The position numbers and the translations under genes are program-made. A DNA stretch of 64,000 nt from Candidatus Saccharimonadia bacterium (GTDB lineage Bacteria; Patescibacteriota; Saccharimonadia; Saccharimonadales; Saccharimonadaceae). Shown here piece after piece: positions 1 through 64,000 of this stretch. The stretch spans positions 1 through 64,000 of the forward strand of contig JALRBJ010000001.1 of the NCBI GenBank assembly GCA_023257815.1. Reading direction: 5' to 3'. Below the pieces are notes generated by a model that was given only the letters and a program-made list of their open reading frames with translations, did no database searches and was not told the origin of the DNA. The first letter of the stretch is position 1, and every line of letters starts with the position of its first letter.

Positions 1-183
1 AGACGTCACAGCAAGGATGCCATCTTGCGACGGGATCTTCCCGCAGTTAAGCAGGGTGACGCACATGTGAAACTACTTGTATCCATCAGATTCATCGTTT
101 GGAAGTGAGGCAGGAACGCCCTCGAACCGCCGATTGATGAATGGTTAGATTATATGAACCTGTTCACCACATTGCAACAATAA
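1..183 (+). pseudogene. Possible 3' remnant of an unknown gene
   Basis: Frame 1 is open from the window edge to a TGA at 106-108 and then continues in the same frame to a TAA at 181-183. The second part (…EPPIDEWLDYMNLFTTLQQ) has protein-like composition. This could be the end of a gene broken by a nonsense mutation, or chance. A short minus-strand ORF from about position 68 to the left edge is an alternative. No family is recognised and the call is weak. Confidence 0.2.
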
Positions 184-186
184 GCG

Positions 187-948
187 CTATATAGTTTTGG
201 TTTTGTAAATTCTTAGCGCCAAGATATACGATGTCACCAATAATCCTACGCACCAGGCAATTGCAGCCCCTGCACTACTTGCTACCACACCATCTGTTAA
301 TAATGACCTCATTGTTTCAATGATAGGGGTCATCGGCTGGTTTTCGGCAAACCATCGTAGCACAGGGTGCATGTTGTCTACAGGTGTAAAACCAGAACTA
401 AGGAAGATTAAGAACAGCAATATATAGCTAAATGCACCAGCACCTTCCATAGTTTTTGCGAATAAACCGAATAAGATGGCAAGCCAGGTTGTTGCTAAGG
501 TAAACAGGACTAAGATACCTCCGAATAGTAGCCATTCAGCGATTCCTGCACCTGATCGAAATCCGATTAAAAGAGCGACAAGTAGCACAAGGAATGACGA
601 GAACAGGTTGGAAAGGGTTGATGACATGGCATGGCCGCCAAGAATTGACGACGGTGCAACAGGCATTGCTTTAAACCTATTTATGATGCCCTTTTGTAGA
701 TCCATACTAAGACGTACGGCGGCATAGGCGATTCCGCTAACGACGGTCATGATGATGATTGCTGGCGTAATAAAGTCGATGTATTTCACGCCGCCTAGTG
801 ACTTTTCGAACGAGCTACCGAATACGTACACAAACAGTAGCATCATAGCGATAGGTGTGATTACTACAGTAATGATCGTATCCATGCTGCGAGTCGTGTG
901 GCGCAGGCTTCGTCTTGCCATAACCCATGTATCACGTATCATATTCAT
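187..948 (-). CDS. ABC-2 type transporter permease (DrrB-like)
   Basis: Membrane half of an ABC exporter, expected to pair with the ATPase encoded just upstream. About 253 residues with six predicted hydrophobic segments in the ABC-2 pattern: one near residues 30-50, further ones at about 60-80, 105-130, 140-165 and 170-190, and a last one near 225-245. Substrate cannot be told from sequence; DrrAB-type pairs usually export drugs or lipids. The start chosen is the ATG at 948, which overlaps the TGA of the ATPase (TGATG) and lies 8 nt after a GGAG Shine-Dalgarno core; a GTG one codon earlier is possible. It is the last gene of the PadR operon. Confidence 0.85.
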   Translation of the reverse strand: MNMIRDTWVMARRSLRHTTRSMDTIITVVITPIAMMLLFVYVFGSSFEKSLGGVKYIDFITPAIIIMTVVSGIAYAAVRLSMDLQKGIINRFKAMPVAPSSILGGHAMSSTLSNLFSSFLVLLVALLIGFRSGAGIAEWLLFGGILVLFTLATTWLAILFGLFAKTMEGAGAFSYILLFLIFLSSGFTPVDNMHPVLRWFAENQPMTPIIETMRSLLTDGVVASSAGAAIAWCVGLLVTSYILALRIYKTKTI

Positions 949-1889
949 CACTTTTTCTCCTTTGTTTCGTTAATAACCTTAAAGAATACGTCATCGAGCG
1001 TTGGTGATTTTTGTGCGAATTCAGTAACTTCGATACCAGCCTTCTCTAATGTACTAAGCAGCTGCGTAAGTTCTGCTACTGTTCCGTTTGTGTTGGCTGT
1101 GAGCAAAAGTAATTCGTTGTTCTGTTCTGGCTTGTAACGCTTAAGAAGCGCGGCTGCTGCCAAAAGCTGTTTGTGGTCTTGGAACTTTAATTCTATTTGA
1201 CCGTGGGGTAAAAGTTTCTTTAACTCGGCAGGCGTACCCTCAGCGACGATAACTCCCTTGTTAAGAATGCAAACATTGTCTGCAAGTTGATCAGCTTCTT
1301 CAAGATATTGGGTAGTAAGGAATATGGTGGTGCCGGCATTAGCGAGTGACTTTATGGTCTGCCACATACCATTACGGCTTTGAGGGTCAAGACCGGTAGT
1401 CGGTTCGTCAAAAAAGATGATTGATGGGCTACCAATCAGGCTCATAGCAATGTCGAGTCGTCGTTGCATACCACCAGAATATGTTTGTACACGTCGATCA
1501 GCGGCTTCTTCAAGATTGAACTGCGCAAGGAGCCTAGCAACGGTCTGTTTTGGGTTTTTAATGTGACGTAGATCGCTGACAAGCTCTAAATTTTCGCGAC
1601 CCGTTAGAATATCGTCAACGGCTGCAAATTGACCGGTTAGACTAATACGTTTTCGTACGTTATCTGGTTTTTTGGCTACATCGTTACCATCAACAACTGC
1701 TGTACCTCCATCGGCTTTTAGTAGTGTAGCTAAGATATTAATTGTCGTAGTTTTGCCAGCACCGTTTGCGCCTAGTAAGGCAAATATCGAACCTTTGGGT
1801 ACGGTAAACGAAACGTCTTTTAAAACATTTACCTTTTTATAGGATTTCTTAAGTTGGCTGACAGTAATTGCCGCCGATTGATTTGACAT
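948..1889 (-). CDS. ABC transporter ATP-binding protein (DrrA-like)
   Basis: Nucleotide-binding subunit that would drive the permease encoded downstream. 313 residues: Walker A GANGAGKTT near residue 40, signature YSGGMQRRLDIAMSL, Walker B IIFFDEPTTGLDP and a switch region near LTTQYLEEAD. The C-terminal ~90 residues form the extra domain typical of DrrA/DUF4162-type ATPases. An AGGAGG Shine-Dalgarno sequence sits 10 nt before the ATG. The gene follows the pentapeptide gene by 14 nt and overlaps the permease start. Family known; exported substrate not inferable. Confidence 0.92.
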   Translation of the reverse strand: MSNQSAAITVSQLKKSYKKVNVLKDVSFTVPKGSIFALLGANGAGKTTTINILATLLKADGGTAVVDGNDVAKKPDNVRKRISLTGQFAAVDDILTGRENLELVSDLRHIKNPKQTVARLLAQFNLEEAADRRVQTYSGGMQRRLDIAMSLIGSPSIIFFDEPTTGLDPQSRNGMWQTIKSLANAGTTIFLTTQYLEEADQLADNVCILNKGVIVAEGTPAELKKLLPHGQIELKFQDHKQLLAAAALLKRYKPEQNNELLLLTANTNGTVAELTQLLSTLEKAGIEVTEFAQKSPTLDDVFFKVINETKEKK

Positions 1890-1903
1890 GACTAAGTTTC
1901 CTC

Positions 1904-2797
1904 CTACTGAACTTTTACGTTGTTTAAGTCTGCTTTTGCACCCTTTAGTAGTGCGTATGTAACTTTGTCCATCGTTGCGCCGTCAAAAACGGTGTGTTTG
2001 GCATCGGAATGACGGAATGATACGTCTTGAAGTATGGTATTTTTGAACGACGCTTTCCTAAGTGACGTGCTGTCGAAATTGGTACCGTTGAGTGTCATGT
2101 TATCGAAGGATACATTCGTTAAGTCGGAATGGCTGAAATTTGAGTTATCTAACGTTGCATCTTTGAAAGTAGCTCCTTTAAGAGCGACTGCCTTGAATTT
2201 TATATTTGTTAAATTGGCATTGTCAAAACACACGCCCGAGGTATCGCTACCTGCGAATGTAGCATTTGTTAAGTCTGCACCATCGAAGTTAACGTTCGTT
2301 AGGTCACTGCCACCAAAGGATGTATTCACTAGATTTGATCCCTTGAACGTTGATTTTCGCATGTCTGATCCATTGAAAGTTGATCCCGCTAAATTCGAGC
2401 CATCAAAATTAGTTTCGCTGAGTGAGCTGAAGTTAAACTCAGAGTTGGGAAGTTCAGTGTCACTTAGGTCGCTTTGCTTTAACTCGGTCATCGAAAATTT
2501 TGATTTGCTGCGCTTGGCGAATTTGAATGTCTCGCGCAAGGTGCGGCCAACTGGTCGATGGTCGCCATCGGGTTTTTTTTCGGGGTTGTGCTGTACGTTA
2601 TCCATGATTTCTGAAACTTCGCCAAACGAATCAATCGTAGCCTGGTACGCTTCATCATCACTTTTACCGGCAGATTTTAGATCTTTATATTTTTCTCTTA
2701 AGTTAGCTAGCAGTTCCTGTTCGACGTCTTGACGAGCAGGGAAGTTGCCGTAGGGTTTGAATGCATTGTCTAAAAATTTCTTGAGGTTGTCTTCCAT
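1904..2797 (-). CDS. HAAS-domain protein fused to pentapeptide repeats
   Basis: Residues 1-70 resemble the HAAS/permease-prefix domain that commonly follows PadR regulators (helical, with a G-E-V-x-E-I end). From about residue 110 to the C-terminus runs a long series of A(N/D)LxxxxF pentapeptide repeats (for example SDLTNVNFDGADLTNATF), predicted to form a quadrilateral beta-helix. HAAS domains are usually joined to membrane segments, but none is visible here. Some pentapeptide proteins (Qnr, MfpA, AlbG) mimic DNA and protect gyrase; whether that applies here is speculation. It has an AAGGAG Shine-Dalgarno sequence and sits between padR and the ABC genes, so self-protection or regulation of export is plausible. 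Confidence 0.75.
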   Translation of the reverse strand: MEDNLKKFLDNAFKPYGNFPARQDVEQELLANLREKYKDLKSAGKSDDEAYQATIDSFGEVSEIMDNVQHNPEKKPDGDHRPVGRTLRETFKFAKRSKSKFSMTELKQSDLSDTELPNSEFNFSSLSETNFDGSNLAGSTFNGSDMRKSTFKGSNLVNTSFGGSDLTNVNFDGADLTNATFAGSDTSGVCFDNANLTNIKFKAVALKGATFKDATLDNSNFSHSDLTNVSFDNMTLNGTNFDSTSLRKASFKNTILQDVSFRHSDAKHTVFDGATMDKVTYALLKGAKADLNNVKVQ

Positions 2798-2809
2798 GAT
2801 TATTTCTCC

Positions 2810-3139
2810 TTATAACAATTTGCCTAAAATTTCTTTTGCTTGGTTCCAACTTTGCTTGTTGTTTACGTAAAGCTCACGACCACTCGCTGTAATATGATAG
2901 TATTTGCGACGTCCACCTTGTGTTTCGTCGCCCCAGTATGAGCTAATGTGATCATCGTTTTCGAGTCGCTTCAAACTAGAATACATGGTCGCTTCTTTTA
3001 ATTCGTATTGCTGATCAGATTGCTCAAAGATGAGCTTTGTGATTTCATAGCCGTACTTATCACCATCTGCTAGAAGCTTTAGGATGATTGTATCGGTATG
3101 CCCACGGAGCAAATCTGATGATAATTTACTATCGATCAT
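2810..3139 (-). CDS. PadR family transcriptional regulator
   Basis: Winged-helix repressor of the PadR family, about 109 residues: an N-terminal wHTH (ILKLLADGDKYGYEITKLI), the family hallmark EATMYSSLKRLENDD and a wing with GGRRKYYHIT, followed by a short dimerisation helix. It probably represses its own operon (HAAS-pentapeptide, ABC ATPase, permease). The start chosen is the ATG at 3139, 8 nt after a TATACA -10 box, rather than the upstream in-frame start at 3157, which would lie over the promoter. Confidence 0.9.
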   Translation of the reverse strand: MIDSKLSSDLLRGHTDTIILKLLADGDKYGYEITKLIFEQSDQQYELKEATMYSSLKRLENDDHISSYWGDETQGGRRKYYHITASGRELYVNNKQSWNQAKEILGKLL

Positions 3140-3145
3140 AATTAC

Positions 3146-3174
3146 ACTGTATAGCATATTACTATGACAGTCAA
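3146..3174 (-). promoter_or_regulatory. Promoter and possible operator of the padR operon
   Basis: Reading the minus strand there is TTGACT (3174-3169) and TATACA (3153-3148) with a 15-bp spacer, shorter than optimal, ending 8 nt from the padR ATG. ACTGT (3146-3150) and ACAGT (3167-3171) form a dyad spanning the promoter, in a place where PadR autorepression would be expected. The operator is inferred. Confidence 0.45.
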
Positions 3175-3365
3175 GGTAATTATTTAAATTTGTTATAATT
3201 AGAAATACGATTTGCTACACACACTGGTTTGATTTAGGCTAAGCGTCCCTGGTAACATCATTTAATTATTTGTCTTCGGCTAATTTGCTAAGAAACGGGC
3301 AAATTCGACGGGCAAAAAATCTACGAGCGTTTCTCGACTAATAACAAAATCGAGGTAGATTAATA

Positions 3366-3629
3366 ATGAATGATGAAGTTTTCTTGAATGAGAGAGTTGA
3401 GGTGGTGGCCACATTTGGTGCCGGATTAAATCCTTGTAATCCGATTAAGTTCCGTCGTGCTAGTGGCCGAATTGTTGAAATAAGTGAAATTGGACTGCGC
3501 CACCCAACTATGCAGGGTACACGCATGGTTCATATGTTTGATGTGACTGATGGTGGGGCTGATTATAGGTTGGAGTTTGACGCCGAACGATTGACGTGGC
3601 GGCTTCTTATGGAGGCAGATCGGGTATGA
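3366..3629 (+). CDS. Small conserved-looking protein preceding Y-family polymerase
   Basis: 87-residue soluble protein of unknown function. The composition suggests a small beta-rich fold (hydrophobic alternation, VEVVATFGAG … GRIVEISEIGL … HMFDVT … YRLEFDAERLTW). Its stop overlaps the polymerase start by ATGA, so the two are translationally coupled. In Firmicutes a small YolD protein often precedes UvrX-type polymerases. This protein occupies the equivalent position but no sequence relation is claimed. The preceding ~200 nt intergenic stretch holds a TATAAT-like box near 3196 and short dyads but nothing definite. Confidence 0.7.
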   Translation: MNDEVFLNERVEVVATFGAGLNPCNPIKFRRASGRIVEISEIGLRHPTMQGTRMVHMFDVTDGGADYRLEFDAERLTWRLLMEADRV

Positions 3630-4861
3630 GTGGACAGTATAATACGGCTTTGCCGAAAGTTCTTCATATAGATCTTAATAGTTGCTTTGCGACGGTTGAG
3701 CAACAGGCGCGTCCACTGCTGCGCGGCCGACCAGTAGCAATTGTGAATCGTCGTACAGAACATACCATGATTGTGACTGCCAGCTACGAAGCAAAACGCA
3801 TGGGAGTAACGCTGGGGATGCGTTTAAAAGAGGCTAAGCAGCTTTGCCCAGAATTAGTTGGCATAGAAAGTGATCCGCCTAAGTATAAATTTGTGTACCA
3901 TCAATTAATGCGAATCATGAATGACTACTCGGCGCATGTACGCATGAAGAGTATTGACGAAGGCGTAATCGATTTTGCCGAAACCAGTCCGGATATGGCT
4001 AAGCGAGACTTAGCGGAAATAGGCTACGAGATCAAGCAACGTTTATGGAACGAGGTGGGTAAAGCTATGAATTGTAACGTTGGCATTGCCACAAATAGGT
4101 TTTTAGCTAAAACGGCTGCCTCGCTTAATAAACCGAATGGACTCGATGTCATTACTCACAAAAACTTAAGAAAGGTACTCACTAGTTTAGAACTGACTGA
4201 CTTAACTGGCATTGCTGGCAGGCTGGAGAAACGTTTAAATTCAGTTGGTATTTTTACGCCTTTACAGTTTTTGGATGCAGATGAGGCGACGTTACAAAAC
4301 GTTGTTTTTAAGAGCATTGATGGCTCGCACTGGTATAAACGCTTACGAGGATGGGAAGTGGATAAACGAGATTTTCCACTTAAGACCGCTGGCCGACAAT
4401 ATGTATTAGAACAATACCACTTACCACATGATCAAATTTTGCAGCGGCTCCATCATTTGTGTGAAGAAACAGGTGCTAAAATCCGGTCAAAACAGATGCA
4501 AGCACGCGGTGTTATGGTGTACGCTAGAACATATGACAGGGGAGGATGGCATGCTAAACACATGGCTTCCTTGCCCTTTTTTTCTAACGAAGCGATCTTT
4601 GCACAGGCGAAGCAACTATTTGCTACGGCACCAGACGGTATAAAAATGATTGCAATTACTTGTTATGGACTTGAGCCGACTGATGCACAGAATAAACAGC
4701 TTGGATTGTTTGGCGATGAACTAGCCCGTGAAAGAGCCATAACTGGTGCGATTGATGAAATTAACGCTCGCTATGGACGGCGGATAATTCATTCCGCAGA
4801 TACACTCAAGACGCAGATGATACACGAAAAAGTACCGTTTGGAAGTACTCGCTATATGTAG
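3626..4861 (+). CDS. Y-family DNA polymerase (DinB/UmuC-like)
   Basis: Translesion polymerase of the impB/mucB/samB family, 411 residues. The palm motif is HIDLNSCFATVEQQ; its first aspartate is a metal ligand and most relatives read D-A/S-F/Y where this has N-S-C. The second catalytic motif SIDEG is intact (usually SIDEA). Helix-hairpin-helix region near LTDLTGIAGRLEKRL, then a little-finger domain. The C-terminal QNKQLGLFGDE resembles a beta-clamp binding peptide (QLGLF). The start is the ATG overlapping the upstream stop, not the earlier in-frame codon at 3596. Likely error-prone or lesion-bypass synthesis. Confidence 0.9.
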   Translation: MSGQYNTALPKVLHIDLNSCFATVEQQARPLLRGRPVAIVNRRTEHTMIVTASYEAKRMGVTLGMRLKEAKQLCPELVGIESDPPKYKFVYHQLMRIMNDYSAHVRMKSIDEGVIDFAETSPDMAKRDLAEIGYEIKQRLWNEVGKAMNCNVGIATNRFLAKTAASLNKPNGLDVITHKNLRKVLTSLELTDLTGIAGRLEKRLNSVGIFTPLQFLDADEATLQNVVFKSIDGSHWYKRLRGWEVDKRDFPLKTAGRQYVLEQYHLPHDQILQRLHHLCEETGAKIRSKQMQARGVMVYARTYDRGGWHAKHMASLPFFSNEAIFAQAKQLFATAPDGIKMIAITCYGLEPTDAQNKQLGLFGDELARERAITGAIDEINARYGRRIIHSADTLKTQMIHEKVPFGSTRYM

Positions 4862-4877
4862 AGTACAATAAGAAGTG

Positions 4878-5051
4878 ATGAATAAGTCACTTTTATTACT
4901 GTGTGCAGCGGTCTTTGGCGCTATTGGTTCGTATATTCCGGTACTATTTGGTGACAATGATTTATTAAGTGGTTGGAGTATTTTGGGTGGGATGATCGGC
5001 GGATTTTTTGGAATCTGGGTTGGTGTTAAGATTTCTAAAGCAATGAATTGA
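4878..5051 (+). CDS. 57-aa membrane protein between polymerase and tilS
   Basis: Short ORF starting at the ATG at 4878 and ending one base before the tilS start. It encodes MNKSLLLLCAAVFGAIGSYI… with two hydrophobic helices (about residues 4-24 and 33-52) joined by a small acidic loop and ending KISKAMN. The glycine-rich second helix (GGMIGGFFGIWVGV) suggests close helix packing. It is in phase with the operon (16 nt after the polymerase, 1 nt before tilS), which supports a real gene. Function unknown. Confidence 0.7.
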   Translation: MNKSLLLLCAAVFGAIGSYIPVLFGDNDLLSGWSILGGMIGGFFGIWVGVKISKAMN

Positions 5052-5052
5052 T

Positions 5053-5883
5053 ATGCGGTATTTAGTAGCAGTGAGTGGCGGGGTGGACTCGGTGGTATTG
5101 CTTGATATGCTTGTAAAATCTGCCGAAGACGAACTGATTGTTGCTCACTTTGATCATGGAATTCGTAGCGACTCAGCAGATGATGCACGGTTTGTGGAAG
5201 CGCTTGCAAACTCGTATGGCTTGCCATTTATATCAAAGCGTGAAGAATTGGGCGCTGCATCGAGTGAAATGTTGGCGCGTGAGCGTCGTTATGCGTTTTT
5301 GCGCATAGCAGCAAAAGAACATAGAGCCAGAATTGTTACCGCACACCATCAAGATGACGTACTCGAAACGATTATCATCAACATAGCTCGCGGTACAGGC
5401 TGGCGGGGGCTTGCAGTGATGGGCGACAAAACAATTGAACGTCCGCTTCTTGCATTTACTAAGAAGTATATCTATAACTATGCACTTAAGAATCAACTAG
5501 AGTGGGTTGAAGACAGGACGAATATGTCGGACAAATATTTACGTAATCGTGTGCGCAGAAAAATGCCAATTCTATCTTCAGATCAGCGAAGCCAATTAGT
5601 CAAACTTCATGATAGCCAGATTATGTTAGCTGATCAGATTGACGAGGAAGCATTAATTTATATGAGCAATTCTCGTTATTTTTTAACTATGATTGACGAG
5701 CAGTCCAGCATTGAGCTTTTGCGCACATGGCTACACGAACAAGGTGTGTCATTAACTCGGCCTCAAAGGCTAAGGATGCTTCATGCGATTAAAACGGCGA
5801 AACCAGGCCACATTTTTGAAGCAGGTGCTGATTGTAGAATTACGTTTACTTCACGTGAGTTCATTGTCAAACACCCCTTATAA
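5053..5883 (+). CDS. tilS: tRNA(Ile)-lysidine synthase, short form
   Basis: Adds lysine to C34 of tRNA-Ile(CAU) so that it reads AUA. 276 residues with the N-type ATP pyrophosphatase P-loop SGGVDSVVLLDML at residues 9-21, HFDHGIRSDSADDARFVE and the HHQDDVLETIIINIARGTG motif (about residues 97-113). The protein is much shorter than the ~430-residue E. coli enzyme; it keeps the catalytic domain and a short linker domain but lacks most of the C-terminal tRNA-binding module. Starts 1 nt after the small membrane gene. Confidence 0.9.
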   Translation: MRYLVAVSGGVDSVVLLDMLVKSAEDELIVAHFDHGIRSDSADDARFVEALANSYGLPFISKREELGAASSEMLARERRYAFLRIAAKEHRARIVTAHHQDDVLETIIINIARGTGWRGLAVMGDKTIERPLLAFTKKYIYNYALKNQLEWVEDRTNMSDKYLRNRVRRKMPILSSDQRSQLVKLHDSQIMLADQIDEEALIYMSNSRYFLTMIDEQSSIELLRTWLHEQGVSLTRPQRLRMLHAIKTAKPGHIFEAGADCRITFTSREFIVKHPL

Positions 5884-5961
5884 CTGCTATATTTAAGGGA
5901 GTGAATCTGAATTATTATTTGTAGGTTCTGGCTGAACAAGAAAGGATAGTTATTTAATCAA

Positions 5962-7830
5962 ATGGCTGTAAAAAAACCATCATCCGGCAAACGCACGAGC
6001 AATGTGCTTCGTTTGGGTTTATTCTGGGTGCTATTGGTGGTAGCGACGCTTGGTGCGATCGCTATGACAACACCACAAGAAAACTTAAAGCAAGTCTCGC
6101 TCAAAAGCGTAACTGAACGAGCTAACAAAGGTGAAATATCAAAAATTGAGATTCAAGGTGATGACGTTAAGATCACGCCTAAAGGTCAAGATAAAGCGAC
6201 CGAAAAATCGACTAAGGAATCAAGCTCAAGTATTTATGATCAGGGGCTTAATAAAGATGCCAGAGTCGATGTGAATATTCAAAAGCCATCTGAAACGGGA
6301 AATGCTATCTGGGCAGTAGCAAGTATTTTGCTGCCTGTCGTTTTAATCGGTCTTCTGTTTCTATTTATGATGCGCCAAGCCCAGGGGCAGAATAATCAGG
6401 CCTTAGGTTTTGGAAAAAGCAAAGCCAAACTCTACGGGTTAGATAAAGAAAAGGTCGTCTTTGCTGATATCGCTGGCAATGATTCGGCTAAGCAAGACCT
6501 TGAAGAGGTTGTTGATTTCTTGAAGCACCCTAAAAAGTATCAATCACTTGGTGCAAAGATTCCTAAGGGTGTACTACTTGTAGGTAATCCAGGTACGGGT
6601 AAGACGATGCTAGCTAGGGCTGTTGCGGGTGAAGCGAATGTACCGTTCTTTAGTATTTCTGGTTCTGAATTCGTTGAGATGTTCGTTGGCGTCGGTGCTA
6701 GCCGTGTGCGTGATTTATTTGCCAAGGCTAAAAAGAATGCGCCTGCGATTATCTTCATTGATGAAATCGATGCCGTTGGTCGTAAGCGCGGTAGTGGTAT
6801 GGGTGGTGGCCATGATGAGCGTGAACAGACTCTTAATCAAATTTTGGTTGAAATGGATGGATTTGAAACAGGTACAAACGTGATTGTACTAGCTGCGACC
6901 AACCGTGCAGATGTACTTGATCCTGCCTTGCTGCGTCCTGGTCGTTTTGATCGTCGCACGAATATTATGCTGCCAGAACGTCGCGATCGTGAAGCGATAT
7001 TGAAAGTTCATTTCAAGAATAAGCCGACTGATCCAACGGTAAACCTGGATAAATTAGCAGCAAAAACAGCTGGTAGTAGCGGTGCAGACCTAGCGAACAT
7101 TGCGAATGAAGCGGCGATTATTGCTGCACGACGCAACGCTAAAATGATCTCGAATAAAGACCTAACTGAAGCATTCGAAAAGGTTGCAATTGGTCCAGAG
7201 CGTAAAGCTAAAGTTATGAATGATAAAGAAAAAGAACTGACTGCTTACCATGAAGCTGGCCATGCAATCGTTGGTCATGTTCTACCCGATTCTGATCCTG
7301 TACACAAGGTTACAATTATTCCGCGTGGTGGGACTGGTGGTGTTACATGGTTCTTGCCACCTGAAGACAAGAGCTACACAAACGTATACGAATTCAAGGA
7401 TATTCTTGCGCGAGCCATGGGCGGCCGTATCGCTGAGAAAATTAAGTACGGTAGTGATGGAATTACTACAGGTGCTGGATCTGATCTTCGCAAGGCGACT
7501 GAAATTGCCCGCGATATGATTATTGAGCAAGGCATGGGCAAAAAACTTCGAGACCAAGTATTTCATGATGATAGCGGCGGTATGGTATTCGATAAGATCA
7601 CTCACGAACGTCCATATAGTGATGATACCGCTCGTGAAATTGACCGTGAGGTTGAAGCTTTGATTAAAGAAGCGGCTGAGCGTGCTGAGGCTGTTATTAA
7701 ACATAACATGCCAAGTCTAGAGGCACTTGCTGCATCTTTACTGAAAGAAGAAACTCTTGAAGAAGATGTCGTCAATACAATTCTAAAAGAAACTAAGCTC
7801 CCAAAGGAAGTCATGCTGCACGCGGCATAA
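5962..7830 (+). CDS. ftsH: ATP-dependent zinc metalloprotease FtsH
   Basis: Membrane-anchored AAA+ protease for membrane-protein quality control. 622 residues: TM1 about 17-36, an extracytoplasmic domain, TM2 about 114-137, Walker A GNPGTGKT near 208, Walker [16 protein letters not shown] near 263, arginine-finger region RPGRFDR, zinc motif HEAGH near 430, and a distal acidic ligand in [13 protein letters not shown]. The linker [18 protein letters not shown] is slightly longer than in E. coli. A 78-nt gap after tilS holds a TATATT box near 5888 and a weak purine-rich GAAAGGA about 18 nt upstream. Followed 13 nt later by murJ. Confidence 0.96.
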
Positions 7831-7843
7831 TCAAGGTAACCCA

Positions 7844-9496
7844 ATGGGTCGAGTTCAAAGTGTTGTTGCTAGAGCCAATCGCAAACTGACTGTGCAGTTT
7901 GCGGCTGCTCTTATTGCAGGCTCAACGATGGCATCAATGCTATTCGGTTTCCTACGTGAACGTCTTTTGAATGGCTACTACTACGACACGTATCCAGTTG
8001 GACTTGATGCTTATACGGCTGCATTCATTTTGCCAGACTTCATGTATTTCATATTGGTGTCAGGTGCTCTGAGTGTGACATTTATCCCTGTGTTTAATCA
8101 GCGACTTGCGAGTGGTAATAAGAAATCTGCCTGGGAGTTGTCTACCAGCATGGTTAATTTAATGGCTCTTGCTACGCTTGTTGCGAGTGTACTTATTATC
8201 ATTTTTGCAGAACCACTTATTAGATATGTGATTGCTCCAGGATTAAGCGAGTCAGGTACGGCATTGGCCGTAAGCATGATGCGTGTTATTGCAGTCAACC
8301 CTTTTCTATTTGCTATTGCAACTGTTATCGCAAGTATTCAGCAGGCACTTGGTCGATTTACCTTTTACGCTCTAGCGCCAACCATTTATAACATCGGTAT
8401 TATCATTGGTATTGTATTCTTTACGAACGGTATTAATTTGTTTGGTTGGCAGGTTTTTGAAGGTGGCATTATGGGTGTTGCACTTGGCGTCGTGCTTGGT
8501 TCAATCATGCAGCTAGTAGTTAGTAGCGCTGGTTTGATTGGTCTAGGTTTTGACTATCGATTCAAAATCTATTGGCGCAATAAAGGATTCCGTAGGGTGC
8601 TCGCTCTTTTACCTGCACGTTCGCTTGATCAAGGTATGGATTATCTCGTAGGGATTGTTGAGACAAATCTAGCGAGTCGCATGGCAGCTGGTACGGTTCG
8701 TGCATATAATCAAGCAATGACATTGCAGATGGCACCAATTAATCTGATTGGTGTTGCGATTAGTACGGCTGCATTTCCAAAGATGACCGAACGTTTGTCG
8801 GAGGGTAAACTGGATCTGTTCCGCCAGGAACTCAGGAGTGTTCTACGTGTGATAATCTGGCTTAGTTTGCCGGTGGCGATAGTAACGTTCTTCACGCGTG
8901 GTTACCTGGTCAACTTTATCAAGTCTGGTGGTGACTTGCTTATGGCGCAGTTACTCGGTGTCCTCGTTGTTGCTATCTTATTCCGCTCAGTTTACTACAT
9001 TGCTGCTCGTAGTTTTTATGCACAACAAGATACCAAGACACCGCTTTATATCTCACTTTTTGCAATCGGATTTAATATTCTACTCGCTATTTGGTTTACG
9101 GCTGGTCTGAATATGGGTCCATTTGGACTTGCATTAGCGCAGTCAATTATGGCTGGTGTTGAAGTGGTAATATTGTTTATTGTTATGTCGATGCGCATAC
9201 CAGGATTATTAAATGGTGCCTTTTGGAATGCCGTTTGGCGTATGGCAAGTGCGACAGGTTTTATGGCTATCGTGAGTTATATAATGGTGCTATTTTTGCC
9301 GCTCCAAGCGGGTGATGATAGTAGCTTCTACTTCACATTTCCAAAGTTTGTTTTAATTGTTACTGTTAGCTTAGGCTCTTACATTATGTTTAGTCGTTTA
9401 TTAAAGTTGCATGAGGTAGAGCCAGTAATCCGGCAATACGGTAAATTAACGAATGCATTCAGGCGCATGAAGACCGGCGGGAATAGTAAGCGATAA
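7844..9496 (+). CDS. murJ: Lipid II flippase MurJ (MviN family)
   Basis: Moves lipid-linked peptidoglycan precursor across the membrane. 550 residues, about 14 hydrophobic helices, with MOP-fold features: a basic N-terminal stretch before GSTMASMLFGFLRERLL, then the charged cavity region DAYTAAFILPDFMY, and later PARSLDQGMDYLVGIVETNLASRM. Its presence with a class A PBP and MurT/GatD argues for a real peptidoglycan wall. The stop overlaps the lepA start (TAATG). Confidence 0.93.
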   Translation: MGRVQSVVARANRKLTVQFAAALIAGSTMASMLFGFLRERLLNGYYYDTYPVGLDAYTAAFILPDFMYFILVSGALSVTFIPVFNQRLASGNKKSAWELSTSMVNLMALATLVASVLIIIFAEPLIRYVIAPGLSESGTALAVSMMRVIAVNPFLFAIATVIASIQQALGRFTFYALAPTIYNIGIIIGIVFFTNGINLFGWQVFEGGIMGVALGVVLGSIMQLVVSSAGLIGLGFDYRFKIYWRNKGFRRVLALLPARSLDQGMDYLVGIVETNLASRMAAGTVRAYNQAMTLQMAPINLIGVAISTAAFPKMTERLSEGKLDLFRQELRSVLRVIIWLSLPVAIVTFFTRGYLVNFIKSGGDLLMAQLLGVLVVAILFRSVYYIAARSFYAQQDTKTPLYISLFAIGFNILLAIWFTAGLNMGPFGLALAQSIMAGVEVVILFIVMSMRIPGLLNGAFWNAVWRMASATGFMAIVSYIMVLFLPLQAGDDSSFYFTFPKFVLIVTVSLGSYIMFSRLLKLHEVEPVIRQYGKLTNAFRRMKTGGNSKR

Positions 9497-11274
9497 TGAA
9501 TCAGTCTAAAATTCGAAATTTTTGTATCATTGCTCATATTGACCATGGCAAATCAACGCTTGCCGATCGCTTACTTGAGATCACGGGTACCGTTAGTAAA
9601 CGGGATATGAAGAGCCAATTGCTTGATAGCATGGATTTAGAACGAGAAAAAGGCATTACGATCAAACTGGCACCTGTTCGTATGAACTACAGCGATTTTG
9701 AGCTTAACCTAATTGATACACCAGGTCACGTTGACTTTAGCTATGAAGTTAGTCGTAGTCTTGAGGCGTGCGAGGGCGCAGTTTTAGTTGTTGATGCAAG
9801 CCAGGGTATACAAGCACAGACTTTGGCGAATGTATACTTAGCTCTTGCTGCTGACCTAACAATTATTCCAGTTCTAAATAAAGTTGACTTGCCTGCTGCT
9901 GACGTTCCGCGGGTTACAGCCCAAGTTGTTAACTTACTTGGTTGCGATGAGGACGATATTTTAAAGATAAGTGCCAAAACGGGCGAGGGTGTTCCAGGGG
10001 TACTTGATGCCGTAATTAGTCGGATTGCACCACCAACTGGTATTGCTACTAATCCAACTCGCGCATTAATTTTTGATAGTTACTATGATGATTATCGTGG
10101 AGTCATCTTATATACACGGCTTGTTGATGGATCAATAAAAAAAGGCGATACGATTGAAATGCTTGCAACTGGTGCGCATGGCTTAGCACTTGAAGTCGGC
10201 GCTTTGCAGCCTATGATGCAACCAAATAGTTCACTTGAATCTGGCGAGATTGGCTATATTGTTACTAACTTAAAAACGACTCGTGATGCCAGGGTTGGCG
10301 ATACCATAACGGTAAAAAGAAGTCGTTCTGCCGATATGTTGCCTGGCTATCAGAATGTACGACCGTTCGTGTACGCTGGATTTTTTCCTGTTTCAAACGA
10401 AGATTATAACGAACTAAAAGATGCTATTGAAAAACTAGCTATGAGTGACTCTGCTTTGCAATTTGAGCCAGAGAATTCACCAGTACTTGGGTTTGGCGTG
10501 CGCATAGGATTCCTGGGATTGCTCCACATGGATATTATTCGTGAGCGCCTAGAGCGTGAATACGATCTTGATTTAGTAGTTACCAATCCGAGTACTGATT
10601 ATCAAATAACAATGACCGATGATGAGCAAATCGATATTAAATCAGCATCAGATTTACCTCTTGTGACAAAAATCAGTGAAATTCGTGAGCCTTGGATTAA
10701 TGGCGAAATTGTTGTGCCAACTGACTATATAGGTGTGGTAATCCAATTGATTGTGTCAAAACGTGGACTACAAAAAAATCTAAGCTATATAGATGAACGT
10801 GCTCTTATTAGTTTTGAGGCGCCACTTGCCAATTTGTTAACTGATTTTTATGATCAACTTAAATCGGTCACAAGTGGCTATGGTAGTTTTAATTATGAAC
10901 TAAGTGGCTATCGGGCAGAAGATTTGGTTAAAGTTGATTTTTACGTAGCCGGTGAAATCGTTGATGCACTGAGCGTCATGGCACATCGTTCCGAAAGTGT
11001 GTCGTTAGGGCGTGAAACAGTAAAAAAACTTAAGGATGTTATTCCTAGGCAGAACTTTCAAGTAAGTCTGCAGGCAGCGATCGGTGGCAAATTCATCGCC
11101 CGTGAAGACGTGAGCGCTTATCGCAAAGACGTAACAACAGGACTATATGGCGGCGATGTTAGCCGTAAAAAGAAAGTACTAGCCAAACAGGCGAAAGGCA
11201 AAAAACGCATGAAAAGGTTTGGTAAAGTAGACATCCCTTCAGAGGCATTTACGGTAATGCTGAAGCGCGACTAG
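9496..11274 (+). CDS. lepA: Elongation factor 4 (LepA)
   Basis: Ribosome-associated GTPase that back-translocates or assists stalled ribosomes. 592 residues, normal length. G1 AHIDHGKST, G2 region LEREKGITIK, G3 DTPGH, G4 NKVD, G5 SAK; then EF-G-like domains and the LepA-specific C-terminal domain with VSLQAAIGGKFIAREDVSAYRKDVT and KKKVLAKQAKGKKRMKRFG. Starts inside the murJ stop codon. Its 3' end overlaps the convergent membrane gene by 4 nt. Confidence 0.96.
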   Translation: MNQSKIRNFCIIAHIDHGKSTLADRLLEITGTVSKRDMKSQLLDSMDLEREKGITIKLAPVRMNYSDFELNLIDTPGHVDFSYEVSRSLEACEGAVLVVDASQGIQAQTLANVYLALAADLTIIPVLNKVDLPAADVPRVTAQVVNLLGCDEDDILKISAKTGEGVPGVLDAVISRIAPPTGIATNPTRALIFDSYYDDYRGVILYTRLVDGSIKKGDTIEMLATGAHGLALEVGALQPMMQPNSSLESGEIGYIVTNLKTTRDARVGDTITVKRSRSADMLPGYQNVRPFVYAGFFPVSNEDYNELKDAIEKLAMSDSALQFEPENSPVLGFGVRIGFLGLLHMDIIRERLEREYDLDLVVTNPSTDYQITMTDDEQIDIKSASDLPLVTKISEIREPWINGEIVVPTDYIGVVIQLIVSKRGLQKNLSYIDERALISFEAPLANLLTDFYDQLKSVTSGYGSFNYELSGYRAEDLVKVDFYVAGEIVDALSVMAHRSESVSLGRETVKKLKDVIPRQNFQVSLQAAIGGKFIAREDVSAYRKDVTTGLYGGDVSRKKKVLAKQAKGKKRMKRFGKVDIPSEAFTVMLKRD

Positions 11275-12782
11275 TGCAGCGTAAAACCGTTCCAGATAGT
11301 CTGTAATATCGCATGACTAGCCTGGCCAAATCCTGGCCAGCACCAATGACTTTCGGATTGTATGATATAAGTACCAACGCCTCCTCCGCCAAAAACTAGT
11401 AGAAGTAGTACGATTAGAAGAAGAAGCAAAGCTATATTTGATGGTATTCGTTTTGCCACTATAGCTATAGATTCAATCAATACAGCACCAAATAATGGCA
11501 GTAGCAATAGCAGGTAGCGACCATTGATAGCAACTGGTATGGCAGTATTCTTATAGTCACCGTATAGTTGACTAACCAGGACGCCAGCATAAACCATACA
11601 AAGTAATAGCGTGAACCATGTGAACCATGTTACGGTTGATCGCTTGAAAAATAATCGTATAATGAGGCAAATAAAGCCAATAATTGTGAGCGTAACGAAC
11701 ACTATTAATACGACTAACAAAGGACTTTTTGTCTGAAAGTCATTTGTTTTCCCTGCAACGGCAAAAGTGAGACGTTCTGTCATACCTGGTATCCAGTGAA
11801 CAACAATGTAACTTGGTAACGATAGAGCTTGAAACGATGTATCTTTCGCGATCGCGTAGAGACGATTGCGGTTCCATGGACCGTAAGCCATGCATGCATT
11901 TTCATCAAATACGGCTTCGCAAGATGGGATCGGACTACCATAACTGGCATAATTTACCACGTAGTGCGATGCAAAGAAGACTCCTAACACACCAGTACTT
12001 ATAAGTAGTATCTTAGTAGGTTTACTCAATCTCTTAGTTGATTGAGTAAATTGAGCTAGTTGGGTAAGGAGCTTAGTCTTAAATTTTTGCCGCGTGAAAA
12101 AGATAAGTCCAATGCACCAAAAACCAATACCCGCAACGATTGGCAGAAATGCATATTTAACCGACATGCCATATAGCAACATAATGAGAAGCATCCAGGT
12201 GGCGCTTGCTGGCAAGCCTTTATTTGTCAGAATATTCCTGGTTATAGTAATTGTAAGCAACAGGGCATAAGCAACTATAAGCAGCAGCAAGTTATCATAG
12301 TTGATTTGTGCAGCTAGCAAGCTGAGGACGGGTATAAGCATGAAGAAGATCATGCTTAAATTTGTGGTTATTTTCCCAATTCCAGCACCGAGAAGTGCTT
12401 TGCGAAACAGTACAAGCGCACTGGTTACGAAACTGATATTTATCAACCGTAGTAAGATGATGATAGTTTGATCGGAGAGCGCAAGGCTATGGAATAGTCT
12501 GTAGGGGAAACTCATTAAATAATGAAATAGGTATGAAGCATCAGCGGTCGCTGAGCCGTACTGTGCCATATCAGAGGTGTGTTCAATCCCATAAGGTAAC
12601 CAGCTTGTAGCATAAATCTTTATTAGCCCATAGTGAAACTCTTCGTCAAAAGCCATCGGATAAATGCTGCTAAGCGCAGTCCACACCACACCAATTGCAA
12701 AAAGTGTAAGTGAGGTATAGAAAAACCTATTCGACTCCAAAGTAGAGCGTGCCGTTCTTGCTATTTGTTGCCAGAAGCTCAT
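11271..12782 (-). CDS. Multi-pass membrane protein, GT-C/DUF2142-like
   Basis: 503-residue integral membrane protein with roughly 10-12 hydrophobic helices. The first extracytoplasmic loop carries acidic/histidine residues (PMAFDEEFHYGLI near 42-54), as in GT-C glycosyltransferases that use lipid-phosphate sugar donors. A later segment INGRYLLLLLPLF resembles the GRYLLP motif of DUF2142 and PMT-like proteins. A role in surface glycan or protein glycosylation is plausible but not proven. A TATACT box ends 7 nt before the ATG, so the transcript is probably leaderless. Confidence 0.65.
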   Translation of the reverse strand: MSFWQQIARTARSTLESNRFFYTSLTLFAIGVVWTALSSIYPMAFDEEFHYGLIKIYATSWLPYGIEHTSDMAQYGSATADASYLFHYLMSFPYRLFHSLALSDQTIIILLRLINISFVTSALVLFRKALLGAGIGKITTNLSMIFFMLIPVLSLLAAQINYDNLLLLIVAYALLLTITITRNILTNKGLPASATWMLLIMLLYGMSVKYAFLPIVAGIGFWCIGLIFFTRQKFKTKLLTQLAQFTQSTKRLSKPTKILLISTGVLGVFFASHYVVNYASYGSPIPSCEAVFDENACMAYGPWNRNRLYAIAKDTSFQALSLPSYIVVHWIPGMTERLTFAVAGKTNDFQTKSPLLVVLIVFVTLTIIGFICLIIRLFFKRSTVTWFTWFTLLLCMVYAGVLVSQLYGDYKNTAIPVAINGRYLLLLLPLFGAVLIESIAIVAKRIPSNIALLLLLIVLLLLVFGGGGVGTYIIQSESHWCWPGFGQASHAILQTIWNGFTLH

Positions 12783-12803
12783 TAATCGCAGTATAGCAAA
12801 TAA

Positions 12804-13421
12804 TTAAGGTTTACTCAAAATAGCAAGCTGGTTGATAATATCGTCAAAGACTGCGTCAGGTGTTTGAGCACCGTTGATAACACACAATAAGTTTCTTGTT
12901 TTGTACTCTTCAAGCACTGGTAAAGTCTTATCGTGATACTCCGTTAATCGTTTTTCGAGCACATCGGCAGTGTCATCGTAGCGACCACCGCGATCATCGT
13001 GATCTTCAAGTCGTTTCCAGCGTTCACGTACAGTAGCTTCACTAATATCAAGGTAGATAACGAGTTTTAAGTCGTGGTTAGCTCTTTTTAGTGCGTCAAT
13101 TACTCCTTGCTCTTCGCCTATCCACCGACCGACCGAACTAAGTATTAAAGGCTGATTGCTAAATTCTTCCCTTGAAAGATAGGGTAGAACGATATTGACA
13201 TAATCGTCACTTGGAATGAGTGCACCACGACGTAGAGCGGCGTCGACATGTTCTGGAATAACCGAATTTCTTAAGATGTCACCACCACCCAGTACTGTGG
13301 CGCCAAATGTATTTGCTAGTCTCGCTGCCTGAGTGTCTTTGCCGGCAAATGGCCTTCCAAAAATGTTAATTGAGCCTTTACCAAGCCAATTCTTAATCTG
13401 AGCTAATTGATCTGAGTCCAT
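12804..13421 (-). CDS. Adenylate-kinase-like nucleoside monophosphate kinase
   Basis: 205 residues. P-loop FGRPFAGKDTQAARL (residues ~21-35) matches the adenylate kinase GxPGxGKGT pattern except F-A for G-x and D for the second G. NMP-binding region LGGGDILR; core strand LILSSVGRW; LID-like RERWKRLEDHDDRGGRYDD with arginines retained. Probably phosphorylates a nucleoside monophosphate; specificity is uncertain because of the altered P-loop and absence of the usual DG(F/Y)PR signature. A TATACT box ends 7 nt before the ATG. Confidence 0.8.
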   Translation of the reverse strand: MDSDQLAQIKNWLGKGSINIFGRPFAGKDTQAARLANTFGATVLGGGDILRNSVIPEHVDAALRRGALIPSDDYVNIVLPYLSREEFSNQPLILSSVGRWIGEEQGVIDALKRANHDLKLVIYLDISEATVRERWKRLEDHDDRGGRYDDTADVLEKRLTEYHDKTLPVLEEYKTRNLLCVINGAQTPDAVFDDIINQLAILSKP

Positions 13422-13458
13422 GCTAGGTAGTATATGCTACTTTGGGAATGCTTCAAAA

Positions 13459-13499
13459 TTAGCACTCACCTTGAAAGAGTGCCAAGGTGACGCTATAAT
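13459..13499 (+). promoter_or_regulatory. CIRCE operator and promoter of hrcA
   Basis: TTAGCACTC (13459-13467), 9-nt spacer, GAGTGCCAA (13477-13485): the HrcA binding site with one mismatch in the second arm. The promoter is TTGAAA (13471-13476), 17 nt, TATAAT (13494-13499), so the operator covers the -35. The start codon lies 6 nt after the -10, implying a leaderless transcript. HrcA is expected to repress its own operon. Confidence 0.93.
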
Positions 13500-13505
13500 A
13501 GCAGT

Positions 13506-14213
13506 ATGACAGAACGTCAGATCGCTATCCTTACGGCTATCATTGAGCAATATGCAGAGGTCGCATCGCCTGTAGGCAGTGTAACGTTAGCTAAATTGTT
13601 TAATGTTTCGAGTGCCACAATTCGTAGCGAGATGGCAAAGCTTGAAGAGCTTGATCTTATAGCTCAGCCACACACGAGCGCGGGGCGTATTCCTACGGAT
13701 AAAGGGTATCGATTCTACGTGAACCTTCTTACGAACCAACAAGATCAGCCACTGATTGGAATCGATCGTAGTGCGAGAGCGATCGAAGCGCGCGTTTCTG
13801 GTACAGGGCAGCGTGCCGACAGGGCAATTCGCTCGGCGGTAGATAGCTTGGTTGATTTGACTCAGAATTTAGGATTAGCCACGATTGGAGATGAATTATA
13901 TCTAAGCGGGATGGGCAATTTATTTAGTCAGCCGGAATTTTTGCAGGGCACGAATGCCCAGAGCGTTGCTCGTCTACTTGACAATCTTGAGCCATGGCTG
14001 CGAGAGGCTGCACCAAATGAGCCGTTGAACGTGTTCATTGGAAGCGAGAACCCGATTGGCAAAACATCAGGGGCTACACTTATTATCAGTCGTTTCCGTT
14101 CGCCTTTTTCTGACAACAGTTATATTGGTGTACTTGGTCCAACTCGTCAGAGTTATGCGCGTGTGATGCGTCTGGTACGTCAAACAGGTGCCATGCTTGA
14201 AGAGGTTCTATAA
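13506..14213 (+). CDS. hrcA: Heat-inducible transcription repressor HrcA, short form
   Basis: Repressor that binds CIRCE and releases it when GroE/heat conditions titrate it. N-terminal winged helix with the family signature PVGSVTLAKLFNVSSATIRS (residues 21-40) and SAGRIPTDKGYRFYVNLL. The C-terminal part keeps VLGPTRQSYARVMRLV, typical of HrcA ends, but the whole protein is 235 residues against about 340 usually, so the middle GAF-like domain is strongly reduced. First gene of hrcA / TM protein / grpE. Confidence 0.93.
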   Translation: MTERQIAILTAIIEQYAEVASPVGSVTLAKLFNVSSATIRSEMAKLEELDLIAQPHTSAGRIPTDKGYRFYVNLLTNQQDQPLIGIDRSARAIEARVSGTGQRADRAIRSAVDSLVDLTQNLGLATIGDELYLSGMGNLFSQPEFLQGTNAQSVARLLDNLEPWLREAAPNEPLNVFIGSENPIGKTSGATLIISRFRSPFSDNSYIGVLGPTRQSYARVMRLVRQTGAMLEEVL

Positions 14214-14215
14214 GT

Positions 14216-14527
14216 ATGAGCGGGGGAGATAGTGCTGGAATTGTCATTGTTCTATTAGTTGTGGTTGGACTGTTTTTTGTTTACCGCGAATATCGCAAAA
14301 TGAGTTTCGCTTCAAAACAGCAACGATTCATGAAAGATATCCAAAAGCAGCCAACACTTGAAGATGGAACTCTACAAGACCGACTTAATAAACGCCAAGA
14401 AAAAATGGCAAAGATTATAGAGGAAATACAAGAAGATAGGCTACGCGATGCAAAACGCCAGGAAGAGATTGAACAACTTATGCGCGAAAATAATGCCGAT
14501 CAAAAATTGATGAAGAGGAAGAAGTAA
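14216..14527 (+). CDS. Single-TM coiled-coil protein in the heat-shock operon
   Basis: 103 residues: one N-terminal hydrophobic helix (about 8-25, GIVIVLLVVVGLFFVY) followed by a highly charged, helix-prone tail rich in K/E/Q/R (about 45-103) that should form a coiled coil on the cytoplasmic side. Starts 2 nt after hrcA and ends 4 nt before grpE, so it is co-transcribed from the CIRCE promoter. No family is recognised. Heat-shock co-regulation hints at a membrane-linked chaperone accessory role (inference). Confidence 0.7.
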   Translation: MSGGDSAGIVIVLLVVVGLFFVYREYRKMSFASKQQRFMKDIQKQPTLEDGTLQDRLNKRQEKMAKIIEEIQEDRLRDAKRQEEIEQLMRENNADQKLMKRKK

Positions 14528-14531
14528 TAAT

Positions 14532-14996
14532 ATGCCAAAAAGTAAGAAGCAAGAAGAGTTAGAGCAACAAGTCAGTGAGTTGACACAAGATTTGCAGCGT
14601 ACGCGTGCAGATTTTGAAAATTATGTCAGGCGCATGGAGCAAGAAAAGTCTGCTGCTCGTGAAGCTGGTCAAGCGAGTGCAATCTTAAAGCTTCTACCGA
14701 CTATCGACAACATAGAACGCGCAATCGTACACGCACCCCAAGAAATTAAAGATAATGCGTGGGTACAGAGCGTAGTGGGACTTACCAAGCAACTCGATAA
14801 ATCGCTTGAAGCTCTGAACTTGAAGCGAATTGAGGCTACTCCGGGTACTAAGTTTGATGCTGAGCTTCACGAGGCAATTCAGTTTGACGAGGATTCTGAG
14901 GGCGAAAATGAAATCATTGCCGAAGTCTTACAATCAGGCTACATACTGAACAGCCATCCGCTGCGACATGCCATGGTAAAGGTTACCAGAAAGTAA
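14532..14996 (+). CDS. grpE: Nucleotide exchange factor GrpE
   Basis: Exchanges ADP on DnaK. 154 residues: N-terminal coiled coil (ELEQQVSELTQDLQRTRADF), the FENYVRRMEQE signature, then a C-terminal beta domain ending ILNSHPLRHAMVKV, which matches the family's G(Y/W)xLxxRxLRPAxVxV signature in relaxed form. Third gene of the hrcA operon. The next gene is convergent, 11 nt away; TTTTATTTGATTCTTTTT between them may aid termination. Confidence 0.94.
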   Translation: MPKSKKQEELEQQVSELTQDLQRTRADFENYVRRMEQEKSAAREAGQASAILKLLPTIDNIERAIVHAPQEIKDNAWVQSVVGLTKQLDKSLEALNLKRIEATPGTKFDAELHEAIQFDEDSEGENEIIAEVLQSGYILNSHPLRHAMVKVTRK

Positions 14997-15007
14997 CTCT
15001 AGGCGTT

Positions 15008-16666
15008 TTATTTGATTCTTTTTGAGAGTTCAGTCGCATGTTCAAATTGGACTACCCAGCCGGTAATGCGAATACTTTTATATACTCCGTGTTGAAAAAA
15101 TAATCCATCAGGTGAAAATGTTTCAGCAAAGCCGCCATCTCGTACAATCACACGGTTATATTTTTCAATGAATTCTCTCGCTTGAGTTTTATAGGATTGA
15201 TCATGTGATGTTTCGCTGACATTCAACAGCAGTGTGATGTACTGCGCGCCCCAATAACTCCAAATTGCCTCGCTACCATATATTGGAACGAATGTTTCGA
15301 TGATGAATGGCATTTCTTCAGAAGTGCCTGATTGATACTTGATGGGGAGTGGTGACGCGATACGATGTGCATTAATATAATTAATTGTACGAATTGTTCG
15401 AGACGAATCCTCTGAATTAGTAAGATCAAAAAATCCAGCCACGTAGCCTATTAACCAGTCGCTACTAAACTCTGCTTCGCGTAGGTCGTTATTGTAGTAG
15501 CCATTCGCTTCATTCCAATAGCGCGTTTTTATAGCCGTCTTTAGTGAATCAAGCTGGGTTTGAGGACTTTTATAAATACCGAGTTTATTGGCTAATTCCA
15601 GCGTCTTCCACAGTATTACATTGTCGTAGAAGCTACTCTTTCGAGTTACACCATCTCGTGCCGAAGCAAGCTTTATGTCACTACGAATGAAACCGGTTTT
15701 AGGATCTTGAACAGTTTTTATATAACTATTCACAATGTGTTGCAGTTTTGCTCGCTTTTCAACCAATAATCGATCAATCGCCGAGATAGTTTGAACGCTA
15801 TATTCACCGGATGTTCTGTTCGTATGCATAGCATCGAGCGCGTATAGTACACCGTACACCGAATCAGAGCCTACGTCACCTGGGTGTACCTGTGTAGAAA
15901 TAACAGTATGTGGACCAATTGGCACAAGAGTGGTTTTAGGCACATCACTATCGGCTAAACCATCGATCGCAAATAGTGCTGACTGTAAATAGATACGTTG
16001 ACGATTTTCCCAGTCTTTTTTTGAATGAGCAGTACTAGGGTCAAGTAACTGATTGTAGAAGACACCAAGATTGCGTGGATATAATACACTGAACTGATCA
16101 CCGGATATAAGGTACGGTTTAGACGGATCAAAACGGATGGCATGGATTTCATCAATAATAGCTCCAGAACTTTTTGCGTTAATACGTTGACCGCCAAAGA
16201 GTGTATTTTCTACTATTAAGAAGCCTTGCTTGTAGTAGCCTAACAGGTCGGCAAGCGGGTTACTCCATACCCATGTTTCATACTTTTGCATGTACGTTAT
16301 CTGGCCGTTCTTCACGCTAGTTGTGTATGGTTGATCAACGAAGTTAGGTGTTGCGTAGGGACTAGAGAAATGTAGCCAAATATGAAAAGCAATGAATGTT
16401 ATAAGAAAGATTGATCGTTTTGGTCGGCTGCGACCGTAGTTAAACGGCCGTTTTAGCGGCGATGCTTCTAACTTTCGTAGTAGTTTCGCGATGTACTGTC
16501 GTTGTCGTTCGATAGATCGCTTATGATCTTCAACATCAAGTACTTCTTTAATTTGCTTTGCAAAAGAGGAGTGATCCAACCATTTATACTTAGTTGATCG
16601 GTTGAGTAATAAGCCACTAAAAAAAAGAGCTACTACAATCATTATGGTCAAAGAAGGTATATCCAT
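15008..16666 (-). CDS. Membrane-anchored six-hairpin-glycosidase-like protein
   Basis: 552 residues. Two N-terminal hydrophobic helices (about 4-21 and 87-105) and a large extracytoplasmic part. The C-terminal ~330 residues look like an (alpha/alpha)6 barrel: repeated helix pairs, aromatic patches YWNEANGYYNND, SYWGAQYITLLL, DGGFAETFSPDG and WVVQFEHATEL. Such barrels occur in glycoside hydrolases and lyases. Catalytic acids cannot be assigned. It resembles in fold type the soluble protein at 20482-21618. Possibly acts on surface or host polysaccharide. The minus-strand promoter TACTAT lies 13 nt before the ATG. Confidence 0.6.
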   Translation of the reverse strand: MDIPSLTIMIVVALFFSGLLLNRSTKYKWLDHSSFAKQIKEVLDVEDHKRSIERQRQYIAKLLRKLEASPLKRPFNYGRSRPKRSIFLITFIAFHIWLHFSSPYATPNFVDQPYTTSVKNGQITYMQKYETWVWSNPLADLLGYYKQGFLIVENTLFGGQRINAKSSGAIIDEIHAIRFDPSKPYLISGDQFSVLYPRNLGVFYNQLLDPSTAHSKKDWENRQRIYLQSALFAIDGLADSDVPKTTLVPIGPHTVISTQVHPGDVGSDSVYGVLYALDAMHTNRTSGEYSVQTISAIDRLLVEKRAKLQHIVNSYIKTVQDPKTGFIRSDIKLASARDGVTRKSSFYDNVILWKTLELANKLGIYKSPQTQLDSLKTAIKTRYWNEANGYYNNDLREAEFSSDWLIGYVAGFFDLTNSEDSSRTIRTINYINAHRIASPLPIKYQSGTSEEMPFIIETFVPIYGSEAIWSYWGAQYITLLLNVSETSHDQSYKTQAREFIEKYNRVIVRDGGFAETFSPDGLFFQHGVYKSIRITGWVVQFEHATELSKRIK

Positions 16667-16730
16667 GGCCTTTGCTGCTATAGTACTAAAAATTGTCTGG
16701 TCAAGCTATGAAATGTCAGAAAAACATCAA

Positions 16731-16757
16731 TTAGCACTCTTGACATGAGAGTGCTAA
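16731..16757 (+). promoter_or_regulatory. CIRCE operator 1 of dnaK
   Basis: Perfect TTAGCACTC-N9-GAGTGCTAA. The spacer contains a TTGACA -35 (16740-16745); a TATACA -10 follows at 16762-16767 (16-nt spacing). HrcA bound here would block RNA polymerase. Confidence 0.96.
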
Positions 16758-16779
16758 TTCGTATACACTAAGGATAGTT

Positions 16780-16806
16780 TTGGCACTGTCTTGCGAGGAG
16801 TGCTAA
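16780..16806 (+). promoter_or_regulatory. CIRCE-like operator 2 of dnaK
   Basis: TTGGCACTG-N9-GAGTGCTAA: the second arm is perfect and the first has two mismatches. It lies about 23 nt after the first CIRCE, in the untranslated leader, the classical CIRCE position. Together the two sites should give cooperative or tighter control of dnaK. Confidence 0.85.
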
Positions 16807-16860
16807 AATGAAATAAGAATATTTCAAACTTTTACTAACTTGAAAAAGGGGAATTACACG

Positions 16861-18774
16861 ATGGGAAAAATAATCGGAATTGACTTAGGAACAACAAACT
16901 CAGCATTTGCCTACATGGTGGCTGGCAAGCCGGAAGTAATTGCTAATGCAGAAGGTAACCGCACAACACCAAGCGTCGTTGCTATTAATAAAAAAGGCGA
17001 ACGTTTGGTCGGTCAGGTTGCACAGCGTCAGCGCGTAACTAACGCAACTAACACTATTTATGGTGTTAAGCGCTTGATTGGTCGTAAATTTAGCGATCAC
17101 GAAGTTAAAAAAGACATCGACATCATGCCATTTAAGATCGTCAAAAAAGGTGATGGCGTGGCGGTAACAATGGGCGATAAGGATTACACTCCAGAAGAAG
17201 TCTCGGCTATGATTCTAAGCAAGATTAAGGCTGATGCTGAAAGCTTCTTGGGCGAATCAGTTACCGAGGCCGTTATTACTGTACCTGCCTACTTTGACGA
17301 TTCACAGCGCCAGGCGACCAAAGATGCTGGTAAGATCGCAGGCCTTGAGGTTAAGCGTATTATTAACGAACCAACAGCTGCAGCACTTGCGTATGGTCTT
17401 GAATCAAAGAAAGATGAAAAGATTGCGGTATTCGACCTTGGTGGTGGTACCTTTGACGTCTCAATCCTTGAACTTGGCGATGGTGTGTTTGAGGTTCGCT
17501 CAACCAATGGTGACACGCACCTTGGTGGTGAAGACTTTGATAACCGCATCGTTAACCACTTCCTAGAAGTGTTCAACAAAGAAGAAGGCATTGATCTTAA
17601 GGGTGACAAAGCAGCTATGCAGCGCCTTAAGGATGAGGCTGAAAAGGCCAAGAAGGAACTTTCTTCCACCAGTGAATACGAAATCAACCTACCGTTCATT
17701 ACCGCAGATGCTGATGGTCCTAAGCACTTTGAATACAAACTTACGAAGAGCAAATTAGAAGAGCTGGTGGCTGATTTGATCGATCGTTTGGCTGAGCCTG
17801 TAGAAAAAGCGCTCAAAGACGCTGGTGTAAAAGCGAGTGAAATCGATGAGGTAGTGTTAGTTGGTGGTATGACTCGTATGCCGGCTGTAGTAGAAAAAGT
17901 AAAAGCCATTTTTGGTAAAGATCCTTTGAAGGGTGTTAATCCAGATGAGGTAGTAGCAATTGGTGCTGCAATCCAAGGTGGCGTATTGCAGGGCGACGTT
18001 AAGGACGTACTTCTACTAGATGTAACACCACTAAGCCTTGGTATTGAAACCATGGGTGGAGTAACAACTAAGTTGATTGAACGTAACACAACCATCCCAA
18101 CTAGTAAGTCAGAAACGTTTAGCACCGCTGCAGATAATCAGCCACAGGTTGAGATTCATGTACTTCAGGGTGAGCGTGAAATGAGCAGTGACAACAAGAG
18201 CTTAGGTCGCTTTGTGCTGGATGGCATTGCTCCGGCTCCACGTGGCGTGCCACAAATCGAAGTTACATTTAGCCTAGATGCCAACGGTATTTTGAATGTG
18301 ACCGCTAAGGATAAGGGTACTGGTAAAGAAAACTCGGTTACTATCCAAGACAGTGGCAACATGAGCAAAGAAGATATCGAAAAGGCGCAAAAAGAAGCCG
18401 AAGTTCACGCCGATGAAGACAAGAAAAAGCGCGAAGCGGTTGACTCTCGTAATCAGCTAGAGAATGCTATATACCAGGCTGAAAAAATGCCAGATGAGTA
18501 CAAAGACAAGATCTCTGACGACGACAAAAAGGTGATCAAAGATGCAGTCGAAAAAGCCAAAGAGATTCAAAAAGACGATAAGTCTGATAAGGATGCGCTT
18601 GAAGCTGCAGCCAAAAAGCTAACCGATACGATTATGCCAATCGGTGCCAAGCTCTACGAAGAAGCTGCTAAAGAGGACGCATCTGCCTCTGAAGACGGTG
18701 AGAAAAAATCAGACAAGGATGAGCCGGTAGAAGGCGAAGTTGTAGACGAAAAAGACGACAAAAAGAAAAAGTAA
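16861..18774 (+). CDS. dnaK: Chaperone protein DnaK (Hsp70)
   Basis: ATP-dependent chaperone. 637 residues: phosphate-1 motif [16 protein letters not shown] at the N-terminus, [15 protein letters not shown], the adenosine motif [16 protein letters not shown], linker [19 protein letters not shown], then the substrate-binding domain and helical lid. The tail is acidic/lysine-rich ([14 protein letters not shown]) instead of the usual EEVD-like end. The start is the ATG at 16861, preceded by AAAAGGGG; an upstream TTG in frame at 16840 is less likely. It has an untranslated leader of roughly 90 nt, unlike most genes here. Confidence 0.97.
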
Positions 18775-18795
18775 TACTTCTTTAGAATGTGATGA

Positions 18796-18820
18796 GCCCC
18801 GCATCCGGCTGATGCGGGGC
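18796..18820. terminator. Strong GC hairpin between dnaK and a convergent gene
   Basis: GCCCCGCATC (18796-18805), 5-nt loop, GATGCGGGGC (18811-18820): a perfect 10-bp stem. It lies 7 nt past the end of the minus-strand gene 18828-19136 and 21 nt past dnaK, so it may terminate both. The flanking T-tracts are weak on either side (CTTGTTGTT forward, CTCATCACATTCT reverse). Confidence 0.8.
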
Positions 18821-18827
18821 CTTGTTG

Positions 18828-19136
18828 TTAGGGGATGATCCTGAAGAAGCCTTCACGATCCACAGTCTTGTAGAAGCCACGAACCTTGCCGCCGGTGCGG
18901 CCGACGTTGTTGCCCTCAATCAGGAACGATCCCTGTGCCTCACTTTCGTACTTGAGGGCTGTAACCCGCATGCGCAGCTTGTGTACCTTATTGGTGCTCG
19001 TCGATCGGAGTTTGAAGACAACAGTCTTCTCCTCAATCTTCACTCCACTGTATGCAAGCTCAAAGGCTTGAATGAGCCTCTTGGCATTGGGCCCGCCCAA
19101 GACTCTGTACTCACCGCCAATTACTGTGGTGGACAT
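18828..19136 (-). CDS. Unknown GC-rich orphan gene A
   Basis: 102-residue soluble, basic protein with no recognised domain. It contains alternating strands (TVIGGEYRVLGG, KTVVFKLRST, KLRMRVTALKYES, GSFLIEGNNVGRTGGKVRGF) and looks like a small beta-rich fold. Base composition is clearly more GC-rich than its neighbours. Start: the ATG at 19136, about 8 nt after AAGGGG, preferred over the GTG at 19145, which sits on that Shine-Dalgarno. It is a single-gene unit with its own promoter, leader and hairpin terminator, as are the genes at 54306, 54882 and 62940. Confidence 0.75.
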   Translation of the reverse strand: MSTTVIGGEYRVLGGPNAKRLIQAFELAYSGVKIEEKTVVFKLRSTSTNKVHKLRMRVTALKYESEAQGSFLIEGNNVGRTGGKVRGFYKTVDREGFFRIIP

Positions 19137-19277
19137 ACGTCTCACCCCTTCTGTTCGCTACTGACTCGGTCAGCTCGTGATATCGATCGGAGCACCGATC
19201 AACCACCTTGCATACACAAGGAATATATCACTAGGGACATTATAGATTATTACAACAAATTAACTATTTTTTGTCAA
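19137..19277 (-). promoter_or_regulatory. Promoter and structured leader of orphan gene A
   Basis: Minus strand: TTGACA (19277-19272), 17 nt, TGTAAT (19254-19249), giving a leader of roughly 105 nt. In the leader GATCGG-TGCT-CCGATC forms a compact hairpin near 19187-19202. A Shine-Dalgarno AAGGGG precedes the ATG. The AT-rich promoter ends abruptly where the GC-rich leader begins. Confidence 0.75.
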
Positions 19278-19313
19278 TTTATATAAGACCTGAATCATAA
19301 ATTAATCGATATT

Positions 19314-20036
19314 TTATATTAAACGTTGTCCACTATCAACGTACATCGTTGAAGCATTAACTGCGGGATTGGTAATGAGCGATAGTATCGCTGATGCAAT
19401 ATTCTCTGGCGTGGTGATGTAGTGTGAAGGAAGCTTTTCACGCATGGCATTAAAGCGACTTGTTTTTTGCTCTTGCGAGCCGATCCGATCCCAGAACGGT
19501 GTGTCGACCCAGCCTGGAGATACCGCATTAACCCTTACTGGAGACAGCTCAAGAGCAAGTCCACGTACCATTGCATTAATTGCTCCATTGACCATTCCTG
19601 TAACAGTACCTCCTGGAATCGGACGCTCAGCGGCTACGCCTGACACGAATATGACACTTCCTTTATCCTTAATCTTTGATGCAAGTGCCTGAATAAGAAA
19701 AAATGGTCCGGTAATCTTTGAACCGATAGCACGATCCATAGCACCTTGGTCGAACGAATTAAAAGGTACATAAGAAAGATCTGCAGCGGTAAAAATAATA
19801 TGATCAAGTTCAGGCAAAGCATTGATAATCTTCTCTCGATCTGCCGTATGAGTAATATCTGCAGCTATAATCGTTGATTTACTAGATAGTTCTTTACGCA
19901 CATGCTCAAGGCGTTCTTTGTTGCGACCAACTAATATTACGTGGGCGCCGAGCTCGCTGATCATTTTAGCAGTGGCAGCTCCCATGCCTGAACTAGCACC
20001 AATTACCATAACGTGAGTATCTTTTAAATAATTCAT
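19314..20036 (-). CDS. SDR family oxidoreductase
   Basis: Short-chain dehydrogenase/reductase, 240 residues. Rossmann motif MVIGASSGMGAATAKMI near residues 10-26 (GxxxGxG). NRNKERL suggests NADP preference. DADIT-like AADITH, catalytic Ser in SGVAAERP and a PVRVNAVSPGWVDTPFW end. The usual YxxxK catalytic pair is not obvious: after the serine the sequence reads GGTVTGMVNGAINAM, so Tyr and Lys seem replaced. Its start overlaps the merR stop (TAATG) behind GAGGAG. Substrate unknown; activity may be altered. Confidence 0.85.
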   Translation of the reverse strand: MNYLKDTHVMVIGASSGMGAATAKMISELGAHVILVGRNKERLEHVRKELSSKSTIIAADITHTADREKIINALPELDHIIFTAADLSYVPFNSFDQGAMDRAIGSKITGPFFLIQALASKIKDKGSVIFVSGVAAERPIPGGTVTGMVNGAINAMVRGLALELSPVRVNAVSPGWVDTPFWDRIGSQEQKTSRFNAMREKLPSHYITTPENIASAILSLITNPAVNASTMYVDSGQRLI

Positions 20037-20416
20037 TATTTCTCCTCGTATTCTTTAAGTTGTTTAGTATGCTTTTCGATCTTATGGGAAATTGTCTTGA
20101 TAGCACGTTGGCGAAACATAATCTGTTGCTCAAGCTCTGTTTTATACGCCTTAAAATAAGCAATGCGATCACGCATACCCTCGAACCCTCTTTGGCGTAG
20201 ATTGAGTAATTCTCGTATGCCACGGATCGACATGCCAGTATCACGAAGTAATAATATAATTTCTAGCCACTCAATATCTGCCGAAGTGAATGAGCGCCGA
20301 TTATTTGAACGGGTAGGCATGATTAGACCGGATTGTTCGTAGTAACGTAGCGCATGAGTTGAGACACCAAGCTTATTAGCGGTCTCGGTGATAGTGTAGG
20401 GTTTATTATCTGACAT
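20036..20416 (-). CDS. MerR family transcriptional regulator
   Basis: About 126 residues: a MerR-type winged helix YTITETANKLGVSTHALRYYEQSGL and the long dimerisation helix rich in K/E/Q. No cysteine cluster for metals is seen at the C-terminus, so it is not a metal sensor of the MerR/CueR kind. The start at 20416 lies 6 nt from the -10 (leaderless); the upstream in-frame start at 20443 would fall inside the promoter. It likely controls itself and the SDR gene. Confidence 0.9.
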   Translation of the reverse strand: MSDNKPYTITETANKLGVSTHALRYYEQSGLIMPTRSNNRRSFTSADIEWLEIILLLRDTGMSIRGIRELLNLRQRGFEGMRDRIAYFKAYKTELEQQIMFRQRAIKTISHKIEKHTKQLKEYEEK

Positions 20417-20422
20417 ATTCTT

Positions 20423-20453
20423 ATGGTACAACTTAAAGTGCACTCTAAGTCAA
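20423..20453 (-). promoter_or_regulatory. MerR-type promoter/operator
   Basis: Minus strand: TTGACT (20453-20448), a 19-bp spacer, TACCAT (20428-20423). The spacer carries the dyad CTTAGAGTGCACTTTAAG (20449-20432). An overlong 19-bp spacer with a centred dyad is the hallmark of promoters that MerR proteins untwist to activate. Confidence 0.85.
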
Positions 20454-20481
20454 CGCTTGTCAGCCAGAATATATTTTTATC

Positions 20482-21618
20482 TTAATGAGTATGTTCAAGG
20501 CGAGCTAAATCAACATAAATTCCAGCCCAAACCATACCAGGGTCACCGCGGTACACTGGTGCGTAGTACCAGCTGCCGTCCTTATTAAGCATTTCTGGGA
20601 AGGTACCGTGTTGTTCAATCATACCTTTAGCAAACCGTTCACGTTGCTTCTTAAACTCTGGGCGGTTAAACCGACGCAGCGTGTGTAGGTAGAACATGCC
20701 GTGCCAGCTCCACAAAGTATTGCCTTCATATTCAGGCATAAATGGTGCGGTCATCCACCAGTGGTACGTAAACTCACCTGGTTGTTTGGTGTAAATCATT
20801 GGGAATGGGTCATCATAATTATTATCGGTTATATAATCTAGTGTTGCACCTGCTAATGCCTCGTCTTCGATTACACCTAAGAAGAACGGAAATAGGGCAC
20901 ACTCAGCACTAAATGCATTTGTGGAGCGGTCGGCATTGAAATACTGTCCATTCCAGTAGCGTGTAATGAGTTCTTTCTGGTATTTTTGTAATGAATATGG
21001 AAAGTCTTGTAAACCAAGCTGTTCTACACAGTAGGCCATTCTGGCAATCAATGTTACGGCGTAGGCACTCCGATCATACACTACGGCATCGCGCATTTCG
21101 GCGAATTTGATTGGACGCAGATGGCCGGTCGTATCAAGGTATTTTTTGCAATATTTACGTAGTTCATGCGCTAAGAACTTACGTTCGGATTTGTTCAGGT
21201 CGTATCCAGATACATGCAGACAGTGTAATAACCAAGGGAGGCTATCGACTGCGTGCATCGGCGCATTAAAGCAGTTGCCGTATTTGTCTATACAGGTAGT
21301 TACTCCGGCTGATTTTCGGTAGTGCATCAACGCCCATTTTAGAGTGTGTAATACGTGCTTTTTGCGTCCGGTCTTTACGAGTGACTCAGCAGTCGTACCA
21401 AAGTCACGCATCCAAAAGAAGTCAAAGTGCCCAAGACTCGTTAAATAAAAGTCGCCGTTCCATAGTTCATCAACGATTTGATTGCAGATCTCTTCGGCAT
21501 TGCCTTCGAATCGTCTGATTTTTCCAAAGTAGCGGTGGTACAGTTCGCGCCATTCAGCACGCACTGTACCAAAAATACGACCACTGGTTCGATTAAAGCG
21601 CTGAGTGAGTGTAGCCAT
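20482..21618 (-). CDS. Cytosolic six-hairpin-glycosidase-like protein (GH15/GH63-like fold)
   Basis: 378 residues without signal or membrane segment. The sequence has the aromatic-rich helix pairs of an (alpha/alpha)6 barrel: GHFDFFWMRDFGTTAESL, NCFNAPMHAVDSLPWLLHCL, RDAVVYDRSAYAVTLIARM, YEGNTLWSWHGMFYLHTL and DGSWYYAPVYRGDPGMVW. Similar patterns occur in glucoamylase, trehalase and amylo-1,6-glucosidase type enzymes. Likely acts on alpha-glucans or disaccharides; the substrate cannot be set. A TATACT box ends 8 nt before the ATG. Confidence 0.65.
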   Translation of the reverse strand: MATLTQRFNRTSGRIFGTVRAEWRELYHRYFGKIRRFEGNAEEICNQIVDELWNGDFYLTSLGHFDFFWMRDFGTTAESLVKTGRKKHVLHTLKWALMHYRKSAGVTTCIDKYGNCFNAPMHAVDSLPWLLHCLHVSGYDLNKSERKFLAHELRKYCKKYLDTTGHLRPIKFAEMRDAVVYDRSAYAVTLIARMAYCVEQLGLQDFPYSLQKYQKELITRYWNGQYFNADRSTNAFSAECALFPFFLGVIEDEALAGATLDYITDNNYDDPFPMIYTKQPGEFTYHWWMTAPFMPEYEGNTLWSWHGMFYLHTLRRFNRPEFKKQRERFAKGMIEQHGTFPEMLNKDGSWYYAPVYRGDPGMVWAGIYVDLARLEHTH

Positions 21619-21691
21619 TTGTTACGAGTATACAATACAAGATTCGCGTTATTACTTGTTAATCTGAGTTGGATTAATTACCATAAGTGTA

Positions 21692-23350
21692 ATGGATATA
21701 CAAAAAAAGCTAAAAGGCAGCTTTAAGGGCGAATTAAAAATAGATGAAGAGACTCGTGATTTTTATAGTCATGATGCGAGTTTATTTGAATTAATACCAG
21801 AAGTTGTGGGTTTCCCAAAGGATGCGGATGACTTAAAAGCAGCAGTGCAATTCGTGCGCGAAAATAAGGAAGAACATCCAAACCTTAGCATTACGCCACG
21901 CAGTCGCGGTACCGATATGTCGGGCGGTGCCATTGGCCAATCAATCGTGCTTGATGTATCTCAGCATATGACAAAACTCTTAAAAGTCAGTAGTGACCAA
22001 GCGATAGTTCAGCCTGGTATGTTGTATAAAGACTTTGAAGTTGAGACTTTAAAGCACGATGCGCTGCTACCAAGCTACCCTGCGAGTCGGGATCTCGCCA
22101 GCGTTGGCGGTATGATGAGCAATAATTCGGGTGGTGAGAAGTCACTAGAATTTGGTAAGACCGACAACTTTGTGGAAGAGCTCAAGATGGTACTTAGCGA
22201 TGGTAACGAATACACGTTTGGGCCGCTTACCAAAACCGAGCTTGAGAAGAAAATGAAACAAAAAGACTTCGAAGGTAGTGTATATAAAAAGACATTTGAA
22301 TTACTTGAAGAACACTATGAAGCAATTCAAAAAGCTAAGCCCAAGGTTAGTAAAGATTCAACAGGTTATCACCTATGGAATGTATGGAATCGTGAAACCG
22401 GTATTTTTGATTTAACCAAGCTATTCGTTGGTGCTCAGGGAACGTTGGGCTTAATTAGCGAGGGGACTCTTAAGCTAGTGCCGCATCGTGCTCATTCAGG
22501 CTTGCTCGTTATGTTCCTGCGTGACATTGATGATTTAGGGGAATTAATTCCTGCAGTGTTAAAACATAAGCCAGCAACGTTTGAAAGCTTTGACGACAAG
22601 ACACTTTGGCTATCGATTAAGTTCATGCCGAGTTTCTTAAAATTGCTTGGTCCGTTTAGGTTTGTCCGCTTATTATTTAATTTGATTCCAGATGGTTTAC
22701 AGCTACTGCGCGGTATCCCAAAACTTGTATTGATGGTTGAATTCAATGGTAATAGTGAAGATGAAGTTCGTAGTAAAATCCATGCCTTGCACAAAGATCT
22801 TGCTAAATACAAAGCTCGTTATGAAATTAACGGATTTGAAGAAACGCCAACTGAAGGTAAAAGTGAAAAGTTTTGGGTAATGCGTCGTTACAGCTTTCAG
22901 CTACTACGCAGCAAAGTAAAAGATAAGCATACTGCACCATTTATTGATGATTTTATAGTTCCGCCAGAGCATCTACCACTCTTTTTGCCGAAGTTGCGCC
23001 GAATTATTAAAAAGTACAAGCTATTCGCAACGATTGCAGGCCACATGGGTGATGGAAACTTTCACGTGATCCCTTTAATGAAGATCGAGGATCCAAAGGA
23101 GCGTGCGAAGCTTGAGCCTGCTATGAAGGAAGTTAACAATCTTGTGATTAACTATGGTGGTAGCGTGAGCGGCGAACATAACGATGGGCTAATACGCGGC
23201 CCATGGCTTGAAGAGATGTATGGCAAAGAAGTACTGGGAATCATGAAGGAAGTTAAGCGCATTTATGATCCAGACAACATCTTCAATCCACACAAGAAAA
23301 CTGATGCCAGTTGGGACTTCAGCTTTTCGCACATTCGCAAGCATTTCTAG
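21692..23350 (+). CDS. FAD-linked oxidase, GlcD / D-lactate dehydrogenase type
   Basis: 552 residues. FAD-binding PCMH domain: TPRSRGTDMSGGAIGQSIVLD, PASRDLASVGGMMSNNSGGEKSLEFGKT-like dinucleotide region, and GAQGTLGLISEGTLKLVP. C-terminal oxidase domain: IAGHMGDGNFHVIP and SGEHNDGLIRGPWL, with the histidines that bind substrate or metal. No Fe-S domain follows. The family oxidises D-2-hydroxyacids such as D-lactate or glycolate; the exact substrate and electron acceptor are not visible. Stands alone, just upstream of dnaJ. Confidence 0.88.
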   Translation: MDIQKKLKGSFKGELKIDEETRDFYSHDASLFELIPEVVGFPKDADDLKAAVQFVRENKEEHPNLSITPRSRGTDMSGGAIGQSIVLDVSQHMTKLLKVSSDQAIVQPGMLYKDFEVETLKHDALLPSYPASRDLASVGGMMSNNSGGEKSLEFGKTDNFVEELKMVLSDGNEYTFGPLTKTELEKKMKQKDFEGSVYKKTFELLEEHYEAIQKAKPKVSKDSTGYHLWNVWNRETGIFDLTKLFVGAQGTLGLISEGTLKLVPHRAHSGLLVMFLRDIDDLGELIPAVLKHKPATFESFDDKTLWLSIKFMPSFLKLLGPFRFVRLLFNLIPDGLQLLRGIPKLVLMVEFNGNSEDEVRSKIHALHKDLAKYKARYEINGFEETPTEGKSEKFWVMRRYSFQLLRSKVKDKHTAPFIDDFIVPPEHLPLFLPKLRRIIKKYKLFATIAGHMGDGNFHVIPLMKIEDPKERAKLEPAMKEVNNLVINYGGSVSGEHNDGLIRGPWLEEMYGKEVLGIMKEVKRIYDPDNIFNPHKKTDASWDFSFSHIRKHF

Positions 23351-23361
23351 GAAAGTCAGGA

Positions 23362-23399
23362 TTAGCACTCTTGTATTTTGAGTGCTAATTTTCTATACT
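23362..23399 (+). promoter_or_regulatory. CIRCE operator and promoter of dnaJ
   Basis: Perfect TTAGCACTC-N9-GAGTGCTAA (23362-23388). Promoter TTGTAT (23371-23376), 17 nt, TATACT (23394-23399). The ATG follows the -10 by 8 nt, so dnaJ is leaderless and under HrcA control. Confidence 0.95.
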
Positions 23400-23407
23400 T
23401 ATAACAG

Positions 23408-24511
23408 ATGTCAAAAAGAGATTATTATGAAGTTCTAGGCGTTTCTAAAGATGCCAGTGATGATGAACTGAAGAAGGCTTTTCGAAAAGCTGCTGTAAAA
23501 TACCACCCCGACAAAGAAGGTGGTGATGAAGCAAAATTCAAAGAAGTCAACGAAGCCTACGAAGTTTTAAAAGACAAACAAAAACGCCAACGTTATGATC
23601 AGTTTGGCCATGCAGGCGTAGGCGGTGCATCTGGTGGTGGCTATTCAGGTGGAAATCCATTTGAAGGATTTGGTGGTGGCCAGGGCGGCTTTGAATTCAA
23701 TTTTGGTGATGGTGGCTTGGGTGATATTTTTGGCCAATTTTTTGGTGGTGGCCAGGGCGGTCAGCGTGGTCCGGTGCGTGGTCGCGATGTAGAAACACAG
23801 ATTCAACTTAGTTTTGAAGAAGCAGTATTTGGCGTCGAACGCGACATGGCCTTTGATATGGATGATGAATGCTCGCATTGTCATGGAAGCACAGTTGAGC
23901 CTGGGCACGAACTTAAGACTTGTCCAACGTGTAAAGGCGCAGGTCAGCAAACCAGAGTGGTCAATACTATGTTCGGTGCAATTCAGCAGGCAGTTACCTG
24001 TGAAACCTGTAGTGGTAGGGGTAAGGTGCCCGAAAAAGTATGTACTGTGTGTCACGGTAAAGGTACTGAACGTCGTAAGCAGACCATTACTCTTAAAGTG
24101 CCCGCCGGTATTGATGATGGTGCGACCATTCGCCTAAAAGAGCGTGGCGAGGCGACAGCTAATGGTCCGAAGGGTGACCTATACGTTCATATTCGGGTAA
24201 AGGCTCACAAGCATTTTACGCGTGAAGGTGATCTTATTCTTAGTGAAGAGCATGTGAGTATGATCGATGCTGCACTTGGTACTGAAATTGATGTCGAGAC
24301 TGTTGATGGTAAGGTTCGCATGAAGATACCTAACGGCACGCAAAGCGGCACCGACTTTAAGCTTTCGGGTCACGGCGTACCGCATCTTCGCAGTGATCGG
24401 CGGGGTGCACATATTGTTTCAATTATTGTTGATACACCAACCAAGTTGAGTAAAAAACAAAAAGAACTACTTGAGCAATTTGGTGGCTTAAAGAAAAAAA
24501 GTATATTCTAG
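23408..24511 (+). CDS. dnaJ: Chaperone protein DnaJ (Hsp40, class I)
   Basis: DnaK co-chaperone, 367 residues. J domain with HPD (YHPD, residues 33-36), a G/F-rich linker (about 76-125), four zinc motifs [22 protein letters not shown] and CTVCHGKG, then C-terminal beta domains. All zinc cysteines are present. It has its own CIRCE promoter, separate from dnaK, and is followed 4 nt later by an ATP-grasp gene that may be co-transcribed. Confidence 0.97.
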
Positions 24512-24515
24512 AACT

Positions 24516-25427
24516 ATGTCACGAAGTGTACTTATTATTGGTGGTCGAAATACTGATCACGGCGAATCAGAGGTTATGGCGGGGTATGCTAGCTATTTTA
24601 TCAAGGGAGTTAAAAATGTAACGGCATCATACGCACATTTTGATGACCTAAGCTTTGTTATTGCTCCTGATCGATTTGCGATCTACGATCACCGCAATGA
24701 ATGTAGTCTTGATACGTATGATCTGATTGTATTTAGGGGTAAGATTCGGATAAATAACGAGCTTGCGTATTGTGTAAGTAGGTATTGTACGCTCAACAAT
24801 ATTCAATTCTTCAATGACTATACGCCATATCGACCAGCTTCAAAAGTTTCGCAGGCTGTAACGTTTCATGAACTTGGTGTGCAATTCACTAAAACCGTCT
24901 ACGCTATGCGACCAGATATTTTGCGTCGCGTTGTTGAGACCGAATTAACTACACCATTTATATTAAAAGATAGCTATGGCTCACATGGTAATGATAACTA
25001 TCTCGTGAACAGTTTTGATGCTGCTGTAGCGATACTGAATGATTCATCGGAGAAGAAGTTTATTGCACAGGAGTTTTTCCCCAATGATTGCGACTATCGT
25101 ATATTATGTATCGGAGCCGAGACATTTATTATCCGTCGAAGGGCAAACAGAGAATCGCATCTTAATAATACTTCTCAAGGTGGAACTGCAGAAATCGTAC
25201 CCGAGACGTTTTTCCCATCAGTGAGTATAGAACAAGCCCACGCTATCGCGTCTGACCTAAGGATGGGAATTGCTGGCGTTGATCTACTATATAACGAAAA
25301 TACGGGCGAGTATGCATTTTTGGAAGTTAACTCACAGCCTCAGCTCAATAGCGGCGCATTTCCCGCTGAGAAACAAGAAGTAGTGCGGCGCTATATCAAC
25401 TTGCTTCTTGATCGAGTGACGGGCTGA
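24516..25427 (+). CDS. RimK-like ATP-grasp ligase of unknown substrate
   Basis: 303 residues. The pre-ATP-grasp N-terminal domain begins RSVLIIGGRNTDHGESEVM. The ATP-grasp core has PFILKDSYGSHGNDNYLV (glycine-rich nucleotide loop), FIAQEFFPNDCDYRILCIG, an arginine-rich strand FIIRRRANRESHLNNTSQGG and Mg-binding GVDLL … AFLEVNSQPQL. These match the RimK/D-Ala-ligase-like superfamily that joins an amino acid or peptide to a carboxylate through an acyl phosphate. It starts 4 nt after dnaJ and overlaps the convergent unknown gene by 37 nt. Related to, but clearly different from, RimK at 26865. Confidence 0.8.
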   Translation: MSRSVLIIGGRNTDHGESEVMAGYASYFIKGVKNVTASYAHFDDLSFVIAPDRFAIYDHRNECSLDTYDLIVFRGKIRINNELAYCVSRYCTLNNIQFFNDYTPYRPASKVSQAVTFHELGVQFTKTVYAMRPDILRRVVETELTTPFILKDSYGSHGNDNYLVNSFDAAVAILNDSSEKKFIAQEFFPNDCDYRILCIGAETFIIRRRANRESHLNNTSQGGTAEIVPETFFPSVSIEQAHAIASDLRMGIAGVDLLYNENTGEYAFLEVNSQPQLNSGAFPAEKQEVVRRYINLLLDRVTG

Positions 25428-26332
25428 AACTCAGAACTACTCATAATATAGAGGACGTTACGGTGCTCGGAGTCGCTGAAGGAAGTCTTATTTGACTGAG
25501 CCGTGTCATTAATAGTATCAATTAAAAAGTCACCATCCGGACTTTTCGATTGCCTTGCTTCATTTTCGACTATTGTAGAAAGAATGGTCTCATAATCTGC
25601 TAGCTTGCAACACACAAGAAACTCAAATTTATTGTCAAGATTCACTGTGTTTAGGCTTCTTGATATTGTATTTTCTATCCGTTCAAGCATAACTTTGTAC
25701 TGAGGGTAAAGGTTGGTCTGTACCTTATTTTGATAAAAATTACTTTGCCCAATAATACAGTGAGTAAATAGATAGATCATGAGTAGTGTATCATCGGGAT
25801 TTTTACCGTAATGTGTTGCTTCGGCAAGAACACGATCAAGAAATTCATTCATATCTTTACCACGAGGGAAAAGAATGACCTCAACGAGATAAATGTAATT
25901 GATAGCATACGTAGAAAGTATCATCAGCGCTTTGGTATCGCTCATCAATTTATCTGATAGCTTGTAAAGCTCGTCGATTGAAATAAGCTTGAGAAGATCT
26001 TCGCGCGTATCAACGTCGTAGTGATAAAGTAAGTGCCTTACTCGAAATAGTGCAAGCATGCGACCGCGCAAAGAGGGATATTTGGCAAAATACGGAGCAC
26101 GACGTTCGGCAGCATTAATCTTCGCCTTTGGAGGATTGTCAATCAAATCCTTAAAGAATACTTCAGGATTTTCCGGTATCATTCTACTGCGGAGCTGGTC
26201 GAGTCTATCGACTGCTCTAGAATCTCTGGCCCAAGACCCAAGGCGTGATACAAAATGGAACTGTTTATCCCCGGGCAGGGAATCAAAATTGTCATAGTAA
26301 TACTTAGCTATGACATCTGCAAGACGGGCCAT
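25391..26332 (-). CDS. Unknown 313-aa protein in the ATP-grasp cluster
   Basis: Mostly alpha-helical, soluble-looking protein with no recognised motif. Features: an N-terminal basic/aromatic region (YYYDNFDSLPGDKQFHF), a helical centre with TYAINYIYLVEVILFPRG, and a Ser/Asn-rich C-terminus. It has AAGGAG 7 nt before the ATG, unusual for a first gene here. It runs against the flanking ATP-grasp genes: its 3' end overlaps the ligase at 24516 by 37 nt, and its promoter region is shared with the divergent rimB-like gene. It could be a substrate, regulator or partner of the ligases. Confidence 0.7.
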   Translation of the reverse strand: MARLADVIAKYYYDNFDSLPGDKQFHFVSRLGSWARDSRAVDRLDQLRSRMIPENPEVFFKDLIDNPPKAKINAAERRAPYFAKYPSLRGRMLALFRVRHLLYHYDVDTREDLLKLISIDELYKLSDKLMSDTKALMILSTYAINYIYLVEVILFPRGKDMNEFLDRVLAEATHYGKNPDDTLLMIYLFTHCIIGQSNFYQNKVQTNLYPQYKVMLERIENTISRSLNTVNLDNKFEFLVCCKLADYETILSTIVENEARQSKSPDGDFLIDTINDTAQSNKTSFSDSEHRNVLYIMSSSEFQPVTRSRSKLI

Positions 26333-26388
26333 TACTGCTCCTTATGATGCTTGATTATTTTTAACAACTATGCTATAATATAACATAA

Positions 26389-26868
26389 ATGACAGTAAAA
26401 AGTAAAGATAAGACGATCATTGGTCGTGCTGAGAGAGTAGTGTTTCCTACATGCGGTCGCGGCTTTCTTCATGCACGTATAGACACAGGAGCCAAAACAT
26501 CATCGATCTGGGCAACAGATATACAAGAGACTGATAATGGTCTGATCGTTCGTTTGACGGATCCAGAGTATGATATATATCAGCACATTCAAACATTTAA
26601 ACATTTCGATCGTGTTAGAGTAGCTAGTTCAATGGGTCACGAACAGATTCGCTATAAAGTAAAAATACCGATCATTATTAGGAGTCGCAAGATTATGGCA
26701 ACATTTACGCTTGCCGATCGTAGCACGCAGGTATATCCAGTATTGATCGGACGCAACACACTACAGGGAAAATTTATTGTTGATGTTTCCAAAGGTTCTC
26801 CGCTTAAAGAAAAAGAGCGGGAGCGATCAATGGTTTTACAGCAAGGTGTTAAAGAGGAGCATGTATGA
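26389..26868 (+). CDS. RimB-like retropepsin protease (COG4067)
   Basis: 159 residues. The hallmark is ARIDTGAKTSSIWA (residues ~29-42), the D-T-G-A aspartic-protease-like motif of the ATP-dependent zinc protease/RimB family (PF05618). Later VYPVLIGRNTLQGKFIVDV matches the family's second conserved block. In proteobacteria RimB trims the poly-glutamate tails that RimK adds to ribosomal protein S6. Here it lies directly before rimK with an ATGA overlap, supporting the same pairing. Promoter: extended -10 TGCTATAAT, 9 nt from the ATG. Confidence 0.88.
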   Translation: MTVKSKDKTIIGRAERVVFPTCGRGFLHARIDTGAKTSSIWATDIQETDNGLIVRLTDPEYDIYQHIQTFKHFDRVRVASSMGHEQIRYKVKIPIIIRSRKIMATFTLADRSTQVYPVLIGRNTLQGKFIVDVSKGSPLKEKERERSMVLQQGVKEEHV

Positions 26869-27770
26869 AAATCGCAATTTTAAGTAATGGTCCAGGTAAC
26901 TACACTACAAAACGCCTCAAGGAAGAAGCTAAAAAGCGTGGCCACGAAGTAAAGGTTATCAAATACAAAGATGCCTATACTGCAATTGAAAAAAATACAG
27001 CTACAGTTCGCTATAAAGGTGAAAGCCTGGAAAAGTTCGACGCCATCATTCCTCGAATTGCCCAAAGTTATACCAAATACGGTACTGCCATCGTGCGTCA
27101 GTTCGAATCACAGGGTACCTTCACGACTGCTAGTAGCTTGGCCATCAACCGTTCCCGCGATAAACTGCGCGCCTATCAAGTGCTTGCAAAAGCTGGCGTA
27201 GGGATTCCTAAGACCGTATTTGCTCGTGAGTCTGCTAGCTTCGATGACATCGTAGATCTTGCTGGCGGTACACCACTTATTATTAAGGTAGCGCGTGGAA
27301 CACACGGTAACGGCGTTGTACTTGCTGAAACGCCAAAGGCTGCTAAAGCCGTTATGCAGGCTTTCTATGTAGAAGGCGTGAACTTTTTGGTGCAGGAATT
27401 TGTTAAGGAATCTGCCGGTACGGATATTCGGGCGCTCGTAGTTGGTGGTCGCGTTGTAGCAAGTGTGAAGCGACAAAGCTTAGACGGTGATTTCCGTTCA
27501 AACACTCATCAAGGTGGCGAAGGTATCGCTGTTAAACTAACCGAAGAAGAGCGCAAAACTGCAATTAAGGCAGCGAAAGCTATGGGACTACCAATTTGTG
27601 GTGTAGATATGATGCGGAGCGAACGTGGCCCACTTGTGCTTGAGGTAAATTCGTCTGCAAGCATTAAGACGCCTGAATCGGTAACCAACCGAAATGTTGC
27701 CGAAAAGATAATTGAATACATTGAACAGAACGCTAAACGTCGCCCGAAAAAAGATAAAATCGGCGCGTAG
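26865..27770 (+). CDS. rimK: Ribosomal protein S6 glutamate ligase (RimK family)
   Basis: 301-residue ATP-grasp ligase closely following the E. coli RimK pattern: GGTPLIIKVARGTHGNGVVL, FLVQEFVKESAGTDIRALVV, GDFRSNTHQGGEG and GVDMMRSERGPLVLEVNSSA. RimK adds glutamates to the C-terminus of bS6 and can make free poly-glutamate. The S6 gene is not in this window, so the target is inferred. Coupled to the retropepsin gene by a 4-nt overlap. The C-terminus is basic (KRRPKKDK). Confidence 0.88.
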   Translation: MKIAILSNGPGNYTTKRLKEEAKKRGHEVKVIKYKDAYTAIEKNTATVRYKGESLEKFDAIIPRIAQSYTKYGTAIVRQFESQGTFTTASSLAINRSRDKLRAYQVLAKAGVGIPKTVFARESASFDDIVDLAGGTPLIIKVARGTHGNGVVLAETPKAAKAVMQAFYVEGVNFLVQEFVKESAGTDIRALVVGGRVVASVKRQSLDGDFRSNTHQGGEGIAVKLTEEERKTAIKAAKAMGLPICGVDMMRSERGPLVLEVNSSASIKTPESVTNRNVAEKIIEYIEQNAKRRPKKDKIGA

Positions 27771-27806
27771 CTTGCCTAAGTCATAAAGCTGTAGCATCAT
27801 GTACTT

Positions 27807-28292
27807 ATGGATGTTGCAGTGATTATTCTTGCGGTTGCGATTGTCTTGTTCGCATTAGCGTACTTCACCAAGCGTCGTTTTGGTGTGCTTGGGTTGGCGC
27901 TTGCGGCCGGTTCAATGCTTAGCAATCTTTGGGCGGCTAAGTTAACACCGATTGTGCGTGATGCTGGGTTAGTGATTCAGAACCCACCGCTTATTACTGT
28001 GGTCTCGGTTATGTTGGTTTTGTTGCCTGCAATAGTACTACTTTTTAGTGGCCCAAGCTATCATAAGATACATCAACGTATCATTGGGGCATTGTTATTC
28101 GCTGTTTTAGCGGCTGCGTTACTGGTAGAACCGCTTAGCTCTGCTATGGTACTAATTGGTGATGGTAAGCAAGTGTATGAGTTTGTAAATGATAATCGTG
28201 TATACATAATCACTGTTGGTTTGGTAATCGCATTAATCGATTTACTGAGTGTACATTCGACTCGTCGTGGTAAACACGGCGATAAGCATTGA
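27807..28292 (+). CDS. Four-TM membrane protein, possibly CvpA-like
   Basis: 161 residues with four to five hydrophobic helices (about 3-20, 25-45, 60-80, 90-110 and 128-145) and a basic tail (STRRGKHGDKH). CvpA-family proteins have similar size and layout, but no diagnostic motif is certain. It stands alone before tRNA-Lys. No function assigned. Confidence 0.65.
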   Translation: MDVAVIILAVAIVLFALAYFTKRRFGVLGLALAAGSMLSNLWAAKLTPIVRDAGLVIQNPPLITVVSVMLVLLPAIVLLFSGPSYHKIHQRIIGALLFAVLAAALLVEPLSSAMVLIGDGKQVYEFVNDNRVYIITVGLVIALIDLLSVHSTRRGKHGDKH

Positions 28293-28339
28293 CAATCTAC
28301 CTCTATTAAAGTACATTTTATAGAGTACAAATCTGCTGT

Positions 28340-28416
28340 GGGTCCATAGCTCAGCTGGTTAGAGCACCTGCCTTTTAAGCAGGGTGTCGTGGGTTCAAGC
28401 CCCACTGGACCCTCCA
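28340..28416 (+). tRNA. tRNA-Lys (anticodon TTT)
   Basis: Full cloverleaf. Acceptor GGGTCCA pairs with TGGACCC. D arm GCTCAGCTGGTTAGAGC. Anticodon stem CCTGC/GCAGG with loop CTTTTAA, anticodon TTT. T arm GTGGGTTCAAGCCCCAC. The 3' CCA is encoded (28414-28416). Confidence 0.97.
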
Positions 28417-28423
28417 TGAAAAC

Positions 28424-28450
28424 CGTCAGACCTTTTGGTCTGGCGTTTTT
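28424..28450 (+). terminator. Rho-independent terminator after tRNA-Lys
   Basis: CGTCAGACC (28424-28432), loop TTTT, GGTCTGGCG (28437-28445), then TTTTT. The stem has 9 bp with one G-T pair. Confidence 0.92.
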
Positions 28451-28495
28451 CATTACGAGCGTTCATGGATAAGAAGATAGAGTATAATCATGCTC

Positions 28496-28954
28496 ATGCT
28501 AAATAACAATGCGCATGGCTATATTAATCAGAGTCATTTGAATCGTAAAGATGATTATTTGTTTCGTATTTCAATCAAAGGGTTGATACGAAACAGTAAT
28601 GGGGATGTTCTGGTTGTTAAAGAAAGTGGCAGAGCTTGGTGGGATTTGCCTGGTGGTGGCATGGATCATGGTGAAGACATAAAGACTGCTATTAGTCGTG
28701 AACTTAACGAAGAGGTAAGTTTAAAAGGCAATTTTAGGTATAGAATTATCGCTACGGAAAATCCACATTTTTTGGAGCATGCAAATGTATGGCAAGTACG
28801 ACTAATATTTGAAGTCGTACCAGAGAATATGCTTTTTGCAGCAGGTGATGACGGTGATGAGGTAGTGTTTATCGATCCTAAAGAACTAAGAAATTCAGAT
28901 ATTCTTGCTGAACGTAGAGTTTACGAATATAGCAGCTATGCACCAATGGGTTAG
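28496..28954 (+). CDS. NUDIX hydrolase
   Basis: About 152 residues. The Nudix box is GGMDHGEDIKTAISRELNEE followed by V-S-L, fitting GX5EX7REUXEEXGU with S in place of the last G. Cleaves some nucleoside diphosphate derivative; substrate unknown. A TATAAT box at 28483-28488 overlaps the first in-frame ATG region, so the ATG at 28496, 7 nt after the -10, is chosen. Its end overlaps the comEC start by 17 nt. Confidence 0.88.
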   Translation: MLNNNAHGYINQSHLNRKDDYLFRISIKGLIRNSNGDVLVVKESGRAWWDLPGGGMDHGEDIKTAISRELNEEVSLKGNFRYRIIATENPHFLEHANVWQVRLIFEVVPENMLFAAGDDGDEVVFIDPKELRNSDILAERRVYEYSSYAPMG

Positions 28955-30407
28955 ACAGATAATTCATAAGCCCATTCATAGTTCTTGGACTATCGCTGTA
29001 ACATCGATTGGCATCGTACTTGGAGTTTGGCTGGCCAAAGAAATACCAGTTGGAGTATTTAGTTCAATTGGCTGGTTATTTACGGGGACAGGATTAGTAC
29101 TGCTTGCATTATGGCGTAGGGTAACTGTGTGGATAATCGCGGCCATTTTAGGTGGATTTGTGATCGGATTGTGGCGCGGATCTTATGTAGCGGCCGACCT
29201 GCATGCCTACGACAGGTTGATCGGTCGTGTAGTCATCATTCGCGGTACGGTTGCAGAGGATGTTGATACCAACAAACGTGGCCAACTAGTGCTACGACTC
29301 ACAAACGCAACTACCAATAGTGCATTGCTTAGCGGTACGATTTGGGTAACGACAGATAGTAAGAATCAGAAGATTCAGCGCAGTGATGTGATTACTATAA
29401 GCGCAAGATTAGACAAAGGCTTCGGTAATTTTGCTGCTACCGCTTATAGCGCAACGATTAAAAAGGTTGAAGCACCTGATATGCCTGACGTAGCACTAGC
29501 AATTCGCAATTGGTTTGGTGATGCTGCAAGGCTAGCAATTCCTGAGCCGCAATCTAGCTTAGGGCTTGGATATTTAGTTGGTCAAAGGCGTGGATTGCCG
29601 GCTGAACTTGACACTGCACTGCAGGCAGCTGGGCTAACTCATATCGTTGTTGCGAGTGGTTATAATCTAACAATTTTAGTACGACTAGCCCGTAGGGCTT
29701 TTGAGAAAGTGTCGAAGTATCTATCGTTACTGGCAGCACTGGGTATGGTTGGTTCATTTATTGCAATTACTGGCCTTAGTCCCAGCATGAGTAGAGCTGG
29801 GCTAATCGCTACCCTAAGTTTATTTGCCTGGTACTACGGTCGTCGATTCCACCCATTAGTCTTATTACCGTTTGCTATGGCAATTACCGTAGTATGGCAG
29901 CCAAGCTATGTGTGGGGTGATCTGGGGTGGCAGCTTAGTTTTGCAGCGTTTGCTGGAGTAATGGTTCTAGCTCCGTTACTCAATGCTTTCTTTTTTGGTG
30001 ATAAAAAAGAGAACACGCTGCGTCAAATCTTCATTGAAACGATTGCCGCACAGATCTTCACGTTGCCAATACTCTTACAGGCGTTTGGTCAGTTTAGTGT
30101 AATTGCTCCGATTGCAAATATGATAATCTTGCCGTTTGTACCACTTGCTATGTTGCTTACATTCATTGCTGGCATCGGTGGTTTAGCGGCACCTTCGATT
30201 GCAGAGTATATTGGCCTACCGGCTCGTGGGCTATTAGAATATATGACAAGCACAATCACATTTATGGGTAATATGCCATGGGCTGTACAGCCACTGCAGA
30301 TTGTTCCAACCGTAACGGTAGCAGTGTACGGATGTATTATATTCGGATGTTGGTATATGTGGCGAAAAACAAAGCTGTCGCTTGGCTCTACAAGCTTAGT
30401 GGAATAG
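28938..30407 (+). CDS. comEC: ComEC/Rec2 family DNA uptake channel
   Basis: 489 residues. N-terminal hydrophobic helices, an OB-like DUF4131 domain (IIRGTVAEDVDTNKRGQLVL) and the Competence domain with QAAGLTHIVVASGYNLTIL, the counterpart of the classical GL-H-x-x-x-S-G motif, then GLSPSMSRAGLIA and the rest of a 7-8 TM bundle. There is no C-terminal metallo-beta-lactamase domain, so this is the short form. With the type IV pilus genes it suggests DNA import, which would fit an organism unable to make nucleotides. The start is the ATG at 28938 inside the NUDIX gene; a TTG at 28905 is less likely. Confidence 0.9.
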   Translation: MHQWVRQIIHKPIHSSWTIAVTSIGIVLGVWLAKEIPVGVFSSIGWLFTGTGLVLLALWRRVTVWIIAAILGGFVIGLWRGSYVAADLHAYDRLIGRVVIIRGTVAEDVDTNKRGQLVLRLTNATTNSALLSGTIWVTTDSKNQKIQRSDVITISARLDKGFGNFAATAYSATIKKVEAPDMPDVALAIRNWFGDAARLAIPEPQSSLGLGYLVGQRRGLPAELDTALQAAGLTHIVVASGYNLTILVRLARRAFEKVSKYLSLLAALGMVGSFIAITGLSPSMSRAGLIATLSLFAWYYGRRFHPLVLLPFAMAITVVWQPSYVWGDLGWQLSFAAFAGVMVLAPLLNAFFFGDKKENTLRQIFIETIAAQIFTLPILLQAFGQFSVIAPIANMIILPFVPLAMLLTFIAGIGGLAAPSIAEYIGLPARGLLEYMTSTITFMGNMPWAVQPLQIVPTVTVAVYGCIIFGCWYMWRKTKLSLGSTSLVE

Positions 30408-30437
30408 CCCTTTTCAATCTGTTATAATACATCATTA

Positions 30438-31151
30438 ATGGCTGGTCATAATAAATGGTCTAAAATCAAACGCGACAAAGGCGTTAATGATGCGAAACGC
30501 GGTGCGGTATTCACACGCATTGGTAATCAAATCGCGATTGCTGCACGTAGTGGCACTGATCCTGATATGAATCCGGCACTGGCTATGGCGATCGAAAAAG
30601 CTCGCCAAGCAAACATGCCAAAAGAAAATATTCAGCGATCAATTGATCGTGTGGCTGACAAGGCAGCAGCGGCACTCGAAGAAATTACGTATGAAGGATA
30701 TGGTCCAGGCGGTATAGGAATTATTATTGAAACTGCGACCGACAACCGCAATCGTACACTACCTGAAGTTAAAACTGCATTAGTAAAAAACGGTGGACGT
30801 ATTGCCGATGCCGGCAGTGTGATGTTTCAGTTTGCACGTAAAGGCGTAATACGTGTAGCAACAAGTGGCGAAGATGCACTACTCACAATTCTTGATGCTG
30901 GTGCCGAAGATGCAATTGAAGAAGATGGCGAAATCGTTGTGTATACAGATCAAAAAGATCTAATGAGTGTTCGCAAGTTATTACTTGATGCCGGACTGAC
31001 TATTGAGGATGCTGAGCTGCAATACATTGCCAATACACCGACTGTAGTGAGCGACCAAGAGACCGTCGACAAAATAGAAAAAGTTCTTGATGCGCTTGAT
31101 GATGTGGACGATGTTGTGAACGTCCATACTAACGCCGATATTCAACTATAA
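30438..31151 (+). CDS. yebC: YebC/PmpR family regulator or translation factor
   Basis: 237 residues, full length. Family opening AGHNKWSKIKRDKGVNDAKR, then NMPKENIQRSIDRV, YEGYGPGGIGIIIETATDNRNRT and the C-terminal VYTDQKDLMSVRKLLLDAGL. Described as a DNA-binding regulator; recent work also links the family to ribosome stalling relief. TATAAT ends 9 nt before the ATG. Confidence 0.95.
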   Translation: MAGHNKWSKIKRDKGVNDAKRGAVFTRIGNQIAIAARSGTDPDMNPALAMAIEKARQANMPKENIQRSIDRVADKAAAALEEITYEGYGPGGIGIIIETATDNRNRTLPEVKTALVKNGGRIADAGSVMFQFARKGVIRVATSGEDALLTILDAGAEDAIEEDGEIVVYTDQKDLMSVRKLLLDAGLTIEDAELQYIANTPTVVSDQETVDKIEKVLDALDDVDDVVNVHTNADIQL

Positions 31152-31160
31152 AGTTGAAGC

Positions 31161-31190
31161 TTGACAGTACAACATTAATGCATGCATACT
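31161..31190 (+). promoter_or_regulatory. Promoter of the lamin-tail protein gene
   Basis: TTGACA (31161-31166), 18 nt, CATACT (31185-31190), with the ATG 8 nt downstream. A 6-bp dyad TTCAAC/GTTGAA (31141-31158) at the end of yebC lies just before it and may help end the upstream transcript. Confidence 0.7.
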
Positions 31191-31198
31191 GCTAGCAT

Positions 31199-33079
31199 AT
31201 GAAACGACTTGGGGTGGGTAGTATAGCAGTCGTGTTAGCTCTTTTTCTGGCTTTGCCTGCGCGCGCTCTTGATACTGTTCCTTCAAACGATAGTCCAGTA
31301 AAAATAAATGGCCCGTTGCTTATTACGGGTTATTCTTTTTCAGGGCATTCACTAAAATACATGCAGGTATTTAACTCATCAAGTACTGTTGTGTCACTTG
31401 ATGGCTGGCGGGTATCGGTTGAACAAACGGGTGGTCAGCAAGTTTACGCTGCCTTAGGTGGATTAGTTGCACCAAATAAATATATAACAGTGGCGAATGC
31501 GATTACACTACCAAATGCAACATTCACATTTACTGACGCTGTTTCACCAGCCGATCCAGTGCCACTCTCGTTATCGCTCTTGCCACCCATAGCTTTGAAT
31601 TACAGCAATGAAATTGTTTCTCCTACAATCACCACGTCGACACCACGTGTGGCTGGTACGCCGGCAACGTTTTATTTTAATCGCAATATATCGAGTTCAA
31701 CTGGCAATTATCTAACAACGTTTACGGCATTTGTGCCAACAGCGTCTTTTGGTGTTGTAAGTGACTCGCTGTATGTGGCGCCTACAGTACCTGGACTCGC
31801 TATTGTAGAGATCTATCCTGACTCACCAACGTGTTCGCCCTTTGCCTCATTCCCAGATTGTGGTGACTATGTAAAGCTTCACAATATGTCATCGACTTCT
31901 ATTGATTTATCAAAGTTTCGTTTACGCACGGGTTCGTCTGGTCAGTCATCAACGAGCACTAATACGACAATATTAAGCGGCAATCTGGCGCCAGGGAATT
32001 TTATGAGTTTCCCAATTACACTTAGTGGAAGCGGGAGTTGGGTATGGTTGGAGGACGTATATGGCACGACTCGATATGAGTCTTCGCTTGTATCATATTC
32101 ATCGAGTAGCGGATATGACAATCAGGCCTGGAGCTATAATGAACAGGCAAATCGCTGGGAGTGGACAATTTATCCCAAGCCTGGCAATGAGCCGAATCAA
32201 TTTGCTATTCCGGTAGCGATCAACCAATGTACGGGTATTCATATTAATGAGATAGCAGCTAACGTGGCAACAGAGGATCAATTTATTGAAATCTATAACC
32301 CCACGGCGGACACAATTAACCTAAATGGCTGTGCCTTGCAGACTAATCGCAGTACAAGCAAGTCGTATATTTTTGCAAATGAATCATTAGAACCAGGCCA
32401 ATACAGAACAGTTTACATAAAAGACACTGAACTTACACTTACCAAAACAACAACAGGAATAGTATATGCTTTATCTTCAGATTTATTAGCTGAAGTTGAT
32501 AGCATTTCATATGATGGTCTGACAGAAGGTTCATCGTTTGCTTACGTAAACGGAGTATGGGTGCAAAGCTATGGAGTTACACCAAACGAAGCAAACGTGT
32601 GGTTAGAGTATCTACCGTGTGATGATGGTTACTTTAGGAATACTGATACGGGTTTGTGTAATAAAGTTCAGATTGCGAGTTCACCAGCCGATTGCGGCGA
32701 AGGTAAATATAGAAGCACGGATACAAATCGGTGCCGCAACTTCGCTACAAGTGAATCACTGCTTGCGCCTTGTGCATCAAACCAGGAACGCAGTCCTGTG
32801 ACTAACCGCTGCCGAATCATAACCACAGCCAGTCAACTTACGCCGTGTAGTGCCAATCAAGAACGTAACCCTACAACGAACCGTTGTCGTAACAAAACAA
32901 CTAATACGGTAGCTGATTTTCCTATTAAAAACGAAGGTCAAGCTAAGCAGACTACACTTGGTTGGTTGGCATTTGCGGGTGTTGCAATCGTTGCAGTTGG
33001 CTACGCTTTATGGGAGTGGCGTCATGAAACGGGCATGTTTAGTAGACGACTCGTTCGGTTTGTGGCGCGTAGATTCTAA
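31199..33079 (+). CDS. Surface lamin-tail-domain protein with Cys repeats
   Basis: 626 residues. Signal-like N-terminus (GSIAVVLALFLALPARA, residues ~6-22). Lamin-tail-like beta domains: one near residues 35-110 (LLITGYSFSGHSLKYMQVFN), a second near 200-290 (LAIVEIYPDSPTC … GDYVKLHNMSSTSIDLS), a third near 350-430 (IHINEIAANVATEDQFIEIY). Then four short Cys repeats of the form C-x(5-6)-R-x4-T-x-x-C-R/N, for example CSANQERNPTTNRCRNK. One C-terminal TM helix (WLAFAGVAIVAVGYALWEW) and a basic tail anchor it. Probably a cell-surface adhesin or nucleic-acid-binding protein; exact role unknown. Confidence 0.8.
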   Translation: MKRLGVGSIAVVLALFLALPARALDTVPSNDSPVKINGPLLITGYSFSGHSLKYMQVFNSSSTVVSLDGWRVSVEQTGGQQVYAALGGLVAPNKYITVANAITLPNATFTFTDAVSPADPVPLSLSLLPPIALNYSNEIVSPTITTSTPRVAGTPATFYFNRNISSSTGNYLTTFTAFVPTASFGVVSDSLYVAPTVPGLAIVEIYPDSPTCSPFASFPDCGDYVKLHNMSSTSIDLSKFRLRTGSSGQSSTSTNTTILSGNLAPGNFMSFPITLSGSGSWVWLEDVYGTTRYESSLVSYSSSSGYDNQAWSYNEQANRWEWTIYPKPGNEPNQFAIPVAINQCTGIHINEIAANVATEDQFIEIYNPTADTINLNGCALQTNRSTSKSYIFANESLEPGQYRTVYIKDTELTLTKTTTGIVYALSSDLLAEVDSISYDGLTEGSSFAYVNGVWVQSYGVTPNEANVWLEYLPCDDGYFRNTDTGLCNKVQIASSPADCGEGKYRSTDTNRCRNFATSESLLAPCASNQERSPVTNRCRIITTASQLTPCSANQERNPTTNRCRNKTTNTVADFPIKNEGQAKQTTLGWLAFAGVAIVAVGYALWEWRHETGMFSRRLVRFVARRF

Positions 33080-33093
33080 CGTATACTGCTAAC

Positions 33094-33567
33094 ATGAGAA
33101 TCATTGGCATAGACCCTGGCACAGGCATTCTAGGATTTGGTGTAATTGAAGTAAGTGGCAGTACACCAAAATTTGTAACGGCTGGTGTAGTGCGTACCCC
33201 GCCGCATACACCGCTAGATGAGCGGCTTGAAGAAATCTATGATGGATTAACTGAAATCATAACCGAGACGAAGCCGGACGTAATGAGTATTGAAAAGTTG
33301 TTCTTTGCACGTAACGTCACAACTGCTATGAGTGTAAGTCACGCACGTGGTGTGGCGATGTTAGCTGGCCGCAAAGCAAAACTGTCAATTGCCGAATATA
33401 CCCCGTTGCAGATCAAACAGACGTTGACTGGTTACGGCAAGGCTGACAAGAAACAAGTACAAGAAATGGTACGCTTGCAGCTTGGGCTTAAAGAAGTACC
33501 CAAACCGGATGATGCTGCCGATGCTTTAGCGGCAGCAATTACTCATTTAATGATGAGTCGAATTTAG
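33094..33567 (+). CDS. ruvC: Holliday junction endonuclease RuvC
   Basis: 157 residues. RNase H-like fold with the catalytic acids: IIGIDPGTG (D7), SIEKLFFARN (E near 68), and a C-terminal KPDDAADALAAAITH (two D). Resolves Holliday junctions produced by RuvAB, both encoded about 3 kb downstream. TATACT ends 6 nt before the ATG. Confidence 0.96.
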   Translation: MRIIGIDPGTGILGFGVIEVSGSTPKFVTAGVVRTPPHTPLDERLEEIYDGLTEIITETKPDVMSIEKLFFARNVTTAMSVSHARGVAMLAGRKAKLSIAEYTPLQIKQTLTGYGKADKKQVQEMVRLQLGLKEVPKPDDAADALAAAITHLMMSRI

Positions 33568-33612
33568 ACTTAGCTCCTTTCAGCCAAATATCAGCCAGCT
33601 ACACTATAGTGA

Positions 33613-33705
33613 TTTCGTGGCGGTAGGCCAATTGGTTAGGAGGGTGGTTACTCCTTACCGCGCTTGAGTAGTCGCTGTTACCTACCCTCGCAGCGGCTAC
33701 TTGAT
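33613..33705 (+). ncRNA. Candidate structured RNA upstream of pbp1A
   Basis: Stem 1: GCGGTAGG (33620-33627) pairs with CC-t-TACCGC (33653-33661). Stem 2: GTAGTCGCTG (33668-33677) pairs with CAGCGGCTAC (33691-33700), 10 bp with one G-T. The 13-nt loop of stem 2 contains CCTACCCTC, complementary to GGTAGG in stem 1 and to GAGGGTGG (33640-33647) by 8 bp, so alternative or pseudoknot pairings exist. A possible promoter TTTCAG … TACACT precedes it. It ends before the separate pbp1A promoter. It may be a free small RNA or a regulatory leader. No known class recognised. Confidence 0.5.
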
Positions 33706-33720
33706 TTATGATGATTTTGC

Positions 33721-33726
33721 TATACT
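33721..33726 (+). promoter_or_regulatory. Extended -10 promoter of pbp1A
   Basis: TGCTATACT (33719-33727 region), with the -10 at 33721-33726 and the ATG 8 nt further on, giving a nearly leaderless transcript. No good -35 is seen; TTGATT lies only 14 nt upstream. Confidence 0.6.
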
Positions 33727-33734
33727 AGCTAGGT

Positions 33735-36050
33735 ATGTATCGACAAGGTAAGTACACAAAAAAAGTTGGCTTGATTAGCAGAACAAAGCGTTTTGTGAAT
33801 CGACGTTGGAAATGGTTTGCCGGCTTAAGTAAGCCCAAAAAAGCACTTGTCATAAGCGCTCCGATTTTGGCTTTCTTGATTATTACGCCAATTCTAACGT
33901 ATCTATACTACTATAACGATATAGGCGATCAAGAACGGCTACTAAATCGTAATAATACCGGTGTGGTTCTGATGGACAAGAATGGTAAGGTGTTCTTTTC
34001 GACTGATAATGCCCAGCGACGCGATACGGTGCCCCTAAGTAAAATATCTGACGATGCTGAGCATGCATTAATTGCATCTGAAGACAAAGAGTTTTATAAA
34101 CATTCTGGCTTTAATATTCTAAGTATCTTCCGAACACTTTATACCAATGTAGTTGCTCGTAACATTACTGGCGGTGGCTCAACTATTACACAGCAGCTTG
34201 CAAAAAATACATTACTGACCAAACAGCAGACCATCATGCGTAAGTATCAGGAGCTTGTGATTGCCATGGCGATTGAGCAACGTTATTCCAAGGACGAGAT
34301 TCTTACGATGTACTTGAACTCGGTATATTATGGCGAGAACTCATTTGGCATCGAAGAGGCTGCTAAGAATTACTTCAATAAAACACCTGATCAGCTTACC
34401 CTGGCAGAAAGCGCTATGTTAATTGGAGTATTGCCAGCGCCAAGTGCCTATTCGCCAATAAGCGGCGATCCGACACTTGCTAAAGAGCGTCAAACCACAG
34501 TGCTTACACGCATGGTGCGCAATGGCTATATAACTGAACAGCAAAAAACTGCAGCACTCGCCGAACAGCTTACGTATGCATCTGGTAGTAGTGTAATTAA
34601 GAACGAAGCACCGCACTTTACCGAAATGGTGCTTGGTGAATTGTACGATAAATATGGCGAAGAACAGGTGACTCGTTCTGGCTACCAGGTTACAACGACG
34701 CTTGACCTTGACCTACAAGAGAAGGCGAATGCGGCAGTCGATAGTAATATGAGCTTCATCCAAAGGAATGGTGGCTCGAATGCTAGCTTGGTTGCGATTG
34801 ACCCAAAGACAGGTGAAATCAGGGCTCTGGTGGGGAGTGCGGATTATAATAATGAACAATTTGGTAAGGTAAATATGGCCACAACTTTACGGCAGCCTGG
34901 ATCAAGCTTTAAGCCGATTTACTACGCCGATGCTCTTGCGAGTGGCAAAATTACTCCAGCTACAGTGCTAGAAGATAAAAAGACTGATTTTGGAGGGGGC
35001 TATTCGCCCCAAAACGCTGATCGTAAATTCCGTGGGAATGTTACCGTACGGCAAGCACTTAACTGGTCATTGAATATTCCAGCAATCAAAGTCTTACAGA
35101 AAGATGGCATTGATAATGCCCTGAGCACGGCTAAAAAATTAGGTATTTCAACACTGAAAGATAGTTCGAATTATGGCTTGTCCCTTGCACTTGGTTCAGC
35201 CGAAGTCCCACTAACCGAGATGACCAACGCATATGCAACTTTTGCAAATCAGGGCACACATTACGACAAAACTACTATTGCATCTATTAAAAACAAGTAT
35301 AACCAAACTATCTTTACTCAAGATCACAAAAGTTCCCTGGCTCTTAGTAGTGATGGAGCCTACCTGTTGTCAAACATCTTATCTGACAATCAAACAAGAA
35401 GCTCGGTATTTGGTTCGTCACTGAATGTCACGGGAACTGATGGACGCACGAAGAGCGTTGCTGTAAAAACTGGAACGACCGACGATTCCCGTGATGCCTG
35501 GACAATAGGATACACATCCGATATTGCGGTGGGAGTATGGGTTGGTAATAATGATAATACGATTATGAATAATGGTGGCGCTGGCATGGCTGGGCCAATT
35601 TGGCGAAACATGATGAAGCAGGCAATTGGGACGGCTTCGCCAAGCTTTGTGCAGCCGAGTGGCGTGACAAAAGAGACTGTCTGTACAACCATGGGCACTA
35701 AAACGGATGTATTTTTAGCCACTAATATACCGAAAAAATGTGAGGCCGAATCCAATATTCAAAAGCAAAACGAAGATAGTAATAAGCCTGTCCAACAACC
35801 AAAGTGTACGATTGCAGGCAAAGAAAGTCTGGATGCGAATGATCCAAAGTGTGTAGTTGATCAGTGTAAAGTAGAGGGGCTAGAAAATCTTGCTGCGAAT
35901 GATCCAAAGTGTGTTGAGCCTGATGATGCCGATGGTGACGGCGTAAGTGACGATAAGGACAATTGCCCGAACACGCCGCCTGGAGCAACGGTAAATAATC
36001 AAGGTTGTGTCGTCATTACTCTTCCTGGTAATAACGGAAACAGACCATGA
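33735..36050 (+). CDS. Class A penicillin-binding protein with thrombospondin-3-like tail
   Basis: 771 residues; makes and crosslinks peptidoglycan. TM about 38-60. Glycosyltransferase GT51: ASEDKEFYKHSGF near 113 (catalytic Glu), GGGSTITQQLAKN, and YLNSVYYGENSFGIEEAAKNYF. Transpeptidase: SSFKP near residue 389 (catalytic Ser), SLN near 444, KTGTT near 578. The last ~100 residues are unusual: two repeats with ANDPKCV and a calcium-binding-like DADGDGVSDDKDNCPNTPPG, typical of thrombospondin type 3 repeats, placed outside the cell. The stop overlaps ruvA (ATGA). Confidence 0.93.
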   Translation: MYRQGKYTKKVGLISRTKRFVNRRWKWFAGLSKPKKALVISAPILAFLIITPILTYLYYYNDIGDQERLLNRNNTGVVLMDKNGKVFFSTDNAQRRDTVPLSKISDDAEHALIASEDKEFYKHSGFNILSIFRTLYTNVVARNITGGGSTITQQLAKNTLLTKQQTIMRKYQELVIAMAIEQRYSKDEILTMYLNSVYYGENSFGIEEAAKNYFNKTPDQLTLAESAMLIGVLPAPSAYSPISGDPTLAKERQTTVLTRMVRNGYITEQQKTAALAEQLTYASGSSVIKNEAPHFTEMVLGELYDKYGEEQVTRSGYQVTTTLDLDLQEKANAAVDSNMSFIQRNGGSNASLVAIDPKTGEIRALVGSADYNNEQFGKVNMATTLRQPGSSFKPIYYADALASGKITPATVLEDKKTDFGGGYSPQNADRKFRGNVTVRQALNWSLNIPAIKVLQKDGIDNALSTAKKLGISTLKDSSNYGLSLALGSAEVPLTEMTNAYATFANQGTHYDKTTIASIKNKYNQTIFTQDHKSSLALSSDGAYLLSNILSDNQTRSSVFGSSLNVTGTDGRTKSVAVKTGTTDDSRDAWTIGYTSDIAVGVWVGNNDNTIMNNGGAGMAGPIWRNMMKQAIGTASPSFVQPSGVTKETVCTTMGTKTDVFLATNIPKKCEAESNIQKQNEDSNKPVQQPKCTIAGKESLDANDPKCVVDQCKVEGLENLAANDPKCVEPDDADGDGVSDDKDNCPNTPPGATVNNQGCVVITLPGNNGNRP

Positions 36051-36616
36051 TAGCGCACATTAAGGGTATAATTGCCGAAAAGTTTGCAGGATCAGTTATC
36101 GTAGATGTTTCTGGAGTAGGCTATGAACTGCAAGTGCCACTTGGTGATTTTGAAACAGCTTTACTTGGTGAGGACGTAAAATTCTATACGTATCATCATG
36201 TTCGCGAGCAGTCCGAAGATCTGTACGGCTTTAGTACGTTAGCAGCAAAAAAACTATTCGAGCTACTGATTACCGTCCAAGGTATCGGACCAAAAGCAGC
36301 ACTTGCAATCTTAAGCCTAGGTACTGCCGAACAAGTACGCAATGCTATTGCAAATGGTGATGTTGCATTTGTTACCAAAGCAAGTGGTGTTGGTAAAAAA
36401 TCAGCCGAGCGCGTAATAGTTGACTTGAGCGATAAGGTTGGTCTTCCTGCGCACTACGAAAAAGCGGCCATTCAAACCGAACTAAACACCAATGATGAAG
36501 CGCTTGAAGCCTTGATGGCGCTTGGATATACGCTTGCAGATGCTACGAAAGCACTTGAAAATGTTGATGCAAGTTTGCCAACGGCAAAGCGTGTTACCGA
36601 GGCATTGAAGCAGTGA
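36047..36616 (+). CDS. ruvA: Holliday junction branch migration protein RuvA
   Basis: 189 residues. OB-fold start MIAHIKGIIAEKFAGSVIVD; HhH motifs LLITVQGIGPKAALAILS and VTKASGVGKKSAERVIVDL; C-terminal UBA-like domain NDEALEALMALGYTLADATKAL that contacts RuvB. Overlaps pbp1A upstream by 4 nt and the PPC gene downstream by 4 nt. Confidence 0.96.
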   Translation: MIAHIKGIIAEKFAGSVIVDVSGVGYELQVPLGDFETALLGEDVKFYTYHHVREQSEDLYGFSTLAAKKLFELLITVQGIGPKAALAILSLGTAEQVRNAIANGDVAFVTKASGVGKKSAERVIVDLSDKVGLPAHYEKAAIQTELNTNDEALEALMALGYTLADATKALENVDASLPTAKRVTEALKQ

Positions 36617-37026
36617 AACTTCTTGCCTATAGGCTGAAAGCAGGCGATCCTTTGAAGGAAAAAATAGAAGAGATCGTAGCGTCTCAAAACTTGAATTCAG
36701 CAACTGTTATTAGTGCTGTTGGAAGTCTTAGTAAGGTCGTCGTAAGGATGGCTGGGGCATCTCCTGCAGCACAGGACATAAGAACATACGAAGGCTCGTA
36801 CGAAGTCGTATCATTAATTGGTAATCTTGGTCAAGGACGCACTCACCTACATGTGGCTTTTTCTGACAGTGAAGGTAATGTAGTTGGGGGTCATCTTAAA
36901 GAGGGTACCATTGTACATACGACAGCTGAGCTGGTAATTGCAGCTGATAATAGTTTATTATTCAGCGAAGAGGTTGATGATCGGACTGGATTTGGCGAAC
37001 TAAGGATTGATAAGAATGGCAATTGA
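36613..37026 (+). CDS. PPC/DUF296 domain protein
   Basis: 137 residues, a single PPC (plants and prokaryotes conserved) domain: [36 protein letters not shown], then [20 protein letters not shown] with the histidines that bind metal in this fold. PPC proteins form trimers; some bind DNA through an extra AT-hook, absent here. The start is a GTG overlapping the ruvA stop (GTGA), and the end overlaps ruvB by 11 nt, so it is built into the ruv operon. Confidence 0.88.
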
Positions 37027-38017
37027 AAGAATTATAGATACTGGCGTTCACGATAGCGATAGTGAAGAGCAGATTATTGAAGTTACACTGCGTCCCCAGA
37101 ACTTTGATGAGTATATTGGCCAGGAACGGCTGAAGAAAAACTTAAAGCTTGCGATTGCGGCAGCAAAAAAACGTGGTGAACCAATCGATCACGTACTGCT
37201 CTATGGCCCACCAGGACTCGGAAAGACCACCATGGCAACTGTAATTGCAAACGAAATGGGAGTTGGGTTGCGTGTAACCGCAGGGCCCGCGATTGAACGC
37301 GCTGGTGACTTGGCGAGTATTTTAACTAACTTGAATGACGGCGACATCCTATTTATTGATGAGATTCACCGGCTTAGCCGAGCAGTAGAAGAAGTTCTAT
37401 ATAGTGCGATGGAAGATTTTAAGTTAGATATCGTAATCGGTAAAGGGCCGGCAGCGCGAAGTGTTCGTTTGGACTTACCAAAGTTTACTGTAATAGGTGC
37501 AACTACACGAACTGGTAGCTTGGCTGCACCCCTGCGTGACCGATTCGGTCATTTATATCGACTGGAGTTCTATACTCCAGAAGAAATCGCAAAGATTATT
37601 ACTAGAGCAGCCAAAATCTTGAATACGAATATTCATTCGGAATCAGCAGCTATGCTCTCAACCAGGGCGCGCTTGACTCCGCGTATTGCTAATAGGTTGC
37701 TTAAGCGAGTTCGAGATTACGCTGATGTGAATGGCGACGGCATAATAGATGCTGCTATTACAAGTAAAGCACTTAGGATGATGGAAATTGATGAGATGGG
37801 GCTAGATCCAGCCGATCGGTTGATGCTGCGGAGTATTATTGATAATTATGGGGATAGCCCCGTGGGGTTATCAACGATTTCGGCTTTAACAGGTGACGAG
37901 ACATCAACAATTGAAGATTTTTACGAGCCATACCTACTACAGATTGGGTTTGTTGAACGAACTCCTAGGGGAAGGCGGGTTACGCCAAAAGCTCGTAAAC
38001 ATGTAGAAAGAGGGTAG
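37016..38017 (+). CDS. ruvB: Holliday junction DNA helicase RuvB
   Basis: 333 residues, AAA+ motor for branch migration. [19 protein letters not shown], Walker [13 protein letters not shown], Walker [13 protein letters not shown], sensor 1 [18 protein letters not shown] with the arginine finger region, then the C-terminal winged helix ending [15 protein letters not shown]. The ATG at 37016 lies inside the preceding gene; the TTG three codons earlier is less likely. Confidence 0.97.
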
Positions 38018-38029
38018 TATAATAGTTTT

Positions 38030-38788
38030 ATGAGTCAATCGCCACAAGTAAACGATGCAAAGCAAGACGTACAGTCACATGTAACGGCCGCACCAAACAC
38101 GATGCCAGGTGAAAATTATGATCCGCAAATACGAGTTCAATATGCCAATGAACCAGAAGTTGTACATGCAAGGCGTAGCCCTGAGGCTGCTAATTTATCG
38201 ATAAGTCCCGAAAACCAAGAACGCTGCGAGGAATCCGCCAAAAACTATCCCCATCTAAACTTAAGCGATGGTGAGTTTGTGATTCTTGATGTTAAGCGAC
38301 ATCCTATTGGACTATTAGCACCAATTCTAGCGACTGGTGCAATATTGGTAGCACTTGTAGCCGTGCTAGTACTGTATCCTGACACACCATCTAGCGTCAT
38401 GACAGCAATGCCCACATATGGCCAGATATTGTTACCTACGTTGCTATTGATGGCACTGGTTGCACTTGGTGGAACTGTGGCATTATGGGTATACTTACAA
38501 AATCATTTTTATATGACTAATGAAAGTGTGATTCAAGAGATCCAGCAAGGGTTGTTTGCCCGACATGAACAAACTGTTAGTTTGGGTAGCATTGAAGACG
38601 CCAGTTTTAAGCAAGTTGGTCTTTTGCAGACTATGTTAAATTACGGTACCGTACGACTAAGTACCGAAGGTGAGGAAACGACGTATCGATTTGCCTACGT
38701 TGCTAATCCTCGCAGGCATGTGGCGATCTTAAACAATGCAATAGAAGCCTTCAAAAACGGCCGGCCGGTCGATCCATACGAAAGTTAG
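38030..38788 (+). CDS. Bacterial PH-domain membrane protein (YdbS-like)
   Basis: 252 residues. A polar, low-complexity N-terminus (about 1-75), two TM helices (about 90-112 and 128-152: LLPTLLLMALVALGGTVALWVYL), then a bPH2-like domain with FYMTNESVIQEIQQGLFARHEQTVSLGSIED and NYGTVRLSTEGEET. This TM-TM-PH layout is common in membrane proteins of unknown role. TATAAT ends 6 nt before the ATG, right after the ruvB stop. Confidence 0.8.
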   Translation: MSQSPQVNDAKQDVQSHVTAAPNTMPGENYDPQIRVQYANEPEVVHARRSPEAANLSISPENQERCEESAKNYPHLNLSDGEFVILDVKRHPIGLLAPILATGAILVALVAVLVLYPDTPSSVMTAMPTYGQILLPTLLLMALVALGGTVALWVYLQNHFYMTNESVIQEIQQGLFARHEQTVSLGSIEDASFKQVGLLQTMLNYGTVRLSTEGEETTYRFAYVANPRRHVAILNNAIEAFKNGRPVDPYES

Positions 38789-38796
38789 CGAAATAT

Positions 38797-39186
38797 TTAC
38801 TGATTGCGACTAGTTTTAACAAAGTCCGCTTCGTTTTGTAGCTTTGCTCGTAAGGAGTAACTTTTACAGGCCTCACCTGTGCAATTTTTACCTTCGTATC
38901 GATAATCTGAACCAGTTTTGCCTAGAATCTTACCGTTAGGGTCTTTAAATACAGCAGAATCAACAGAGGGGAGTGTAGAAGCTGTTAGTGACTTGGGATA
39001 GCTTTTATGAGTAGGATAATAAACTTCTTCAAGGCTGTAATACATAGCGTTTATGGCTGTCTTTCGTTTGTCGTCACGAGCAGCTGTTTCGATGTTAGTT
39101 TTTTGCGACCAAAATACTGCCCCAATTACGACGAGTAAGAGAATAAGGGAAAGTAATTCTATGACGGTGAATCCACGTTGTTTCAT
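38797..39186 (-). CDS. Type IV prepilin-like protein
   Basis: 129 residues with a class III signal: KQRG|FTVIELLSLILLLVVIG, a cleavage site after G5 and Glu at +5 of the mature protein. It is followed by an alpha-helical spine and a C-terminal head with two cysteines (NCTGEACKS) likely bridged. Probably a minor or major pilin for the machine encoded at 42-47.6 kb. The minus-strand TATAAT (39200-39195) ends 8 nt before the ATG. Confidence 0.88.
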   Translation of the reverse strand: MKQRGFTVIELLSLILLLVVIGAVFWSQKTNIETAARDDKRKTAINAMYYSLEEVYYPTHKSYPKSLTASTLPSVDSAVFKDPNGKILGKTGSDYRYEGKNCTGEACKSYSLRAKLQNEADFVKTSRNQ

Positions 39187-39221
39187 TAAGAGTTATTATA
39201 GCAAATTATTAGGCGCGGCCG

Positions 39222-39258
39222 TATAATAGTACGTAAGCAGTAAGAGAGGGAGAAACTT
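39222..39258 (+). promoter_or_regulatory. recA -10 box, leader and Shine-Dalgarno
   Basis: TATAAT at 39222-39227 and GAGAGGGAG at about 39243-39251, 7 nt before the GTG start. recA is one of few first-in-operon genes here with a leader and Shine-Dalgarno site. No LexA-type dyad is evident. Confidence 0.65.
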
Positions 39259-40296
39259 GTGGCTAAGAAGGCTGAGAAACCTGCGGTGGGAACAGAGAAA
39301 CCAGATCAAGAAGGTAAACTAAAAGCACTTGGTCTTGCGATGGATCAAATCACCAAACAATTTGGTGATGGATCAATCATGAAGCTTGGTGAGGCTAAGA
39401 AAGTTGATGTTGAATTACTATCGAGTGGTTCGCTATCGCTTGACTTGGCGCTTGGTGGCGGGTACCCAAAAGGACGAATTATTGAGATTTACGGACCTGA
39501 AAGTTCAGGTAAAACAACACTAACACTTCATGCGATTGCCGAAATCCAAAAGCAAGGTGGTACGGCAGCATTTATTGATGCCGAACATGCCCTTGATCCG
39601 GCATATGCCAAAAAACTTGGTGTTGATACCGACAACTTGCTTGTAAGCCAGCCTGATAATGGTGAGCAGGCACTTGAGATTGCCGAAACGTTGGTGCGTT
39701 CAAATGCGGTTGATTTGGTGGTAGTTGACTCGGTTGCAGCACTGGTGCCACAGGCCGAGATTGATGGCGATATGGGCGATAGCCACATGGGGCTTCAGGC
39801 ACGTCTGATGAGCCAGGCACTGCGTAAGCTCACGGGTATTATTAACAAGAGCAAAACAACGGTCATTTTCATCAATCAGATTCGTATGAAGATTGGTGTA
39901 ATGTTTGGTAATCCAGAAACAACGACTGGTGGTAATGCATTAAAATTCTACGCCAGCGTACGTCTTGATATCCGTCGTATTGGCCAGCTAAAAGTAGGTG
40001 AAGATATTATTGGTAACCGTACCAAAGTGAAAGTGGTGAAGAATAAGATTGCGCCGCCATTTAGGATTGCCGAGTTCGACATCATGTATAACGAAGGTAT
40101 TTCTAAGACTGGTGATGTGCTAGATCTTGCTGCACTACATAACGTTGTTGGCAAATCAGGTGCATGGTACGACTACAAAGATGGCAAAATCGGCCAGGGT
40201 CGTGAAGCTGTAAAAGTGTACTTAAAAGAGAATTCAAAAGTTCTTGCGGAAATCGAAAAAGAAGTTCGCAAAAGAGTAGCTGAATTAGAAGGCTAG
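39259..40296 (+). CDS. recA: Recombinase RecA
   Basis: 345 residues, normal length. N-terminal linker helix, Walker [11 protein letters not shown] near residue 74, [17 protein letters not shown], Walker [12 protein letters not shown]1 [21 protein letters not shown], and [29 protein letters not shown] as L2. GTG start (no ATG nearby). Followed by a NUDIX gene and recX. Confidence 0.98.
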
Positions 40297-40300
40297 TTTG

Positions 40301-40822
40301 ATGGCCGACTTATTAGTTCAGCTTGTAGACGAGAATGACAATCCTACACGTGGTGGTAACAAAGATGAGATTTTCAGAGACGGCTTACTGCATCGTATAG
40401 TCAGAATTATGCTATTTGATGAACACGGTAACATCTTGATTCAAAAACGGGTACCCCATGCAAGACTTTTTCCAGGCTGTTGGGATAATTCAGCAGCTGG
40501 TCATGTTGATGAAGGCGAAGATTACCTCGTTGCTGGTAAAAGAGAGCTGAAGGAGGAACTAGGACTTTCGACTGAGCTTGCGGAAGCCGCATACTTTCGT
40601 GCCTACTCTGAAGATGGCAATAAAAAGCTTAATCGGTTTACTAAAATTTACACATCTACGATTCCTCATGACGCAAAGTTTATACTTCAACCTGAAGAGG
40701 TGGTTAGTGTAAAATGGGTGACCATCAGTGAACTTGCTAAGTTGGTTAATGAACACCCCAATAGTATTACTGACGGCTTAAAACAGGCGTTTGAGCGGCT
40801 TAAGCTCAATGAAAATCACTAA
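40301..40822 (+). CDS. NUDIX hydrolase, IDI-like subgroup
   Basis: 173 residues. Nudix box GHVDEGEDYLVAGKRELKEE followed by L-G-L; upstream LIQKRVPHARLFPGCWDNSAAG is typical of the isopentenyl-diphosphate-isomerase-like / YfcD NUDIX subgroup. Substrate unknown; this subgroup often acts on nucleotide sugars or isoprenoid phosphates. Starts 4 nt after recA and overlaps recX by 14 nt, so all three are coupled. Confidence 0.88.
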   Translation: MADLLVQLVDENDNPTRGGNKDEIFRDGLLHRIVRIMLFDEHGNILIQKRVPHARLFPGCWDNSAAGHVDEGEDYLVAGKRELKEELGLSTELAEAAYFRAYSEDGNKKLNRFTKIYTSTIPHDAKFILQPEEVVSVKWVTISELAKLVNEHPNSITDGLKQAFERLKLNENH

Positions 40823-41453
40823 CATCTCAACCCAAGCTAAAAACCGAGACAGGGTAAATGTCTCAGTAGATGGCGTGTACAGCTTTTCGCTTGATATCAC
40901 TCAAATCAGTGAACTTGGTATAAAAATAGGGAACGAGTACTCGGAAGAAGAGCTATTGGAGCTTGAGAATGAGAGTCAGTTTGGTAAACTGTACGCTCGT
41001 GCGCTTGAGTATTGCTTGATGCGGCCACATTCTGGTAAAGAAGTACGTGACTATATGCAGCGTAAAACTCTAACGAGCCGATACAAGGCAAAAGACGGCA
41101 GTCTTAAGGAGAGAGCGGGAGTAAGCCAAGCAAATGCGGATAGGACATTTAACCGTTTAGTTGATCGAGGTTATGTGAACGATGAAAAGTTTACACGGTT
41201 TTGGGTGGAGAATCGTAATCAGACCAAAGGAATTAGTAAACGAAAACTTATTGCGGAACTGCGCCAAAAAGGCGTGAATCAGCTAATTATTGATCAGGTC
41301 TTTGAGGAATCTGACAGAGATGAAGGCTTGGAACTTAAGAAAATAATCGCTAAAAAACAATCAAAGTATGACGAACCAAAACTGATAGCCTATCTTGCCA
41401 GACAAGGCTTTAATTACGATGATATAAAGGATGCATTAGCAGTTCAAGATTAA
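40809..41453 (+). CDS. recX: Regulatory protein RecX
   Basis: 214 residues. Modulates RecA filaments. Three-helix repeats: ARALEYCLMRPHSGKEVRDYM, VDRGYVNDEKFTRFWVENR with KGISKRKLIAELRQKGV, and the end repeat LIAYLARQGFNYDDIKDAL. The start is the ATG at 40809 inside the NUDIX gene. The end overlaps the convergent PRC-barrel gene by 4 nt. Confidence 0.92.
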   Translation: MKITNISTQAKNRDRVNVSVDGVYSFSLDITQISELGIKIGNEYSEEELLELENESQFGKLYARALEYCLMRPHSGKEVRDYMQRKTLTSRYKAKDGSLKERAGVSQANADRTFNRLVDRGYVNDEKFTRFWVENRNQTKGISKRKLIAELRQKGVNQLIIDQVFEESDRDEGLELKKIIAKKQSKYDEPKLIAYLARQGFNYDDIKDALAVQD

Positions 41454-42034
41454 GGCCAGCGAGTTTCAAAATCTATAGCTTCTGGCTGTACGTTTGTATT
41501 ACGGAAGGGATTTGTATATTCACGAATAGAATCCTTAACCGGTTCTTTTGCTGAAAGAGACTTTACTTGCACGAATGAATTATGCACTTTTACAACTTGA
41601 GATCGATGAATTAAAAGTTCTGTTTCGTTGAAGCTTTTAAGGAGTGGACGCTTAACAACGAGTTGCTGAACTGAAAAACTTCCCGCATCAACAGTAAAGC
41701 TTGCAACTTTTCCAAGCTTTTTATCTTTCTCATCGATTACGTCTATACCAATGAGTTCGAATTTAAAATCGTACACTTGCTTGATCTTTATAACGTCATC
41801 AAGTCCTACGAATTCATCACTGCTATCAACAATAAACCCCAGAGTGGAAAGTTCACGGACATCTGTTGGACGAAGAAATGATGGATGTTCATTAAGGGTC
41901 TGCCCCTCTAGCTGATAGGCAACGACGGTGAGATCCCTTGGATCAATAACAACCTTGCTTGTATGCGCAAGTTCGCCACCGGTCTGTAGACTCATAACAG
42001 GTGTTCCAATTAATCGTTCAAGTGAAATAAGCAT
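41450..42034 (-). CDS. PRC-barrel domain protein
   Basis: 194 residues with two PRC-barrel-like halves: ERLIGTPVMSLQTGGELAHTSKVVIDP near the N-terminus and LIGIDVIDEKDKKLGKVASFTVDAG in the middle. PRC barrels occur in RimM and in photosynthetic and cell-division proteins as interaction modules. It lies downstream of the pilus operon but has its own TATACT box 8 nt before the ATG. Function unknown. Confidence 0.8.
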   Translation of the reverse strand: MLISLERLIGTPVMSLQTGGELAHTSKVVIDPRDLTVVAYQLEGQTLNEHPSFLRPTDVRELSTLGFIVDSSDEFVGLDDVIKIKQVYDFKFELIGIDVIDEKDKKLGKVASFTVDAGSFSVQQLVVKRPLLKSFNETELLIHRSQVVKVHNSFVQVKSLSAKEPVKDSIREYTNPFRNTNVQPEAIDFETRWP

Positions 42035-42063
42035 ACGCTTATAGTATAACTATAGCAAGCTGA

Positions 42064-42336
42064 CTATTCAACGAATGGATTTGATCGTTCACCAATCTGA
42101 GCGGGTGGTACACTGCTACGTTTTAGTAGTTGGATGGTACTTTCGTCAAACTGACCACTAATGGCTTGACTAGAACTTGATGCGACGGTCGATGACATCT
42201 GAATAATTGACGTAAGTGTAAGTATGGCTGCGAACAAGCCACCACTTACTAGCAGGAAGAATAGTAGCGTATGAAAGCGTCGCATAAAACGTAGAAGTGG
42301 TGTTAGTAATTCTGCGAAGTTAAGATTTTGTTTCAT
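42064..42336 (-). CDS. Small single-TM pilus-operon protein
   Basis: 90 residues: one hydrophobic helix (about 23-45) and a short extracytoplasmic tail ending PPAQIGERSNPFVE. It starts in the pilO stop (TAATG), so it belongs to the pilM-N-O operon at the place where pilP usually is. The final S-N-P-F resembles the DPF-type motif of PilP, but the protein is far shorter. Likely an assembly-platform accessory. Confidence 0.7.
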   Translation of the reverse strand: MKQNLNFAELLTPLLRFMRRFHTLLFFLLVSGGLFAAILTLTSIIQMSSTVASSSSQAISGQFDESTIQLLKRSSVPPAQIGERSNPFVE

Positions 42337-42944
42337 TATTTTACGTATACCTCTATTAGAAGTGACTGAGTACCTACTTGGCTGCCTTGATCTTTTGATA
42401 ATGTTAGACTTGTGGGTTGCATTTTGAGGTCGTTACTTTCGAGTGCACCCAAGAATTGCATGAGTGTGCTGTATTCTAGCGGAGTTTTAATCGATACCGA
42501 AACGGTTCTTTTAGTAACACCAGGCGTACTAGCTGTAGCGGGTGTTGTGCTGGTGCCTGTTGCTTGCGGTGGGGCGCTTGTTGTCGGAGCGGCAGAGCCT
42601 GATGAATCCGTAAACTCAACCCCTGTAATTGTTACTCCAGTTTGAGCTGCAATATTTGAGATATTTCCTATAACTTTATCGGCAAAATCAGCACTATTAG
42701 CCACAACAGACTGAGTTTTCTTGATAACCTCTTGTTCTTGCTCAAGTTTTGATTTAAGGCCTCGTAAGGTTTGAATGTTGCTATCCCCTGATGCTGCATC
42801 TGCGTTGAGTTGACTTATGGTTGCTGCGTAGTGCTCAAGCCCTGATTTTACATACAAGAAGCCACTTGCTGCTGCTGCTACGATGGCTATCATTATGATA
42901 AACAGAACGATTCGTAATCTTCTTGCTGTCATCCCGTTTTTCAT
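42336..42944 (-). CDS. pilO: Type IV pilus inner-membrane protein PilO-like
   Basis: 202 residues: TM about 9-28, a coiled coil (about 35-80, SKLEQEQEVIKKTQSVV), an alanine/threonine/proline-rich linker, then a ferredoxin-like domain with VSVSIKTPLEYSTLMQFLGALE and PTSLTLSKDQG. This is the PilO layout. Overlaps pilN by ATGA and the next gene by TAATG. Confidence 0.85.
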   Translation of the reverse strand: MKNGMTARRLRIVLFIIMIAIVAAAASGFLYVKSGLEHYAATISQLNADAASGDSNIQTLRGLKSKLEQEQEVIKKTQSVVANSADFADKVIGNISNIAAQTGVTITGVEFTDSSGSAAPTTSAPPQATGTSTTPATASTPGVTKRTVSVSIKTPLEYSTLMQFLGALESNDLKMQPTSLTLSKDQGSQVGTQSLLIEVYVK

Positions 42945-43507
42945 TGAGCAGCCCCTTTATTGATAACAACACCCAAATTTACCTTAACAGGGTAGTCTGT
43001 GCCTGATCCGTTTGAGGCTCCCGATTGGATTGACTGGATTTCAACGCTGGAGAACACATCTTGTTTACGTGCAAATGAATCTTTAAGCTTGGCTGCATCT
43101 TCAAACGACTTCGCGCTCGCTGTGATTGTTATCTTTGTGCCGAACGTTTGCGGATCAAGGGCAAGACCATCAAGTATTACATTTTTGGGTACTGCATCAG
43201 CGATTTTATAGACTAATCGAGCGAACGAAATGTGTTGGTCTAAGATTGATTTAGCCACTGTTAAATCTGAACGAAATGCATCAGCTTGAGCTTTTATAGA
43301 CTGATATTGACCAACGCGCTGTTGGTTCTCGGCAACCTTTTGTTCTGCAGAGTCACGCGCACCGTTTAGAGCAATGTACGATCCTGCTACGAGTCCTCCA
43401 AGTGTGGTTATGGCAGCAATAAGGATTGCAATATAACGAATTAATAGCACGTTGGTTCGAGCTGCGCGGATTTCAGCTTTATGGCTGTCTGGAAGTAAGT
43501 TGATCAC
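42941..43507 (-). CDS. pilN: Type IV pilus inner-membrane protein PilN-like
   Basis: 188 residues: the conserved N-terminal INLLPDSHK motif that docks onto PilM, TM about 24-46, a coiled coil and a C-terminal ferredoxin-like domain (PKNVILDGLALDPQTFGTKI). Overlaps pilM by 4 nt. Confidence 0.9.
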   Translation of the reverse strand: MINLLPDSHKAEIRAARTNVLLIRYIAILIAAITTLGGLVAGSYIALNGARDSAEQKVAENQQRVGQYQSIKAQADAFRSDLTVAKSILDQHISFARLVYKIADAVPKNVILDGLALDPQTFGTKITITASAKSFEDAAKLKDSFARKQDVFSSVEIQSIQSGASNGSGTDYPVKVNLGVVINKGAAQ

Positions 43508-44556
43508 GACCAGATCCTTTCGGGCGATACACTGGCAAGGCCGGCAACTGTAATATAGCGTGATCTAAATTGCTTAGCAGGTTGTGGTAATTTTCCAAAG
43601 TTGAGTTGCTGCCAAGGGCTAGCTACTCGGGCTGGCATAACGAGTTCGTTAGTGAAGTACTCACCAATCCCCGGCACGTTTGCACCGCCACCCACCACCA
43701 GTACTTGCTCAAGTTTGTGATGTTCCGAAAGACGTTCGTCGTAGTATCGCATAACTTTGCGCGTTTCTGTGACTATTCGCTCCAAACTAGGTGTGAGTGC
43801 GGCTGAGATTTTCTGCTGACGGCTCCCTGGACTAAGACCATTGAGTACTTTTAATTGATGTGCACTTTCAAGCGGTACTTTGAGTTTTTTTGCAATGTCG
43901 AGTGTGAATGTGTTGCCGCCTATATTTAAACTTCCGGCAATACGAATTGAACTTTCGAGGATAGCGATATCTGTACTGGCGGGTCCTATATCGACGATAA
44001 CAGTCGGTAGATGACCTTCCTCGGTTGCTTCCAGAAGACGTGCGACAGCCGACACACTCGACTCAACCATAACTACTCTTAAGCCAACACTTTCCGCAAC
44101 ATTGATACACAAATCAACAATTGATTGCGGAACTGCGCACATCAGGACGGTTAGTTGGGTTTTTGATCGTTCAATAATCTCAAAGTCAACGTACAATGCA
44201 CTCATAGGTATAGGAATATACTGTTCGACTTCAAGCTCCACTGCTTCGCGTAGCTTTTTTTCAGATGCTAGCGGTACTGTAAAGGTTCGGGTAAATGTAC
44301 GACCAGCGGGCACACCTAACACGACGTGCTTACTTGCAAGGTTGCCAACCAGGTTTTTTCCAACAAGGTCAGCAATATTCTTGCGCAGGTAACTATCGTC
44401 ACCATCAAGAGCTTGCTGTACTTTTGCAGGGTCAAGATCAATCGAACCGTAGCCGGTTACAAGCCATTTTTTCCTATCAACGGACATCACTTTCATACCA
44501 GTTTGACTGATATCTAGTCCAATGACGGGTTTATCTTTATAAAATAGTTTTGCCAC
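43504..44556 (-). CDS. pilM: Type IV pilus assembly ATPase-fold protein PilM
   Basis: 350 residues, actin-like/FtsA fold: VIGLDISQTGMKVM (phosphate 1), FEIIERSKTQLTVLMCAVP, TVIVDIGPASTDIAIL (phosphate 2) and VLVVGGGANVPGIGEYF (adenosine motif). It forms the cytoplasmic ring that holds PilN. GTG start at 44556 with GAGG immediately upstream. It has its own minus-strand promoter TATACT near 44594, so pilMNO can be expressed apart from pilBC. Confidence 0.92.
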   Translation of the reverse strand: MAKLFYKDKPVIGLDISQTGMKVMSVDRKKWLVTGYGSIDLDPAKVQQALDGDDSYLRKNIADLVGKNLVGNLASKHVVLGVPAGRTFTRTFTVPLASEKKLREAVELEVEQYIPIPMSALYVDFEIIERSKTQLTVLMCAVPQSIVDLCINVAESVGLRVVMVESSVSAVARLLEATEEGHLPTVIVDIGPASTDIAILESSIRIAGSLNIGGNTFTLDIAKKLKVPLESAHQLKVLNGLSPGSRQQKISAALTPSLERIVTETRKVMRYYDERLSEHHKLEQVLVVGGGANVPGIGEYFTNELVMPARVASPWQQLNFGKLPQPAKQFRSRYITVAGLASVSPERIWS

Positions 44557-44600
44557 CTCAAGTCTTGCCCACGGAGTTACATTACTCTTCAGTATACATG

Positions 44601-44635
44601 AGCGGTATGGTAATTACTACCGCTAGAGGCCTCTA
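44601..44635. terminator. Hairpin and palindrome between pilC and pilM
   Basis: AGCGGTA (44601-44607) pairs with TACCGCT (44618-44624) around a 10-nt loop; the 12-bp palindrome TAGAGGCCTCTA (44624-44635) abuts it and includes the pilC stop. It may attenuate read-through from pilBC into pilMNO. There is no T-tract, so termination is uncertain. Confidence 0.45.
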
Positions 44636-45856
44636 TTTGATGCTTGACGATAAGCTGGCGATTGGTAGCATTACGCTTGCCGCAATGAGTCCTACCATGC
44701 CACCCATAAAAACGATCATAACTGGTTCGATAATGGCGCTGATGCCTTCGATAGCAACATCAACTTCTTCCTCGTAAAAATCGGCCACTTTTACCAAAAC
44801 TGTATCTGTTTGACCAGTTTCTTCGCCCACGGCCAGCATTTGAGGTACGATAGCGGGAAATAGGGGGTTTTTTTCTATCTCAGCCGATAGGGTTGAGCCA
44901 CTCTCAACAGACTTACTCGCTTCCATCAGAGCCTCCTCGTAGACGACATTACCAATCGCGTGTGCTGTAATACCTAAGGCTTCAAGTACTGGAACACCGG
45001 CACCAATCAAGGCAGAGAATGTGCGCGCAAACCTGGCAATCGCAACCTTGATGATGATAGTCTTTAAACCAGGTACGCGCAGGATAACGTGATGCAAGAG
45101 AGACTTACCGCTGGGCGTCTTAAAGTATCGGAGAGCGAAAAAGACTGCCGCTATAACAAGTGGAATGATAATGAACCAAAAGTTAATTAATGTGCTGCTT
45201 ATACCAAGCATGATTTGTGTTATAAGCGGTAACTCTGCATCTTCACCACCTAGGTCTTTAAGAATTTTTCCGATTTGAGGAATCACAAATAACATTAGTC
45301 CAAAAAATGCGACTATCGTTATACCTACAAGTACCATTGGATAAGTCATGGCACTTTTGATCTTCTTACGAATTGTGGAGTTTTTCTCTTGCTGGTAGGC
45401 AAGACGCTTTAAGATATCATCCAAAATACCGGCAGATTCACCGGCACGCACCATATTAACGTATACGTCGCTGAAGGCATTGGGATATTTTGCGAGTGCA
45501 TCCCCCAGCTGATCACCGCCTTCGACATCTTTAATAACACCAACAAGGAGCTTCTTGAGCGCTTTACTATCGGTATGATCGTGTAGCGATGAGAGAGCTC
45601 TCAGTATTGGTACCCCTGCGCCAATCATTGCACTGAGCTCTCTGGTGAAGATAACGATATGATCATTCTTGACCTTATTTCCGCCCAGTACATTGAATAG
45701 ACTAAGACTACTGCCCTCGGTACCTTCTTTAATGCTTAGTGGTTGAAGGTTTTGGGAGGTAAGACTTTTAATAACGGCAGAACGTTCAGTCGCTTCGATA
45801 GTACCTGAAACATGATCACCTTTTTGATTGACGGCCGAATAGTTGAAGGTTGGCAT
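44633..45856 (-). CDS. pilC: Type IV pilus platform protein PilC (GspF family)
   Basis: 407 residues, with two copies of the T2SSF domain: FTRELSAMIGAGVPILRALSS near 72 and ARFARTFSALIGAGVPVLEAL near 275, each followed by a cytoplasmic helical bundle and TM helices (about 170-195, 220-245, 375-400). It carries the force from PilB to pilins. Starts 4 nt after pilB. Confidence 0.94.
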   Translation of the reverse strand: MPTFNYSAVNQKGDHVSGTIEATERSAVIKSLTSQNLQPLSIKEGTEGSSLSLFNVLGGNKVKNDHIVIFTRELSAMIGAGVPILRALSSLHDHTDSKALKKLLVGVIKDVEGGDQLGDALAKYPNAFSDVYVNMVRAGESAGILDDILKRLAYQQEKNSTIRKKIKSAMTYPMVLVGITIVAFFGLMLFVIPQIGKILKDLGGEDAELPLITQIMLGISSTLINFWFIIIPLVIAAVFFALRYFKTPSGKSLLHHVILRVPGLKTIIIKVAIARFARTFSALIGAGVPVLEALGITAHAIGNVVYEEALMEASKSVESGSTLSAEIEKNPLFPAIVPQMLAVGEETGQTDTVLVKVADFYEEEVDVAIEGISAIIEPVMIVFMGGMVGLIAASVMLPIASLSSSIK

Positions 45857-45860
45857 AAGA

Positions 45861-47639
45861 TTAGTCCTTGGTCACCCTTAAGACTTCTTCTATCGTGCTT
45901 TGACCACGGAGTGCTTTAATAAGCCCATCAGTTTGCATGGTTATCATGCCCTCAAGGATTGCTTGAGTTTGGATTTGTGTGCTTGTGGCATTACTAACGA
46001 TTAGTTTTTGAAGTGAGACAGTGTTCTGCAGTGCCTCGTAAATGCCAATTCGACCTTTATAACCGGTGTTACTACATTCATCACAGCCTTTTGAGGATGC
46101 ACGCCATAGAGTAGTAATGGTTGCCTCGGTAGTTCCGAGGTCGGTAGCTTCGCCAATCTTTTGACTTTTGGCAATCGTGTCTAACTGGTGAATGATAGCA
46201 AAGTTATTTGCATCTAGTCGAAACGTCTTATAGAGGGTACTTAACTCTTCGGGTGAGGGTGTGAATGATTGTCGACAATTCATGCAGAGTCGCCTGATAA
46301 GACGTTGGCCAACAACGGCACGTACGGTACTTGCGATAAGAAACGGCTCAATGCCCATATCAAGCAAGCGGGGAAGCGAGGTTGATGCATTATTAGTGTG
46401 AAGCGTTGAAAACACAAGGTGGCCAGTAAGAGCCGCTTGAATACCAAGATTGGCTGTCTCGCTGTCACGAATCTCTCCAACCATGATAATATTTGGGTCT
46501 TGGCGTAGTAGGGCTCGCAGTCCTGATGCAAATGTCATTCCTGCTTTTGGATTGGTCTGTGTTTGATTGACGCCTGATACCTTGTATTCAACCGGATCTT
46601 CAATCGTGGATATATTAACATCCGGAGTGTTAAGGATATTCAAGATACTAAACAGACTGGTTGATTTACCACTACCAGTAGGCCCCGTGATTAATATGAC
46701 GCCGTTAGGCTCGGTCAGTGCCTGGTTGACTATTTCGAGTGAGTGCCCCCAGTATCCAAGTGACTCAAGGCTGACTGCCTCGTTGCTCTCGTCCAAAATA
46801 CGCATAACAACTTTTTCACCATCACTCACGGGTAAGGTGCTAACACGCAGCGCGTACTGTTTGCCGGCAACTTTTATCTTAAAACGTCCATCTTGCGGCA
46901 CACGTCGTTCATCGATTTTTAAGTTAGCAAGAATCTTAATACGACTTATCAGTGAACCAAGTACGTTGCGCGGTAGACGATTTACTTCCTTTAATACGCC
47001 GTCGATTCGATATCGAACTTGCACATAGCCTTCACGTGGTTCAATGTGAATGTCGCTGGCACTACTGCGGATAGCATATTCAAGTAAAAGGTTAATTGTC
47101 TGAGCTACAGGTGAGTCTTCGGACACGTCTGCTTCGGTGATTTGCTGCTCGCTTCCATCGTCTTCTCGCTGAATATCAATAACATCGTTAAGTTGTTTAT
47201 CGACATCACCTCGATAGTTTTCAAGACATGCTAGGATATTTTCGCGTGTGGCGATGTAAATCTTGGTTTTTTCACCGATTTCTTTCTGAATAAAGTCGAT
47301 AGCCTGGACATCGTCCGGATCATCCATTGCAAGATGCATTGTACCGTCTTCGTCAATCTTAAAGAGGACAGCCCGATACTGAACGGCGATACGTTCAGGA
47401 ATCTTATTTAACACATCATTTGGTATATCTCGTGGATCAACCGCTATAAACGGAATGTGAGCATATTCTGCAAATAGTTTCGTAAGCTCTAGCTCTGAAA
47501 CAAGCTTATTTTGAATCGCTGCGTCTTGCAGTGGGCGGTGGGTACGCTCGCTGGATTTTTTTAGATCTTCAACTTGTTCTGGAGTAACTTTGCCCGCCCC
47601 AGTTAGTAATTTTTCAATGGTATCATCAGAAATTCGCAT
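45861..47639 (-). CDS. pilB: Type IV pilus extension ATPase PilB (GspE family)
   Basis: 592 residues. N-terminal MshEN/GspE-II domain (about 1-150), then the ATPase: Walker A ITGPTGSGKSTSLF near 318, Asp box VNISTIEDPVEY, Walker B LLRQDPNIIMVGEIRDSE, and His box AALTGHLVFSTLHTNNA. The zinc-binding cysteines CMNCRQ … CDECSNTGYKGR are intact. First gene of the pilBC unit; TATACT lies about 14 nt before the ATG. No PilT or PilD is in the window. Confidence 0.95.
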   Translation of the reverse strand: MRISDDTIEKLLTGAGKVTPEQVEDLKKSSERTHRPLQDAAIQNKLVSELELTKLFAEYAHIPFIAVDPRDIPNDVLNKIPERIAVQYRAVLFKIDEDGTMHLAMDDPDDVQAIDFIQKEIGEKTKIYIATRENILACLENYRGDVDKQLNDVIDIQREDDGSEQQITEADVSEDSPVAQTINLLLEYAIRSSASDIHIEPREGYVQVRYRIDGVLKEVNRLPRNVLGSLISRIKILANLKIDERRVPQDGRFKIKVAGKQYALRVSTLPVSDGEKVVMRILDESNEAVSLESLGYWGHSLEIVNQALTEPNGVILITGPTGSGKSTSLFSILNILNTPDVNISTIEDPVEYKVSGVNQTQTNPKAGMTFASGLRALLRQDPNIIMVGEIRDSETANLGIQAALTGHLVFSTLHTNNASTSLPRLLDMGIEPFLIASTVRAVVGQRLIRRLCMNCRQSFTPSPEELSTLYKTFRLDANNFAIIHQLDTIAKSQKIGEATDLGTTEATITTLWRASSKGCDECSNTGYKGRIGIYEALQNTVSLQKLIVSNATSTQIQTQAILEGMITMQTDGLIKALRGQSTIEEVLRVTKD

Positions 47640-47689
47640 ACCGCTTATGGTCTAGTATAGCCCGTAACCACTGAAATCGCTAGCGTGTT

Positions 47690-49462
47690 CTACTGTAGCA
47701 GAATATCATCATCTGGAAGCCTAAAAAGGCCTTCATCTAGTCGCTTTTGATCAAGATAATGCGCCACGAATCCAACAGTTCGAGGAATAACAAAAAGTGC
47801 GTTGAAGAAGTCTGCTTTAATAAGCCCACTAAGCTGATTCGTGTCATAGCCTTCCTCGTTTTCTAAGATATCAAGCATAAGGGCTGCAACGTGTCCGTCA
47901 ACGTTGAGTATTAAGCTCCCTTTTTTGGTTGTAGTAATCGACTCGATAGATTTTGCGTAATCAAAGTAGCGATGTGTCGGGAGCTGCTCTGCGAAAGCAG
48001 CTAGTTGCTTTGTGCGTGGATCAGGTAAGCCAAGTCGGTATTTTTTATGGCCGATGCCTCCGATGTACTTCTTTTGACGTGCATAGGATTCAATATGTTG
48101 ACGAGGATCAAGGTTTTCACTGACACCATCGAACCACTCATTGGCTGCGTCATTTATTGCACCACCAAAGCGTGGACCTACTGTTAGCAAGCCGGCTGCA
48201 AGTGAATCTACAACACCCTTGCCAGCTCTTGCAGTTATGATGGTAGTCAGTGCACCCGAAACCTGAGGTCCGTGATCAACCAGTAAAAGGAAAACGGTTC
48301 TAATGAAGTCGGTTGTAACTTGGGATTTTGGTTGTTTGCCAAGTAGAGCACTGGTAATCTGAAGTGCAATATCACCACGGTCTGTCCAGTCTTGTAACGA
48401 AGAACCTATAAATTCATATCCGTCACCAGTTTCTTTGCTGATGGTAGAAGAAAACTTGCTAGCAATCCTGTTAGTATTAATTGCTCGATCAAAATGAGTG
48501 GTCGGTTGAGAGCTTGGAATCTCTTTGATTGCTTTAGCAAAATCAGTCATAGACTGTGCAACAGTCACACCACTTGCAGCCAGCGCCTTACGTTTTGCAC
48601 TTGCGGTCTCATCGTTCGACCCAGCAAGGGCTTTGGCATGTCCGAATTGAACTGGTTGTTCAAAGCTTTCACCGATTACGCCCGCGATGTAGGCGATGAC
48701 TGGTTTTGTAACCTGCTTGGTCTTGAGTAAATCAGCAACATCGTATTCGTCCTGGCCACCAAGTTCACCATAGTACACGATGTGTGATGTATTTGGATCT
48801 TTCTGCGCAGCCAAAAATGCGTCTTTCGGTGATGTTGATGGGAATCGATCACCACCAAAGCATAATGCAAAGCTAATCTGATGATCTGTTGATGCCACCA
48901 TGGTAATGATTTCGTTAATCATGCCACCCGATGCTGACAGTACTGCAACTGAGCCAGGCAATGTGAGTCGATTTTTCTCCAGTTGTCGCCAGTCAACACC
49001 ACCAACAACTCCAAGTTTCAATGCGCCAGGTACTATCAAGCCAACGCCAGCTGGACCAATGATAGTTTTCCCTTTTTGTTGGTAGTCGTGTAATAAGGTC
49101 AATGCGTGTTCTTCAGGTACATCTTCAGCAAAGATATGTCCGCCATCTGCATCAGGAAAATCTTCAAAAAAATTTTGAGTCGACATCAACGCACGTCGGC
49201 CAGAATTAACATTAAACATCCACGTTATATTGCTAAGTGCTTCTGCGGCGGCAAGTGTAGAAGTGAAGCAAGGTATAAGGACTTCACTATTGCCCCAGAA
49301 ATATTTTTGGAATCGACCACTTCCAGTAACGATACCAACAATTGATGGTGTCTCTTTGCCAGACAGATAATCAAAATCAAGAATCGTTTGACAACCTTGA
49401 GGATAGCTGCCGAGTACAAGAATCTTTCCCGGATTCTCTCGAATGTTTGCTATATCACGCAT
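47690..49462 (-). CDS. aclB: ATP-citrate lyase, synthase-containing subunit (AclB-like)
   Basis: 590 residues. Succinyl-CoA-ligase-like N-terminal half with the phosphohistidine site EQPVQFGHAKALAGSNDE near residue 274 (human ACLY reads VQFGHAGA), followed by a citrate-synthase-like half: LLVDHGPQVSGALTTIITAR, AGLLTVGPRFGGAINDAA, GIGHKKYRLGLPDPR and IPRTVGFVAHYLDQKRLDEG. This matches the C-terminal half of ACLY. The reaction is citrate + ATP + CoA to acetyl-CoA + oxaloacetate. Pairs with the ATP-grasp subunit encoded just upstream (8-nt overlap). Confidence 0.85.
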   Translation of the reverse strand: MRDIANIRENPGKILVLGSYPQGCQTILDFDYLSGKETPSIVGIVTGSGRFQKYFWGNSEVLIPCFTSTLAAAEALSNITWMFNVNSGRRALMSTQNFFEDFPDADGGHIFAEDVPEEHALTLLHDYQQKGKTIIGPAGVGLIVPGALKLGVVGGVDWRQLEKNRLTLPGSVAVLSASGGMINEIITMVASTDHQISFALCFGGDRFPSTSPKDAFLAAQKDPNTSHIVYYGELGGQDEYDVADLLKTKQVTKPVIAYIAGVIGESFEQPVQFGHAKALAGSNDETASAKRKALAASGVTVAQSMTDFAKAIKEIPSSQPTTHFDRAINTNRIASKFSSTISKETGDGYEFIGSSLQDWTDRGDIALQITSALLGKQPKSQVTTDFIRTVFLLLVDHGPQVSGALTTIITARAGKGVVDSLAAGLLTVGPRFGGAINDAANEWFDGVSENLDPRQHIESYARQKKYIGGIGHKKYRLGLPDPRTKQLAAFAEQLPTHRYFDYAKSIESITTTKKGSLILNVDGHVAALMLDILENEEGYDTNQLSGLIKADFFNALFVIPRTVGFVAHYLDQKRLDEGLFRLPDDDILLQ

Positions 49463-50582
49463 CAATATACTCCAGTGCTTCGTTAATCACATCAGTTAGC
49501 AAGATGTCAGATCCATGAACACTACCATAAAGTCCCTTCGCTTTAAGGAATATTTCCATCATAGCGAGTCCTTCGGTTTCGTTGGGTCCACCACGCCGCA
49601 CGTAAACTCGTACATGCTGCTCAACGATTTGATCCTTACGCTCGCTAAGCGCCTGGATTGTACCGGCAAATGTCTTTTTAACATCTGTAAAGTTGGCTAC
49701 ACCACCTGCAATAATCAAGGCTTTTCGTGAAGCATTTGATTGCAGCATCACATCGAGCAGAGCCTGTGCATAGATGTAAGATTCCTCAACAGTCGCTCCG
49801 CTATATTCGCCAAAGTTACCCATCAGATTAGCCCTGTGCTGATTAGTGGCCTCATCGGCGACAGTAATGCTGGCACCACCACCAAAACAGATGAGCCACA
49901 GTGACCCGTTGGGGTTGATGAGACGAAATGAGAAGGATGCTGGTGAATTGCGATTCAGCTCGCTGATCTTTTCCTCGCTCTCGGTTCTACTATGTACGTC
50001 AACAATATCGTCGTCTGTCCAGTCGCTGGCATATGCGCCGGCGCTATCAACCAAGACTGCGGCATCAAGCAAGATACATTCTTCATCTCTTATAATGAGT
50101 GGGTTAATCTCGATAAAACTAAGATGCTGTTGATGCATGGTTGTTATGATATGGTTCACAAAAGTGGTTGGCAGAGGTGCGGTTTCAGCCGTGAAACTCT
50201 CGACGCTTTGTGGATTATCTTCTATATCAATACCACCATGCTTAGAGTATTGAATGATGATGCCACCACGAGTCTTTTCGAAACTAACGTAACGCTCCTC
50301 GTCGTCATCATGGACTAGCATGGGTTCTGCAATAAAACGACTGAAGCCTTTTTGGGAAAGTTCCGTAACGGTCTGAGCAGCGTCTTGTTTTTTGACATTA
50401 ACCCTCAGTAGTCCTTGCTTACCACGCTTTTTGATTCCTTGATCAACCTTCACAACATAAGGCGTTTGTTCATCAAGCTTCTCAACGTCTTCATCTAAAG
50501 TGCTGAGATTAATGCTAAAGCCCTGGTAATTACTTACAAGGAGCTGCTTTGCTTTATATTCAGATAACTTTTGTCTTGACAT
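49455..50582 (-). CDS. aclA: ATP-citrate lyase, ATP-grasp subunit (AclA-like)
   Basis: 375 residues resembling the N-terminal part of ACLY and SucC-type ATP-grasp subunits: SEYKAKQLLVSNYQGF at the start, TPYVVKVDQGIKKRGKQGLLRVN (lysine for nucleotide), FIEINPLIIRDEECILLDAAVLVDSAG (metal-binding E-N … D), then a CoA-ligase-like domain SLWLICFGGGASITVADEA and KALIIAGGVANFTDV. The start is the ATG at 50582 inside the GNAT gene end; an earlier in-frame start at 50663 would lie deep in that gene. Confidence 0.82.
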   Translation of the reverse strand: MSRQKLSEYKAKQLLVSNYQGFSINLSTLDEDVEKLDEQTPYVVKVDQGIKKRGKQGLLRVNVKKQDAAQTVTELSQKGFSRFIAEPMLVHDDDEERYVSFEKTRGGIIIQYSKHGGIDIEDNPQSVESFTAETAPLPTTFVNHIITTMHQQHLSFIEINPLIIRDEECILLDAAVLVDSAGAYASDWTDDDIVDVHSRTESEEKISELNRNSPASFSFRLINPNGSLWLICFGGGASITVADEATNQHRANLMGNFGEYSGATVEESYIYAQALLDVMLQSNASRKALIIAGGVANFTDVKKTFAGTIQALSERKDQIVEQHVRVYVRRGGPNETEGLAMMEIFLKAKGLYGSVHGSDILLTDVINEALEYIDA

Positions 50583-51015
50583 AGTCGGTTGTAGGCGAAA
50601 TTTTAGTGTAAATGAAACTGTCACGTTTTGTGTACCCAAGCTTCTCGTAAAAGCGAAGAGCATCTTGTCGTTCAGCGCGACTAGTGAACTCTATTTTATA
50701 ACAGCCTTTGTTCCAGGCCCATTGATCACAGGCTTCAAGAAGTCTTGTACCAACACCTCCTCCTCGAACGCTAGGATCAACTATTACGTCGTCAAGTCTG
50801 CATTCTATACGGTTAAGTTTGAGCGCACTATTTAAGACAGCCATGCCAACACCAGCTCCATCTTTAGTAGCGAGGATGACATCTGCATGAGGTGAATCGA
50901 CAATATCAAAGAATATGTTTTTTATCTGTTTACTTGTTACTTTTTTCATTCGAAGTATGCTAAGTAGGCGCGCAACATCCTCGATATCTTTCTTGAGTGC
51001 TGGACGTACTTCCAT
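50560..51015 (-). CDS. GNAT family N-acetyltransferase
   Basis: 151 residues. Acetyl-CoA binding motif A: DDVIVDPSVRGGGVGTRLLEAC (the R-x-x-G-x-G/A core), then the motif B region ALRFYEKLGYTKRDSFIYTK. Acetylates an unknown amine. First gene of a GNAT-aclA-aclB unit; its promoter is one half of a symmetric divergent promoter (see 51015-51050). The ATG is 7 nt from the -10. Confidence 0.88.
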   Translation of the reverse strand: MEVRPALKKDIEDVARLLSILRMKKVTSKQIKNIFFDIVDSPHADVILATKDGAGVGMAVLNSALKLNRIECRLDDVIVDPSVRGGGVGTRLLEACDQWAWNKGCYKIEFTSRAERQDALRFYEKLGYTKRDSFIYTKISPTTDYVKTKVI

Positions 51016-51050
51016 ATCTTAAAGTATAGCATTTGGTATACTTTAAGATA
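51015..51050. promoter_or_regulatory. Perfectly symmetric divergent promoter, GNAT / tsaE
   Basis: TATCTTAAAGTATA (51015-51028), 8-nt spacer GCATTTGG, TATACTTTAAGATA (51037-51050): a perfect 14-bp inverted repeat. Each arm holds a TATACT -10 pointing outward: towards GNAT (ATG 7 nt away) and towards tsaE (GTG 10 nt away). A dimeric regulator could bind, or the two promoters may have evolved as mirror images. Confidence 0.75.
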
Positions 51051-51052
51051 AC

Positions 51053-51508
51053 GTGAAAATACAACTTGCATCCGAAGAAGAAACCAAGCTATGGGGTCAG
51101 AAAATTGGCACCATTCTGCGCGCTGGTGATTGTATTGAATTGATTGGTGACGTTGGTAGCGGTAAGACAACGCTTACTAAAGGTATTGCACTTGGCTTGG
51201 GTATAAAGGAAACTGTGCAAAGTCCGACATTCACCATTAACCGCACCTATGATAGTTCGTCTGGACTACGCCTGAGCCACTACGATTTCTATAGGTTGAG
51301 CGATCCAGGTATTATGTCCGAGGAGCTTGCAGAGTCGTTGGGGCAGTCCGATACGGTCGTGATCATTGAATGGGGCGATATCGTTACATCGGTATTACCA
51401 GAAGATCATGTAAGAATTACGTTTAGCTCACCAACCGAGACAGATAGAGACATTACGCTCGAAGGTTCAAGTGAAATCATTAACCGGATAGCTGGAGTAA
51501 CTAAATGA
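51053..51508 (+). CDS. tsaE: tRNA t6A biosynthesis ATPase TsaE
   Basis: 151 residues. P-loop GDVGSGKTTLTKGIALGLG near 34-52, switch QSPTFTINRTY, and the Walker B-like HYDFYRL and VVIIEWGDIV typical of YjeE/TsaE. Needed with TsaB, TsaC and TsaD to add threonylcarbamoyl to A37 of ANN-decoding tRNAs. GTG start. Overlaps tsaB by ATGA. Confidence 0.95.
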   Translation: MKIQLASEEETKLWGQKIGTILRAGDCIELIGDVGSGKTTLTKGIALGLGIKETVQSPTFTINRTYDSSSGLRLSHYDFYRLSDPGIMSEELAESLGQSDTVVIIEWGDIVTSVLPEDHVRITFSSPTETDRDITLEGSSEIINRIAGVTK

Positions 51509-51891
51509 TCCTAGCGCTTGATACGTCGACACCGATTTGTAAGACATGGCTGATTGACGGTGCGAACCAAAAATACGAGGAGTGGCAGGCGGATAGGCAA
51601 TTAGCTGATAACCTAATAGGCTTCCTACGCAATCGACTGCAGTCAGAAGCTAAAAACTGGAGTGATGTGTCGGGAATTGTAGTCTTTCGTGGCCCTGGTA
51701 GCTTTACAGGCTTACGGATTGGGTTAACGGTAATGAATACATTGGCCGATACTAACGGTATTCCAATTGTTGGAGCCACAGGGGATGACTGGCTACCGAC
51801 TGGCTTGAAGCGTCTTGATAGCGGTGAAAATAACGAGCTTGTGATGCCACTCTATGGCCGTGACGCCAATATTACGAAACCACGCAAATAA
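51505..51891 (+). CDS. tsaB: tRNA t6A protein TsaB, short form
   Basis: 128 residues; E. coli TsaB has about 230. The N-terminal half keeps ILALDTSTP, HxxHx-like DRQLADNLIGFL and the family block VVFRGPGSFTGLRIGLTVMN. The second ASKHA-like lobe is absent: the protein ends after KPRK. Either a natural minimal TsaB that still dimerises with TsaD, or truncated. Coupled to tsaE. Confidence 0.88.
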   Translation: MILALDTSTPICKTWLIDGANQKYEEWQADRQLADNLIGFLRNRLQSEAKNWSDVSGIVVFRGPGSFTGLRIGLTVMNTLADTNGIPIVGATGDDWLPTGLKRLDSGENNELVMPLYGRDANITKPRK

Positions 51892-51896
51892 ATACG

Positions 51897-52120
51897 TTGC
51901 CAGTAGGCTGGGTGAGGCGCTACAATAGAAGTAGCTTGAAAAAGCCAGATTTGAAAAATTTTGATACTATCACGCTCACGAATTACCCGCTCGCTCCCTA
52001 AAAGCTGAACGTAGTCTCAATCAAGTGAACTTACCTCAAATTAAAACGCATAAAATATAAACTAGCTGATTCTTATCTACGAGGTGCGGGCCTTCAGGCG
52101 TGTAAGAAAGGAAGTGTACT
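51897..52120 (+). promoter_or_regulatory. Promoter and long leader of rny
   Basis: TTGCCA (51897-51902), 18 nt, TACAAT (51921-51926). The leader to the rny ATG is about 187 nt, the longest in the window. It contains a possible 21-codon ORF starting at a TTG 9 nt after the -10 (51936-52001, KKPDLKNFDTITLTNYPLAP), small dyads such as GCC-TTCA-GGC near 52091, and a good Shine-Dalgarno AAAGGAAG before the ATG. Possibly a regulatory leader; no known riboswitch is recognised. Confidence 0.5.
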
Positions 52121-53605
52121 ATGGAAGTAATCATCGCGATTGTCGGTGCTTTGCTTGGTATTGGAGGAAAAGTTGCCTACGATCGTCAGCAGAAGATAAA
52201 CGGCAAGCACAAGGCAGACAAAGAATTGGCTGCGGCTCAAACCAAAGCCAGTGATATTGTTTTGAAAGCAAAAGATGAGGCTCTTGAAATTGAAAAAGAG
52301 CGTCGCAAAGAGTGGAAAAAGACTGAGGATCGCTTAGCTGAGCGTGAAGTGAGTCTAGACAAGAAGTTGGATGAATTAGATAAGCGTGCCGAGAAGCTAC
52401 GCACACAAGAAGATGAGGTAGAAGATTTAAAGACTGAGATTCGTGAAATCCGCACTAAGCAGCAAGATAAGCTTGAAAAAATCGCCGGATTAAAGAAAAC
52501 CGAGGCTGCCGATAAGTTAATGCAAATGACCGAGCGTGATATAAAGCACGATCTTATTGGATTGGTAGATAAGCTGCAAAAAGATGCGATGCAGGATGCT
52601 GAAGAGCGCGCACAGACGATACTTGTATCGGCTATGGAGCGAATGAGTTCAGAGGTCACTGCTGAACGTACTGTGACTGCGATCAAGCTGACTGATGATG
52701 AGATGAAAGGTCGCATTATTGGTAAAGAAGGTCGCAACATTCAAGCCTTACAGCGTGCTACAGGGGTTGATATTTTGGTTGACGATACGCCAGGCATGAT
52801 CGTAATGAGTAGCTTCGACCCCGTACGGCGCCAGGTTGCTCGTCTAACACTTGAGATGCTGATGAAAGATGGTCGTATCCATCCTGGTCGAATTGAAGAA
52901 GTCGTTACTAAAGCCGAGAAGCAGATTGATAAAGAAATCGAACGTGCTGGTGAAGATGCGGCGCGTGAAGTTGGAGTTGTAGGAATTCCAAAGGAAATGC
53001 TGCGCCTACTTGGAGAGCTTAAGTTTCGTACCAGCTATGGTCAGAACGTACTACTGCATTCAACTGAAATGGCACACATTGCAGGTATGATTGCCGAGGA
53101 AATCGGTGCGAATGTTCGTGTAGCGAAAATCGCCACCTTGCTCCACGATGTGGGCAAGGCTGTCACTCATAAGATCGAGGGTAAGCATCACCACATCGGC
53201 GCAGAACTTGCCCAAAAATATGGCATGAGTGAAGACATTGTCCATGCAATTCAAGCTCACCATGACGATATCGAAGCTACAACTCCAGAGGCGCTTGTGG
53301 TGCGCGTAGTAGATGCTGCTTCGGCGGCACGCCCAGGTGCTCGTAATATTTCTGCCGAGAACTTTGCAGAGCGCATGCGTGATCTTGAAAATATTGCCAC
53401 CGGTTTTGATGGCATTGATAAAGCCTACGCCATTTCTGCTGGTCGTGAAGTGCGTGTGATCGTAAAACCAGAGCGTGTTGATGATCTTTCGAGCATTAAG
53501 CTAGCGCGTGATATTGCCAACAAGATTGAAAGCACGATGCAGTACCCGGGTACTATTAAGGTGAATGTTATCCGCGAGACACGTGCGACCGAGTTCGCGA
53601 AGTAG
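52121..53605 (+). CDS. rny: Ribonuclease Y
   Basis: 494 residues. Membrane-bound endoribonuclease that starts mRNA decay. N-terminal TM (about 2-20), a long coiled coil (25-170), the KH domain with DEMKGRIIGKEGRNIQALQRATGVDI near 190, and the HD domain with HSTEMAHIAGMIAEE, LLHDVGKAVTHKIEGKHHHIG and AIQAHHDD. Shorter than the ~520 residues usual in Firmicutes but complete. The 3' end overlaps the convergent gene by 38 nt. Confidence 0.96.
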   Translation: MEVIIAIVGALLGIGGKVAYDRQQKINGKHKADKELAAAQTKASDIVLKAKDEALEIEKERRKEWKKTEDRLAEREVSLDKKLDELDKRAEKLRTQEDEVEDLKTEIREIRTKQQDKLEKIAGLKKTEAADKLMQMTERDIKHDLIGLVDKLQKDAMQDAEERAQTILVSAMERMSSEVTAERTVTAIKLTDDEMKGRIIGKEGRNIQALQRATGVDILVDDTPGMIVMSSFDPVRRQVARLTLEMLMKDGRIHPGRIEEVVTKAEKQIDKEIERAGEDAAREVGVVGIPKEMLRLLGELKFRTSYGQNVLLHSTEMAHIAGMIAEEIGANVRVAKIATLLHDVGKAVTHKIEGKHHHIGAELAQKYGMSEDIVHAIQAHHDDIEATTPEALVVRVVDAASAARPGARNISAENFAERMRDLENIATGFDGIDKAYAISAGREVRVIVKPERVDDLSSIKLARDIANKIESTMQYPGTIKVNVIRETRATEFAK

Positions 53606-54161
53606 TTGCGGGTTGAATTAACCACGCACATACAAAGCAAAGTAGGCTGAAGCCAAGTAGAACTGCGGCTACTATAATAATAATTTGCTTAGTGAGCTGA
53701 TCAATAGGTGGTATTAGCAGGCCAATAAAAAAAGGAAGTAGCACGAGTATTAATTGAATCTCTATGACTAACTTCCTTGAGAGCTCTCTCCGTTTTTTAG
53801 CGGGGAGAGCTTTATGATGAGTTATTGTTGGAATAATTGCTTCGGCAGTGTGCTGCACTACGTGTTGGCCAGTTTTGCTGATTGTGCGGGGTAGGCGTAT
53901 GAATATGATTATTGTCAAAATAAGTACGAATAATGTGATTGCACCTACGACTAGTACGATAATCGGAGATAATTCATCTTGAGGGCTAGTTTGAGGTGTA
54001 GGTTCTGGGAGTGGAGTAGCAATAAATGTATCAAGTGCACCTGACTTAACAAGCGGGGGCAATGCAATTATAAAAATCCAAAACCATTGGAATAAACAGC
54101 TCATGTAGCCAATTCCAAGTAAGATAGATCTGAACATGATGAGTAATCGCTGGCGATTCAT
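53568..54161 (-). CDS. Multi-TM membrane protein of unknown function
   Basis: About 197 residues, four hydrophobic segments (roughly 8-30, 58-82, 130-150, 160-185) and a linker with prolines and acids (PLPEPTPQTSPQDELSP). Tail basic. The start chosen is the ATG at 54161, 6 nt after the extended -10 TGGTATGAT; the upstream in-frame start at 54194 precedes that promoter. Its 3' end lies within rny. Confidence 0.65.
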   Translation of the reverse strand: MNRQRLLIMFRSILLGIGYMSCLFQWFWIFIIALPPLVKSGALDTFIATPLPEPTPQTSPQDELSPIIVLVVGAITLFVLILTIIIFIRLPRTISKTGQHVVQHTAEAIIPTITHHKALPAKKRRELSRKLVIEIQLILVLLPFFIGLLIPPIDQLTKQIIIIVAAVLLGFSLLCFVCAWLIQPATTSRTRSHVSRG

Positions 54162-54230
54162 GTTCCTATCATACCAAAACGGGGGGTAAGTCAAGTAAAT
54201 ATAAGCGAATGCGACAAGCAGACAGGAAAA

Positions 54231-54253
54231 GTTTATAGCTGGCGGCCATAAAC
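54231..54253 (-). terminator. Hairpin terminator downstream of orphan gene C
   Basis: On the minus strand GTTTAT-g-GC, loop CGCCA, GC-t-ATAAAC, followed by TTTTCC. Roughly 8 bp with a mismatch. It follows the gene at 54306-54641 after about 52 nt of untranslated sequence that holds another small dyad. Confidence 0.65.
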
Positions 54254-54305
54254 CTTATAGATCCATGACTACTCGAAGCATTCGTACGCTTGTAGGTCCG
54301 CTATC

Positions 54306-54641
54306 TCAGAAGACCTTGTGCACCAGTAACCCGAGCAATAGGACGATTGTCGCTATCAGAACGTAGAGCTGCAGCATCTGGTAATACGGCAACCTCGGTG
54401 GCTTAGTTTGATCCCGGTTGCCAGGGTAAGTTACGAATCCAAACACTGGTAGTAACAGACCAATAGTCATGTTCGTCCAGAAGTCCAACTCTCCCCAGGG
54501 GAAGTTTGGAAACCAGCTTCGAATCTTGAATATGACGATGGTGTGCCAGAGTGCTACTGAAAGCGAGTAGGGCAGTACGTAAAACAAAATCGTGAGGAGG
54601 AGCGAAAGGGTCGATCGGTTGTCAGATGATTCAGTGCTCAT
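54306..54641 (-). CDS. GC-rich orphan gene C, three-TM membrane protein
   Basis: 111 residues. A Ser/Asp-rich N-terminus (MSTESSDNRSTLS), then three hydrophobic helices (about 11-37, 52-72 and 90-108) with a short loop YPGNRDQTKPPRLPYY before the last. No family is recognised. G+C is higher than in neighbours. GAGAGG lies 8 nt before the ATG. Single-gene unit with its own promoter, leader and terminator, as for orphan genes A, B and D. Confidence 0.72.
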   Translation of the reverse strand: MSTESSDNRSTLSLLLTILFYVLPYSLSVALWHTIVIFKIRSWFPNFPWGELDFWTNMTIGLLLPVFGFVTYPGNRDQTKPPRLPYYQMLQLYVLIATIVLLLGLLVHKVF

Positions 54642-54748
54642 AGGTGCAGCCTCTCTTCAATTCGCTGTCTGCTTGTCAAGTAACACCTCCGAAGAGATGT
54701 CTCGACGAAAGGTTACTATATTTTACAATAAATTATCATAATAAGCAA
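54642..54748 (-). promoter_or_regulatory. Promoter and structured leader of orphan gene C
   Basis: Minus strand: TTGCTT (54748-54743), 17 nt, TAAAAT (54725-54720), giving a leader of about 72 nt. ACA-y-CTC pairs with GAG-r-TGT around CTTCGG/CCGAAG (about 54683-54700), a hairpin near the 5' end. The Shine-Dalgarno GAGAGG follows. The rest of this gap, 54749-54817, is AT-rich with no feature seen. Confidence 0.68.
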
Positions 54749-54817
54749 TGATCTTCTGAGCCAGATTCTTTAAGTCGCGGATATATTCGTTAGATAGGAT
54801 TAATAGTAAATTAATTA

Positions 54818-54877
54818 GCCCGCATCAACCGCGGGGTTCACTCTGGCGTATTCCAGAGGAACCCCGCTGATGCGGGC
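54818..54877 (-). terminator. Unusually long three-part hairpin after orphan gene B
   Basis: GCCCGCATCA (54818-54827) pairs with TGATGCGGGC (54868-54877); GCGGGGTTC (54831-54839) with GAACCCCGC (54859-54867); CTCTGG (54841-54846) with CCAGAG (54853-54858): 25 paired positions with a 3-nt and a 1-nt bulge and a 6-nt loop. It begins 4 nt after the gene's stop and is followed on the minus strand by TAATTAATTT. Longer than a normal terminator. Confidence 0.85.
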
Positions 54878-54881
54878 TTGG

Positions 54882-55211
54882 TCACTCGGCGTCACTCAGG
54901 GGCAGCTGGAGGCCGTCGATCTCGATCACCGTCATCACGAGCTCGGCTCCGGACTCGTTCTCGAGTGGTCTCTCACTCAAGGGATCCAGTTGAACCGCTT
55001 GAATCCAGACCTTGCGAAGTGTGGACAACCTGGGGGCCTTGATGAGCCAATCCCACTCCTGAGCCGATAGATCAGTCCTCTTGATGGCTGCCCGCGTCTG
55101 TAGGGAGGCATCGAGATTAATGATGATCTCGACGATTCCCTCGCTGTGATCTACGTGAGTGATCACGGTGCGGAGGGCAGGCGTAAAGCTGCTGAGCGTT
55201 GTGTGGTGCAT
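54882..55211 (-). CDS. Unknown GC-rich orphan gene B
   Basis: 109 residues, soluble and acidic. Strand-rich N-terminal half (ALRTVITHVDHSEGIVEIIINLD), then SAQEWDWLIKAPRLSTLRKVWIQAVQLD and a final strand VMTVIEIDGLQLPLSD. No recognised domain. High G+C and codon choice unlike the flanking genes. AGGAGA sits 7 nt before the ATG. Single-gene unit with a fully consensus promoter. Confidence 0.74.
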   Translation of the reverse strand: MHHTTLSSFTPALRTVITHVDHSEGIVEIIINLDASLQTRAAIKRTDLSAQEWDWLIKAPRLSTLRKVWIQAVQLDPLSERPLENESGAELVMTVIEIDGLQLPLSDAE

Positions 55212-55304
55212 GGCAATCTCCTCTCAGAGAGCTCTAACCGATCAGAGTGTCCGATCGAAAGCCATTATGAGATTTATTATAGCAAATTATTATTGATTTG
55301 TCAA
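55212..55304 (-). promoter_or_regulatory. Consensus sigma-70 promoter and leader of orphan gene B
   Basis: Minus strand: TTGACA (55304-55299), 17 nt, TATAAT (55281-55276), a perfect match to the bacterial housekeeping consensus. Leader about 58 nt: GATCGG … CTGATC near the 5' end forms a hairpin similar to that of gene A, and GAGCTCTCTGAGAGGAG includes a second dyad and the Shine-Dalgarno. Confidence 0.85.
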
Positions 55305-55333
55305 ATATGCAGAATCTCGAAAGACCAAAAGGG

Positions 55334-56476
55334 TTAATCCCTAAATGTCTTCCACGCTAGTAATACACCAAGTGCGGCAAGTAAGAGTGAAACTACAAAT
55401 ACTAAGTCATTCCATAAGTAGGCCACGCTGCCTAAGGTTAAGCAATATAGGCCGGTACCAAAACATAATGCTACTTCTTTTGAGCATGCATAGATAAATC
55501 CATGCTTCTTCATTTTGTCGTGGAAACGTGAAGTAAAACTGCTATCATAAGCATTCCAAACAACACCGTAGGCAGTTTTTATTAGTGTTACACCAAGCGG
55601 TGTTGCGGCTGCAAAGAATGTTCCAAAACTGATTACTTGCAGAGTAGAGGCTAGTTTATTAGATTCGTAACGATTCTTATCGATTAACTTTCCGTATAGA
55701 AGAGTCAGTAGCGTCTCTATGAAGAATACACAGACGATGATAAATCCAAATAGCTCTAGTGACTTCACAACAAAGAAGACGAGCAGTGCAACAACGACAT
55801 TATTGAACCCCATGCTACCGGCAAATCCCGTAAAGGCGAAGGCATCAAGCCGAAAAGTACGTGAAAGAACATGTTTCATAACTTGGCCATAAGTTAGAGA
55901 TATCTTTGAATGCACGCTATCAAGTAGCTTGATGAGTGAGAATGATGCTATTAGAATCATAGCCGATACTAATAGGGCAACAGGCAAGAAAGAGCCCCAA
56001 ATTGTTACTGAGATCGTTGCAAACCCTATCGCTAAAGCTGCACTAATGCTATTAATAGCTATTTCAAGTGTTAGGAAGCGACCTCGCGTATTTTTTTCGA
56101 TGAAGATTGCCTGTAAATAGTGCTTTGCTGGATGGTAAAGTCCGCGTGAAGCAGCATGAAAAATAAAACTAAAGAAACCAATGAGTGGATAGATGCTAAA
56201 TAGACTTAAGGTTAAAAAATAAAGCACCAAGAGAACATTCGACACAATAATAGTGTTTTTAATCCCTAATCTACTAACTGCTGTAGCGCTGAGTGGGCTT
56301 AAAATTGACCGCACAATGAATTCTGCACCGAAGTAAATAAATACAAGATAGAGAGGTAGGCCTTGGGTAAAAAGATTCACGCCCACAAAAGTCAGCACAA
56401 GCGCCGAGGCAAATTGCATTGTTGCGGAATTAATATAAAGTGCCAGGTAGTTCTTATTTAGCATGTAGTCGCGCAT
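55334..56476 (-). CDS. MFS-like transporter
   Basis: 380 residues with about ten to eleven hydrophobic helices in the major facilitator pattern, including SRLGIKNTIIVSNVLLVLYFL (the loop-2 region) and a central basic loop. It lacks the clear GxLaDrxGrr signature. Substrate unknown; loss of one helix compared with the usual twelve is possible. TATGAT ends 7 nt before the ATG. Confidence 0.75.
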   Translation of the reverse strand: MRDYMLNKNYLALYINSATMQFASALVLTFVGVNLFTQGLPLYLVFIYFGAEFIVRSILSPLSATAVSRLGIKNTIIVSNVLLVLYFLTLSLFSIYPLIGFFSFIFHAASRGLYHPAKHYLQAIFIEKNTRGRFLTLEIAINSISAALAIGFATISVTIWGSFLPVALLVSAMILIASFSLIKLLDSVHSKISLTYGQVMKHVLSRTFRLDAFAFTGFAGSMGFNNVVVALLVFFVVKSLELFGFIIVCVFFIETLLTLLYGKLIDKNRYESNKLASTLQVISFGTFFAAATPLGVTLIKTAYGVVWNAYDSSFTSRFHDKMKKHGFIYACSKEVALCFGTGLYCLTLGSVAYLWNDLVFVVSLLLAALGVLLAWKTFRD

Positions 56477-56549
56477 TCACTCCATCATAACAAAAGAAAA
56501 ACAATACAATAAAAAAAGCCCCTGCACTAGGGAGATTTAAAATTCAACT

Positions 56550-56625
56550 TGGTCGGGGTGAAAGGACTCAAACCTTCGACCTCTCGGTCCCAAACCGAGC
56601 GCGCTATCAACTGCGCCACACCCCG
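56550..56625 (-). tRNA. tRNA-Pro (anticodon TGG)
   Basis: Minus strand: acceptor CGGGGTG/CACCCCG, D arm GCGCAGTTGATAGCGC, anticodon stem CTCGG/CCGAG with loop TTTGGGA (anticodon TGG, G37), T arm AGGTTTGAGTCCT. Encoded CCA (56552-56550). The C1-G72 end pair is typical of tRNA-Pro. Confidence 0.96.
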
Positions 56626-56690
56626 ATAGTGTGGATACTTGGACGATTATAGCCCAAAATTCTAAAGATTACCAGTGTTATAATAGAGGT

Positions 56691-57155
56691 ATGAAACAGC
56701 CACCTTACGAAGCACCCAATTTTTCAGCCAAAGACTCAAACGGAGTTACCCACGAACTTGCGGATTATAAGGGAAAGTGGCTGGTACTGTATTTCTATCC
56801 AAAGGATGACACGCCTGGTTGTACGGCTGAAGCATGTAGCTTGCGTGACGCGCGTGACGACATCGCTAACCTTGGCGCAGAGATAGTTGGTGTTAGTATG
56901 GACGAACCGAATTCACACGAAAAGTTTAAAGCTAAATATTCATTAAACTTTGCCTTGATTTCAGATCCCGAGCGCAAAATTATTGATGCCTACGGCGCTT
57001 GGGGCAAAAAAATGTTCGGTAAAGAGGGTATCCTGCGTCGAACATTCATCATTAATCCTGAAGGTACAGTGGTGAAAGTCTATGGCCGCGTAACACCGCT
57101 TGGCCATGGTGAACAGGTAGTGGCAGAATTGAAAAAGTTACAGGAAAGCTCGTGA
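56691..57155 (+). CDS. bcp: Thioredoxin-dependent peroxiredoxin (Bcp/PrxQ)
   Basis: 154 residues. Peroxidase motif YPKDDTPGCTAEACSLRD: peroxidatic Cys in T-P-G-C-T, resolving Cys five residues later (C-x4-C), the PrxQ atypical 2-Cys type. Removes H2O2 and organic peroxides with thioredoxin. The start is the ATG at 56691, 6 nt after TATAAT; the in-frame codon at 56631 lies before the promoter. Overlaps the phosphatase start (GTGA). Confidence 0.94.
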   Translation: MKQPPYEAPNFSAKDSNGVTHELADYKGKWLVLYFYPKDDTPGCTAEACSLRDARDDIANLGAEIVGVSMDEPNSHEKFKAKYSLNFALISDPERKIIDAYGAWGKKMFGKEGILRRTFIINPEGTVVKVYGRVTPLGHGEQVVAELKKLQESS

Positions 57156-57679
57156 CGGATACGTATTTTGTACGGCATGGTGAAAGTACGGCTAACGAAG
57201 ATAAGATATGTGCTGGCCATACCGATGTTGTACTGACCAAATTAGGAGAACAACAAGCTGATCAAGCTGGAAGTGAATTAGCAGCATCGGGTGTTACGAT
57301 AGATGTAATTATCTCTTCACCTTTGAAACGCGCACATCAAACAGCGCTGGCTATATCGAGCAAAATTGGATATGACCCAAGCAAAATTATTGCTTCTAAG
57401 CTTGCAATCGAACGTTTTCGTGGTAAGTACGAAGGTCAACCAAGTAGCTTACAAGAAGGTGCTACAGAGGAAGATTATGCTCAGATGGGTGCAGAGTCAA
57501 CCAAAGGGATGATTGAACGCGCTGAGCAACTTCGTGAACAGATTGCGAAGCTAGATGCGAAGACAGTACTCGTTGTTTCACACAATCAATTTGGCTGTAT
57601 TTTTGTAGCAACAAGCCGTGGCGAACCTGCAAAAGCTGAGCTGGGTAAGTTGCCAAACGCACATGTTTTCAAAGTTTAA
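57152..57679 (+). CDS. Histidine phosphatase family protein
   Basis: 175 residues. Catalytic RHG in TYFVRHGESTANEDK, the second Arg in SSPLKRAHQTA, an acid in the EGQPSSLQEG region and the second His in VLVVSHNQFG. A phosphoglycerate-mutase-like phosphatase; substrate unknown. GTG start overlapping bcp; the end overlaps convergent gatD by 4 nt. Confidence 0.92.
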   Translation: MTDTYFVRHGESTANEDKICAGHTDVVLTKLGEQQADQAGSELAASGVTIDVIISSPLKRAHQTALAISSKIGYDPSKIIASKLAIERFRGKYEGQPSSLQEGATEEDYAQMGAESTKGMIERAEQLREQIAKLDAKTVLVVSHNQFGCIFVATSRGEPAKAELGKLPNAHVFKV

Positions 57680-58395
57680 CGTGGTCGTTGCAATGCTACC
57701 AAGCGAGCGTTGGTTGCAAAACGATCATCAATGACGGTTGGAGTGAACTCACCGTATTTTCTTTGCGCTGCTGTTTCTATGAGCCAATCGGCGATAGCGG
57801 GATTTTTTGGAAGTAGTGATCCGTGCATATAACTACCGATCACGTTTTTGTAACGAGCTCCCTCGTAATCATCCTGACCATTATTGCCAGCACCCTTTAT
57901 TACTTTTCCGAGTGGTTGGGTATTCTTACCTAAAAAAGTCTGGCCGCTATGATTTTCGTAGCCTATAATCTCGCCAAATTGCTCACTGCCAGTAACAATA
58001 TTACCTATCATGCGTTCAGACCCACCATGGGTTTCAAGGTCGAATATACTAATACCCTTGATGTCGTGTCCTTCTTTAGTACGAAAAAAATGTCCGAATA
58101 GCTGGTAAAGTCCACAGATTACAAGCATGGGTGTTCCATTATCGGCAAGCTCGTGTAACTGAGTTCCAATAGCCAGTAGGTCGGTTTGTATTTTATCTTG
58201 CCCTGAATCTTGGCCACCACCACCGATGATAATATCGATGTCTTTGGGCAGTGTATCACCCTGATTATATTCATAAAGCTTTGGCGTATAACCATGCCAC
58301 TGGGCGCGACGCATGATGGTTAACACATTCCCCCAATCACCATAGATATTCATATCTTTAGGGTATAGCTGGAGGATAGAAAGATTCTTTGTCAT
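57676..58395 (-). CDS. gatD: Lipid II amidotransferase glutaminase subunit GatD
   Basis: 239 residues, CobB/CobQ-type class I glutamine amidotransferase. Nucleophile Cys in MLVICGLYQLFG, a His partner in GSYMHGSLLPKNP, and the N-terminal ILQLYPKDMNIYGDWGN typical of GatD. It supplies ammonia to MurT, which amidates the D-Glu of lipid II. Overlaps murT by ATGA. Confidence 0.93.
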   Translation of the reverse strand: MTKNLSILQLYPKDMNIYGDWGNVLTIMRRAQWHGYTPKLYEYNQGDTLPKDIDIIIGGGGQDSGQDKIQTDLLAIGTQLHELADNGTPMLVICGLYQLFGHFFRTKEGHDIKGISIFDLETHGGSERMIGNIVTGSEQFGEIIGYENHSGQTFLGKNTQPLGKVIKGAGNNGQDDYEGARYKNVIGSYMHGSLLPKNPAIADWLIETAAQRKYGEFTPTVIDDRFATNARLVALQRPR

Positions 58396-59669
58396 GATAT
58401 ATGATCCACCTTGGTTATTTTAGAAAGCTCACGACGCAGAGCTAGCATAGCTGTGTAACTACAATATATACGTTTTGGCGTTGATTTATTGTGTGCAATG
58501 AAATCTTTTAATGCATCTGCTAGGTCTGGAATTACTGCAGTGATTTCAATCTCATCATATTGTAATCTGAGTGACATATCGTAGGCTCGAATGCCACTAA
58601 CGTGAGATATTGAAGGTTTTAGGCTATCGAAGTCAACATCCCAGAGCCAGCTCATATCACGACCATCGGCGTAGTTGTCGTTAATTGCAATCATGGTTGC
58701 GTAGCCTTTGGGGTTAAACGATTGTAAACCAAGCCGAAATCCACCAGGATTCTTTACTAGCACTAGCTCGAGGGGTTGGCCGTCAACAGTCAGAATTTCA
58801 CCACGTCCAAATGCGGGAGTGATCGCTTCCAGTGAATGAATGAGTTTTGCAACATCAAGATCCTTACCTAAAATAGCCGACACAAGACTGATTGCTGCGA
58901 CGGCATTGAATACATTATAAACACCATCGAGTTTAAGATTTACTTCTAAAATTTGTTTATGAAGTGCAATCTTGGCTTTGTGTCCGTCAACTTGCTTTAA
59001 AACACTGCTTGCAGGAAGCTTGCTGACTACTGCCAAGGTTTGATTGCGCATTGAATCGTCATCTGGAAAAAAGTGCTGCAGCGATGGGTCTAGGCCAAAG
59101 TATTGAACCTTGGTGGCAGGAAGGTTGCTGGCTACTTTAACAAGGCGTGGATCTTCTCGGTTGATGACAATAGTTTGCGTAGTATGTTCTGCTACAGTCG
59201 ACAGCAATGCGGCTGTTGCATCAATCTCACCGAATCGGTCTAGCTGATCACGCATGACATTTAGTAGTAGACTATGGCGAGGTTGGACAGCCTTAACAAA
59301 TCGGACGGCGTGTGCCTCGTCAAGCTCTAGCACGGCAATGTCGGCAGTAAGCTTACCCTGCATATCAACATCGTTTAATAAAGCGGCAACCACACCTCTA
59401 GTAAAGTTACTGCCTGTTCGATTCGTGAAGACCTTTAGGCCTTGTGATTCTAGTAACTCAACGACCATTTTAGTCGTGGTTGTTTTACCATTTGTGCCAC
59501 TAATTAACACAACTCCCTGTGGTAGCTGAGCTAAACGGGTAGAAAGAAAGTCTTTATCAATCGACTCGACGAACAAACCAGGCAAGGCTGAACCACCTCC
59601 ACGCAGCTTTGCAATTTCGCGAACAGTTTTTCCAAGCAGTGTGGTAAGTGGAATCGGTGGTTTAACCAT
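58392..59669 (-). CDS. murT: Lipid II isoglutaminyl synthase subunit MurT
   Basis: 425 residues. Mur ligase fold: ISGTNGKTTTTKM P-loop, the LELDEAHA motif, NVMRDQLDRFGEID, and a C-terminal DUF1727 domain with LVKNPGGFRLGLQSF. The four-cysteine zinc ribbon found in staphylococcal and streptococcal MurT is missing. Works with GatD. The ATG at 59669 is 7 nt from TATAAT; the earlier in-frame start at 59711 would precede the promoter. Confidence 0.93.
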   Translation of the reverse strand: MVKPPIPLTTLLGKTVREIAKLRGGGSALPGLFVESIDKDFLSTRLAQLPQGVVLISGTNGKTTTTKMVVELLESQGLKVFTNRTGSNFTRGVVAALLNDVDMQGKLTADIAVLELDEAHAVRFVKAVQPRHSLLLNVMRDQLDRFGEIDATAALLSTVAEHTTQTIVINREDPRLVKVASNLPATKVQYFGLDPSLQHFFPDDDSMRNQTLAVVSKLPASSVLKQVDGHKAKIALHKQILEVNLKLDGVYNVFNAVAAISLVSAILGKDLDVAKLIHSLEAITPAFGRGEILTVDGQPLELVLVKNPGGFRLGLQSFNPKGYATMIAINDNYADGRDMSWLWDVDFDSLKPSISHVSGIRAYDMSLRLQYDEIEITAVIPDLADALKDFIAHNKSTPKRIYCSYTAMLALRRELSKITKVDHIS

Positions 59670-59718
59670 AGGTTCTATTATACCTAAATCAAGGGCTAAA
59701 GTAGGGTACAATATGGAT

Positions 59719-60102
59719 ATGGTAATTGTGTGGGCACTCTCGTGGTGGTATGGGGCTGGTTTAGCTGTTCAATTTGCAAAGTTAAGAACTCGACTTGAAA
59801 ACTCCTATGACTATTTTTCGATAGGATTGCTGATGTCAACGCTTTTTGCACCGTTTCGTCAAATATCCGCAGGAAAAGTGAATGGTCCGTTAGCTGTGCA
59901 ACTTAGAGCTTTCTTTGATAGACAACTTTCACGCGTCATTGGTGCTATTGTACGTCTAACGTTAATTGTTGTAGGCATAATGTGGCTGACTATACAGATA
60001 GTACTTAGCATCTTTATTTTAGTAGTGTGGCTGATCACGCCGCTCTTACCATTCGTTGGTTTTGTAATTACGCTTTCGGGATGGGTGCCTTCATGGCGAT
60101 AA
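59719..60102 (+). CDS. Two- to three-TM protein coupled to a membrane Clp ATPase
   Basis: 127 residues. A hydrophobic N-terminus (VIVWALSWWYGAGLAV), a polar middle (FAPFRQISAGKVNGPLAVQL), and a long hydrophobic C-terminal region (about 75-120). Function unknown. The start is the ATG at 59719, 6 nt after TACAAT; an ATG two codons earlier abuts the -10. Its stop overlaps the Clp gene start (TAATG), so the two probably work together in the membrane. It is divergent to murT. Confidence 0.7.
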   Translation: MVIVWALSWWYGAGLAVQFAKLRTRLENSYDYFSIGLLMSTLFAPFRQISAGKVNGPLAVQLRAFFDRQLSRVIGAIVRLTLIVVGIMWLTIQIVLSIFILVVWLITPLLPFVGFVITLSGWVPSWR

Positions 60103-62528
60103 TGTTTAACTATACGGCTCCTCGTGCTTCTAAGGCACGGCTTGCTGTGCAATTTCAGGGATTACCTATTTGGACAGTAGGCATAATTGCATTTTTTTTG
60201 GTTGCAAGCGGAATTATCCTCATTGGTCTAATGATCTCATTAGGTTGGTTACTAATTGGGCTATCGGCTTGGCCAATTATGATCATAGTGTGGGCGAGAG
60301 GGGAGCTTACGAATATAGCAATTCATCCAAATGGAGGATCAATTGAAGATATTTTAGAGGCTGGTGTTTTAGCACATCTACCAAAGCAGCCAACACCGAG
60401 TGACATTGCTATTGCTGTTGCACACACAAGGACAGGTATGTTTTTTGCAGTGCGTTTCGGGATAACGCCGAATTTCTTGCAGCAAATTAGTTCAAAGGAA
60501 CAGTCAGCAACCGATAAAGTGTGGCAAGATGCCATGGCTGTACATGCGGAGTTTGGGGGAAGTGAACTTACGGCAGGTATGTTGATCTGCGCATTAATCC
60601 AACAATTCCCCGAGTATGAAAGTCTGCTTGCTCATAATCATATAAATCTTGAAGATGTTAAAAAGGGCATATTATGGAAGCGCCGAATTGATGACACAAT
60701 ACAAGATCATCAAAAAGTGCGGCATACTGGGGGTATTGGTCGTGATTGGTCATTCGGTTATACTCCGCTTTTATCACGCCTAGGTGTAAACGTTAGCCAA
60801 CAGGTTGCTGATGGCTCGGTAACGGCTGATATTGAATCTCATAGGGAAGTCTTAGATAAGTTAATAGACACCTTCTCATCGAATGGTCGTCAAAATGCCA
60901 CTTTGATCGGGAACAATGGTGTGGGTAAGACTACGATCGTGCATGCCTTTGCGAGTGAGCTCCTTGACGCATCCTCTAATGTGCCTAGTAGTTTAAAGTT
61001 TCGTCAAGTAGTAATGCTTGATGCAGCTTCTTTAATATCGGCTGCACCCGGCCGTGGCCAGCTGGAAGACTTGATAATGCAAGTACTTGGTGAAGCGTAT
61101 GCAGCTAAAAATGTAATCATCTGCCTTGACAATGCGCAGTTGTTCTTTGAAGAAGGCATGGGGTCGGTGGACATCGCTAATGTCCTACTTCCAATTATAG
61201 AAGCTGGTCGCCTGCGATTAATACTCACTATGGATGAGCAGCGTTATCTTCAAATCAGCCAACGTAACAGTGCCCTTGCTAATGCATTGAATCGTATAAA
61301 TGTAGTAGCAACAAACGAAGCAGAAACCATAACAGTGATGCAATATCAATTAATAATCAATGAATATGTACGAAAAGTGACCTATACGTATCAATCGCTT
61401 GAGGAGACGTATCGATTGAGTGAACGGTATGTTCATGATCTAGCTATGCCAGGCCGAGCCTTAAAGTTACTTGAATCAGCAGCCAGCTATAGTGAAAATG
61501 GACTTGTAACCATTAATTCCGTGCAGATGGCTATAGAACAAACTATCGGAGTAAAGGTTAGTACAGCTTCAGATGAAGATGAGCGTGAGAAGCTGCTTAA
61601 TCTTGAAGATTTGATTCATCAGCGGATGATTAATCAAACCAAAGCAGTAAGTGTGGTGAGTGATGCGTTGCGTCGTGCTAGGGCTGGCGTACGCAATCAG
61701 AATCGGCCAATTGGTACCTTCTTATTCTTAGGGCCGACTGGTGTGGGCAAGACTGAGCTTGCAAAGGCATTAGCGGATGTATATTTTGATGGCGAAGACC
61801 GTATGATTCGTCTTGATTTGAACGAGTATGTTCGTAACGAGGATGTAGCGCGTTTGATCGCTGACGGAGCGGATGACCCAACTAGCTTAACTGCCCAAGC
61901 AATGAAGCAACCGTTTAGTGTGGTGCTGTTGGATGAGATTGAAAAGGCGCATCCGAACGTACTTACTACGTTACTTCAACTGTTAGATGAAGGTGTTCTA
62001 CGTGATATAAAAAACCGTGAAATTTCATTCCGCGACACTATAGTTATTGCCACGAGTAATGCTGGTGCAGATCGCATTTGCGAATACATTGAACGCGGTC
62101 ATTCCATGGAACAGTTTGAGCAGCAATTTATAGATGAGCTGATTAATTCAAATCAATTTAAACCTGAATTTTTAAACCGATTCGACGAAATTGTAACATT
62201 TACCCCACTTGGAAAGACTGAACTTCTGCAAGTTGTGGACTTGATGGTTAAGGGTGTCAACAAGACGTTGGCTCTGCAAAAGATCAACGTTGAAGTCGAA
62301 CCAAGAGCTAAGGAATTATTAGTCGAAAAGGGCTACGATCCACGCCTAGGTGCTCGGCCGATGCGTCGTGTTATTCAGCGTGTCGTTGAAAACAATGTCG
62401 CTAAAGCAATCCTTGCTGGTAGCGTTAAGCCTGGATCAACGATTACAATTTCAGCAGCCGAAGTTGAAGATACGATGGGTAAAGCTGAAAAAGCCCAAGC
62501 AATTGAGCAAGAAAGCTCTAGAGAGTAG
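60102..62528 (+). CDS. Membrane-anchored Clp AAA+ ATPase (ClpC/ClpB-like)
   Basis: 808 residues. Two N-terminal TM helices (about 20-63: LPIWTVGIIAFFLVASG …), a Clp-N-like helical domain (about 70-210), AAA+ 1 with Walker A LIGNNGVGKTTI near 270 but a degenerate Walker B (CLDNAQLF near 341, no D-E), and AAA+ 2 with intact GPTGVGKTELAKAL near 544, LLDEIEKAHPNVL near 609, ATSNAGADRI, arginine finger FLNRFDE and the GYDPRLGARPMRRVIQ sensor 2. Likely a membrane unfoldase; a ClpP-binding loop is not evident. Starts in the preceding stop (TAATG); an ATG three codons earlier is possible. Confidence 0.88.
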   Translation: MFNYTAPRASKARLAVQFQGLPIWTVGIIAFFLVASGIILIGLMISLGWLLIGLSAWPIMIIVWARGELTNIAIHPNGGSIEDILEAGVLAHLPKQPTPSDIAIAVAHTRTGMFFAVRFGITPNFLQQISSKEQSATDKVWQDAMAVHAEFGGSELTAGMLICALIQQFPEYESLLAHNHINLEDVKKGILWKRRIDDTIQDHQKVRHTGGIGRDWSFGYTPLLSRLGVNVSQQVADGSVTADIESHREVLDKLIDTFSSNGRQNATLIGNNGVGKTTIVHAFASELLDASSNVPSSLKFRQVVMLDAASLISAAPGRGQLEDLIMQVLGEAYAAKNVIICLDNAQLFFEEGMGSVDIANVLLPIIEAGRLRLILTMDEQRYLQISQRNSALANALNRINVVATNEAETITVMQYQLIINEYVRKVTYTYQSLEETYRLSERYVHDLAMPGRALKLLESAASYSENGLVTINSVQMAIEQTIGVKVSTASDEDEREKLLNLEDLIHQRMINQTKAVSVVSDALRRARAGVRNQNRPIGTFLFLGPTGVGKTELAKALADVYFDGEDRMIRLDLNEYVRNEDVARLIADGADDPTSLTAQAMKQPFSVVLLDEIEKAHPNVLTTLLQLLDEGVLRDIKNREISFRDTIVIATSNAGADRICEYIERGHSMEQFEQQFIDELINSNQFKPEFLNRFDEIVTFTPLGKTELLQVVDLMVKGVNKTLALQKINVEVEPRAKELLVEKGYDPRLGARPMRRVIQRVVENNVAKAILAGSVKPGSTITISAAEVEDTMGKAEKAQAIEQESSRE

Positions 62529-62805
62529 TCGCAGACAATCGCTTATTGCGACGTCGAATATATACTTGTGTTAGCCCAAAAAGTGCCAGGTAAGCTGTGA
62601 GCGTAATGCAGCGAACACCAAGTGGCTTATCAATCAATAAGATAACTCCTGCACTAATGCCTACAGTTGTTACTAGGATATTGATTCTGTTAAACATCTT
62701 TGAAATTTGCACACCAAAAGCGGCGGCAATCGTAGAAACCACTGTAGCAACGATAGAGATTACTAGGAGTGCAACGTGTATGGCTATAAGCATGTGTATC
62801 ATCAT
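62518..62805 (-). CDS. Small three-TM membrane protein
   Basis: 95 residues: three hydrophobic stretches (about 4-30, 42-60 and 66-82) and a basic tail (YIRRRNKRLSATTL). Convergent with the Clp gene and overlapping its end by 11 nt. TATACT ends 5 nt before the first ATG; the next codon is also ATG. Function unknown. Confidence 0.65.
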   Translation of the reverse strand: MMIHMLIAIHVALLVISIVATVVSTIAAAFGVQISKMFNRINILVTTVGISAGVILLIDKPLGVRCITLTAYLALFGLTQVYIRRRNKRLSATTL

Positions 62806-62871
62806 TATTCAGTATAGCTGAGTATGGTTCGTTTATGAATATCAATAAATCGCCTATAGTTCAATCAAAAT

Positions 62872-62897
62872 GAAAATGCCCCCTCCAGGGCACTTTC
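62872..62897 (-). terminator. Terminator downstream of orphan gene D
   Basis: Minus strand: GAAAGTGCCC, loop TGGAGG, GGGCATTTTC (one mismatch in ten), followed by ATTTTGATT. About 40 nt after the gene's stop, with a small preceding dyad ATTTC-CC-GAAAT. Confidence 0.8.
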
Positions 62898-62939
62898 ATT
62901 TCGGGAAATGCCTAAGAGGGGGTGGGGTGAGAGGCCGTC

Positions 62940-63452
62940 TCAGATGAGCTGGGTCTCACCGCGTAGCGCAGCCAGGCACTTGGTGCGGAGCTGTGCGCCG
63001 GCCGTGGGATCAGTGACCTTGTAGCCACCGAGCCTGGTGTCGTCCGGCTGCATTCCGGGTCCGCCGCTGGACTCCAGGAAGGCATCGATGATGCCGGCTT
63101 GGAGACCCTGAATCGCCTGGTCGCGCGTCCAGGTGTAGAACAGACCGTCGGCGGGGTTGCGGACTTCCTCGAGCATCTGCATCATTCGCCAGAACCGCGC
63201 CTCTTCAGCGTAGTTGCTGAACGGCAGTAGATCCATGCCGAACCGGTAGCGGAACACGTTGCCGCGCTTCATCAGCTTGATGGACAACTCCGCATCGCCG
63301 ACGTTGTAGTGGCAGATGATGGTGCCGGCACCGTAGGACTCGGTGCTGACCTCGATCGAGCTGCTGGGCTTCGACCAGCGGACGATGTGGCGGATGAGTC
63401 CGTTCAGAGACACGATGTCTCCCGGATAGAACTTCTCGATTGTGTCGCTCAT
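62940..63452 (-). CDS. Unknown GC-rich orphan gene D
   Basis: 170 residues, soluble. The N-terminal half is strand-rich and reads GDIVSLNGLIRHIVRW, SIEVSTESYGAGTIICHYNVG and RYRFGMDLLPFSNYAEEARFW in turn. The second half is helical with TRDQAIQGLQAGIIDAFLES and a Gly/Pro linker. No recognised family. It is the most GC-rich gene in the window. GAGAGG precedes the ATG by 6 nt. Single-gene unit with a consensus-like promoter, leader and terminator. Confidence 0.76.
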   Translation of the reverse strand: MSDTIEKFYPGDIVSLNGLIRHIVRWSKPSSSIEVSTESYGAGTIICHYNVGDAELSIKLMKRGNVFRYRFGMDLLPFSNYAEEARFWRMMQMLEEVRNPADGLFYTWTRDQAIQGLQAGIIDAFLESSGGPGMQPDDTRLGGYKVTDPTAGAQLRTKCLAALRGETQLI

Positions 63453-63550
63453 GAGAACCTCTCTGGGTGGGTGCGAGGGCTAAAAGGTAGCCCTAAGGCC
63501 TATCAGGGGACTGATCTCTACATAATAGCATAAATACCATAAAATGTCAA
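63453..63550 (-). promoter_or_regulatory. Promoter and structured leader of orphan gene D
   Basis: Minus strand: TTGACA (63550-63545), 17 nt, TATTAT (63527-63522). Leader about 63 nt with two hairpins: ATCAG-TCCC-CTGAT close to the 5' end, and AGGGCTA-CCTTT-TAGCCCT; then the Shine-Dalgarno GAGAGG. Confidence 0.82.
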
Positions 63551-63595
63551 TAAAAAGCATAATCTTATAACACCATCTGATGTACGAAGCTGGAA

Positions 63596-64000
63596 CTAAA
63601 TTAATTCATCAATTAGATCTGCCGATAGCTTCTCGGTGATGATGTTTGCGTCGGATAGCTCACTTGCATCATGAGTATTTAAAACAGCTATTGAAAACAT
63701 TCCAGCAGCTTTTGCTGCTCTAAGCCCACTGGGAGCATCTTCAATAACAATACATTCTTGCGGAGTGACACCAAGAGCTGATGCTCCCTTTAGGTAACCC
63801 TCAGGATCTGGTTTCCCGTTAGTGACATCATCTCCTGCTACGATTTCGGTAAAGTAGTCAGTTAATTCTAGCCCTGCTAATACCGACCTTGCCTCATTTT
63901 TCATCGAGCTCGTAACGACCGCTAATGCGACGCCCCTCAGCGCTGCAGCTGTGATAAATTCGTTCACACCAGGGTATCCTCGAATACCACCAGAAGCTAG
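63596..64000 (-). CDS. HAD-superfamily phosphatase/phosphomutase, 5' end beyond window
   Basis: The reading frame continues past the right edge; the first codons visible are LASGGIRGYPGVNEF, a match to the P-G-V-x-E-x block after the HAD cap domain. Later AVVTSSMKNEARSVL (motif II Ser/Thr), AGDDVTNGKPDPEGYLKGASALG (motif III Lys) and CIVIEDAPSGLRAAKAAGM (motif IV acids) are intact. Resembles beta-phosphoglucomutase/GS1-like phosphatases. The catalytic DxD is outside the window. A 143-nt gap to the right of gene D holds gene D's promoter. Confidence 0.9.
   Translation of the reverse strand, partial: LASGGIRGYPGVNEFITAAALRGVALAVVTSSMKNEARSVLAGLELTDYFTEIVAGDDVTNGKPDPEGYLKGASALGVTPQECIVIEDAPSGLRAAKAAGMFSIAVLNTHDASELSDANIITEKLSADLIDELI

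Follow-up and report, generated by a model that had tools for sequence, protein, structure and literature searches.

The closest described relatives of the locus considered here combine a retropepsin with an ATP-grasp ligase. In the RimABK system of Pseudomonas, the RimK ligase and the RimB retropepsin act on RpsF (PMC11957791). RimK, stimulated by RimB, also makes free poly-alpha-glutamate, and RimB-RimK hybrids have already been reported (PMC11957791). The RloABC system consists of a secreted retropepsin, an inactive transglutaminase 7TM protein and the ATP-grasp RloC, and the RloA residues R114 and R137 are those that matter most for polyglutamate cleavage (PMC12239564).

A Rim-type locus with two additional genes is found in the window, which is the whole 64,000-nucleotide stretch of Candidatus Saccharimonadia DNA that was analysed. 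All four genes named in an earlier, sequence-only reading of this DNA are present as open reading frames. They are a second RimK-superfamily ATP-grasp ligase of 303 aa (AG2; 24516..25427, plus strand), a 313-aa protein (UNK; 25391..26332, minus strand), a RimB-like retropepsin of 159 aa (26389..26868, plus strand) and RimK itself (301 aa; 26865..27770, plus strand). dnaJ forms a conserved left flank (23408..24511, plus strand). On the right is a hydrophobic protein of 161 aa (MEM; 27807..28292, plus strand), which recurs 3' of rimK in most loci and for which a Pfam search returned no family. AG2 starts 4 nt downstream of the dnaJ stop codon at 24511, and UNK is antisense, its end overlapping the 3' end of AG2 tail to tail by 37 nt; the strand of UNK and the proximity of AG2 to dnaJ were both absent from the sequence-only reading. 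UNK and rimB are divergent with 56 nt between them. This gap contains a candidate sigma-70-like promoter for rimB-rimK (26351..26379, plus strand; TTGATT-17-TATAAT with TG before the -10), which is a consensus match only, the total number of such matches in the region being that expected by chance. The rimB and rimK genes overlap by 4 nt (ATGA), which makes the translational coupling previously proposed for them credible.

One half of the locus is familiar. RimK (P0004) contains PF08443 (5e-55) and Rimk_N (PF18030, 1.5e-34), scores 249.5 bits with TIGR00768 (cut-off 143.4) and has the Pseudomonas and E. coli RimK proteins as its nearest PDB chains. By its domains and the subfamily cut-off it is RimK; with the S6-specific model NF007764 it scores 317.5, slightly under the threshold of 331, and S6 glutamylation is a family-level prediction. 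A search of the genome at E<=0.001 gives exactly two RimK-family domains, both at this locus. The retropepsin (P0003) matches PF05618 (2e-17, 63.8 bits against a cut-off of 27), and its D32-T-G-A active-site motif is invariant over 14 relatives, as are R88, R111 and R122. Matched by spacing, R88 and R111 are the equivalents of RloA R114 and R137.

How does this compare with the described systems? The likeness to RimABK lies in a RimK with Rimk_N, a DTGA retropepsin, coupled genes and an acidic S6 tail, S6 of this genome having the Glu-ended C-terminus (DDEEE) that the sequence-only reading had suggested looking for. Relatives of the window locus also have RimB-RimK fusions. However, the window locus has the extra ATP-grasp and UNK, there is no RimA-like c-di-GMP phosphodiesterase between its dnaJ and MEM genes, and its retropepsin misses the RimB equivalog NF052261 (58.6 bits, cut-off 200). 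RloABC shares the logic of a retropepsin with an ATP-grasp. However, a 7TM transglutaminase protein is missing from the window locus, and AG2 gives no match to the RloC-type model TIGR02291. The pairing of a 7TM RloB with an RloC-type ATP-grasp is absent from the window locus and present at two loci of Moraniibacteriota, where the neighbours of an ATP-grasp-UNK fusion are an RloB-like 7TM protein and a fusion of an RloC-like protein with a retropepsin. Therefore, UNK accompanies Rim-type as well as Rlo-type systems.

AG2 (P0001) was previously described as a second, distinct RimK-like ATP-grasp, and this has held. It passes PF08443 (4.3e-13, 50 bits over a cut-off of 21), lacks the Rimk_N domain and is below all NCBIfam cut-offs, reaching 57 bits with TIGR00768 (rimK_fam), the cut-off of which is 143. 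Its AF2 model (pLDDT 94.2) has E. coli RimK as the top fold match (5zct, E=2.5e-15). Invariant residues are K110, K151, R195, R208, N218, D256, E270 and N272, and K110, K151, R208, D256, E270 and N272 among them are expected ATP/metal residues. In a FastTree phylogeny with long branches, RimK and the bulk of AG2 occupy separate parts; one clade consists of 11 UNK-linked AG2s including that of the window, and the ATP-grasps fused to UNK, mostly from outside Saccharibacteria, form another. Judged by profile, residues and tree, AG2 belongs to the RimK superfamily of ATP-grasps, keeps its catalytic residues intact and branches separately from RimK; its placement is not within any unrelated known family. 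One clue to its activity is that the RimK motif F-R-S-N-x-H-x-G-G is replaced by H-[hydrophobic]-N-N-T-S-x-G-G, so that nearly all AG2 sequences lack the arginine of RimK. This suggests an altered substrate specificity.

UNK was thought to be of unknown family, and the only family match is below threshold, to DUF3541 (PF12060; 18.9 bits, 7.5e-4, cut-off 28.2). The same model matches 20 of the 27 UNK-family members (best 2e-8), and by profile UNK is a remote DUF3541 relative below the formal membership cut-off. A literature search found no publication on DUF3541. The AF2 model of UNK is all-helical (pLDDT 94.6, pTM 0.93), and comparison with the PDB by sequence and fold gave nothing at E<=0.001, the best match being complement C5 (TM 0.39, E=0.3). 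The 27 sequences share 15 invariant residues, mostly polar (H26, R30, R78, F96, Y187, T190, H191, Y200, D233, E237, D272, E289, H290, R291 and L294), a pattern that would fit a functional pocket. They include no recognised catalytic motif. With neither such a motif nor a solved relative, UNK may be a non-enzymatic specificity factor. Searches of viruses, plasmids and phages found no UNK.

The neighbourhood is conserved in relatives, as the sequence-only reading required. Order-wide, the genes run dnaJ, [further ATP-grasp], AG2, UNK (reversed), RimB, RimK, MEM, often with dnaK upstream, and DnaJ flanks most of the Saccharibacteria loci that were inspected. In ~16 genomes UNK and a separate AG2 gene are convergent. 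Fusions join these proteins in several combinations. A single 773-aa protein containing ATP-grasp, UNK and retropepsin, the gene for which overlaps rimK by 4 nt, occurs in one relative of the same family (G231), and ATP-grasp-UNK fusions occur at five loci. The retropepsin precedes AG2 in six fusions and follows it in four, and retropepsin-RimK fusions are also present. A literature search found no report of UNK or AG2 fusions. There are exceptions to the pattern. UNK loci without AG2 were seen in G037, G189 and UBA6039, while the locus of G257 is cut by the contig end; three AG2 loci are without a retropepsin. The four-gene neighbourhood is not due to chance, since its genes, gene order and fusions are seen again in other Saccharibacteria and outside the group. 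The many fusions also support a functional tie between the retropepsin and the ligases.

The distribution of the genes is uneven. Among 119 sampled genomes the retropepsin is present in 92, AG2 in 25 (>60 bits) and UNK in 7. AG2 is found in six of the seven UNK genomes (Fisher p=3e-4, an optimistic value, as are the other p-values given here, because the genomes are related; all are guides only), and 19 of the 25 AG2 genomes are without UNK. In the wider set, 23 of 393 genomes gave an UNK match, which in a few consisted only of weak fragments. AG2 and UNK distances are correlated (Mantel r=0.59, p=2e-4, again a guide), and the partial r is 0.60 once RimK and DnaJ distances are removed. UNK distances correlate with those of RimB at r=0.38 and with those of RimK at 0.03. 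Co-variation and fusions together rule out a chance neighbourhood. On these patterns AG2, UNK and the retropepsin behave as one module that is inherited, swapped and sometimes fused.

Swapping is most evident within the genus. DnaJ is 81-88% identical among congeners. Between the window and congener G281, DnaJ is 81-84% and RimK 94-95% identical, whereas identity is 30-35% for AG2, 26-27% for UNK and 40% for RimB. Three other congeners (G124, G288 and G344) have a MATCAP-like protein and RimB in the slot between dnaJ and rimK, G129 has MATCAP, AG2 and RimB, and G289 has two MATCAP-like proteins with AG2 and a more divergent RimK (63-64%). In G161 a Mur-ligase/cyanophycin-synthetase-like protein is found there. 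Most other occupants of the slot are also of ligase or peptidase type (MATCAP, Mur ligase, further ATP-grasps, GATase). To judge from these comparisons, the slot genes are replaced in cassette-like fashion between fixed dnaJ and rimK flanks. This replacement, the fusions and the MATCAP-like alternative occupant were beyond the view of the sequence-only reading.

MATCAP (PF08014, the tubulin tyrosine carboxypeptidase family; TIGR02421, QEGLA) holds the same slot as UNK in relatives. HExxxH and a downstream Glu are invariant in 12 of 12 MATCAP-like proteins; in contrast, UNK has no HExxxH and no sequence relation to MATCAP. MATCAP lies <=5.5 kb from a retropepsin in 19 of the 32 MATCAP-positive genomes of the 119, and UNK and MATCAP are each also found with RimB-RimK and no AG2. 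The two co-occur in 1 of 393 genomes, where they are on different contigs, against 6.3 expected (p=0.008, likewise optimistic). UNK and MATCAP therefore look like alternatives. Literature searches found no papers on MATCAP/DUF1704 with ATP-grasps in bacteria, and no role for DUF3541-like proteins or bacterial MATCAP relatives.

What might the additional genes do? The direct results are the genes, their conservation, fusions and co-variation, the cassette replacement and the near-exclusion of MATCAP, and from these we infer the chemical steps and the substrate. Our main reading, to which we give about an even chance (0.5), is that the RimB-like retropepsin works with AG2 and UNK as a functional module, joined to RimK, that edits acidic protein tails, AG2 adding a residue or peptide with UNK as its partner. 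RimK would add glutamates to acidic tails, as its family does, and the retropepsin, given its family and conserved residues, would trim polyglutamate (PMC11957791, PMC12239564). AG2, with a changed substrate specificity, would spend ATP on joining to the tail a residue or peptide other than those added by RimK. UNK, as a dedicated partner of AG2, may bind or process the AG2-modified tail through its conserved polar residues, and would take the place held in relatives by the MATCAP-like carboxypeptidase. The edited tails would most likely be those made or extended by RimK. Against this reading count the AG2 genomes without UNK, the AG2 loci without a retropepsin, the presence of UNK and of MATCAP beside RimB-RimK where AG2 is missing, the lack of a catalytic motif in UNK, the separate clade of the ATP-grasps fused to UNK, and S6 tails that do not distinguish genomes with the module from those without it.

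Which substrate, then? Perhaps everything acts on ribosomal protein S6, with RimK polyglutamylating it, the retropepsin trimming it and AG2 and UNK capping or varying the same tail. The DDEEE tail, the location of the genes with RimK and the action of RimK and RimB on RpsF (PMC11957791) all favour this. However, in the ~46 genomes compared, S6 has an acidic tail in every class, in genomes that have AG2 and UNK, in those that lack them and even in those that lack RimB, so that the tail was rejected as a discriminating substrate. In addition, AG2-UNK pairs lie away from rimK in two genomes (G314 and G380), and UNK-ATP-grasp genes occur in four genomes without a close RimK (G457, G502, G672 and G257). 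S6 may be a target of the extra genes, but these observations make another acceptor possible, and we regard an S6-only system as rather doubtful. A system that makes a small peptide or cofactor (an amino-acid chain, a carrier-bound intermediate or poly-alpha-glutamate) instead of modifying a protein would suit the free poly-alpha-glutamate made by RimK with RimB (PMC11957791). Such a role would also agree with the inclusion of LysX, MptN and CofF among RimK-superfamily relatives and with the cyanophycin-synthetase-like ligase in the slot of G161. However, the locus is without other pathway genes, the reduced genomes of Saccharibacteria keep few biosynthetic pathways, and partners of retropepsin and MATCAP type imply that the substrates are polypeptides, all of which makes a small product unlikely.

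Two further possibilities begin from the rapid divergence of the slot. AG2 evolves fast, and graspetide loci of CPR bacteria occur with peptidases and no detectable precursor (branches 1 and 2; PMC8939145), so AG2 might crosslink a precursor peptide through ester or amide bonds, with UNK or the retropepsin aiding maturation. However, in a PDB profile search AG2 is far closer to RimK (1e-25) than to graspetide ligases such as AMdnB (~1e-5), and no exporter or cluster-23-like lipoprotein is found at the locus. A local precursor peptide was itself rejected, since adjacent genes either overlap or are separated by 4, 56 or 36 nt, which leaves no space for a precursor gene. We consider graspetide synthesis highly improbable. 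Alternatively, the exchangeable modules in the dnaJ-rimK slot might serve in conflict with phage or competitors, by protecting translation proteins or marking them, as could be expected from the fast divergence of AG2 and UNK and the extreme replacement within a genus while the flanks are conserved. This is quite improbable too, because none of the slot genes was identified by Pfam or NCBIfam models as a known defence, toxin or mobile-element gene, and the occupants are ligases and peptidases of housekeeping type. The sequence-only reading left a choice between a second substrate and a broader add-and-trim system. The neighbourhood, the placement of AG2, the fusions and the acidic S6 support it in part and show that its direction was right; the roles of AG2 and UNK and the targeting of S6 by the extra genes are predictions.

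Returning to tail editing by a module joined to RimK, an enticing extension likens the locus to the tubulin code and treats it as a bacterial 'tail code'. Polyglutamate would be written by RimK and erased by the retropepsin, and with them would work an exchangeable second writer (AG2, a Mur-type ligase or another ligase) and an exchangeable second eraser or reader (MATCAP-like carboxypeptidase or the UNK family). This analogy is tentative and probably claims too much, but if it is true, UNK would represent a new class of enzymes that process tails. Gene content and conservation argue that the extension of Rim-type tail editing is itself real and conserved; the association is strong and the chemistry is a proposal. 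A literature search found no description of such an extension. Tail editing by RimK/RimB is a means of tuning translation in other bacteria, and a conserved locus that exchanges plugged-in ligases and peptidases would mean that tail editing is modular. It would predict new protein modifications in the reduced-genome Saccharibacteria, and it would give a testable role to DUF3541-like proteins and bacterial MATCAP relatives.

Further ligases are found in the slot, the interval between the conserved dnaJ and rimK genes. In one same-genus genome it is filled by a Mur-ligase protein (L220:4807-6087, in locus coordinates, as for all L-numbers) that is closest to the C-terminal half of cyanophycin synthetase, and RimB is absent there. 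Several loci encoding UNK, the 313-aa DUF3541-like protein, have a third, very divergent ATP-grasp of ~325 aa directly upstream of AG2, the second RimK-superfamily ligase (L045:4385-5359, L110:9832-10812, and L140:7750-8748). A diverged UNK relative also occurs in a different patescibacterial family, on a contig of genome G502 (L162:1-11000) that carries several consecutive ATP-grasp genes and a retropepsin.

Moraniibacteriota have operons resembling the RloABC system (L119:1421-6254 and L127:141-5120). These include a 7TM_transglut protein, apparently without the transglutaminase part, a fusion of an RloC-type ATP-grasp to a retropepsin, and an ATP-grasp-UNK fusion. A penicillin-binding protein gene comes next in L117 and L127.

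In many Saccharibacteria rimB-rimK is adjoined by relatives of the MATCAP (PF08014) metallocarboxypeptidases with HExxxH, among others at L218:5307-6776, L067:2951-4405, and L219:6001-7380, the last assigned by clustering and motif rather than Pfam. The MATCAP gene lies within 5.5 kb of RimB in 19 of the 32 MATCAP genomes. In the window, a 378-aa protein (20482-21618) weakly matches glycoside-hydrolase-116-like (DUF608) proteins, and congeners encode relatives close to the locus.

The neighbourhood of dnaJ and rimB-rimK repeatedly includes a protein of GGDEF type (diguanylate cyclase) or similar, at L053:656-1258, L137:3729-4379, and about nine more loci, the assignment being confirmed by Pfam for L053 only and otherwise made by clustering. 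Because Pseudomonas RimK responds to c-di-GMP, a regulatory link is possible.
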